A stretch of 34,039 nucleotides of DNA from Candidatus Peregrinibacteria bacterium CG1_02_54_53 (GTDB lineage: Bacteria > Patescibacteriota > Gracilibacteria > Peribacterales > Peribacteraceae), in the NCBI GenBank assembly GCA_001872575.1, contig MNWP01000021.1:1-34039 (forward strand), in the 5' to 3' direction. A model generated the notes under the pieces. It searched no databases, was not told where the DNA came from, and was given only the letters and a program-made list of their open reading frames with translations. Position numbers and translations under genes: made by a program. Every line of letters begins with the position of its first letter. Positions within the stretch are counted from its first letter, which is position 1. Of the stretch, positions 1-34,039 are shown piece by piece.

Positions 1-164
1 TGTGCATGGGTCTGTTTGCCATGAGTGAATTCTCTCCAGATTTCTTTCTTCTTCGACGGCGATTTCTGACGGAATTGTTTACCGCACTCCGTACATTTCC
101 ATAACTGCTTTCCATATCGAGATCCATTCTTCTTCACTGATCGTGAACTGCAATGAGAACATAT
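1..164 (-). CDS. Transposase, N-terminal zinc ribbon (partial)
   Basis: The reading frame contains a two-pair zinc ribbon: a CSHC pair, then KQLWKCTECGKQF, followed by a basic stretch and IWREFTHGKQTH. This arrangement is common at the N-terminus of many IS transposases, where the ribbon helps bind the element ends. The rest of the protein, including any DDE residues, lies beyond the left edge. The frame has no ATG, GTG or TTG start: a TGA stop lies two codons before the first possible codon, ATA at 164-162. An ATG exists just upstream but in another frame, separated by a run of five A. Initiation at ATA, a frameshift or a decayed start are all possible. The right-hand copy has the same arrangement. 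Confidence 0.6.
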   Translation of the reverse strand, partial: MCSHCSSRSVKKNGSRYGKQLWKCTECGKQFRQKSPSKKKEIWREFTHGKQTHA

Positions 165-256
165 TTTTCATGATGCATTGGGAAAAATCTGAGCATACTT
201 TGGCTTCCAGAAAAGGAAAGATGCTCATTTCAGCCTGCAAAATTGTCCACTAGCCC
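1..256 (-). mobile_element. Insertion sequence, 5' end (left copy, partial)
   Basis: The terminal 5' end of an insertion sequence, reading leftward and cut by the window edge. Bases 30-256 are an exact inverted copy of 33813-34039, and identity stops at 256/257, which marks the outer end of the element (gggctagtggacaatt on the minus strand). A zinc-ribbon transposase start lies inside it. The family cannot be assigned because the catalytic domain is outside the window. Confidence 0.8.
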
Positions 257-292
257 CATTTCTTTCACTTCTGCCTTCCATTACAAACGCGC

Positions 293-298
293 TATACT
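293..298 (+). promoter_or_regulatory. Probable -10 box of dnaX
   Basis: TATACT stands 36 bases before the dnaX start in the short space between the insertion sequence end and the gene. No convincing -35 box is visible. No Shine-Dalgarno sequence is seen before the ATG. Confidence 0.45.
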
Positions 299-334
299 CC
301 TCCCCTACTCCCTAGCCCTAACCCTACTCCTCGA

Positions 335-1801
335 ATGGCTCTCTACCGAACGTACCGGCCCCTCGCCTTCGCAGACGTCGTTGGGCAAGACCCCGTTGTC
401 ACGACCCTGGAGCAAGCCGTGGAGCAGCAGAAACTTTCACACGCCTATCTCTTCGCCGGCAGCCGCGGAACGGGTAAGACGTCCGTCGCGCGCATTCTCG
501 CCAAGCACATCATGACGCGCGGTATTGCGGATGACACGCTCAAGCGCCAGATCATCAAGGGAATTGAGGATGGATCGATCGTGGACCTTCTCGAAATCGA
601 CGCGGCATCGAATCGCGGCATTGACGATGTGAGGGACCTGATCGAGAAAATACAGTTTTCGCCCGTGGTCGCGGCGGCGAAGGTCTACATCATCGACGAG
701 GCACACATGATCACCAAAGACGCGTTCAATGCACTCTTAAAAACACTCGAAGAGCCTCCGGAATACGCGCACTTCATTCTCGCAACAACGGAGCTCAACA
801 AAATTCCCGCCACCATCCAGAGTCGATGTCAGTGTTTTCCCTTCCGGCCCATCGAAGAGGAAGATATCGTCCGCCGTCTACAGTACATTGCCGATCAGGA
901 ACATATCATCGTGGATCGCGAGGCTCTGCGCCTGATCGCCAGGCACGTCGAAGGAGGATTGCGCGACGCGATCTCACTTCTCGACCAGATGCGCTCGCTT
1001 GCCAAAATCGCGGTGAAGGATGTGGAGCAGCGCATTGGTGCAACCGGCCAGCAGTACATCGCGGCGGTAGCCGATGCGATCGGGCGCAATGATCCGCCGG
1101 CCCTCCTCAAAGCCGTTCGTGAACTGGAAGAAGCCGGCACGCCTCTCGATCTCTTTCTTCGTGAACTTCTCGCGCTTGTCCGCATAGAACTCCATCGTGC
1201 GATCGAGCAGAAGAAACCCATTGATGTGCATCTGCAGGCACTCGATATCCTGCTCGAAGCCATCCGCAATTTGCGCCTGTCGCCCGTACCCGGGCTTGTC
1301 GTAGAGTCCGCCCTTCTCACCTTGTGCAATCCTAAATCGAAGGGTCGCGGTGAGGTGCTCCCCACAAAGACAGAGGAAAAACCGGAACGTAAAAAAACAA
1401 AGGAGGAGCCGGCAGCACCCACTCCACCTTCCAATGACAGCACGAAAGATGACACGACCGCCTCAGCGGCGGAGATCGAAGCACCGGATGTAACACTCGA
1501 AAATATTTCTGTTGCCTGGGGGCAGATTCTGGAAGAAACAACGCCCGCCTCGGTTCGCATATCGCTCAAGAACGGCATTCTACAGGGCCTTTCGGGCACA
1601 AAAGTAACCGTAGGCTTCACGTCGGCCTTCCATCGTGACAAAGTTGCGGCAACCGAAGCGAGCCGCGCCGTGGAACAGGTAATGCAAAAAATCTTCAGAC
1701 GCTCACTCAAGCTTGAGTGTGTGCTCGAAAAAGACGGAGCCAAGCCTGATACCAAAGAGAATATCGTGAACCTTGCCGATGCGGCCGCAGAAGTTTTCTA
1801 A
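335..1801 (+). CDS. dnaX: DNA polymerase III subunit gamma/tau
   Basis: Clamp-loader ATPase subunit, 488 aa, which loads the sliding clamp at replication forks. Visible motifs: Walker A GSRGTGKTS (residues 42-50), Walker B VYIIDEAH (117-124), sensor 1 around ATTELNKIP (150-158) and the SRC motif (163-165), followed by domain II/III helices. Residues about 340-390 form a charged Lys/Glu/Pro/Thr linker, and the tail (about 390-488) is a tau-like C-terminal domain. Unusually, the zinc module that normally sits between Walker A and B with four cysteines is cysteine-free here (residues 56-85). The linker carries a run of seven A at 1391-1397 that could allow slippage to a short gamma form. The start is chosen because MALYRTYRP is the usual DnaX beginning. 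The end overlaps the upstream signals of the next gene. Confidence 0.95.
   Translation: MALYRTYRPLAFADVVGQDPVVTTLEQAVEQQKLSHAYLFAGSRGTGKTSVARILAKHIMTRGIADDTLKRQIIKGIEDGSIVDLLEIDAASNRGIDDVRDLIEKIQFSPVVAAAKVYIIDEAHMITKDAFNALLKTLEEPPEYAHFILATTELNKIPATIQSRCQCFPFRPIEEEDIVRRLQYIADQEHIIVDREALRLIARHVEGGLRDAISLLDQMRSLAKIAVKDVEQRIGATGQQYIAAVADAIGRNDPPALLKAVRELEEAGTPLDLFLRELLALVRIELHRAIEQKKPIDVHLQALDILLEAIRNLRLSPVPGLVVESALLTLCNPKSKGRGEVLPTKTEEKPERKKTKEEPAAPTPPSNDSTKDDTTASAAEIEAPDVTLENISVAWGQILEETTPASVRISLKNGILQGLSGTKVTVGFTSAFHRDKVAATEASRAVEQVMQKIFRRSLKLECVLEKDGAKPDTKENIVNLADAAAEVF
1391..1397 (+). other. A7 run in dnaX linker, possible slippage site
   Basis: Seven A lie between the two ATPase/clamp-loader regions and the tau-like tail. 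A -1 shift here would read about 14 codons and stop at a TGA near 1433, giving a gamma-like truncated protein of about 365 aa. This is analogous to known dnaX frameshifting or transcriptional slippage in E. coli and Thermus, but here it is only inferred. Confidence 0.3.
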
Positions 1802-1811
1802 CGAATTTCTG

Positions 1812-1817
1812 TATACT
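1812..1817 (+). promoter_or_regulatory. -10 box of the cyclo-ligase gene (leaderless)
   Basis: TATACT ends 6 bases before the ATG at 1824, so transcription should start at or next to the start codon. This both suggests a leaderless mRNA and favours 1824 over the upstream in-frame ATG at 1773, which lies within dnaX. Confidence 0.55.
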
Positions 1818-1823
1818 CTCGGC

Positions 1824-2405
1824 ATGCCGCATATATCGGATCAGAAGCGTGAATTGCGTGACGCAATCCTCGAACGTATTCAGCGCATGAATGTACAGGA
1901 ACGCGCTGCAGAAAGCCGCTCCATCGAACAACGTATCTTTAAGATGTTAACAGCAGACATTGTGGTCTGTGCGTTCTTTCCGCTTCAGACTGAGCCTGAT
2001 ATCCGAACGCTTCTCGCAGAAATTCTCACACGAAACCGGCACCTCTATCTGCCTGTTTTCGATGGCACGCAACTCGTCATGCGACGCGTGCATGATCTCG
2101 CGCACCTCACCACAAGCACATTCGGTATTCCCGAACCACCGGCAGACGCTGAACGCCTGGACCCTGCCGTACCGATCGTGGCGCTGATTCCCGGACGCGC
2201 ATTTGATCGAGCTGGTGGCCGCCTCGGACGCGGGAACGGCGGGTACGACCGTTGGATAAGCAAGCACCGTATTGCAAACGGCCAATCGCACTATTACGGC
2301 GTGGCTTTCGAGTGTCAGATCACGAATACCGTCCCCATGGAAGAGCACGATGCGCCTGTCGACGGTGTCTTCACGCCACGCGGATTCACCTCTGCACACA
2401 AATAA
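1824..2405 (+). CDS. 5-formyltetrahydrofolate cyclo-ligase family protein
   Basis: A 193-aa protein of the 5-FTHF cyclo-ligase (MTHFS/YgfA) family, which uses ATP to convert 5-formyl-THF to 5,10-methenyl-THF and returns folate to one-carbon metabolism. The signature is the phosphate-binding loop PGRAFDRAGGRLGRGNGGYD at about residues 130-150, matching the family pattern G-x-AFD-x-x-G-x-RLG-x-G-x-G-YYD. The N-terminus has the usual basic helix (DQKRELRDAILERI). Length is normal for the family. It is followed by glyA, another folate enzyme, so the pair makes metabolic sense. The start at 1824 is supported by the -10 box 6 bases upstream. Confidence 0.88.
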   Translation: MPHISDQKRELRDAILERIQRMNVQERAAESRSIEQRIFKMLTADIVVCAFFPLQTEPDIRTLLAEILTRNRHLYLPVFDGTQLVMRRVHDLAHLTTSTFGIPEPPADAERLDPAVPIVALIPGRAFDRAGGRLGRGNGGYDRWISKHRIANGQSHYYGVAFECQITNTVPMEEHDAPVDGVFTPRGFTSAHK

Positions 2406-2408
2406 CAA

Positions 2409-2430
2409 CCTTTGTGTTCACAAGGCTTTT
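2409..2430 (+). terminator. Weak hairpin terminator after the cyclo-ligase gene
   Basis: CCTTTGTG and CACAAGG form a 7-bp stem with one bulged T and a two-base loop, followed by CTTTT. The stem is short and the T tract weak. Confidence 0.4.
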
Positions 2431-2486
2431 CTGCGACCACGGGCGTGGTAGTCTGAAGCTGCCCTCACTCCTTCCCTCTTCGTCCA

Positions 2487-3818
2487 ATGACCTACCTGCC
2501 CGCTCTCGCCAAGACCGATCCGCAGCTTCGCGATCTCATCATTGCCGAGGAACAACGCCAATGGGCGAAGGTTCGCCTGATTCCGTCGGAAAACTACGCT
2601 TCGTCGGCTGTGCTCGAAGCATCGGGAAGCGTGCTCACGAACATCTACTCCGAAGGATACCCCGGTAAACGGTATTACGAGGGCCAGCAGATCACCGATC
2701 AGATTGAAACGCTTGCCATTGAACGGGCGAAGGCGGCATTCCACATGGACCATGCAAATGTACAGCCATATTCGGGCAGTCCGGCAAACATGGCGGTCTA
2801 CCATGCCGTGCTGCAGCCGGGAGACGTCATCATGGGGCTTTCGCTGCCCCAGGGCGGTCACCTCACACACGGATGGAAAGTGAACTTCTCGGGCAAGCTC
2901 TACCACTCGGCACCCTACGAACTCGATCCCGAAACGGAGCGCCTCAATTACGACAAGATTTGGCAACAAGCGAAGGAGGTAAAACCCAAGCTCATCGTAG
3001 CCGGTTACACTGCCTACCCACGGACCATTGAATGGGAGAAATTCCGCGAGATCTGTGATGACGTCGGAGCGATCTTTCACGCCGACATTTCACACATCAC
3101 CGGCCTCATTCTGGGAGGCACACATCCCAGCCCCTTCCCGATGGCCGATACCGGCATCACGACATCGCACAAGTCGCTGCGCGGTCCCCGCGGAGCCCTC
3201 ATGGTTTGCAAAGCGCAGTACGCCCAAGCCATCGACAAAGCGATCATGCCGGGTCTGCAGGGAGGACCGCACAACCAGACCACCGCAGCCATCGCCGTCG
3301 CCTTTAAGGAGGCCGGCCAACCGGCATTCAAGGAGTACGCCGCTCAGATCGTCAAGAACGCCAAAGCGCTTGCCGATCAGTTGCTCACGCACGGTTTCCG
3401 GCTCATTACCGGCGGAACCGACAATCACCTTATTCTCTTCGAGACGTTCAAGAGTAAGGGCATTCTCGGCCGCGATGCATCGCGCGCCATGGATCGCGCC
3501 GGCATGGTCGCCAACTGTAATCTTGTTCCGTTCGACACGCAGACACCGATGAACCCATCGGGCGTGCGTATCGGGACGCCATCGGTGACATCGCGCGGTA
3601 TGAAGGAGCCGGAAATGCGCAAGATTGGCGACTGGATCAATGCCGTACTGACCAGCGCCAAGGATGAAGCCGCACTCGACCGTATCGCCGGCGAGATCGC
3701 AGAGTTGTGCCAAAACTTCCCCTGCCCCGGCATCGATCCGCAGCACTGGACCGATACCAACGGACCGTCACATGCGAAGAAAGGCGCAGACAGAGAGGTG
3801 GCCACGTTACGGTCGTAA
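2487..3818 (+). CDS. glyA: Serine hydroxymethyltransferase
   Basis: PLP enzyme of 443 aa that interconverts serine and glycine while charging THF to 5,10-methylene-THF, the main one-carbon source. The PLP lysine is K229 in TTSHKSLRGPRG, and D200 in FHADISHI is placed to contact the pyridine nitrogen. The N-terminal IPSENYAS and YPGKRYYEG motifs for substrate and folate binding are intact. The last 20 or so residues are a loose charged tail beyond the normal fold. A TAGTCT -10 candidate lies near 2448-2453, leaving a leader of roughly 25-30 bases with no clear Shine-Dalgarno sequence. It follows the folate cyclo-ligase on the same strand. Confidence 0.95.
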   Translation: MTYLPALAKTDPQLRDLIIAEEQRQWAKVRLIPSENYASSAVLEASGSVLTNIYSEGYPGKRYYEGQQITDQIETLAIERAKAAFHMDHANVQPYSGSPANMAVYHAVLQPGDVIMGLSLPQGGHLTHGWKVNFSGKLYHSAPYELDPETERLNYDKIWQQAKEVKPKLIVAGYTAYPRTIEWEKFREICDDVGAIFHADISHITGLILGGTHPSPFPMADTGITTSHKSLRGPRGALMVCKAQYAQAIDKAIMPGLQGGPHNQTTAAIAVAFKEAGQPAFKEYAAQIVKNAKALADQLLTHGFRLITGGTDNHLILFETFKSKGILGRDASRAMDRAGMVANCNLVPFDTQTPMNPSGVRIGTPSVTSRGMKEPEMRKIGDWINAVLTSAKDEAALDRIAGEIAELCQNFPCPGIDPQHWTDTNGPSHAKKGADREVATLRS

Positions 3819-3849
3819 GAAGTGCGCGAGTGAAAAATCCGGCTCATCT

Positions 3850-3878
3850 CTCACAGGTTTTGTGCGCTGTGCTAAAGT
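3850..3878 (+). promoter_or_regulatory. Promoter of the MscS-type channel gene
   Basis: CTCACA (-35 like), a 17-base spacer and TAAAGT at 3873-3878, with TG two bases upstream as in an extended -10. The ATG at 3887 is 8 bases after the -10 box, so the mRNA is likely leaderless. Confidence 0.5.
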
Positions 3879-3886
3879 GCTCACGT

Positions 3887-5272
3887 ATGACGCGCTTCAA
3901 GATGCATTCCTGGCCTCTCACACTCCTGTTTGCAGGATTACTTCTTGCGAGCGTCGCCGGCGCCGCCCAGAGCGATATTCAAAAGGATGTTCCGCGTCTT
4001 CAGTGGCGCTTCGATAGTCTGCTTAAAGCATCTACACCCAATGCGATAAGCCCGATCGAGAAGGGAATCGCCGATGAGCGAACAGCCATTCGGTCAGAGT
4101 TTGAAAAAGAATACGCAAAAACCATCAAAGACCTTGAGCAGGACCAGGCCGCGCCTTCTGATCTGGTACTGGCACTCGATCGGCAGCGGTCGATTGTCAA
4201 CGCCATCAATCAACGTATTGATGAACGAAAAGCAGACCTCTCCCTTCTCGAAAAAGAGGAATCGTACTATAAGCAAATTCAGAAGAGTGGAACGGGATCG
4301 CTGCCCTCTGATCAGATTCTCCTCACCAAATCCTATCCGGAGCTTCTTGCAAAGAAAGCAATCGTCGAAGAGCGCCTCGCCGTACTGCAGGCCTATCAGA
4401 AAGCACAGGGGGATCGGCTCAACACATTGAGGCAGGAGCAGCAGGTCCGCAACCTTGGCGTTCTCTTCAGTATTCTCACCTACCTTGCCATCTTCTTCAT
4501 CGTCTTCTGGGCCGAACGACTCATTAGAAATCTGCTGCTCAACCACATTCGTCACCGGCGCGTGCGCTACACGGCAACGAAGGTTTTCACCTTCGTGGTC
4601 TACGTGACACTTGTCTTCTGGTTCATTCAGCGCATCTACGCGGAGCACCCGGGAATCTCGACGGTCATCGCCGTGATCGGCGCCGCACTGGTCATTGTCA
4701 TGCAAGATATGATCAAGGGCATTGCGGGATGGTTCGGGCTAAAGAATTCCATCTCGATCGGACAGCGTATAGCCATCGGCGATATTGTGGGAGATGTCAT
4801 TGATGTAGGCATTCTCTACACCACACTCATCGTTTCGCGAACGGTGGATGCCGAACTCATGGGACACATAGGCAAGCTCATGCGTGTTCCCAACCAGAAG
4901 ATGCTGGTCGATCCCCTCGTGAATTTTCACAGCACATCGGATTTTGAGAACGTTGAAATGCCCATTCGCCTGAAGAAACCCGATCAGTACGAAGAGGCAA
5001 AGGGCATTCTCGAAGAAATCCTTGCAAAGGAAACAGGAGAGTTTGCTTCGCAGGCGCAACGACAGATGGATCGCCGAATGCGCGGGTACTACTTCACGCA
5101 GATCTCCCCTGCGCCGCGCGTCTACGTCGAAGTGACACCGGAGGGTATGATAGAGCTGCGACTGTGTTTTCCGGCCCCTATTGGTCGACGGCGCGTGGTG
5201 ATGACGCAGATTACCCAGGAACTTCTGAAGCGATTCGCCGAGAGGCACATTGAGCTCATGACTTCTGAGTGA
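3887..5272 (+). CDS. MscS-family mechanosensitive ion channel with coiled-coil periplasmic domain
   Basis: A 461-aa membrane protein of the small-conductance mechanosensitive channel family, expected to release solutes on osmotic downshift. It begins with a signal peptide or anchor (WPLTLLFAGLLLASVAGAAQ). Residues about 35-185 are highly charged and helical, probably an extracytoplasmic coiled coil. Hydrophobic segments follow near 190-215, 235-255 and 260-285; the last continues into a Gly/Ala-rich pore-type helix and the MscS beta domain (ISIGQRIAIGDIVGDVIDVG). The start at 3887 is preferred to an in-frame codon at 3707, which lies inside glyA, because it gives a signal peptide and follows a -10 box. 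Larger MscS proteins with extra N-terminal domains (MscK/YnaI style) are known, but the exact subgroup is not clear. Confidence 0.88.
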   Translation: MTRFKMHSWPLTLLFAGLLLASVAGAAQSDIQKDVPRLQWRFDSLLKASTPNAISPIEKGIADERTAIRSEFEKEYAKTIKDLEQDQAAPSDLVLALDRQRSIVNAINQRIDERKADLSLLEKEESYYKQIQKSGTGSLPSDQILLTKSYPELLAKKAIVEERLAVLQAYQKAQGDRLNTLRQEQQVRNLGVLFSILTYLAIFFIVFWAERLIRNLLLNHIRHRRVRYTATKVFTFVVYVTLVFWFIQRIYAEHPGISTVIAVIGAALVIVMQDMIKGIAGWFGLKNSISIGQRIAIGDIVGDVIDVGILYTTLIVSRTVDAELMGHIGKLMRVPNQKMLVDPLVNFHSTSDFENVEMPIRLKKPDQYEEAKGILEEILAKETGEFASQAQRQMDRRMRGYYFTQISPAPRVYVEVTPEGMIELRLCFPAPIGRRRVVMTQITQELLKRFAERHIELMTSE

Positions 5273-5335
5273 AACGAAATGTGTATTCTGCTTGTCTCGT
5301 AGAAAGTTAAGGCAGTTTTACATACACAATTTCAA

Positions 5336-5387
5336 ATTATTTGGCTTATTGAAGCCAGGATTTGGATATACCTTCTGTTCAAATAAT
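5336..5387. repeat. Inverted repeat in AT-rich spacer
   Basis: ATTATTTG (5336-5343) and CAAATAAT (5380-5387) are perfect inverted arms. A second small hairpin, GGCTT-attg-AAGCC, begins inside the left arm. No T tract follows, so it is not an obvious terminator. The spacer 5273-5430 otherwise holds nothing I can name. Confidence 0.4.
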
Positions 5388-5430
5388 GTGATCAATACTA
5401 CAAAATTATGCACCGAGCCAGCTCAAGAAT

Positions 5431-5458
5431 TTGCCTGAAGATTCAAGCGCGGTATAAT
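5431..5458 (+). promoter_or_regulatory. Strong sigma70-type promoter for the structured RNA
   Basis: TTGCCT at 5431-5436, a 16-base spacer and a perfect TATAAT at 5453-5458. It is the best promoter match in this part of the window, and no protein gene lies downstream on the plus strand. Transcription should begin near 5464-5466. Confidence 0.7.
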
Positions 5459-5463
5459 GGCTG

Positions 5464-5957
5464 GATTTGCTATCCAAGCAAATCAAGCCACAGTCGCTCA
5501 CAAGCTATGTGGCATGGCCTGCGGCCTCGTGTTCCTTCCTACAAAGAGAAAGACAAAAACACATAGCTCCTCCCGTCCCGCTTGTGCGGGACGGGGTCCG
5601 GAGCCTCTCCTGCCCCTTCACACCACCGATACCGCGCAGAGAGAAGGATGCCCATCCCCCCTTCCATGAACATCCTCCTCTCTGCTGTGCAATGTCGCCC
5701 GCCGGCTTCAAGGAGCCGGACGGACGCACCCCCTCTACTCCCCATGGATCCCTCCGCAACTGCGAGGTTTAAAGATCCTGGTACGGGGACCTCGACCGGT
5801 CACGAGGAGAAACAAGGACCCCAGCACGGCAGACCGTCGAAGGCTTCCTCCCTTCACCCTTCTCCCTCATCCGCTCGCGAAGCAGATCTCTTGCTTCCGA
5901 TAGCACCCGAGGGTGAACACCAACACAAAAAGGCCGGACACGTTCCGGTCTTTTTTT
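5464..5957 (+). ncRNA. Large structured non-coding RNA, unknown family
   Basis: About 490 nt between a strong promoter and an intrinsic terminator, with no plausible protein. The sequence is full of perfect or near-perfect helices. Helix 1: GATTTGCT 5464-5471 with 5477-5484. Helix 2: AGCTATGTG 5503-5511 with CACATAGCT 5560-5568, enclosing a GGCC hairpin. Helix 3: CCCGTCCCGC 5572-5581 with 5586-5595, a TTGT tetraloop. Helix 4: GCAGAGAG/GGATG 5636-5650 with CATCC/CTCTCTGC 5671-5685. Further hairpins include CCGGCT/AGCCGG, CCTCG/CGAGG and GAAGCA/TGCTTC. I looked for the conserved RNase P core, the tmRNA ends and tag, and the SRP RNA loop, and found none on either strand. Function is unknown; it may be a housekeeping RNA that has diverged beyond recognition or a new class. 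Confidence 0.6.
5932..5957 (+). terminator. Intrinsic terminator, possibly bidirectional
   Basis: GGCCGGA (5932-5938), loop CACGT, TCCGGTC (5944-5950), then seven T. Five A precede the stem, so on the minus strand it is followed by TTTTT and could also end the ATPase transcript arriving from 6030. Confidence 0.8.
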
Positions 5958-6029
5958 AATTCATGAGGGACAAAGCCTACTTTGTCGCTTAGACAAAGGT
6001 GGAAAGAAATGCGTCAACAAATGGATTCT

Positions 6030-8714
6030 TCACGCAGCACCCTTTTTGCGTTCCGCGAGCTCCTGCAACGCCTTACTCAACGGTGGTACTCCCCCGCTCA
6101 CCTCCAGCCTCTTCTCCAGATCCTTCCAGATCTTCTCTTCCTCCTGTGTGAACGCTCCACCGAGAATTTGCTTCTTTCGCAGAGCATTGAATTCATTCAT
6201 CCACATTTCGCGGTCGCGCCACGCACGGTACTCCTTGAGACTCATGCCTTTCTTTTTGGCCTTCTTCAGCTCTTCCTCCTCCCTCTCTTTGGCTTTCTCG
6301 CCTGCTTTGGCTTGTGCCGAAGCTTCAAAGGAACCGGCTGCCCACTTCATAATCTTCTCCTCCACTATTGCACGTTTCTCCGTGTAGCGCTCACGTGAGA
6401 GCTTGCGCAAGATCTCAAGACGTCGTTGATCGTGAGCGGAATGAGGAGGCGGAAGTGTAGTGACCGAGAAGGGCTTGCTCGGCACACCGTCGATCATCAG
6501 ACGCACATAGGCATGGTACTTGGGCAGGCTGAGGATATCTTTGGTCGTCACGGCCTCCTCGAACTGCAGGCTCAATGCCTCGGCATCGTCCGATCCCACC
6601 TGAAAACACACAATGGATCCTACGTTGCCGAATACCGCATCCTTGAGCGTGGTCTTGCCCTCGCCGATAAGAAGCTGCGCAACGTACTGGTTGGCCATGG
6701 TTAGGTTCAGACGATATTTGCGTGCCTCAGAGAGAATGGAAGCGAACGACTCGGTGGCAAAGTTTTGGAATTCGTCGACGTAGAGGTAAAAATCTCTGCG
6801 CTCTGATTCGGGAATATCGGCACGACTCATCGCATCAATCTGGAATTTGGTAACGAGCATCGAACCGAGGAAGGCAGAAGTGTCTTCGCCAAGCTTTCCT
6901 TTGCTTAAGTTCACGATGACGATCTTGCCCGAATCCATGGCATGACGGATATCGAGGCCATTCCTCACCTGTCCCACAATGTTGCGGATGAGTGGTGTAG
7001 CGAGAAGCTGACCCACCTTATTCTGAATTGCCGCAGTCGCCTCAGTGCGGTACTTGTCATTCCACGATGCATACTCTTGCTCCCAGAAACTCTTCACCAT
7101 GGGATCTTTGACGCGTGATACGACTTTTTTTCGATATACGTCATCGGCGAACATCCGCATGATGCCCAACATCGAAGATCCCTGAAATTCCAGAAGCGCG
7201 AGCAGTGTGTTGCGAAGAATATGCTCCATTCGACCGCTGAACATCCCCGGCCACAGCTTGGTAAAGACGCTCATGAGTCCGGATGCCACGAGTACCCGTT
7301 GATCGGGATTCGGACAATCGAGGACATTGAAGGAAATGGGGAAATCACGATCGGCCGGATCAAATATCACCACGTCATTGCTCCGATGTTTGGGAACGAA
7401 TTGTGGCACCATTTCGGCCAAATCGCCGTGCGGATCGATGATGCCAACGCCTTTCCCTGCCTGAATATCGGAAAAAATCATATTCTCGAGCAATGTGGAT
7501 TTACCCATGCCCGTTTTACCCAGGATGTAAACGTGGCGGCGGCGATCATCCAGACGAATGCCGAATTTCGATCGCTGCCCTCGAAAAACCGACTCGCCGA
7601 GAACGGTGAGGGAATCGGCGGAATCCGATAGTTCGGGTAACGGCAAGTTCACGGGTGGCTCGAGCTTCTTGCTCAACACCCAATCGATATTCGGCGTCTG
7701 CACAAGTAGGGTGGGCATATGCCACATGGTGGCGACTTCTTCGACAGACAAAACGAACGGCCGTGTTGAAAACCCAAAGGGAATCGACGAGAGTTTGCGC
7801 TCAGATAACGCAGCGAATTCATTGCTGTGAGGCAATGAGAACTGTCGAAAGCTTCCTACAATCTCGCGAGCTTTGCGACCCGCTTCGAGAGACTTGCCCT
7901 TCGGTGCAATCACGCTGACACGTACATTACAGGTGAAGAGGAGTCGATTGACTTTGTCGACTGCGCCCGAAACCGCATCTTCACGATCGTGTGTTCGTCC
8001 GGCAATCCGCTCGCCCTCTCGCTCTTCATCCTCCTGCGAACGCTCTGTGAATTCTGCAGTACTCAATCGCACCTTGCGCAGCAATGGCGAAGCCCGAAAT
8101 CCTCCCAGGAACATCGAGAGCGGCCAGTACGCAAGTTGACGCCACCCGCGGGCCAGAACGATGCGCGTGTAGAAATTTGCGTAGCGCCTTGAAAGAGACG
8201 GCAAGCCTTTCTGAAGGAGCGGCAAAAAGCAGAGTGATCGAGTGCGAAATCGCCCTCCAAGGGGACGCAAAGCGATCTGTATGTGTCCACGCATTCCTGC
8301 AAAGGGATACCGCGCGATGGAGGACGTAAGACCCGCTATGGGATCTATATTCACACGCGCAAGCATGTCATCGAACTGCGGATGACGTTTGATCGGAAAA
8401 ATCTCGGGTGCCTGTAATGCGAGATCGACACAGACAACCTCTTCGCCCTCGGCAACGGTAAAGGGGTCTTCGTGAAGCTGTTCAATATCGATATCGGGAA
8501 ATTGTGCGTAGAGCTGGCTCTCGACCAGTCCTACAACATCTTCATCGGCACGAACGAAGAGCGCAATTTTGCGATCACGACCGACACCGATTTCCAAACC
8601 TACGGACATATTTCTTCCTTTTAACGAGTGAAGAGCCGCAATCATCGATTCGACGTACAGGGGCCCTCGTTCGTTTTCGAGAGCCGGCCGGATTTTGAGT
8701 AGAACTGTCGACAT
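6030..8714 (-). CDS. VirD4/TraD-like DNA-translocation ATPase (type IV secretion coupling-type)
   Basis: An 894-aa FtsK/HerA-superfamily ATPase related to conjugative coupling proteins. Walker A ILGKTGMGKSTLLEN lies near residue 395-405 and is followed by the family's GIIDPHGDLAEMV. Walker B is LYVDEFQNF near 641-650, followed by an SILSEARKYRLNL sensor region and an ANQYVAQL segment. The N-terminal 380 residues contain no clear membrane helices, unlike VirD4, and may be a family-specific domain. The C-terminal 130 residues are Lys/Glu-rich and probably coiled coil. It starts 8 bases after hrcA and likely shares its CIRCE-controlled transcript; a TAATTA box just upstream could add a second promoter. 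No relaxase or other type IV secretion genes occur here, so the substrate (DNA or protein) is open. Confidence 0.85.
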   Translation of the reverse strand: MSTVLLKIRPALENERGPLYVESMIAALHSLKGRNMSVGLEIGVGRDRKIALFVRADEDVVGLVESQLYAQFPDIDIEQLHEDPFTVAEGEEVVCVDLALQAPEIFPIKRHPQFDDMLARVNIDPIAGLTSSIARYPFAGMRGHIQIALRPLGGRFRTRSLCFLPLLQKGLPSLSRRYANFYTRIVLARGWRQLAYWPLSMFLGGFRASPLLRKVRLSTAEFTERSQEDEEREGERIAGRTHDREDAVSGAVDKVNRLLFTCNVRVSVIAPKGKSLEAGRKAREIVGSFRQFSLPHSNEFAALSERKLSSIPFGFSTRPFVLSVEEVATMWHMPTLLVQTPNIDWVLSKKLEPPVNLPLPELSDSADSLTVLGESVFRGQRSKFGIRLDDRRRHVYILGKTGMGKSTLLENMIFSDIQAGKGVGIIDPHGDLAEMVPQFVPKHRSNDVVIFDPADRDFPISFNVLDCPNPDQRVLVASGLMSVFTKLWPGMFSGRMEHILRNTLLALLEFQGSSMLGIMRMFADDVYRKKVVSRVKDPMVKSFWEQEYASWNDKYRTEATAAIQNKVGQLLATPLIRNIVGQVRNGLDIRHAMDSGKIVIVNLSKGKLGEDTSAFLGSMLVTKFQIDAMSRADIPESERRDFYLYVDEFQNFATESFASILSEARKYRLNLTMANQYVAQLLIGEGKTTLKDAVFGNVGSIVCFQVGSDDAEALSLQFEEAVTTKDILSLPKYHAYVRLMIDGVPSKPFSVTTLPPPHSAHDQRRLEILRKLSRERYTEKRAIVEEKIMKWAAGSFEASAQAKAGEKAKEREEEELKKAKKKGMSLKEYRAWRDREMWMNEFNALRKKQILGGAFTQEEEKIWKDLEKRLEVSGGVPPLSKALQELAERKKGAA

Positions 8715-8722
8715 GAACGTAA

Positions 8723-9433
8723 TTAGTGTGCACGGAGAAGATCAACCGCAAGTTCCAGTGCCACCGTGTTGTAAGCGTAATCCATGCGCATAGGTCCGAG
8801 AATACCGATAACTCCCTTCTGGCCACGCACGACATACTCTGTGACGATCAGGCTGCAACTCGGAATCTGTGGCAGCAAATGCTCATCGCCGATGTAGTAA
8901 CGGACCTTATCGTCAATCTCGATGCAATCGAGGATGGTGCTCAAATGTTCTTCGAGCACTTCAGCCACCCCGCTTACAAGCCCGGGGTCCTCCTGAAATT
9001 CAGGCTGCTTCAGAACATTGCTCAAGCCCAGGTAGTACACCAATGACTTATGAGGAACTTTGGCGAATGCCACGTTCGGCATCATGTGAACGAGCATTGA
9101 TACCGCCTCGTACACACGTTCCTGGTCTTTGCGCTTAAAGTAGTGCTCCTTGAGACTCTCGAAACGCTTGCGAACGACTATTTCGTTACGAGAAGGCTCA
9201 AGATAGTCGCGCACGTACATGCGATAGCCCTCAGCCGTGGGAACCCGCCCGGCAGATACATGCGGCTGCTGCAAAAATCCTTCGTCCTCCAGACGCGCCA
9301 TCTCACTGCGCAATGTCGCCGAAGAGCAGCAGAATTCACCCGCCTCAAGCAGCCGCTTGCTCCCAACCGGAAGCGCTGTTTCAATGAACTGATCGATGAT
9401 CGCCACGAGGAGCTTGCTCTGTCGCGCATCCAT
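8723..9433 (-). CDS. hrcA: Heat-inducible transcription repressor HrcA
   Basis: Repressor of heat-shock genes that binds CIRCE operators. The N-terminal winged helix is clear (DQFIETALPVGSKRLLE, then SSATLRSEMARLEDEGFLQQ and PHVSAGRVPTAEGYRMY). The end also fits the family (GVIGILGPMRMDYAYN). At 236 aa it is about 100 residues shorter than most HrcA proteins (about 340), with the shortage in the central dimerisation/GAF-like region. The start at 9433 is set by a TATACT box 6 bases upstream that overlaps a perfect CIRCE, so the gene is almost certainly autoregulated and leaderless. An in-frame upstream start at 9514 would lie before the operator and is rejected. The ATPase gene follows 8 bases downstream. 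Confidence 0.93.
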   Translation of the reverse strand: MDARQSKLLVAIIDQFIETALPVGSKRLLEAGEFCCSSATLRSEMARLEDEGFLQQPHVSAGRVPTAEGYRMYVRDYLEPSRNEIVVRKRFESLKEHYFKRKDQERVYEAVSMLVHMMPNVAFAKVPHKSLVYYLGLSNVLKQPEFQEDPGLVSGVAEVLEEHLSTILDCIEIDDKVRYYIGDEHLLPQIPSCSLIVTEYVVRGQKGVIGILGPMRMDYAYNTVALELAVDLLRAH

Positions 9434-9439
9434 GGTGCG

Positions 9440-9468
9440 AGTATAGCACTCAGCAGAGGAGAGTGCTA
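9440..9468 (-). promoter_or_regulatory. CIRCE operator overlapping the hrcA -10 box
   Basis: On the plus strand TAGCACTC (9444-9451), nine bases, GAGTGCTA (9461-9468): a perfect CIRCE core with the canonical 9-base spacer. The minus-strand -10 box TATACT (9445-9440) overlaps the promoter-proximal arm, so HrcA bound here would block RNA polymerase. This shows direct autoregulation by chaperone-linked heat-shock control. Confidence 0.93.
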
Positions 9469-9540
9469 CCAACGGACGACCTCTTTTCGTCATCCAATGA
9501 CATACGAAAAACACCTTCTATCCCTGCTATGCGCAACGTT

Positions 9541-9780
9541 CTATTTCTTTTTCGCTTTCGTCTTCGTCGTTTCTTTACCGGCCGCCATACGCTTGCGGAA
9601 ACGCTCGATACGACCACCTCGCGCCTCGCCCTGCTTCTTACCTGTGTAAACGGGGTGGCACATCCTGCAGATTTCGATCGTCACTTCCTTCACGGTGGAA
9701 GGGATGAGAAATACAGCACCGCACGCCGTGCACGTGGCTTTGGCGTCTGCGAAGACCTGCGGGTGAACAGCTTTCTTCAT
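9541..9780 (-). CDS. rpmE: 50S ribosomal protein L31
   Basis: Ribosomal protein of 79 aa at the central protuberance of the large subunit. It is the zinc-binding type, with CTAC near residues 17-20 and CRMC at about 38-41, and the family's HPVYTGK motif. The C-terminus is extended by a Lys/Arg/Thr-rich tail. A TACACT -10 box (9795-9790) lies 9 bases before the start, consistent with a very short leader. It lies downstream of gyrA on the same strand. Confidence 0.93.
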   Translation of the reverse strand: MKKAVHPQVFADAKATCTACGAVFLIPSTVKEVTIEICRMCHPVYTGKKQGEARGGRIERFRKRMAAGKETTKTKAKKK

Positions 9781-9866
9781 TGCGGGAGGAGTGTAGCGGT
9801 TAGGACCGGCGAGGCAAGACAGGAAAGTGAAGAAAATCCCTTTCTGCCGTTCGAAGAGGATCGGAA

Positions 9867-12536
9867 CTAGCTTTTCGCCGCACGGGCCGCGCGCTTCACC
9901 CGCCTCACCTCTTTCTCAATTGCTTCCACCTCTCCGGTACGCTGCTCTTCTGCGGCGGCAAGTACGGCTTCCTCGCTCTCTTTATCGAACATCACCACAC
10001 TCACCGTGGCGACTTTGTCGCGCCCGTTAAGACGCATAATGATCACTCCCTGCGTGGCACGACCGAGCGACGGAATGTCTTTGAGCTCCATTCGGATGGC
10101 CTGCCCTTGCCTGCTCAGACACAGCAGGTCTCCTTCGGCACCCTCCTCGAGCACACATCCGCCGACGATATCTCCCGTCTTGGCTGTGAGCTGTGCAGCC
10201 TTCACACCCGTACCGCCGCGACCCTGAAAACGATACTGCTCCACTGGCGTCATTTTGCCGAGGCCGTTTTCCATCACCACGAGAAGTTTTGATTTCTTGG
10301 GATCGGTAATCGCCGCGGCCTCGACCACCCGGTCACCCGAACCGAGCTTGATACCACGCACACCCGCCGCCGCGCGACCCATGTGACGAACATCGTCTTC
10401 CTTGAAACGAATGGCTTTACCTTTCTGCGTGAGCAGAATGATCTCGTTTTTTCCATCCGTCTCGACGACCCATCGCAGCTCGTCGCCGGCAGGCATTTTT
10501 TGAGCGATGAGCCCTGACCGGCGAATATTGTCGAACTCCGTGAGCTCGGTACGTTTCACCGTCCCGCCGCGCGTAACCATGAAGAGGAATTTCTTGCCCT
10601 CCATCTGCGCACGCAGAATCGCCGTCACGCGCTCCTCGGGTTGCAACTGCAACAGATTCACAATGGCCTGACCCTTGGCGACACGACTCCCCTGCGGAAG
10701 CTCGTACGTGGGCAACTTGAACACGCGACCGGTATTGGTGAAGAAGAGCAGGTCATCGTGATTCATCACGTGCAGCAACGAGAGCACTTCGTCTTCCTCC
10801 TTCGTCGTCATGCCTTTCACACCCTTGCCGCCGCGCTGCTGGGCACGGAACTGCATGGGACTTAAGCGCTTCACATAGCCCGTCTGCGTAAGCGTGACGA
10901 TCATCGGCGCATTCGGAATCGTATCCTTGGCCGAGAACTCACCTACGTCGTGCTTCACGATGGTCGTGCGACGCTCGTCACCGAATGTCTCTTTGATCTC
11001 GAGCAGTTCGGTTTTGATGATCTTGTCGATCTTCTTGGGATCTTTAAGAATCGCCTCACACTCCGCGATAAACTTCTTCTTCTCGGCAAGCTCGTCTTCG
11101 ATCTTCTTGCGCTCGAGCCCTGCGAGCGTCTGCAGACGCATCTGCAGGATGGCATCGGCCTGAATCTCGGAGAGCTTGAACTTCTTCACAAGATTTTCTT
11201 TGGCGAGCTCTTTGGTCTCGCTCTTCTTGATGGTTTGAATCACCTTGTCGATGTCATTAAGCGCCAGACTCAAGCCCTCGAGAATGTGCGCACGCTCCTT
11301 GGCGCGATCGCGGTCAAACGTGACGCGACGTCGCACAACCTCACGTCGATGGGCAACGAAAAGCTCGAGTGCCTCCTGTAAATTGAGCAGCCTCGGCTGC
11401 AATCCCCCGTCGAGAGCGATCATGTTGTAGCCAAAACTCGTCTGCAGGTCGGTATGCTTGAAGAGCTGGTTGAGCACCTTCTGGGGGTAGCTGTCCTTTT
11501 TCAGTTCCACAATGATGCGGATACCCGTGCGATCGGACTCATCGCGAATATCCGAAATGCCTTCGATAGCCTTATCTTGAACCAAGCGTGCCATCTTCTC
11601 GATCATCGTCGACTTGTTCACCTGATAAGGAATTTCTGAAACACGAATGTGATAACGGCCTTTCACCTCTTCGATCTGAGCCTTGGCGCGCACCACCACC
11701 GAACCGCGGCCCGTCAGGTACGCCTGCTTGATCACCTCCTTGTTGTAAACAATGCCCCCTGTGGGAAAATCCGGACCCTGTACGAACTCGAGCAATTCCT
11801 CAACCATGGCGTCAGAATGCTCCAGTAGATACACGGAAGCATCGACCAACTCGCCCAGATTGTGCGGAGGAATGTTAGTGGCCATACCGACGGCGATACC
11901 GACCGTGCCGTTGAGGAGCAGGTGCGGCAGCTTGGCCGGCATGACTTTCGGTTCCTTGCGCGTCGCATCGTAGTTCGGCATGAAATCAACCGTCTGCTTC
12001 TCGATATCCTGCAGAATCTCATCGGCAAATTTGGCCATCTTCGCCTCGGTGTATCGCATCGCGGCAGCGCCATCACCATCGATGGAACCGAAGTTTCCCT
12101 GCCCGTGAATGGTGGGATAGCGCATCGAGAAATTCTGCGCCATACGGACCAGCGCCTCGTACACCGCGCTATCGCCGTGAGGGTGGTATTTACCCAGAAC
12201 GTCTCCGACAACGAGGGCGCACTTGCGAAACTTCGCCGTCGAGCGCAACCCAAGCTCCTGCATGGAATAGAGAATGCGACGATGCACCGGCTTCAGACCA
12301 TCACGAGCGTCGGGCAGAGCACGTGAAACAATGACGCTCATGGCGTAATCGAGATAGCTCGCCTCCATCTCCTGCACAATCGGACGCGGGACAATCTTAC
12401 CGATTTTGGCCAGACTGGCCGGATCCTGTACCGGCAATCCATTCGCAGGAGAAGCAGCTTCGGGAGCGGTCTGCTCTTCGTTATCTTTCGGCTCCTTTTG
12501 CTCGGGTTCCGCTGGTTTGTCGGATTTCTTGGACAT
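9867..12536 (-). CDS. gyrA: DNA gyrase subunit A
   Basis: Breakage-reunion subunit of gyrase, 889 aa. The catalytic tyrosine is Y162 in [11 protein letters not shown], and the quinolone-determining segment [20 protein letters not shown] keeps the serine but has Glu where E. coli has Asp87. A GyrA-box-like QQRGGKG near residue 560 opens the C-terminal beta-pinwheel, which supports gyrase over topoisomerase IV. The first 45 residues are an extra low-complexity Lys/Glu/Pro extension. The tail is basic and alanine-rich ([12 protein letters not shown]), not the acidic tail of E. coli. A TATCAT -10 candidate lies about 30 bases upstream. It is divergent from rsmI. Confidence 0.95.
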
Positions 12537-12600
12537 GAAAAATCAAGGTGCTGAAGTGTGGAGTGATGATACAGATTTCCTGGAAGGAGAAAAGTCCCCG

Positions 12601-12627
12601 TTACGGAAAATCACCCGGATTCCGTAA
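12601..12627. promoter_or_regulatory. Inverted repeat between gyrA and rsmI
   Basis: TTACGGAA (12601-12608) and TTCCGTAA (12620-12627) are perfect inverted arms separated by 11 bases, placed in the divergent promoter region. It could be an operator or an RNA hairpin; no T tract follows. Confidence 0.35.
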
Positions 12628-12690
12628 TGAACAATACAACACAATAAACAACAAAGGGACAAATCCCGATCGGCAACGGGGCAAAAAAGG

Positions 12691-12696
12691 TATGCT
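12691..12696 (+). promoter_or_regulatory. -10 box before the duplicated rsmI start
   Basis: TATGCT ends 7 bases before the ATG of the short duplicated rsmI beginning at 12704, the same geometry as other leaderless genes here. Confidence 0.4.
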
Positions 12697-12703
12697 GCCC
12701 CCG

Positions 12704-12745
12704 ATGCTCTCCATTGTTTCCACCCCCATCGGCCCTTCGACTTAA
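12704..12745 (+). pseudogene. Duplicated rsmI start (14-codon ORF, MLSIVSTPIG...)
   Basis: ATG plus nine codons encode the same ten residues as the real rsmI start 81 bases downstream. The 30 bases differ at only three sites, all third-codon positions and all synonymous. After the tenth codon the frame enters a TTCGACTTAAGCTCAGG element and stops at TAA. It has its own -10 box. It could be the remnant of the original rsmI start broken by an insertion, or a short leader ORF. Confidence 0.6.
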
Positions 12746-12754
12746 GCTCAGGAC
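12733..12754. repeat. TTCGAC/GCTCAGG dispersed repeat fragment
   Basis: cccttcgacttaagctcagg shares the TTCGAC...GCTCA core with the palindromic elements at 24085-24190 and 28505-28551. It directly follows the duplicated rsmI codons. Confidence 0.45.
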
Positions 12755-12784
12755 CTTTCCCCGCTATTGCTGTAATTGAGTCAC

Positions 12785-13456
12785 ATGCTCTCTATTGTCT
12801 CCACTCCCATCGGCAATCTGGGCGACATCACACTGCGCGCCGTAGAAACCCTTAAAACATGTGATGCCATCGTCTGCGAAGACACGCGGGTAACGGGGCA
12901 ACTTCTGAAACTGCTCAATATTCCCCGAAAAGAACTGATCAGCTGCCACGGCTACAGTAATCCGCGGAAAGTGGACGATCTCATCAGGCGGCTGGACGAA
13001 GGCCGGCACCTTGTCCTCGTGAGCGATGCCGGTACCCCCGGCATCTCGGACCCCGGCTACGCACTCGTTTCACGGGCTCGCAGCGAAAAAATTCCCATCG
13101 AGGTCCTCCCGGGACCTGCGGCGTTTTTGGCGGCACTCAGCGCTTCGGGTCTGCCAATCAATCGTTTTGTCTATCTGGGATTCCTGCCGCTCAAAAAAGG
13201 ACGGCAGACACTTCTTCGTTCGCTGAAAGAGGAAGAGCGGACGATCGTCTTCTACGAATCGGTGCATCGCATCGAGCGCACATTGACGGAGATTGCCGAT
13301 GCACTGAAGGAACAACCTGAGCGCAACATCGTCGTTGCGCGGGAACTGACCAAGATGCATGAAGAGGTCATCACGACAACCATTGCCGGACTTTCCGAGA
13401 TCGCAAAGTCCATCACGAAGAAGGGAGAATTCGTACTCATCATTGGAGCACAGTAA
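12785..13456 (+). CDS. rsmI: 16S rRNA (cytidine(1402)-2'-O)-methyltransferase
   Basis: SAM-dependent methyltransferase of the tetrapyrrole-methylase fold, which methylates the ribose of C1402 in the ribosomal decoding centre. Diagnostic segments are STPIGNLGDITLRAVETL at the start, CEDTRVTG, VSDAGTPGISDPGYALV (SAM pocket) and FYESVHRIERTL. At 223 aa it lacks most of the C-terminal extension of longer (about 280 aa) homologues but has the whole catalytic fold. The ATG at 12785 is chosen over an in-frame TTG at 12776 because it matches the family start and follows a TGTAAT box by about 8 bases. A partial copy of the start lies 81 bases upstream. Confidence 0.92.
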   Translation: MLSIVSTPIGNLGDITLRAVETLKTCDAIVCEDTRVTGQLLKLLNIPRKELISCHGYSNPRKVDDLIRRLDEGRHLVLVSDAGTPGISDPGYALVSRARSEKIPIEVLPGPAAFLAALSASGLPINRFVYLGFLPLKKGRQTLLRSLKEEERTIVFYESVHRIERTLTEIADALKEQPERNIVVARELTKMHEEVITTTIAGLSEIAKSITKKGEFVLIIGAQ

Positions 13457-13486
13457 AAAAAGGAGAAAGACACGTTGCCTCTCTCC
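13455..13486 (-). terminator. Intrinsic terminator of the small membrane protein gene
   Basis: On the minus strand GGAGAGAG and CTTTCTCC pair (8 bp, one G-U) around a 9-base loop and are followed by at least seven T. It sits between the convergent ends of rsmI and the gene at 13492-13785. Confidence 0.7.
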
Positions 13487-13491
13487 TCCGA

Positions 13492-13785
13492 TCAAGAGGG
13501 ATCATCCTCCTTCTTATGATTCCAGCGACTTTCGATGTAGTCGCAGAACCGAAGGAAGAAAAAGGAGCCGTAGAAGCTCCCTAGACCCACGACAACATGG
13601 GCCGCGTAGTTCAATTGAAAATGCAGTACGAGAGTAAACACGCCAATGGCAATGCCGACTCCAGTAACTACGAGACAACCATTGAAACATCCCATTTCAA
13701 TGTTGTCCCAGATAGAACGGCGGCGGAAGCCGTAGTACCCCACGCCTGCGACTATGCAGGAAATCAAGATAGCGAGGTAACCCAT
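13492..13785 (-). CDS. Small hydrophobic membrane protein, function unknown
   Basis: A 97-aa protein with three likely membrane helices: near residues 3-21 (LAILISCIVAGVGYYGF), about 34-54 (GCLVVTGVGIAIGVFTLVLHF) and about 59-80 (a Gly/Phe-rich segment ending FFFLRF). The tail is charged (ESRWNHKKEDDPS). I do not recognise the family. The start at 13785 is set by an AAAGGAGGT sequence 5 bases upstream, the one textbook Shine-Dalgarno site I see in this window; an in-frame ATG at 13851 has no such signal. It ends in a good terminator, so it looks like a separately expressed gene. Confidence 0.7.
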   Translation of the reverse strand: MGYLAILISCIVAGVGYYGFRRRSIWDNIEMGCFNGCLVVTGVGIAIGVFTLVLHFQLNYAAHVVVGLGSFYGSFFFLRFCDYIESRWNHKKEDDPS

Positions 13786-13790
13786 GGGTG

Positions 13791-13799
13791 ACCTCCTTT
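13791..13799 (-). promoter_or_regulatory. Strong ribosome binding site
   Basis: AAAGGAGGT on the minus strand, 5 bases before the ATG at 13785. It fixes the start of the small membrane protein and stands out because neighbouring genes lack such sites. Confidence 0.7.
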
Positions 13800-13896
13800 C
13801 TCGAATGAGGAACATGTTAATGATCAAATACCTGATCGGACTGGTCATCATCCCGATTTAGGCATTGTTCGTCAAAGCATTCCGGAACAAAACTGC

Positions 13897-15174
13897 TTAA
13901 GGAAGTACGTTCCGGGGATTGATATTCGTCCCGTCTTTGATGACTTCGAAGTGCAGGTGTGGACCCGTGGTGGTAGGACCCGAACCGTGCGCACCGACGG
14001 CGCCGCCGCTCAAGCCCACGGGCTCGCCCTGTCGCAGATCCTGTCCGCTCGTGACCGAGATCTTCGAGAGGTGACCGTAGAGTGTGGCCGTGCCCCCGCG
14101 GTGACCCACGAGCACATACGAGTAGCCGGTTGTTCCACCGTCTCGTGCAAGAAAGACCACGCCATCGGCCGCACTAAAGACGGGAGTCCCCTGCCCGATA
14201 ACAATATCCAGCCCGTAGTGGGGAATTCCGAAATGCTCCCGGTACGACGCGTCGAGAAATCCCGCCGAAAGGCGACCGAACGCCGGCCACGCGAACTGCG
14301 GTGCCGCCGCAATCGCCGAGCGGTCAATGGCACCGGGCGTGAGAAGGCCTTTTCCGAGCAATTCACGCTCAATACGACTGCGAATCTTGGCATCAATTCG
14401 TGCAAGTGCGCTCTGCATTTTCAGCACCTGCGCGTGAACCTCTTCGACTGTCTCCTGAATATTCTTCAGTTGTGCCTCCGTGACTTTAAGCCCACGCGAT
14501 GCACGCTCTTCTTGTTCCGTAAGACGGAGTGCATCTTCGCGCAAGAGTTCATGCTGCTCTTGAAGCTGCTGCGATTGATGCTGCAAATCCTCCACCTGCA
14601 CGCGGGCAAGCAGAATGCTGCGAAGAAGGCCTGTCTGCAGATCCTCATCGAGCACATCTCCGAACGGAGTTACGAGCAAGCGGCGGAACAAGGATGTTCC
14701 TAAGGCATCGGCGCCCAAAAGCGACTGTGAACGTTCCGCGTAACGAATCGCAGCGGCAACATCGGCCGATGCGACGGAAGAAGCAAAATCTTCGGATGAT
14801 GCGTGCCATCCGAATCGCTGCCGTAGCGCAGTGATGGATTTTTGAACCTGTGCAATCTGCAAACGAAGAGTGCGCTTTTCGCGCATGAGTGCAGGCAGTC
14901 GTTCTTGCGCTTCTTTCAGTTCCGCTTCGTAACGGCGCCGGAGAGACGGCAGACTGCGCGTGCGTTGGTATTCGGCCGAGGCCTCATCGACAGCCACGCG
15001 ATACGCCTGCTCGGCATCACGCTTCTCGTCAGAGAATACGAGTGCGAACGAGAGCAGAGGCACAAGTCCCGCCACGAGCACAACTGCCGTTGCAATGCGA
15101 CTCGCCCTGCCTGCCCTCCGAAGCTCGAAGAGCGAAGGAGGGAGCGGAGTCGAAGGGTTGGTTTTAGTGTTCAC
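13897..15174 (-). CDS. M23-family murein peptidase with coiled-coil (EnvC/NlpD-like)
   Basis: A membrane-anchored protein of about 425 aa expected to cut or regulate cutting of peptidoglycan cross-links. After a short basic N-terminus, one helix (ATAVVLVAGLVPLLSFALVF) anchors or exports it. Residues about 45-270 are heptad-rich coiled coil. The C-terminal LytM domain keeps the zinc ligands: HYGLDIV near 318, YGHLS near 365 and HLHFEV near 405, so it should be catalytically active, unlike degenerate EnvC domains. The ATG at 15186 overlaps the TATAAT box and would not be in the transcript. The next in-frame start, GTG at 15174, comes 3 bases after GGAGG and is preferred. Confidence 0.87.
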   Translation of the reverse strand: MNTKTNPSTPLPPSLFELRRAGRASRIATAVVLVAGLVPLLSFALVFSDEKRDAEQAYRVAVDEASAEYQRTRSLPSLRRRYEAELKEAQERLPALMREKRTLRLQIAQVQKSITALRQRFGWHASSEDFASSVASADVAAAIRYAERSQSLLGADALGTSLFRRLLVTPFGDVLDEDLQTGLLRSILLARVQVEDLQHQSQQLQEQHELLREDALRLTEQEERASRGLKVTEAQLKNIQETVEEVHAQVLKMQSALARIDAKIRSRIERELLGKGLLTPGAIDRSAIAAAPQFAWPAFGRLSAGFLDASYREHFGIPHYGLDIVIGQGTPVFSAADGVVFLARDGGTTGYSYVLVGHRGGTATLYGHLSKISVTSGQDLRQGEPVGLSGGAVGAHGSGPTTTGPHLHFEVIKDGTNINPRNVLP

Positions 15175-15184
15175 GTTCCTCCAC

Positions 15185-15190
15185 ATTATA
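15185..15190 (-). promoter_or_regulatory. -10 box of the M23 peptidase gene
   Basis: Perfect TATAAT on the minus strand, preceded by GCGC. It overlaps an apparent ATG at 15186 and so moves the likely start to GTG at 15174. Confidence 0.65.
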
Positions 15191-15269
15191 GCGCAAAACG
15201 GGAAAATTGGCGATCCTACTCCCTATGCGTGTAAAGAACGATGTGCTGCACGGTCGTTCAGTTTTCTGC

Positions 15270-15275
15270 TACGCT
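15270..15275 (+). promoter_or_regulatory. -10 box of ruvA (leaderless)
   Basis: TACGCT preceded by TGC (extended -10) ends 8 bases before the ruvA ATG at 15284; no ribosome binding site is present. Confidence 0.45.
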
Positions 15276-15283
15276 TCCTCCCT

Positions 15284-15862
15284 ATGATTGCTCACCTCCA
15301 CGGAACAGTGACGCGCTGCAACCAGGGAGAAATCGTCGTGGATGTCGGTGGAGTGGGCTACCGTGTGCTGGTGCCCCTGGATGTATGGGAACAAGTGGAG
15401 GAAGGAACGACGACAAAACTCTGGATTTCAACATTCGTGCGCGAAGATCGTTTCGATCTCTTTGGATTCCTCTCACGGCAGAGCCGCACATTCTTTGAGG
15501 GGTTGTTGGGAATCTCCGGTATCGGTCCGCGCACGGCACTGGAAATCTGTTGCGTACCCCGCGGAATCATCGGTATGGCAATTCGAGAGAAGGATGCATC
15601 CCCTCTCTCATCGATTAAGGGTATCGGCAAGAAAACGGCGGAAAAACTCCTGCTGGAATTGAATGCTCTCTCTGAGAAATTCCCCACACTCTTTTCGGAG
15701 AGCGAAGGTGGCGCCGTACGATCTGCCATGGATCCCGATGCGGTCGCCGCACTCGAGGCACTCGGCTACGACGCACCGACGATCACTCATGCACTCACCT
15801 CCCTCCCCGCCGATCTCACCACGACTGAGGATCGCGTCGAGGCCGCTCTCCGCTCCCTCTAA
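15284..15862 (+). CDS. ruvA: Holliday junction branch migration complex subunit RuvA
   Basis: DNA-binding subunit that holds four-way junctions for the RuvB motor, 192 aa. The N-terminal OB domain is standard (MIAHLHGTV, then VDVGGVGYRVLVP and FGFLSRQSRTFFEGLL). Two helix-hairpin-helix motifs follow, GISGIGPRTAL and SIKGIGKKTAEKLLLEL, and a C-terminal three-helix domain (DAVAALEALGYD) that contacts RuvB. The start at 15284 fits the universal RuvA beginning; an upstream in-frame start at 14960 lies inside the opposite-strand peptidase gene. RuvB and RuvC are not in the window. A pgi gene follows after 77 bases. Confidence 0.95.
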   Translation: MIAHLHGTVTRCNQGEIVVDVGGVGYRVLVPLDVWEQVEEGTTTKLWISTFVREDRFDLFGFLSRQSRTFFEGLLGISGIGPRTALEICCVPRGIIGMAIREKDASPLSSIKGIGKKTAEKLLLELNALSEKFPTLFSESEGGAVRSAMDPDAVAALEALGYDAPTITHALTSLPADLTTTEDRVEAALRSL

Positions 15863-15939
15863 ATACCGCGGCCGCGAAGGGCCGCTTCTGCCCCTCACCT
15901 CTCTGCCCTCTCTCCCCTTCCTTACCTTCCTGCCCTCCC

Positions 15940-17223
15940 GTGCTTGACCTCTCCGTTACACAGGCACTGGCAAAAGCGATTACTCCTTCCTTCGGTGTAC
16001 CCGACCAGGAGTTAAGTGCTCTGCGCACCGGTGTGCGTCGCTATGCACAAGAGTGGCTGAAGGAACGCGAGAAAGGACAGCACGCATGGTCCATGGCTCC
16101 TTACGATAAAGACACGGTGCAGGCGGTGAAAGAAGTGGCGATCTGGGCGAAGGCCGAACGCATTCGTACCGTTGTCTGGGTGGGAATCGGCGGCTCGGGA
16201 TTAGGACCCAAGGTGATTCAGGAAGTATTTGAGACGCCCGAGACGGTGGAGTTTATCGTGCTCGATTCGATCGATCCCGCTTTTGTCGAAACGATTCTGA
16301 AGATCGTCGACTGGCGGTCGACACTGCTCGTCGTGGCGAGTAAGTCGGGCAGCACACTTGAACCCATGAGCCTCTTTTTCACCTGTTACGAAAAAATGAA
16401 AACCGCCCGCGGGAACAACGCCGCGCGCTACACCATTGCAATCACTGATCCCTTCGGAGGTCCCCTGCGCAGCTTCTGCCTCGAAGAAGATATTCGCATA
16501 CTTGCGATCCCTGCAGAGATCGGCGGGCGCTTCTCCATTTTTACGCCTGTAGGCTTGCTCCCTCTTGCTCTGCTCGATGCGAACCTCGAAAACTTCGTGC
16601 GAGGTGCGAAAGAAATGGACACCCTCTGCCAGAATACATCCATTGATGAAAATCCTGCCGCTCTGCTCGCCACCGTGCAGTATCTGCTCGACCTCAAGCG
16701 TGGTTACAGCATTCGCGTCGTCATGCCCTATTCCCAGCGGCTTGCGTCCATTGCTCGTTGGGATCAGCAATTGATTGCCGAAAGTCTGGGCAAGACCGAG
16801 ACGAAGAATCCCATTCCGACTTCGGCCATCGGCACGCAGGATCAGCACTCCCTTTTGCAGCAGTGGATGGCCGGACCCCGGGCGCAGTGGCTGCTCTTCA
16901 TTCGCGAAGAGGAAAAACCACGCGTCTATCTGCCGGAGCACCTTCCCGAGCCCTTCATGCATCTGCAGGGCAAAACCTTCGGCCAGTTGCTCGATGCCTG
17001 CGCCGTGGGCACCGCCACCGCGCTCACCTCCGCCAAGCGTCCGCACGCCACCATCACGCTTCCGCGCTTAGACGAGAGGCATCTGGGGCAACTCTTCTTC
17101 CTTCTGCTCGCCGAAGTGGTCTTTCTTGGCAAGCTCTACCGGCTCGATACATACGGCCAGCCCGCTGTTGAGATCGGTAAGAAAATCACGAAAGATCTGC
17201 TGCTCAAAGGCCGATCGGAGTAA
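15940..17223 (+). CDS. pgi: Glucose-6-phosphate isomerase
   Basis: Interconverts glucose-6-phosphate and fructose-6-phosphate, the second step of glycolysis. The 427-aa length matches the short bacterial form. Motifs: VWVGIGGSGLGPKVIQEVF near residues 70-90, ASKSGSTLEP near 130 for the phosphate, ITDPFGG, AEIGGRFSIFTPVGLLPL (the PGI signature region) and TSAIGTQDQHSLLQQW near 290. The start is GTG at 15940, giving the usual N-terminal length. A GC hairpin (GCGGCC/GGCCGC) stands in the gap after ruvA but has no T tract, so co-transcription with ruvA is possible. Confidence 0.93.
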   Translation: MLDLSVTQALAKAITPSFGVPDQELSALRTGVRRYAQEWLKEREKGQHAWSMAPYDKDTVQAVKEVAIWAKAERIRTVVWVGIGGSGLGPKVIQEVFETPETVEFIVLDSIDPAFVETILKIVDWRSTLLVVASKSGSTLEPMSLFFTCYEKMKTARGNNAARYTIAITDPFGGPLRSFCLEEDIRILAIPAEIGGRFSIFTPVGLLPLALLDANLENFVRGAKEMDTLCQNTSIDENPAALLATVQYLLDLKRGYSIRVVMPYSQRLASIARWDQQLIAESLGKTETKNPIPTSAIGTQDQHSLLQQWMAGPRAQWLLFIREEEKPRVYLPEHLPEPFMHLQGKTFGQLLDACAVGTATALTSAKRPHATITLPRLDERHLGQLFFLLLAEVVFLGKLYRLDTYGQPAVEIGKKITKDLLLKGRSE

Positions 17224-17321
17224 GAACGAGATCAGCGCATCGCTGGGGCGTTTTCACGCTCTTCCCAATGATCGTTTCTGACGGTATCCTTCGGATGTCT
17301 TAACTTTTTTCGCCTCTCCCT

Positions 17322-17642
17322 ATGGCCAACGCTGTCACCGACGCAACATTCCAGGATGACGTTCTGCAGTCACCCATCCCCGTGCTCGTCGATTTCTGGG
17401 CACCGTGGTGCGGCCCCTGCAAAATGATGGGCCCGATCGTCGATGAGCTGGCCACGGAGTACGAAGGCAAAGTGAAAATCCTCAAGCTCAACGTCGACGA
17501 GAACCCCGAAACCCCCGGGCAATTCAATGTCATGAGCATCCCAACATTTGTCATCTTCAAAGAAGGAAAGCCCGTTGGCACCTTCATCGGCGCCAAGCCC
17601 AAAGAGAACGTGAAGCAGGAAATTGACCGTGCCATCAGCTGA
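17322..17642 (+). CDS. trxA: Thioredoxin
   Basis: Small thiol-disulfide reductase of 106 aa with the classic WCGPC active site (residues about 28-32), the VDFWAPWCGPCK strand-helix, the Asp before it and cis-proline in SIPTFVIFKEGK. It lacks a signal peptide, so it is cytoplasmic. A TTAACT box about 16 bases upstream (17300-17305) may be the -10. The next gene starts 3 bases after its stop, so the two form an operon. Confidence 0.95.
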   Translation: MANAVTDATFQDDVLQSPIPVLVDFWAPWCGPCKMMGPIVDELATEYEGKVKILKLNVDENPETPGQFNVMSIPTFVIFKEGKPVGTFIGAKPKENVKQEIDRAIS

Positions 17643-17645
17643 TCG

Positions 17646-17903
17646 ATGACGACGTTTCTTGGATTCATCGGCCTCATCTGCTCGGTTCTTCTCATAAAGT
17701 ATCGCGAGCGTGTTGCAGAGATGATCGGCGCCGGCGAGTGGATGGAGTACGCGGGCGGCGTCTACAACGTCATCATTCTTACGGCAGTGTTCCTGTTCTT
17801 CTTCTCGGTGGCGGCGCTCACGGGCACGCTCGACTTCTTTCTCACGCCCGTCCGCTGGCTGCTGCCAACACCCTCACCGGATACATCGCTCAACATGCCG
17901 TAA
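17646..17903 (+). CDS. Small two-helix membrane protein downstream of trxA
   Basis: An 85-aa protein with helices near residues 2-18 (FLGFIGLICSVLLI) and 38-62 (VYNVIILTAVFLFFFSVAALTG) joined by a charged loop (KYRERVAEMIGAGEWME). I do not recognise the family. It begins 3 bases after trxA and should be co-transcribed. Its last 15 codons were duplicated: a degenerate copy with a one-base deletion lies at 23777-23820, beyond the copper cassette, showing that DNA was inserted just behind this gene. Confidence 0.72.
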   Translation: MTTFLGFIGLICSVLLIKYRERVAEMIGAGEWMEYAGGVYNVIILTAVFLFFFSVAALTGTLDFFLTPVRWLLPTPSPDTSLNMP

Positions 17904-17908
17904 AAGGG
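17857..17908 (+). repeat. Direct repeat, left flank of the copper cassette
   Basis: Matches 23777-23833 in the same orientation. The core of 27 bases (17873-17899 and 23792-23818) is identical, with flanking similarity from GGCTGCT to GTAAAAGGG. This copy is the 3' end and stop of the small membrane protein gene. Confidence 0.85.
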
Positions 17909-17953
17909 AGCAGAATGCCACAGAAAGGAGTGATGAATCGCCCCGATACTCAG

Positions 17954-17982
17954 TTGATAGATTGATACTTCCATGCTAGAAT
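17954..17982 (+). promoter_or_regulatory. Promoter of the copper efflux cassette
   Basis: TTGATA, exactly 17 bases, TAGAAT at 17977-17982 with TG upstream. An ATG at 17981 overlaps this box, so the first gene probably starts at 17999. No obvious metal-sensor operator palindrome was seen. Confidence 0.6.
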
Positions 17983-17998
17983 GGACGCGAGTGAGTGT

Positions 17999-18358
17999 AT
18001 GCGCACTACGCTTCTCGCCCTTTTCGGCCTCTTCTCCTTCACGGTTGTATGCCCCGTCACTATGGGCGCGATGCCGATGAATATGCAAAATTTGCCTGTG
18101 CCTTCCTATATTTCTCATAATCAAAATGGGCACGCGGGAGGAAGACAATGTGAGCAATGTGAAAAAAACAGGGATGAAATCGTCGCATCTGTCAGCTCTC
18201 AAGTCGAAGTCATAGCGCCAGCTGCCATTCAGACGGCGTTTCCCGCTTTTTGGGAGTTATCAGAGCCACATAGTGCAGCATTAAGATTGCCAGTTCTTGC
18301 GAATGCGCCGCCAATACCGACGGATACTCTCGTCGGGACGGTGGTTCTGCGAACATAA
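17999..18358 (+). CDS. Secreted Met/His/Cys-rich protein, probable metal-binding accessory
   Basis: A 119-aa protein, first gene of the efflux cassette. Residues 1-25 form a signal peptide (TLLALFGLFSFTVVCPVTMGA). The mature N-terminus is rich in soft-metal ligands: MGAMPMNMQ, two His (SHNQNGH) and a CEQC pair. The remainder (about residues 60-119) has no motif I recognise. Together with the CusA-like pump this suggests extracytoplasmic binding of Cu(I)/Ag(I), a role like that of CusF or a regulator-sensor, but there is no clear sequence similarity to CusF and the role is inferred. The start at 17999 is used because the ATG at 17981 lies in the -10 box. Confidence 0.62.
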   Translation: MRTTLLALFGLFSFTVVCPVTMGAMPMNMQNLPVPSYISHNQNGHAGGRQCEQCEKNRDEIVASVSSQVEVIAPAAIQTAFPAFWELSEPHSAALRLPVLANAPPIPTDTLVGTVVLRT

Positions 18359-18437
18359 ACCACAGTACTCTCAGCACTAATGCGCATATTTCATGCGCCG
18401 TTTCATATGCTTTATATATTTTTATCTTTCTATAATC

Positions 18438-18665
18438 ATGAATAAATATCTCACCATCATCGGCACGTTCTCTCTGCTCCTTCTCACGGCTTGCGGCGCA
18501 CCAAAGCCACTCACCGAAGCCGAACAAGCAACAAAGTACGGCCTGACGATTGAACAGTATCGTGAGGACAAAATCGCTGCTGCTCGAATGAATATGACAT
18601 GGGATGAGCACCAAAAGTGGAAAAAGGAACAGAAGGGAACGGGTAATACGGAAATGCGTATGTAA
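18438..18665 (+). CDS. Small lipoprotein of the copper cassette
   Basis: A 75-aa protein with a lipoprotein signal: MNKYLTIIGTFSLLLL then TAC lipobox, so Cys19 would be lipidated and the protein held at the outer face of the membrane. The mature part is short and charged (EAEQATKYGLTIEQYRED, ARMNMTWDEHQKW) with Met and His near the end that could touch metal. I do not recognise a family. A TATAAT box lies one base before the ATG, too close to serve this start, so the gene probably relies on the upstream promoter. Its surroundings (18359-18437) are clearly more AT-rich than the neighbouring housekeeping genes. It lies 18 bases before the adaptor gene. Confidence 0.65.
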   Translation: MNKYLTIIGTFSLLLLTACGAPKPLTEAEQATKYGLTIEQYREDKIAAARMNMTWDEHQKWKKEQKGTGNTEMRM

Positions 18666-18683
18666 TATTTTCCACTCATCACT

Positions 18684-20537
18684 ATGAATGTATATATCTC
18701 ATCATTACAGGCAAAGATTCGCCTCTTATGGAGCCATAAATGGCATCGCACGGCACTGATTACGGCGAGCTCGCTCGGCGTCGTACTCCTTTCGGTAACC
18801 TCATATGCTGCATCCAAAATGCTGACAGGAGCCAACGTACTGGCAGAACAAACCATCGAAGAAATGCCAGCGGAGCCGCTAACCACACATCCCGAAATGA
18901 TCAGCGGTTCATCAGCCACAATTTTGATCGGAACCGTTCTCTCCAACGAGACAGCAAATATATTCCCGCGACGGGATGGAATAGTGGAAGATATCTACGT
19001 AGATATCGGCGATACGGTTAGAAAGAACCAAGTGGTTGCACTACTGCTTCCTAAAGGAGTTGAAGGACAGAGCACTGCGATGATTGCCGAAAAACAGGCT
19101 CGGAAATCTCAAGCGGAATCTGATCTTTCTACTGCCGAACAGGTTGCACAGGAAACCGTTATCAATACACGACAGAAAATTAATGAAAAGGAAACCGAGC
19201 TGGAGATTGCCAAACGTGAACAGGAAGCATTCCTCCAAAAATTCGCCGAATCAGAAGCAAATATAACCCAAATGCGCGAACAGTCATTTACTGCAGTGCA
19301 AAATGCCCGGCAGCTTATCGAATGGATTTTGCTTGGAAGCAACAGCCGCACCGGCATCGAAATACGTGACTATGATCTTCTGAAAACCCTCGGTCTTAAA
19401 GACAGTAATAACACCGCACGCTTCGATGTGGTCTTCGGATTGAATACCCTTTATGGGGCAGAACAAGAGTATGCCAATGCTGCAGATTCGCAGAAACCGG
19501 ACATCATTGACCGTTTGCTCCCGCTATCTCTGAATGCCTTGGCTATGACCAATGCACTGCTCCAATACACACCGGCACAACCTGCCTCGAACGATGTTGA
19601 TCATCTCTCGCTTCAACAACTCACGGAGAGGCTGAATAAAGTGATATCTGCACAGGACATGATCAATAAGGCAAAAGAGAGGCTGGAAGATGCCCGAAAC
19701 AGTTTCCAGACACTGACATCCGGTGAGCCGGAGCTCTACCGTGCATACCGCAGCGGATCTTATGAAGGGGCAAACAGCAACAGAGTGTACATGCTTCAGG
19801 AACAAATCCGCACGGCGCATAACGCCCTTGATCTTACGGAGGCAAATCAAGAGCAAATTATTCAAAGTAAACAGAGTATGGTTCATGTCGCCGATACCAT
19901 GCTGCAATCGGAATATGCGACAAGCGGAAACCGGAAAATTCTTTCGCCGTTCTCCGGTACGGTTTCGAAACGCTTCATTGACGTTGGGCAGATTGTCATG
20001 CCATCTATGTCGGCATTTGAGCTCACCGATGTGCCAACAAGTCTGGCGAAGAAAGCAAAGACGGAAATTCAATTCGGCTTACCCGAAGATCTCATGGGCG
20101 CCCTCGATATAGGCGACGAAGTGACGTTTTTTCTGCAAACGGACGAGGCAACTCCCTATAGTGCAGAAGTAACGCGCAAGAGTCCGCAGGTAGATATGAA
20201 GACTCACACGATCACCGTGCAGGCGAAAGTTTCGGATGCACTGTCGCTCCCACATCGTGCGAGCGCGCGTATTCGCCTGATTGATGAGAAGAAGCCCATC
20301 TTTCGCGTTCCGTCGTTCGCAGTGAAACGGGAAAACGAACGCAACTTCATTTGGACAATGGGCACGGAATCTCAGAAACCTGAACGGGTGTACGTGAAGG
20401 TACGTTCGGAAGACGGAGAATCGGCCGAAATCATGGGCGACCTTACCGAAGAGACAACCGTATTGCTCGATCCGCCCGAAGTCTTCATGCAAACGGTCTC
20501 AAAAATGGAAATGGATGATTCCCCAATAGTGCCATGA
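18684..20537 (+). CDS. RND efflux periplasmic adaptor (membrane fusion protein)
   Basis: A 617-aa HlyD/CusB-type adaptor that couples an RND pump to the exterior. A single helix near residues 25-45 anchors it. The first lipoyl half (NIFPRRDGIVEDIYVDIGDTVRKNQVVALL, about 93-122) and second half (ILSPFSGTVSKRFIDVGQIV, about 418-437) are separated by an unusually long helical hairpin of about 290 residues. Beta-barrel and membrane-proximal domains follow. The long hairpin would normally reach an outer-membrane channel, but none is encoded here. The stop overlaps the pump gene start by 4 bases (ATGA), so the two are translationally coupled. Confidence 0.87.
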   Translation: MNVYISSLQAKIRLLWSHKWHRTALITASSLGVVLLSVTSYAASKMLTGANVLAEQTIEEMPAEPLTTHPEMISGSSATILIGTVLSNETANIFPRRDGIVEDIYVDIGDTVRKNQVVALLLPKGVEGQSTAMIAEKQARKSQAESDLSTAEQVAQETVINTRQKINEKETELEIAKREQEAFLQKFAESEANITQMREQSFTAVQNARQLIEWILLGSNSRTGIEIRDYDLLKTLGLKDSNNTARFDVVFGLNTLYGAEQEYANAADSQKPDIIDRLLPLSLNALAMTNALLQYTPAQPASNDVDHLSLQQLTERLNKVISAQDMINKAKERLEDARNSFQTLTSGEPELYRAYRSGSYEGANSNRVYMLQEQIRTAHNALDLTEANQEQIIQSKQSMVHVADTMLQSEYATSGNRKILSPFSGTVSKRFIDVGQIVMPSMSAFELTDVPTSLAKKAKTEIQFGLPEDLMGALDIGDEVTFFLQTDEATPYSAEVTRKSPQVDMKTHTITVQAKVSDALSLPHRASARIRLIDEKKPIFRVPSFAVKRENERNFIWTMGTESQKPERVYVKVRSEDGESAEIMGDLTEETTVLLDPPEVFMQTVSKMEMDDSPIVP

Positions 20538-23500
20538 TGAACGCACTGATCAAATACGCGCTGGAAAACAAGTCCATCACCTTGATTCTGTTCGGCATGG
20601 TCGTGATCGCAGGTGTCGTTGCGCTGAAGCTGACCCCGATCGATGCGATCCCTGACCTGTCGGAAAATCAGGTCATTATCATGACCGAATGGACGGGGCA
20701 GAGTCCGAAAAACATTGAGGACCAAGTAACGTATCCGCTCACGGTGAGCATGCAGGGTCTGGCGGGAGTGCGCGATGTTCGCGCACTCTCCATGCTGGGT
20801 GTTTCGATGGTAACGGTGATTTTCCATGACAACATCGACATCTACTTCGCTCGCGACCGCGTTTCCGAACGCCTGAACCTTGTGCGGCCACAGCTGCCTG
20901 AAGGAGTCATGCCCGTTCTTGGCCCCGACGCCACAGGCGTCGGACATGTCTTCATGTACACTCTTGAGAGCGATTCGCATTCACTGACAGAATTGCGTTC
21001 TTTGCAGGATTTCACCGTTCGGTACACACTGCAAAGCGTTCCGGGCGTTGCAGAAGTCGCATCGGTCGGCGGGTACAAAAAAGTATATCAGGTCATCTTG
21101 GACCCCCAGAAGCTTCAGCAGTACGGCGTCACCATCAATAAGGTTATGAATGCCGTGCAGATGGCAAACAACAATGTCTCGGGGAAGGTGGTGGACACAG
21201 GAGGGCAAGAGGTGGCCATCCAGGGAATCGGATTCTTTAAGGGCCCAGAGGACATCGCACAAACCGTCATCGGCATGAAAGCCGGTGGTATGCCGCTCAC
21301 CGTCACCGATGTCGGCGAAGTACGCGTTTCCGGGCTCTTCCGGCGCGCGGTTCTCGCCGACGAAGAAAAAGAGAAAGTGGGCGGCATCGTGGTGATGCGG
21401 TACGGGGAGAATCCGTTGCAGGTCATCAACGGCGTAAAAAAACGCATAGCGGAACTGGAGCCGTCTCTTCCGGAGGGTGTACACATTAAACCCTTCTACG
21501 ACCGGACAAACCTGATTCTGTCAGCCATCAAGATGATCAGCGAGGTTCGGACGCAGGAACTCATCATTACCGTCGTCGTCATTGGCCTTTTCATGTGGCA
21601 TATCGGCGCAACGATGATCACGGCAATAGCATTGGTCATAGGACTGCTCATCACATTCATCTGCATGTGGCTCTTTGGCGTACCGAGCAATATCATGAGC
21701 CTTGGCGGCATTACCGTCGCCATCGGCACCATGGTGGATGCGGCGATCGTCGTGAGCGAAAACGCCTATCGCAGATTGCAGGAACGCCCTCCGCTGAATG
21801 TCATGGATCGTATCAGTCGTATACGTGAAGCGGCACTGGAAGTCGGCAAACCGGTGACGTTCGCGATCTTTATCATCATCCTCTCTTTCACACCGATCTT
21901 TGCCCTTACCGGTCAGGAAGGAAAGCTCTTCAAGCCACTGGCATTCACAAATCTCTTTGCGATGTTCGGGGCACTGATAGCTGCGCTATTCCTCGTACCT
22001 GCGCTTTGCACGATATTTTTGCGCGGTAAGTTGAGAAGTGATGAAGAGATACACATTGTCCGGTGGTTCCAACGGATCTATCAACCCGTACTGCAATGGG
22101 CGCTGACTCACAGAAAGCGAATGTTGGGAATTGTCGGAGCAGTAACGCTCGTCGCCGTCATGGCAATGACGCGCATCGGCTCCGAGTTCATGCCGCCACT
22201 CAATGAAGGAACGATTCTGTACATGCCGATCACCGTGCCGGATGTCTCTGAAGAACGTGCTCAAGAAATTCTTATTGCGACAAACAAGATCATCGGATCT
22301 TTCCCCGAAGTCGAAACTGTGGTCGGCAAAGCGGGACGCGCAGATACGGCGACCGACCCTTCGCCGCTTGCAATGATTGAAACATTTATCACGCTGAAAC
22401 CCAAAAGCGAATGGTCCAAAGGCATGACAAAAGACAAGCTCATCCGCGAGATGAACGGAGCGATACGCATCAATAACGTGTGGAACAGCTTTACACAACC
22501 GATCATCGGTCGTATCGACATGCTTTCGACCGGTATCCGTACTCAACTGGGTTTAAAAATATTCGGCGACGATCCTGTAAAGCTTGAAGAGATCGCCATC
22601 GAAATTGAAGACCTGCTGAACCAGGTACCCGGAGCGGCAGATACGGTCGCCATTCGCACCACGGGCCTTCGGTATCTCGATATCGAATTGAATAACGAGC
22701 TGCTTGCACAGCATGGCGTTATGAAGGCGGAAGCACTCCAAACGATTGCCGCGGGCGTGGGTGGCGCGATGGTCACACGGACAATCGAGGGACGCGAACA
22801 GTACGGAGTACAGGTGCGACTGAAGCAGCAATATCGCCAAAATGTCGATGATATCGCATCTCTGCCCGTCACCGGGATGAATGGAACGCAGGTTCTGCTG
22901 GGAAGCATCGCAAACATCAAACTCGTCAACGGTCCCGCAATGATCGGCAGCGAGAATGGAATGTTAAGAGCCATCGTACAATCAAATGTACGGGGAACCG
23001 ACTTGGCGTCTTTCGTGAAAGCCGCAAGCAAAAAACTTGAAGAAGGAATTTCTCTTCCGTCCGGTTACTTCTACCAGTGGTCGGGGCAGTACGAAAACCA
23101 ACTTCGTGCCAAGAAGCGACTTTCTATCGTGATTCCCATAGTACTCTTCGTCATATTCCTTCTCCTGTACTTTACCTACAAAGACTTGAGTATCGTAGCC
23201 ATCGTTATGCTCACTATTCCTCTGAGCTTAGTTGGAGGCGTGATAGCCCTCTTCCTGGCAAGATACAACTTCTCTGTAGCAGTTTGGGTGGGATTCATCT
23301 CTCTGTTTGGTAATGCGGTGGAAACAGGCGTTGTGATCATGGTGTACCTGGAAAATTCCTTCCGCTCACAGTTCGGTCTGCCGAGTATGGAAGAATCATC
23401 CACATATATCGTCGACGCGGCACAGCCGATTACGCACGAAGGCATTCATGCCGCCGTCGTGGAAGGGGCGCTCATGCGACTCCGACCGGTGCTCATGACC

Positions 23501-23695
23501 GCATTTACCTCCGTCATCGGACTGCTGCCAATGATCACCTCCACTGGGACCGGCGCAGAAGTGCAGCGTCCTCTCGCGCTTGTGGTTCTGAGTGGACTCA
23601 CGACCTCAGTCATCCTCACGCTGATCGTGATGCCCGTGCTCTTTGCAATGCTGCGAGAGCGACAGGTTCAACCATCACTCGTTCCCACTTCTTAA
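20534..23695 (+). CDS. CusA/CzcA-family heavy-metal RND efflux pump, Cu(I)/Ag(I)-type site
   Basis: A 1053-aa proton-driven HME-RND transporter with 12 helices and two large porter loops. The three methionines that bind Cu(I)/Ag(I) in E. coli CusA (M573, M623, M672) have counterparts M564 (LYMPITVP), M614 (SPLAMIET) and M663 (RIDMLSTGI) with identical spacing of 50 and 49 residues, whereas CzcA-type zinc pumps lack them. The relay Asp in TMVDAAIVVSENAYRRL and Glu in GNAVETGVVIM are present. The Lys of CusA helix 11 (K984) is replaced: this protein reads RLRPVLMTAF, as in CzcA-like pumps. So it is Cus-like in the porter domain and Czc-like in that helix. It is the last gene of the cassette, followed by a strong terminator. 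Confidence 0.93.
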   Translation: MMNALIKYALENKSITLILFGMVVIAGVVALKLTPIDAIPDLSENQVIIMTEWTGQSPKNIEDQVTYPLTVSMQGLAGVRDVRALSMLGVSMVTVIFHDNIDIYFARDRVSERLNLVRPQLPEGVMPVLGPDATGVGHVFMYTLESDSHSLTELRSLQDFTVRYTLQSVPGVAEVASVGGYKKVYQVILDPQKLQQYGVTINKVMNAVQMANNNVSGKVVDTGGQEVAIQGIGFFKGPEDIAQTVIGMKAGGMPLTVTDVGEVRVSGLFRRAVLADEEKEKVGGIVVMRYGENPLQVINGVKKRIAELEPSLPEGVHIKPFYDRTNLILSAIKMISEVRTQELIITVVVIGLFMWHIGATMITAIALVIGLLITFICMWLFGVPSNIMSLGGITVAIGTMVDAAIVVSENAYRRLQERPPLNVMDRISRIREAALEVGKPVTFAIFIIILSFTPIFALTGQEGKLFKPLAFTNLFAMFGALIAALFLVPALCTIFLRGKLRSDEEIHIVRWFQRIYQPVLQWALTHRKRMLGIVGAVTLVAVMAMTRIGSEFMPPLNEGTILYMPITVPDVSEERAQEILIATNKIIGSFPEVETVVGKAGRADTATDPSPLAMIETFITLKPKSEWSKGMTKDKLIREMNGAIRINNVWNSFTQPIIGRIDMLSTGIRTQLGLKIFGDDPVKLEEIAIEIEDLLNQVPGAADTVAIRTTGLRYLDIELNNELLAQHGVMKAEALQTIAAGVGGAMVTRTIEGREQYGVQVRLKQQYRQNVDDIASLPVTGMNGTQVLLGSIANIKLVNGPAMIGSENGMLRAIVQSNVRGTDLASFVKAASKKLEEGISLPSGYFYQWSGQYENQLRAKKRLSIVIPIVLFVIFLLLYFTYKDLSIVAIVMLTIPLSLVGGVIALFLARYNFSVAVWVGFISLFGNAVETGVVIMVYLENSFRSQFGLPSMEESSTYIVDAAQPITHEGIHAAVVEGALMRLRPVLMTAFTSVIGLLPMITSTGTGAEVQRPLALVVLSGLTTSVILTLIVMPVLFAMLRERQVQPSLVPTS

Positions 23696-23725
23696 GTCTT
23701 TCCTGGCTTGAATCGGCCAAAATTA

Positions 23726-23776
23726 CCAAGAGAGTTGCACCGAACAGGTGCCTCTCTTGGTTCCGTATTTATTTTT
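23726..23776 (+). terminator. Strong intrinsic terminator of the efflux operon
   Basis: CCAAGAGAG (23726-23734) pairs with CTCTCTTGG (23752-23760) and, past a TT bulge, GCACC with GGTGC; a T-rich tail follows (to 23776). It ends exactly before the right direct repeat. Confidence 0.8.
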
Positions 23777-23833
23777 GGCTGCTCCCACACTCTCACCGGA
23801 TACATCGCTCAACATGCCCTGACGTAAAAAGGG
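23777..23833 (+). repeat. Direct repeat, right flank of the copper cassette
   Basis: Degenerate copy of 17857-17908: the 3' end of the small membrane protein gene with one base deleted, a CTGAC insertion before GTAAAAAGGG, and CCC-TGA as the old stop. It carries no functional gene. Confidence 0.85.
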
Positions 23834-23861
23834 CGGACCGTGAGCATTGCACTCACGGCCC
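23826..23861 (-). terminator. Hairpin with minus-strand T tract
   Basis: CCGTGAG (23838-23844), loop CATTGCA, CTCACGG (23852-23858) with outer GGG/CCC and a bulge. Five A to the left give TTTTT on the minus strand. It could end transcripts of the purP operon, although that lies over 400 bases away. Confidence 0.4.
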
Positions 23862-24007
23862 TAATCCAATAACCACACAACAAGAAGAAGGTGGTCATTG
23901 GCCTACAGAAAGCGTACATCAAGAATAAGGCGCCAATACGTATTTCATCGACTTCTTTATTTCACGATCTGGGCAGAGTTCCCCTGTTGCAGTATTATGC
24001 GCGAAGT

Positions 24008-24083
24008 GGGGCTGTAGCTCAGTTGGTAGAGCACCTGCTTTGCAAGCAGGGGGTCAGGAGTTCGAATCTCCTCAGCTCCACCA
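24008..24083 (+). tRNA. tRNA-Ala (anticodon TGC)
   Basis: 76 nt with CCA encoded. The acceptor stem is GGGGCTG/CAGCTCC with the G3-U70 pair that identifies alanine tRNA, the anticodon loop is TTTGCAA (TGC), and the T loop is TTCGAAT. D and T arms are complete. Confidence 0.97.
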
Positions 24084-24084
24084 T

Positions 24085-24190
24085 TCGACTCGCTTCGCTC
24101 GCTCATGGTGAACCATCCGCAATCCTGAGCCAATCTTTGAAATTCGAAGAGTTGAATGACAGTGAGCGAGGTCGCAGCCGAGTCGAACTA
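24085..24190. repeat. TTCGACTCG...GCTCA palindromic element
   Basis: Left arm TTCGACTCGCTTCGCTCGCT, right arm its imperfect reverse complement ending GCCGAGTCGAA, enclosing about 60 bases that include AATCCTGAGCC. It follows tRNA-Ala directly and shares its core with 12733-12754 and 28505-28551. Bases 24191-24275 hold nothing I can name. Confidence 0.5.
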
Positions 24191-24275
24191 CCCTGTTCGT
24201 TTCAGTTCGAACATCAACCACTATGCTCCACCGGGCACAGTTACATCATTCTCCGCCATTGCCCTTCGAACAGTT

Positions 24276-24485
24276 CTAGAACGTCAATCCCGTTGAACGA
24301 TCACCCGGATGCTGCTGCAAGCGCAGCAGAATTTGCGACGCTTCTATGTAAACATCACCCTGCATGCGGTCGATGCGCCTGCGATAGAGATCGGTATCAG
24401 TGAATGAAAGTCTTACCTGTGATTGCAGGAGATCGACAACCTCCCTATCGCACAGCCCATCCAATTCTGAAACTTGCTTCATCAT
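24276..24485 (-). CDS. Possible small protein downstream of the purP pair
   Basis: A 69-aa frame starting MMKQVSELDGLCDREVVDLL and continuing with basic, helix-prone sequence (LYRRRIDRMQGDVYIEASQILLRLQQ). Codon choice resembles that of neighbouring genes and the frame lies 54 bases behind the downstream PurP-like gene on the same strand, so it could be a third gene of that unit. No ribosome binding site is clear, and a start further up at 24530 is possible. I recognise no family. Confidence 0.4.
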   Translation of the reverse strand: MMKQVSELDGLCDREVVDLLQSQVRLSFTDTDLYRRRIDRMQGDVYIEASQILLRLQQHPGDRSTGLTF

Positions 24486-24539
24486 AAAAAGGAGAGTGAC
24501 TCTATGCGCGTCGTTCCCGTGCGTCAACAATACACCGCA

Positions 24540-25700
24540 TCATGTCAGCACCTTTTCGAGCGCTCCCTCATTTATCGCTTTCTCAACCTCCATCCCGATG
24601 CGTTCCCCCACGCTCATCGTCTCGCCGTAGAGGTAACGGGCATAGGGGGTTGCGAATGTGCCGGGAGAGCCGGGAATGCGCAAACTGACATCGAAGATGA
24701 CGATATCCTCCTTGCCGTCCTCGGCGGTTACCGCACCCTGAAGCGCAAAGGGGCCGATGATGCCCTTGCCGCTCGGATCAAGATTTTTCGGCAATTTCTG
24801 CGTGGCTTTGACGAACTTCTCACCCAGATCGAAGGCTTTTTCGAGGATGGATTCTTTCACCGTGCAGGCGATGTGACCGGTCTCGATCATTTTGACCGGA
24901 ATACCCGACGCAAGCGCCTTCTCTTGCTCCGGTGCCGTCATGCGCAGGAATCCATCGAGATTTGTTTGGCGCCGCGTGTCGGTGCCGAGAAGCTCGAGCT
25001 CCTTCGTGAGCGTGGAATAGAAGAAATTGAAATTGATCGGTGCGCCGACGATGAACTCTTCTATGGGAGCCTGTCGCCATTGCGGGCCGACCTTGCCCTC
25101 TTTTTCGAGCCTAGTTCCCTCCCGCTCCCACTCTTCTTTGCTGCCGGCAACGAAGAACGCACGTTCATACCCGCGTGCGGCCTCGGCTGCCTTCACGAGG
25201 ACAGGCCGGTCGATATCCTCGGGCTTGGCGAAAATTTTTGGCGTCCGGATTCCTGCATCATGGAGCAGGTGGTACTGGTTGTAGGGCTGGTCGCGCTCCT
25301 CGATCTTCACGAATGTCCGCGAGCCGAAGATAGGAATCTGAAAGTCGGTTTCGATCTTGGAATAATCAGAGAAATACACCCAGAAGTAACGATTATGAAC
25401 AAATATTGTATTCATACTTTTCAGCTTCTCCTGCACATCCTCTTGAAGAACATTTTCAAACTTCTCCACAAGGATCACCTCATCAATGCACCCTTTCCTG
25501 GCACCCGCTGTCCGCTGTCCGCTGTCCGCTGTCCGAAAATACTGCGCATAGGTCTTCTCCCGTCCCTTCCGCGCCACGCACACTGTCCTGAACCCGTGCT
25601 TCTTCGCCCCGTGACAGACATCCAAGGCACTATGGCCCCCCAGCACGCCGACGGTTATTTGTTTAGAATCGTAGCCTTTGAGGAGGTCGCCTATGTTCAT
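24540..25700 (-). CDS. PurP-family ATP-grasp ligase, diverged paralogue
   Basis: A 386-aa member of the PurP family (DUF1246 N-terminal plus DUF1297 C-terminal ATP-grasp), whose characterised archaeal members make FAICAR from AICAR, formate and ATP. It shows ITVGVLGGHSALDVCHGAKK at the start, PEDIDRPVLVKAAEAARGYERAFF and IEEFIVGAPINFNFFYS in the ATP-grasp fold, and FDVSLRIPGSPGTFATPY where its neighbour has FEISARIVAGTN. The last variant is typical of a second PurP subgroup whose substrate may differ. About 14 extra residues (FRTADSGQRTAGARKG) in the N-terminal domain are encoded by a 4x7-base tandem repeat and look like a recent expansion. It lies 48 bases downstream of the other purP, probably in the same operon. 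Confidence 0.82.
   Translation of the reverse strand: MNIGDLLKGYDSKQITVGVLGGHSALDVCHGAKKHGFRTVCVARKGREKTYAQYFRTADSGQRTAGARKGCIDEVILVEKFENVLQEDVQEKLKSMNTIFVHNRYFWVYFSDYSKIETDFQIPIFGSRTFVKIEERDQPYNQYHLLHDAGIRTPKIFAKPEDIDRPVLVKAAEAARGYERAFFVAGSKEEWEREGTRLEKEGKVGPQWRQAPIEEFIVGAPINFNFFYSTLTKELELLGTDTRRQTNLDGFLRMTAPEQEKALASGIPVKMIETGHIACTVKESILEKAFDLGEKFVKATQKLPKNLDPSGKGIIGPFALQGAVTAEDGKEDIVIFDVSLRIPGSPGTFATPYARYLYGETMSVGERIGMEVEKAINEGALEKVLT
25507..25534. repeat. Heptanucleotide tandem repeat (4 x GCTGTCC) inside the PurP-like gene
   Basis: Four perfect copies of GCTGTCC in the coding region. Since 7 is not a multiple of 3, gain or loss of one copy would shift the frame. Confidence 0.85.
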
Positions 25701-25711
25701 GGTGTGGAAAC

Positions 25712-25739
25712 GGAACCAGTAAACCAGTAAACCAATAAA
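25712..25739. repeat. Octanucleotide tandem repeat between the two purP genes
   Basis: AACCAGTA, AACCAGTA, AACCAATA, AACC in the 48-base gap just upstream of the diverged paralogue's start. It replaces any recognisable ribosome binding site. Confidence 0.75.
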
Positions 25740-25748
25740 CCTTCAAAC

Positions 25749-26804
25749 TCACCCAAGAATCTCGTCAAGCCTCCCCTGCTCGATTGCCTGCTTAATATCA
25801 CGGGCAATGCGGCGACCCGTACTCATGGGCTCGGAGTAGCGCAATGCCGTATAGGGCGAACCTTCGACGAAAGGATTGGTACCGGCCACGATACGGGCAG
25901 AAATCTCGAAGACAAAAATCTGGAGCTTACGAGTGACGATGCACTCGAGGCAGAACGGCCCGAACAGACCGTTGCCCACTTTGAGGTGCCGGCTCTCTGC
26001 CACGACATTCTCTCCCATCTCAAAGAACTTCGGCAGCATCGACTCGCGCACAACGACCGGAATATTTCCGACAATGGTGTAACTGGTGAAGATATTGGCT
26101 GCCAACTGATCCTCGGCACGGATCCGACCGATGGAATCGGCATTCGATTCGTAGCGCTTGTCGAAGCTCATGATCTCCAGCTCTTTGGTAATGGACGAGT
26201 AGAAGTAGTGCACGTAGAGCGGCACGCCCACGATGTACTCTTGAAGTGCGTATTCATTCTGATCCGGATATTTTCGGTTTTTCACTTCGTAGAATTGCTC
26301 CGACGTCTTGGCGATGAAGTATCCGAAACCACCCTGCGCTCCGTGAAATTTGACAATCACGGGACGGTCGATATCTTCGGGTTTCTTAAACAGCCGCGGC
26401 ATCTGAATCCCCGCCTTCTCCAACCATTGGCGCTCGAGCGAACGATCGCTCTCCCACTTAAGAATCTCTTTGGTGCCGTAGTACATGGCCTGTGTCTTCA
26501 TCACCCGTTCGGGACCCAGATACGCCACAAAGGACCCATGGGGAATGAGGATGGCATTGCGACGGATAAGTTCCTCCTCCAGTGACTCGTTCCACTCGGA
26601 CCAGTCGTCCACCAAGAGCATTTCGTCGGCAACACCGTAGCTCTTGTAGGGTCGTTCGGTTCCTTTTTTGCAAATGACCAGATTGCGAACACCTTCGTCG
26701 CGAGCGCCCTTCAAAATTTGCAGGGCCGAGTGACTGCCCATGGTGGCGATGCAATAATCTTTGGGATTCGTCGATGCCGACAGAATGGGTTTGGACTTGG
26801 TCAT
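25749..26804 (-). CDS. purP: Formate-dependent AICAR ligase (FAICAR synthetase), PurP
   Basis: A 351-aa ATP-grasp enzyme of the archaeal-type purine pathway, making FAICAR from AICAR, formate and ATP without folate. It closely follows the Methanocaldococcus PurP as I remember it: CIATMGSHSALQILKGARDEG, YLGPERV, LKWESDRSLERQWLEKAGI, PEDIDRPVIVKFHGAQGG, YIVGVPLYVHYFYSSITKELE, FDKRYESNADSIGRI, NIPVVVRESMLPKFFEMG, GPFCLECIV and FEISARIVAGTN. The ATP and metal ligands therefore look intact. Most bacteria use the bifunctional PurH for this step. The gene heads a minus-strand unit with its diverged paralogue, and is divergent from the small gene at 26925. Confidence 0.9.
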   Translation of the reverse strand: MTKSKPILSASTNPKDYCIATMGSHSALQILKGARDEGVRNLVICKKGTERPYKSYGVADEMLLVDDWSEWNESLEEELIRRNAILIPHGSFVAYLGPERVMKTQAMYYGTKEILKWESDRSLERQWLEKAGIQMPRLFKKPEDIDRPVIVKFHGAQGGFGYFIAKTSEQFYEVKNRKYPDQNEYALQEYIVGVPLYVHYFYSSITKELEIMSFDKRYESNADSIGRIRAEDQLAANIFTSYTIVGNIPVVVRESMLPKFFEMGENVVAESRHLKVGNGLFGPFCLECIVTRKLQIFVFEISARIVAGTNPFVEGSPYTALRYSEPMSTGRRIARDIKQAIEQGRLDEILG

Positions 26805-26886
26805 GGTATTTCGGATAGGGTATCAGCAACTGTAAAAAAATCAAGAAATGGCATATGCTTTGAGGATTAACCGTCAATAACAATAT

Positions 26887-26916
26887 TTGATAAATATGAT
26901 TATTAAGTAGTAATAT
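26887..26916 (+). promoter_or_regulatory. Promoter of the 69-aa protein gene
   Basis: TTGATA (26887-26892), 18 bases, TAATAT (26911-26916) in an AT-rich gap. The ATG at 26925 is 8 bases after the -10, so the mRNA should be leaderless. Confidence 0.6.
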
Positions 26917-26924
26917 CTCCTTAT

Positions 26925-27134
26925 ATGGGATCAGAAAAGGGGCAGGAAAGCATAGTGGGGCCATCGGACAGCGCACCTGAGGGGCCGGAGTCAAAGAATG
27001 GGAAGAAACCGGTCGACCCGGAAGTGCTCGCTCAAAGACGACGCTGGTCGCAGATATATCGTGCTTCCTTCAAAGAGGATCAAGCATGGCAACGAAAATG
27101 GAATGCGCCCATGAAGACCCGAAAGAAAGAGTAA
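26925..27134 (+). CDS. Small hydrophilic protein, function unknown
   Basis: A 69-aa protein. The first 30 residues are disordered-looking (Gly, Ser, Pro, Glu), the rest strongly basic and helical (VLAQRRRWSQIYRASF, AWQRKWNAPMKTRKKE), which could bind nucleic acid, although no family is recognised. A good promoter directly precedes the start, which makes a real gene more likely than chance. Confidence 0.6.
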   Translation: MGSEKGQESIVGPSDSAPEGPESKNGKKPVDPEVLAQRRRWSQIYRASFKEDQAWQRKWNAPMKTRKKE

Positions 27135-27198
27135 AACACAACGTTGCTTTTTAGGCATTGTTTGCAACGGCAGGGTTTCTTCGCGAACCGGATTTCCC

Positions 27199-27204
27199 TA
27201 TACT
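27199..27204 (+). promoter_or_regulatory. -10 box of the thioredoxin-CcdA fusion gene
   Basis: TATACT ends 8 bases before the ATG at 27213, consistent with a leaderless mRNA, and supports this start over 27144. Confidence 0.5.
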
Positions 27205-27212
27205 GCCGCAAC

Positions 27213-28472
27213 ATGAATAAACGACTCGCGCTGTTCTTCATCGGCGGATTCGTGCCCGTCGTGGTACTCGCACTCTTCTTCCCGAATCGTGTGCTGCCCA
27301 AGCGCGTTGCAGAACCTGCATCGCCGACACCGATCGTTGCCGAAGGGCAAGGAGACATCGTGGCGTTCGTGAGCCAAGATTGTCCTCACTGCGCCGAATT
27401 CGAGGCGTTCGCAAAGACACAGGGATGGGAGGTGGAATTGCACGACATCGTTCAGGCAAAGAGCCAATCACTCTTCGCCCGTGTGCAGGAGCGCGCTCCC
27501 CTGCTTCGCCAGGGCGTGCCGACCATCGTGATCAATGGGCACGTGGTTCAGGGATACAAAGACGATGCGACAACCGGCAAGCGGCTCACTGTGCTCATGG
27601 AGGAGTACACCGCAAACCGAAGCGGAGGAATGGATTTCAACGCGTTCCTGCTAAGTGATGCCGATGTGCAGCTCGAAACCGCCGAGGGCACATGTGACGG
27701 AGGATGCCCTGTTGATCTGGGTGAGTACCTGATCGATGTGCCCTTCATGGGAGAAGTGGATTTGGCGCTGCTGTCATTGCCATCGCTTTCGATTCTGTTG
27801 GGGTTCCTCGATGGCTTCAACCCGTGTGCCATGTGGGTGCTGATTACACTCTTAACGTTGCTCATCGCCACGCGTGACCCAAAGAAGATATGGATGATCG
27901 GCGGAACATTCCTGATCGTGAGCGGTGCAATGTATTACCTCTTCATCGCCGCATGGCTGAACGCATTTCTCGTAATCGGTTTCAATGCGTGGATTCAGAA
28001 ACTCATCGGTCTCGTGGCAATCGGAGGAGGAGCGTTCTACTTCTACGAAGCATTCGGCAAAGATCCCAATGCCTGTGCCGTGACGGATCTCAAGCAAAAG
28101 AAAAAGATCATGGACCGCATGAAATCCATCCTCGAGAAATCGGCCTGGCCCGCCATGCTGTTGGGCGTGTCGATTCTCGCGATCTCGGTGAACGCCATCG
28201 AGCTCGTTTGCACTGCGGGGTTGCCCGCCATCTTCACGCAGATTCTTGCCTTCAATGAAGTGAGTGCCCTTGCGCGTTACGGCTACATGGCACTCTACAT
28301 TCTGCTCTACATGATCGATGACGTGGTGATCTTCGCGATTGCCGTCTACACCCTGCACGCCACAGGGCTCACCAAAAAGTATGCCCGCTTCACCCTCATC
28401 TTCGGCGGGTTTTTGATGTACGCACTGGGCGCCCTGCTGCTGTTTGCGCCGGAGGTGCTGACGTTTGCATAG
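27213..28472 (+). CDS. Thioredoxin-fold/CcdA-DsbD fusion membrane protein
   Basis: A 419-aa protein likely to move electrons across the membrane for extracytoplasmic disulfide chemistry. An N-terminal anchor helix (ALFFIGGFVPVVVLALFF) is followed by a glutaredoxin/thioredoxin-like domain with active site CPHC (C57, C60) and cis-Pro in GVPTIVING. A CDGGC pair (C161, C165) lies in the linker. The membrane half has six or seven helices of the CcdA/DsbD type, with the redox cysteine pair C205 (GFNPCAMW) and C333 (LVCTAGLP) each after a helix start. Such a domain order puts donor and acceptor in one chain. It fits functionally with cytoplasmic TrxA encoded elsewhere in the window. The start at 27213 follows a -10 box. 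Confidence 0.85.
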   Translation: MNKRLALFFIGGFVPVVVLALFFPNRVLPKRVAEPASPTPIVAEGQGDIVAFVSQDCPHCAEFEAFAKTQGWEVELHDIVQAKSQSLFARVQERAPLLRQGVPTIVINGHVVQGYKDDATTGKRLTVLMEEYTANRSGGMDFNAFLLSDADVQLETAEGTCDGGCPVDLGEYLIDVPFMGEVDLALLSLPSLSILLGFLDGFNPCAMWVLITLLTLLIATRDPKKIWMIGGTFLIVSGAMYYLFIAAWLNAFLVIGFNAWIQKLIGLVAIGGGAFYFYEAFGKDPNACAVTDLKQKKKIMDRMKSILEKSAWPAMLLGVSILAISVNAIELVCTAGLPAIFTQILAFNEVSALARYGYMALYILLYMIDDVVIFAIAVYTLHATGLTKKYARFTLIFGGFLMYALGALLLFAPEVLTFA

Positions 28473-28504
28473 TCATGCATGGGATGGCCACCTACGGTGT
28501 CCCT

Positions 28505-28551
28505 CCCACTCTTCGGCAGGCTCAGGGTGCCCTGAGCGGTAGTCGAATGGG
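28505..28551. repeat. Palindromic element with GCTCAGGG/CCCTGAGC hairpin
   Basis: Perfect 8-bp stem at 28520-28527 and 28530-28537, with outer arms CCCA..TTCG and CGAA-TGGG. It shares the TTCGaC/GCTCAGG core with the elements at 12733 and 24085. The rest of the spacer 28473-28730 holds nothing I can name. Confidence 0.55.
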
Positions 28552-28730
28552 CATGAGCCCACCCTTCCCTTAGTGGCGCGGCCCCAGCGGTGGATCCCGT
28601 CTTAAGCCACCCACCGCTTCGTCGCGATAATCTTTATGTTGTTCCAATGCTTTTCTGTCTCCAGACTCATCGAAAGTAGCGTAATCATGATGTGCGTAAC
28701 TCAGTAGTTCTGGTACTCTGGCAACGAATC

Positions 28731-28805
28731 GGTGCCGTAGCCAAGTAGTAAGGCAGGGGTCTGCAAAACCCCCATACGCGGGTGCAATTCCCGCCGGCAC
28801 CTCCA
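28731..28805 (+). tRNA. tRNA-Cys (anticodon GCA)
   Basis: 75 nt with CCA encoded. The acceptor stem is GGTGCCG/CGGCACC, the discriminator base is T (as required for cysteine), the anticodon loop is CTGCAAA (GCA) and the T arm is CGGGTGCAATTCCCG. Confidence 0.95.
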
Positions 28806-28828
28806 CATCATATACATATTTTCAATCC

Positions 28829-29407
28829 TCAACTCTGCGTGTCCTCCACCGGAGCTTTAAAGGTAATGCTGCCGAGAATCGTGAAGATTTCGCTCTCGAG
28901 ATCACTGCTGACCGTGAGGGGGGTGAGAGCCGTAACGGTGTAACCGTTTTGGCCGACCACGGTGCTCACCTGCAAGAACCGACGCTGCGGCTCTCCGGTC
29001 ACCGGTTGCGCAAAGAAAACGTGTACAGGCAGCGATATGCCATCGATCGTCACCTTCTTCTGATCAATCAGTTTGTAACCCGGAAGCACGGCAACCGAAC
29101 GGATGGTGGCCTCGCTATACGCCACGGGCTCGACGACTGTCGCAAGCGGCTCACGTGTGATGCTGACCGTGGGATACTGACCCGAGACGGATGTTTCGTT
29201 CTGAAAGGCAATAATCACATCTTCGGGAATACCGCGCTGCAAAAGTTCCGCGCGATCGAGCAGTTGCCATGCATCCGGCAGACAGGCTCCCACCTGCTCG
29301 AACCAGTAATTCTGGCACGCAGATCCTCCGCTACTGCCGGAACCACAGGCTGTCAGCAGAAGCGAGAGAAGAACAACAATTGAAGACAGTCGTCGCACGA
29401 GCGCCAT
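28829..29407 (-). CDS. Secreted lipoprotein, function unknown
   Basis: A 192-aa protein with signal peptide MALVRRLSSIVVLLSLLL and lipobox TAC (Cys21), then a Gly/Ser-rich spacer (GSGSSGGS). Two further cysteines (ACQNYWFEQVGAC) could form a disulfide. The remaining domain is beta-rich and ends FTILGSITFKAPVED, reminiscent of PsbP-like lipoproteins, but that is only a resemblance. The start at 29407 is preferred to 29536 because it yields a normal lipoprotein signal. The gene converges with tRNA-Cys. Confidence 0.75.
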   Translation of the reverse strand: MALVRRLSSIVVLLSLLLTACGSGSSGGSACQNYWFEQVGACLPDAWQLLDRAELLQRGIPEDVIIAFQNETSVSGQYPTVSITREPLATVVEPVAYSEATIRSVAVLPGYKLIDQKKVTIDGISLPVHVFFAQPVTGEPQRRFLQVSTVVGQNGYTVTALTPLTVSSDLESEIFTILGSITFKAPVEDTQS

Positions 29408-29596
29408 GATACTGCAGAGCATCGGCAATACAAAGGTGCACACACGACGCGCAACATCACTCCATCGCGCGTACAGCGGAATAAAACCATTCTCACAGAT
29501 GCCGACTGTGGCGCAACATGAGCCTCTGCCCGTCATGGAGCCGTGTATGTATGCTGGACAGAAAATGAAATAGTAGTGCTGTTATCAGCCCCTGCA

Positions 29597-29625
29597 TTGA
29601 GGGAAAAGTGGAAAACTGCTACAAT
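29597..29625 (+). promoter_or_regulatory. Promoter of the surface protein gene
   Basis: TTGAGG (29597-29602), 17 bases, TACAAT (29620-29625) with an upstream TG. The ATG at 29636 follows 10 bases later. Confidence 0.65.
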
Positions 29626-29635
29626 AATTGGATTT

Positions 29636-32044
29636 ATGAAGAAGCTCTCTCTCCTCACGCTCTCGATCGTCCTGTGTAGCATTATTCCGCTGCCGGTCAC
29701 GGCGGACACGTCGAATGCACAGACCGTAGCAGGACTGGGGACGGAAATCTCCTGTCAGGGATTCGCTGCAGGCGAAACGGTCGTCGCACGCGTGCTCCCT
29801 CCGCTGGGTGCTCCCCTATCGCTCAAAGCAATTGTCGACGCACAGGGCAAATTGACTCTGCGCGTGAGTGGCGCAGAAACACAGATGGCAGGATCGTACG
29901 CGGTGGAGACGGATGGTGCGGGTACGTGCAATTCGTTCGTCGTACTTCCCGAAACCATCGATCAGCGTGAGAGCAGCATCGAGACGAACCGAACTCTCAT
30001 TGCCGCCGATGGCATCGACTCGGCACGTGTTGTCGTTATTCTGCGCGATCGGTACTTCAACCCGCTCGAAAACCGGCCGGTGCAGTTGCTCTCAAGCAGA
30101 GCAGAAGATCAGATTCGCGCCCTCTCGGCGCAGACCGATGCAGAAGGACAACAGGCATTCTCGTTCACCTCACTCAAGCGGGGAACGGTCAGCCTGCGTG
30201 CAATCGACCTGCTCTCGGGCAAGCCTCTCGAAAATCCCGTCATGATCGATGTGGGTGAAGAGTGGGGACGGGGCGGATACAGCGAACAATCATTCACGAC
30301 ATCAACATCGGATGGATGGTACAGCGACAACACATCGGCCACCGTACCGGTGGGAGAATTCCGCGGACGCACGCTCTTCGGGCAACTGACCAACAGCTTC
30401 GATGTGGTGGATCACTTCCGGGTGGAGATTGAAGGAGGTCAAACCAGCATTCCCATTCGACAAGACACCACCTTCCGCGTTGTCGCCGAAGATCGTTCCG
30501 GTCGAACCGTCGAAGATTATACCGGAACCATTCGATTCTCCTCGACGGATGCCAAAGCCATCCTGCCCTTCGGAACGCGCCAGTTCACACTTAAGGATCT
30601 CGGCGTCAAAACATTCACGCTGGGGCTGCGTTTCAATACGGGTGGAGAACAGACGCTTGCCGTTGAAGATACTTCGGGGAATGTTCGCGGCAGCGCAACC
30701 GTCACCGTCACCGGCGGCGACACCACGCCCGACACTTCGCGCATCACCATCACGGAACCCACAGAGGGAATGACCGTGAACTCCTCTATGGTGACGCTGC
30801 GTGGCGTTGCACCCCCTCTCGTGAATCTCCTCGTCACCGGCGGCACAGAAATCGCCCGCGGCGATTCTGACGAGTCAGGAGCATTCCAGGTAGCTGTCAC
30901 GCTGAATACCACCGTCACCGGTGCCACCCTGCAGGTCGAAGAAGCAAGCGGAAAGTACAAATCCAGTCCGGTCCGCCTGCTCATTGATCTTCTGGGACCG
31001 CGCATCAGTGCTGTCGATTTCTTTCCGCGAGAACCCGCAGAGGGGCAGATGACACAAGTGACCGTCAAGACCGAGATAGGAAGTACCCCCGTCACCATGG
31101 CGCTTGAGGGTAATGCCATGAACCTCACCGAATCAGCCGGAATTCCCGGCACATTTTCGGGCAACTTCGCCGCACCTGCAAAAGCCGGTGTCTATCAGCC
31201 GCTCATCACCACGACAGATGTGCTCGGCAATAAGACGGAGATGCTCTCGACGCTCACCGTAAAACCCAAGACACCCCCGACAATCAGAAATCTCACGGCA
31301 GAGGCGAAGATGAACGCCGTCGCACTCAAGTGGGAACCCGTTGAAAAAGGTGAAGCCGACACATACCGGGTGTACGTCGGCGATAAGCAGGATAGCTTCG
31401 TCTACTCGCTGGATACGGATGCCTCGGTATCTGCAGCCACGGTCGCCGGTCTCAAACAAGCCACGACGTACTACTTCGCCGTCACCGCACTCAAGAACAA
31501 TATCGAGAGTGCCGAGAAGAGCAATGTGGCGAGCGCCACCGTTCTGGGCCTGCGACTTACCGTCATTCCCGGCGACACCAGTCTGATGTTGCAGTGGTCC
31601 TCGATGAAGCGCACGACCCCGCTCTCCGCCTTCCTGCTCGAGTACGGAGTCGAGGCAGATAACCTGACCGAGAAGCGCATACTCAATGGTGATGCCGAGG
31701 CCTACACTCTGCGTGATCTGATCAATGGCGTGACGTACACACTGCGCCTGACGCCCATCACCGTCACCGGCGATGTGCTCCACGATCTTGCAGCGGAAGC
31801 AGAGGGCACACCGAACGGCGCAGGTTACCATCCCGTCGCGGGATCGGGCTCCGCATTCGCGCTTCCTCCTCTGCCCCCGCCACCGCCGTCCGTCGTCAAG
31901 CCCGGTATGCCACCGATCGTATGGGGGCTCCTTATTGCAGGAGCTGCGGCACTGGTTTTCTTACTTCTCCACTGGCAGCGACGCCGCACCTTGCACGTGA
32001 CATCCGCCTTCATGCAGGAGATGCAGCGACGCTATCAGCTCTGA
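29636..32044 (+). CDS. Large surface protein with Ig-like and fibronectin type III-like domains
   Basis: An 802-aa exported protein. Signal peptide at residues 1-22 (LLTLSIVLCSIIPLPVTADT). Beta-sandwich repeats follow: an invasin-like Ig domain near 112-190, another near 270-360 ending in VTVTGGDTT, an Ig-like repeat near 370-455, a further one to about 545, then two Fn3-like domains (about 547-635 and 640-735, with TYYFAVTALKNN and YTLRLTPITVTG). A proline-rich stretch (PPLPPPPPSVVKPG) precedes a C-terminal membrane helix (VWGLLIAGAAALVFLLLHW) and a short basic cytoplasmic tail. This design fits a membrane-anchored stalk or adhesin facing outwards, possibly in host attachment, which is inferred. 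The start at 29636 is set by the signal peptide and promoter. Confidence 0.82.
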   Translation: MKKLSLLTLSIVLCSIIPLPVTADTSNAQTVAGLGTEISCQGFAAGETVVARVLPPLGAPLSLKAIVDAQGKLTLRVSGAETQMAGSYAVETDGAGTCNSFVVLPETIDQRESSIETNRTLIAADGIDSARVVVILRDRYFNPLENRPVQLLSSRAEDQIRALSAQTDAEGQQAFSFTSLKRGTVSLRAIDLLSGKPLENPVMIDVGEEWGRGGYSEQSFTTSTSDGWYSDNTSATVPVGEFRGRTLFGQLTNSFDVVDHFRVEIEGGQTSIPIRQDTTFRVVAEDRSGRTVEDYTGTIRFSSTDAKAILPFGTRQFTLKDLGVKTFTLGLRFNTGGEQTLAVEDTSGNVRGSATVTVTGGDTTPDTSRITITEPTEGMTVNSSMVTLRGVAPPLVNLLVTGGTEIARGDSDESGAFQVAVTLNTTVTGATLQVEEASGKYKSSPVRLLIDLLGPRISAVDFFPREPAEGQMTQVTVKTEIGSTPVTMALEGNAMNLTESAGIPGTFSGNFAAPAKAGVYQPLITTTDVLGNKTEMLSTLTVKPKTPPTIRNLTAEAKMNAVALKWEPVEKGEADTYRVYVGDKQDSFVYSLDTDASVSAATVAGLKQATTYYFAVTALKNNIESAEKSNVASATVLGLRLTVIPGDTSLMLQWSSMKRTTPLSAFLLEYGVEADNLTEKRILNGDAEAYTLRDLINGVTYTLRLTPITVTGDVLHDLAAEAEGTPNGAGYHPVAGSGSAFALPPLPPPPPSVVKPGMPPIVWGLLIAGAAALVFLLLHWQRRRTLHVTSAFMQEMQRRYQL

Positions 32045-32065
32045 AAGATTACAAACCTTTCAGGG

Positions 32066-32071
32066 GTATCA
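32066..32071 (+). promoter_or_regulatory. -10 box of the PfkB-family kinase gene
   Basis: TATCAT ends 10 bases before the ATG at 32082, consistent with a very short leader and supporting this start over the ATG at 32115. Confidence 0.4.
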
Positions 32072-32081
32072 TTCTCCTGAC

Positions 32082-33092
32082 ATGCCTTCTGCTTCTCCAT
32101 CTCGGCATCGAACAATGTCCATTGGAGGGGCAACATACGATCTCTTCGTACGCCTGAAGAGTGACGCTTTGTGCGAAGAGGCGAATAAGCCCATTTTCGC
32201 TCTGCCTCTGGGAGAGAAGATCCACGTGGACGAGGTGGTCGAGACCTGCGGTGGCGGCGCATCGAATACGAGCGTCGGGCTGGCGCGCCTTGGATGCGAT
32301 GCCCTCTTCGAGGGTGTGATCGGTTCTGACCTGTGGGGACAGCGCCTGCTCGCGAACCTGCAGAAAGAAGGGGTCAATACGCAGCATGCGCTCGTCGTGG
32401 ATAATGAAGTCTCGAGCTTTTCGCTCATTCTTTCGGCCCGGGGAGGAGAGCGCGTGATCCTCTACACGCCCGGGGCGAACGCTCACCTGCACAAATCCAA
32501 CTTCGATCGCGACATTGCCGAAAAGATGGACTGGGTCTACCTCAACCACATTCAGGAAGCATCGCACGACATTCAGGAAGACATCATTGAGATTCTTGCA
32601 CGCGAAACCCCCAATCTTACATGGAACCCGGGAGGCCGTCAGATCGCCGCCGGTATCGAAGCACCGATGAATAAGCTCCTGCTTCCCTTCACCGACTTGC
32701 TGCTCCTCAACTACGAAGAAGCGTTGGCTTTCACGCACACGACCACCATCGACGAGGCTTTTGCGCAACTGCTCAAGAGTGGCGCAAAGCGCATTTGCGT
32801 GACGGACGGCAGCAGAGGAGTAACCGCCACCGACGGTGAGCGACACTACCAATGTCCTTGTGACGATTCCGTGCCTGTGATTGATACCACCGGCGCCGGC
32901 GACGCCTTTGGGACGGGGGCAACATGGGCTCTTTTGCAGGGACTTCCCTTTCCAACAGTACTGAAAGCGGGTACACTGGACGCAGCAGGTGTCGTCAGCG
33001 CGATGGGCGCTCAGCAGGGGCTCCTCACAGAGAATTCAATGCAGGAACGACTGCGAACCACCCGTCTCACCGTTGCCGACCGGCCACTCTGA
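32082..33092 (+). CDS. PfkB-family carbohydrate/nucleoside kinase
   Basis: A 336-aa ribokinase-superfamily kinase. Both family signatures are present: CGGGASNTSVGLARLG near residues 58-73 and the anion hole with catalytic Asp DTTGAGDAFGTGA near 268-280. The substrate-side segment (DLFVRL, PLGEKIHVDEVVETCGGG) does not let me choose among fructose, adenosine, ribose or other substrates. The first 11 residues (MPSASPSRHRT) are a loose extension; MSIGGATYDLF at 32115 is an alternative start. The following gene begins 22 bases after the stop. Confidence 0.85.
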   Translation: MPSASPSRHRTMSIGGATYDLFVRLKSDALCEEANKPIFALPLGEKIHVDEVVETCGGGASNTSVGLARLGCDALFEGVIGSDLWGQRLLANLQKEGVNTQHALVVDNEVSSFSLILSARGGERVILYTPGANAHLHKSNFDRDIAEKMDWVYLNHIQEASHDIQEDIIEILARETPNLTWNPGGRQIAAGIEAPMNKLLLPFTDLLLLNYEEALAFTHTTTIDEAFAQLLKSGAKRICVTDGSRGVTATDGERHYQCPCDDSVPVIDTTGAGDAFGTGATWALLQGLPFPTVLKAGTLDAAGVVSAMGAQQGLLTENSMQERLRTTRLTVADRPL

Positions 33093-33114
33093 ATTCGACT
33101 CCCCACACACTCCC

Positions 33115-33717
33115 ATGTCCGATGATCAGCTGCTCCAAATTCAGGAACTCATCGAGAGCGCATCGTCGTCACTCAAGACGGCCAACGCGTTGCTGCGTTC
33201 AATCACCGGCATCACGGATGCCGACCACGAACGTCATGCAGCGCGCGCCAACACAATGACCGGAGGTGGAGCGGTGAGCGGAAAAGTGGTCGAGGGCATC
33301 TTCGACGGACAGAACATGGTCGACAGTGAGGGCAACACCTATCCCGTCCCTGCGAACTACGCCAGCAAGAGCAAGCTCGCAGAAGGAGATGGCATGAAGC
33401 TGACCATCACGGACGAGGGTAAGTTCATCTACAAACAAATCGCACCCGTGAAGCGTCGAACCGTTGTGGGCGTCCTCATTCAGGAAGACGGCCAGTACAA
33501 AGTGCTCGCGGAGGGAAAGGCCTTCCGTGTCCTCCTCGCTTCGGTGACGTTCTATCGCGCCGAAGTGGGTGACCAGGTGACGATTTTGCTGCCCGAAGAC
33601 GGTGAGGCGCGCTGGGGCGCGGTCGAAGCCGTGATCCCCAAACATCTTTCTGAAGCCGCCGCACGATCGACCGTGGGCCGCGCACAGAGTGAAGACGGCG
33701 AACTGAAGCCGATGTGA
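33115..33717 (+). CDS. Hypothetical protein with N-terminal helices and beta-rich domains
   Basis: A 200-aa cytoplasmic protein. Residues 1-45 are helical (QLLQIQELIESASSSLKTANALL). Residues about 52-120 form a compact beta domain with GKVVEGIFDGQNMVDSEGNT, YPVPANYASKSKLAEGDGMK and GKFIYKQIAPVKRR. A second beta stretch (VVGVLIQEDGQYKVLAEGKAFRVL) follows. I recall similar unannotated proteins from CPR genomes but can name no function. The start at 33115 (MSDDQLLQIQ) gives a clean N-terminus; the upstream in-frame codon at 32989 lies inside the kinase gene. It is probably co-transcribed with the kinase. Confidence 0.75.
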   Translation: MSDDQLLQIQELIESASSSLKTANALLRSITGITDADHERHAARANTMTGGGAVSGKVVEGIFDGQNMVDSEGNTYPVPANYASKSKLAEGDGMKLTITDEGKFIYKQIAPVKRRTVVGVLIQEDGQYKVLAEGKAFRVLLASVTFYRAEVGDQVTILLPEDGEARWGAVEAVIPKHLSEAAARSTVGRAQSEDGELKPM

Positions 33718-33718
33718 T

Positions 33719-33812
33719 GGTTGGCCATTGGTGATATGACGATTGGCAATATTTCGTCGCGGTCCTTTGCGAGATCTATCGCCAATCGCCAATTGAAAAA
33801 TCGCCAATATTC
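33719..33812. repeat. Short CGCCAAT/ATTGGC repeats before the insertion sequence
   Basis: CGCCAAT occurs at 33780, 33787 and 33802, and ATTGGC in inverse orientation near 33742. GATTGGCAATATTTCG (33741-33756) resembles an inverted and re-used form of TCGCCAATATTCG at 33801-33813. No gene is seen. Confidence 0.45.
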
Positions 33813-34039
33813 GGGCTAGTGGACAATTTTGCAGGCTGAAATGAGCATCTTTCCTTTTCTGGAAGCCAAAGTATGCTCAGATTTTTCCCAATGCATCATG
33901 AAAAATATGTTCTCATTGCAGTTCACGATCAGTGAAGAAGAATGGATCTCGATATGGAAAGCAGTTATGGAAATGTACGGAGTGCGGTAAACAATTCCGT
34001 CAGAAATCGCCGTCGAAGAAGAAAGAAATCTGGAGAGAA
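33813..34039 (+). mobile_element. Insertion sequence, 5' end (right copy, partial)
   Basis: Exact 227-base inverted copy of 30-256, reading rightward off the window. The element begins with gggctagtggacaatt. Bases flanking the two copies differ immediately inside, so this is the true element end. Confidence 0.8.
33905..34039 (+). CDS. Transposase, N-terminal zinc ribbon (partial)
   Basis: Second copy of the transposase beginning. It has the CSHC...CTEC zinc ribbon and runs off the right edge after 45 codons (ending KKKEIWRE). As in the left copy, the first available codon is ATA (33905), and the nearest ATG (33898) is in another frame across a run of five A. Confidence 0.6.
   Translation, partial: MCSHCSSRSVKKNGSRYGKQLWKCTECGKQFRQKSPSKKKEIWRE

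Follow-up and report, generated by a model that had tools for sequence, protein, structure and literature searches.

Bacteria have few large structured RNAs that are conserved, and several of these (OLE, GOLLD and ROOL) turned out to have unexpected structures. To our knowledge, there are no Patescibacteria among the hosts of OLE. ROOL and GOLLD are borne by phages and prophages (PMC12286853), and the raiA motif, an RNA of about 215 nt with a sigA-type promoter, a terminator and pseudoknots, occurs in Bacillota and Actinomycetota (PMC11706538). The DNA analysed here, hereafter the window, is a stretch of 34,039 nt from Candidatus Peregrinibacteria bacterium CG1_02_54_53 (contig MNWP01000021.1). 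Comparative sequence analysis identifies positions 5464-5957 of its plus strand as a predicted gene that stands alone, has a promoter and a terminator of its own, and specifies a large, structured non-coding RNA. Like OLE, ROOL and GOLLD, the predicted RNA is large, elaborately folded, stand-alone and non-coding, contains a pseudoknot and is defined by covariation. Unlike them, it has no match in Rfam, and it is a chromosomal RNA of Peribacteria and their relatives that does not appear in phage or viral collections. With the raiA motif (ModT, RF03072) it shares wide conservation, pseudoknotting and an own promoter and terminator, but it is about 490 nt long and gave no RF03072 match at any reported threshold. 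RNase P RNA, tmRNA and SRP RNA are also free-standing and the first two are of comparable size; these two, however, are encoded elsewhere in the same genome, while neither SRP RNA nor its protein partners were found in the lineage. 6S RNA, which is widespread in bacteria, is likewise a stand-alone trans-acting molecule, but it has another size and architecture and no Rfam match to it was obtained at this locus.

The comparison with Rfam 15 covered 4227 families, including OLE, ROOL, GOLLD, raiA, 6S, RNase P, tmRNA and SRP. A covariance-model search of both strands, as proposed in an earlier first-pass annotation of this DNA, found no family in the whole window at the gathering threshold except two tRNAs. 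At relaxed thresholds, positions 5000-6500 of the window, together with 19 homologous loci drawn from several families, yielded matches at chance level, all of them below gathering. We found no report of this RNA among the open-licence papers searched. There are precedents for the general kind, a large ornate RNA without assigned function, and the mechanism may be of a known type after all; the molecule itself is a putative new RNA family, a class without known relatives and unmatched in Rfam 15. As annotated at present, the locus would pass for empty intergenic space.

Between 5200 and 6200, TTGCCT-N16-TATAAT is the only sigma-70-like site, and the inferred transcription start is at about 5465. 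In 50 of 66 family members the 5' end of the RNA carries GATTT, closely preceded by a promoter of the form TTGnnn-N15-19-TAYRAT; the same pattern, sought on the opposite strand as a control, was found in none of the 66. In an alignment of the 66 members the promoter, the 5' GATTT, the core, the A/C-rich linker and the terminator are all conserved, and both the promoter and the GC stem followed by T7 that the first-pass annotation had described are features shared with relatives (Table 1). The window copy is about 490 nt long, and among the 40 family members in which both ends could be defined the length ranges from 413 to 815 nt, with a median of 549. The plus strand of 5464-5957 has a minimum free energy of -193.6 kcal/mol, compared with -149.1 +/- 5.6 for shuffled sequences (z = -7.9), which bears out the earlier claim that its helices lie far above chance; the minus strand is less extreme (z = -4.4). 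Four candidate ORFs lie over the region, and all are broken within the genus, at a DNA identity of 75-80%, by indels not divisible by three, by shifted starts and, in most cases, by internal stops. The frameshifting indels rule out a protein-coding reading, and the statement that no ORF is credible therefore stands. Taken together, the promoter, the terminator, the conserved fold and the non-coding status argue that this is an RNA gene.

Table 1. Features of the predicted RNA gene, in window coordinates.
Feature	Position	Strand	Basis or remark
Promoter	5431-5458	+	-35 TTGCCT 5431-5436, 16-nt spacer, -10 TATAAT 5453-5458
P1, 5' terminal hairpin GAUUUGCU/AGCAAAUC	5464-5484	+	Fold; conserved 5' GATTT in most members
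Variable lineage-specific hairpins, including 10-bp stem 5572-5595	5487-5604	+	Not conserved between members
CCUUCACACCACCG segment, conserved within the family	5615-5628	+	Alignment
P3, long helix, arms 5638-5655 / 5666-5683	5638-5683	+	Arms separated by variable insertions in relatives
P4, CUGCUGUGC 5682-5690 with GCACGGCAG 5824-5832	5682-5832	+	Closes the core junction
P5, hairpin	5696-5727	+	Double changes in 8 of 8 pairs
P6, UCCCC 5739-5743 / GGGGA 5785-5789; inner GGAUC 5746-5750 / GAUCC 5774-5778	5739-5789	+	
P7, CCUCG 5790-5794 / CGAGG 5803-5807	5790-5807	+	Stem 1 of the H-type pseudoknot
Pseudoknot stem 2, GGUC 5798-5801 with GACC 5817-5820	5798-5820	+	Covariation
A-rich pseudoknot loop AGAAACAAG	5808-5816	+	Between P7 and the 3' strand of stem 2
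P8, hairpin GAAGG/CCUUC, CCUC in the loop	5839-5855	+	Covariation
P9, 3' bulged helix	5856-5916	+	Window GCUC...GAUAGC is a version of the CUCAG...CUGAUAG motif
A/C-rich single-stranded linker	5917-5931	+	Conserved as AnACAaAnACAAAAAG; A-rich linkers in other families too
Intrinsic terminator	5927-5957	+	12-bp stem 5927-5955, T7 end; conserved in the family alignment

The predicted fold is shown by covariation. In an alignment of 51 sequences that was built without regard to structure, 87.9% of the alignment cells pair, and this proportion drops to 37-52% when the partners are slid by 1-3 columns. Changes on both sides are seen in 28 of the 39 pairs, compared with 12.5 after shuffling, and double-change cells number 133 as against 52.5. 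A second alignment (88 sequences), which is model-fitted and leans towards the structure, gives 91.5% paired cells and 434 double-change cells, with 108 when shuffled. Across the class there are 475 double-change cells and 149 in shuffles, so that the compensatory changes for which the first-pass annotation had suggested looking in relatives are in fact numerous. RNAalifold, applied to the class-wide alignment, recovers P4, P6, P7 and P8 unprompted. In the pseudoknot stem 93.7% of the cells are paired (18-54% in slid controls), with 41 double-change cells compared with 13.5 after shuffling; because this stem is absent from the search model, its count is independent.

Comparison of the members shows a conserved core in which P4 closes a junction formed by P5, P6 and the H-type pseudoknot, followed by P8 and the 3' bulged helix. 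P4 has the consensus CUGCUyUGC/GCAnGGCAG; class-wide, 97.5% of its cells are paired and 6 of 8 pairs have double changes. In P6 the outer and inner parts are paired in 95.5% and 85.2% of cells and in P7 the value is 95.7%, with double changes in all pairs of both helices. The P9 motif, written as GCUCA[GA]...[UC][UC]GAUAG, occurs in 41 of 66 family members and can be recognised by eye in other families. Invariant unpaired nucleotides are found at GAUG after P4, in the AAACAA of the pseudoknot loop, at CCAAAG before P4 and in the AU bulge of the 3' helix. For P3 the arms reach a mean best pairing of 15.8 of 18, compared with 12.1 +/- 1.0 for shuffled arms, and sequence changes are seen on both sides. 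This helix corresponds to the two-part helix previously placed at 5636-5685, which is real, except that the comparative data reassign its four basal pairs: CUGC 5682-5685 pairs with GCAG 5829-5832 as part of P4 and not with 5636-5639, and members that carry UUGC at this position of P4 have GCAA or GCAU opposite (for example L066 and L042). We considered whether CUCUCUGC might switch between pairing with GCAGAGAG upstream and with GGCAGAGA downstream, but dropped this reading because covariation puts CUCUCU 5678-5683 in P3 and CUGC 5682-5685 in P4, and only 2 nt are ambiguous. The 10-bp hairpin at 5572-5595 is present exactly as it had been described, though it lies within the variable, lineage-specific domain. 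In the copy of one member of the genus (L070, G002:C30, about 3848-4150), mutually similar hairpins of about 30 nt are inserted in the loops of P6 and P7, possibly a small repeat element that landed in tolerant loops.

The distribution of the RNA was followed by several routes. With 5420-5970 as a nucleotide query, 50 of 97 related genomes gave matches; every one of these belongs to the same family, and conservation is highest at window 5780-5833. When the core pattern was scanned against one genome per GTDB species, it was found on 51 contigs, almost all of them named Peribacteria, Peribacteraceae or Peregrinibacteria, which agrees with the earlier expectation that relatives would be found in Peribacteria; a Treponema contig (L164) in the same scan was a chance match that the covariance model did not find. 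A model built from family sequences only (R1) gave weak matches in two other families, where alignment and inspection by eye confirmed RNAs with promoter and terminator, and the search extended within these two families was positive in 5 of 6 and 6 of 13 genomes. The class-wide search (R2) placed the RNA in 110 of 353 genomes at an E-value limit of 0.01, at which a few of the weakest matches may be chance. In Peribacteraceae, the family of the window, 71 of 74 genomes are positive and 38 of these have two or three matches; the remaining 39 positive genomes belong to 12 other families of the class. Matches in families outside the training set (f21, f9, f18, f29, f155, f152, f16 and f4) were read base by base. 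Promoter-like sequence, A-rich linkers and a terminator are present in the majority of them, and most have a pseudoknot with a sequence of its own (UUGG/CCAA, GGCG/CGCC). The 243 class genomes that gave no match either lost the RNA or carry it in a form beyond detection; unless it is undetected there, the RNA is not essential class-wide. In 380 genomes from across the phylum (R3) there was no true match outside the class, and the sole outside match (G516) was rejected as a homologue since it lies inside a protein gene and has neither promoter nor terminator. Searches of viral contigs with the core pattern and of phage and plasmid collections returned no match, which argues against a phage, plasmid or viral origin. 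A full-strength copy (170 bits) was seen on the minus strand of a contig filed as Candidatus Uhrbacteria (L189, 1227-1407); this may reflect either misbinning or transfer.

Copies in the family sit mainly at two recurrent loci. At locus A, represented by 18 loci including that of the window, where an MscS-type gene lies upstream, the RNA is convergent with a gene for a HerA/TrwB-like ATPase. At locus B (up to 23 loci) it is divergent from a gene whose protein has no Pfam match and which adjoins SecF, and convergent with that of a TPR protein. The genome of the window has two copies, one on C36 (locus A) and one on C28 (beside the upstream genes of locus B), and a core phylogeny built with FastTree groups the copies partly by locus. 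In other families the neighbours, as we read their names from sequence, are presumably DUF881-like proteins and MurI, an F420-ligase-like protein and MscS, or serine dehydratase and enolase. The downstream gene is convergent at 45 of 64 family loci and at 22 of 30 loci elsewhere. A search for a partner gene by synteny was abandoned as neighbours differ between families, and this variation in flanking genes indicates that the RNA acts in trans. The MscS-type gene noted at the first pass (3707-5272, plus strand) is indeed upstream on the same strand in this genus, but only there, and it is no constant partner. MscS-type genes also occur at f21 and f26 loci such as L123, downstream of the RNA and convergent with it, and given these opposite arrangements in the two lineages, the recurrent adjacency is probably a coincidence.

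As to function, the reading with the best support, which is also the default for such RNAs, is a trans-acting scaffold for one or more proteins encoded elsewhere, and we hold it with about even confidence. According to such a mechanism, the RNA would be synthesised constitutively from its sigma-70-type promoter and would fold so that the pseudoknot holds a compact core together. This scaffold would bind the protein or proteins to give an RNP, with the invariant unpaired nucleotides (GAUG, AAACAA, CCAAAG and the bulged AU) as likely contact sites and the A/C-rich linkers separating the core from the 5' hairpin and the terminator.

GOLLD, ROOL and OLE, to which the RNA is similar in size and elaborateness, form homo-oligomers (PMC12286853), and a pseudoknot with an A-rich loop is suited to tertiary packing; the present RNA might likewise assemble on its own into a homo-oligomer or cage, with proteins in a secondary role. 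However, ROOL and GOLLD are encoded in phages and prophages near tRNA islands (PMC12286853), whereas this RNA is chromosomal, syntenic within the family and absent from the collections of viral, phage and plasmid sequences. It also lacks an identified kissing loop, and an RNA-only assembly seems to us unlikely. A regulator of RNA polymerase or of the ribosome, such as a 6S-like or ribosome-hibernation RNA, would be expected to have the near-universal presence in the family, the free-standing gene and the strong, consensus-like promoter that are observed, and global regulators of this type are conserved within classes. Rfam, though, gave no 6S match, and the fold is a pseudoknotted junction rather than an extended rod with a bubble at its centre. 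The family also has an anti-Shine-Dalgarno-like CUCCUC in the P8 loop and a Shine-Dalgarno-like GGAG after P7, but other families conserve neither, so that mimicry by these motifs was dropped and a role of this general type is improbable. The strong variation of the apical hairpins and the 5' domain among copies is what variable seeds would show if the loops and linkers bound mRNAs, the RNA being a trans base-pairing regulator or a sponge. We think this improbable as well: what is conserved is structural and not an exposed seed, and the long linkers are A/C sequences of low complexity and would make poor specific seeds.

A new kind of ribozyme or processing RNA would account for the deep conservation of a pseudoknotted core with invariant unpaired nucleotides. 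On the other hand, the gene is bounded by a promoter and a terminator of its own and sits at varied loci, which leaves no constant flanking substrate or cleavage site, and we regard catalysis of this kind as quite remote. The same promoter and terminator, with a downstream gene that is usually convergent, make it highly improbable that the RNA serves a neighbouring gene in cis, as a regulatory leader or 3' element. In favour of a cis element are the stable synteny at two loci within the family and the MscS-type genes found next to the RNA in the genus of the window as well as in f21 and f26; however, neighbours change between families, and MscS is upstream and codirectional in one case and downstream and convergent in the other. 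It follows that there is no conserved cis partner and that the RNA is not a leader.

Whichever of these mechanisms applies, an RNA that is near-universal in its family, is present in about one third of class genomes and belongs to no known family probably indicates unrecognised cell machinery. Since it covers a whole family of uncultured bacteria with small genomes and reaches into the class, it is probably important to these organisms, the cell biology of which is largely unknown. We suggest tentatively, and with less than even confidence, that the RNA may be the core of a new RNA machine, either an RNP or made of RNA only, with a novel function, which arose at or near the base of the class and was kept in nearly every genome of Peribacteraceae. 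Were this so, it would perform a function that no known bacterial RNA performs and that has been retained in spite of small genomes.

That the RNA is a divergent form of RNase P RNA, tmRNA or SRP RNA is extremely improbable: an SRP RNA was at first conceivable, as none of either bacterial type (RF00169, RF01854) was recognised in G000 and 38 relatives, 39 genomes of the class in all, but no SRP helix-8 motif was seen in this RNA, and RNase P RNA (RF00010, G000:C19:121504-121951) and tmRNA (RF00023, G000:C5:30752-31145) have genes elsewhere in the same genome, which refutes both of these identities. ARAGORN found no tmRNA at the locus, and the first-pass annotation was thus right in seeing no signature of RNase P RNA or tmRNA here. 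For the proteins of the signal recognition particle, a tblastn search of a single genome, the complete sister genome G003 from the same genus, with E. coli Ffh as the sole query (L253-L315), detected neither Ffh nor an FtsY homologue; in the control, GyrA was found with 91% identity. An SRP RNA would thus have no protein to bind in G003, and an SRP role, which is very unlikely, is practically excluded. As a separate observation, the lack of a recognised SRP RNA in 39 class genomes and of Ffh and FtsY in G003 means that this lineage appears to do without a signal recognition particle. Two further peculiarities were noted in G003. The 3' end of its 16S rRNA (G003:C1, about 1021257-1021430, within L304) reads ...GGATGGAACACTTCCTTACC compared with the usual GGATCACCTCCTTA, so that the anti-Shine-Dalgarno core looks altered, with CUUCC for CCUCC. 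Its tmRNA (G003:C1, 134785-135187) has an unusually long predicted tag, ATADVPAVFKKAFANFTFAPAFALAA.
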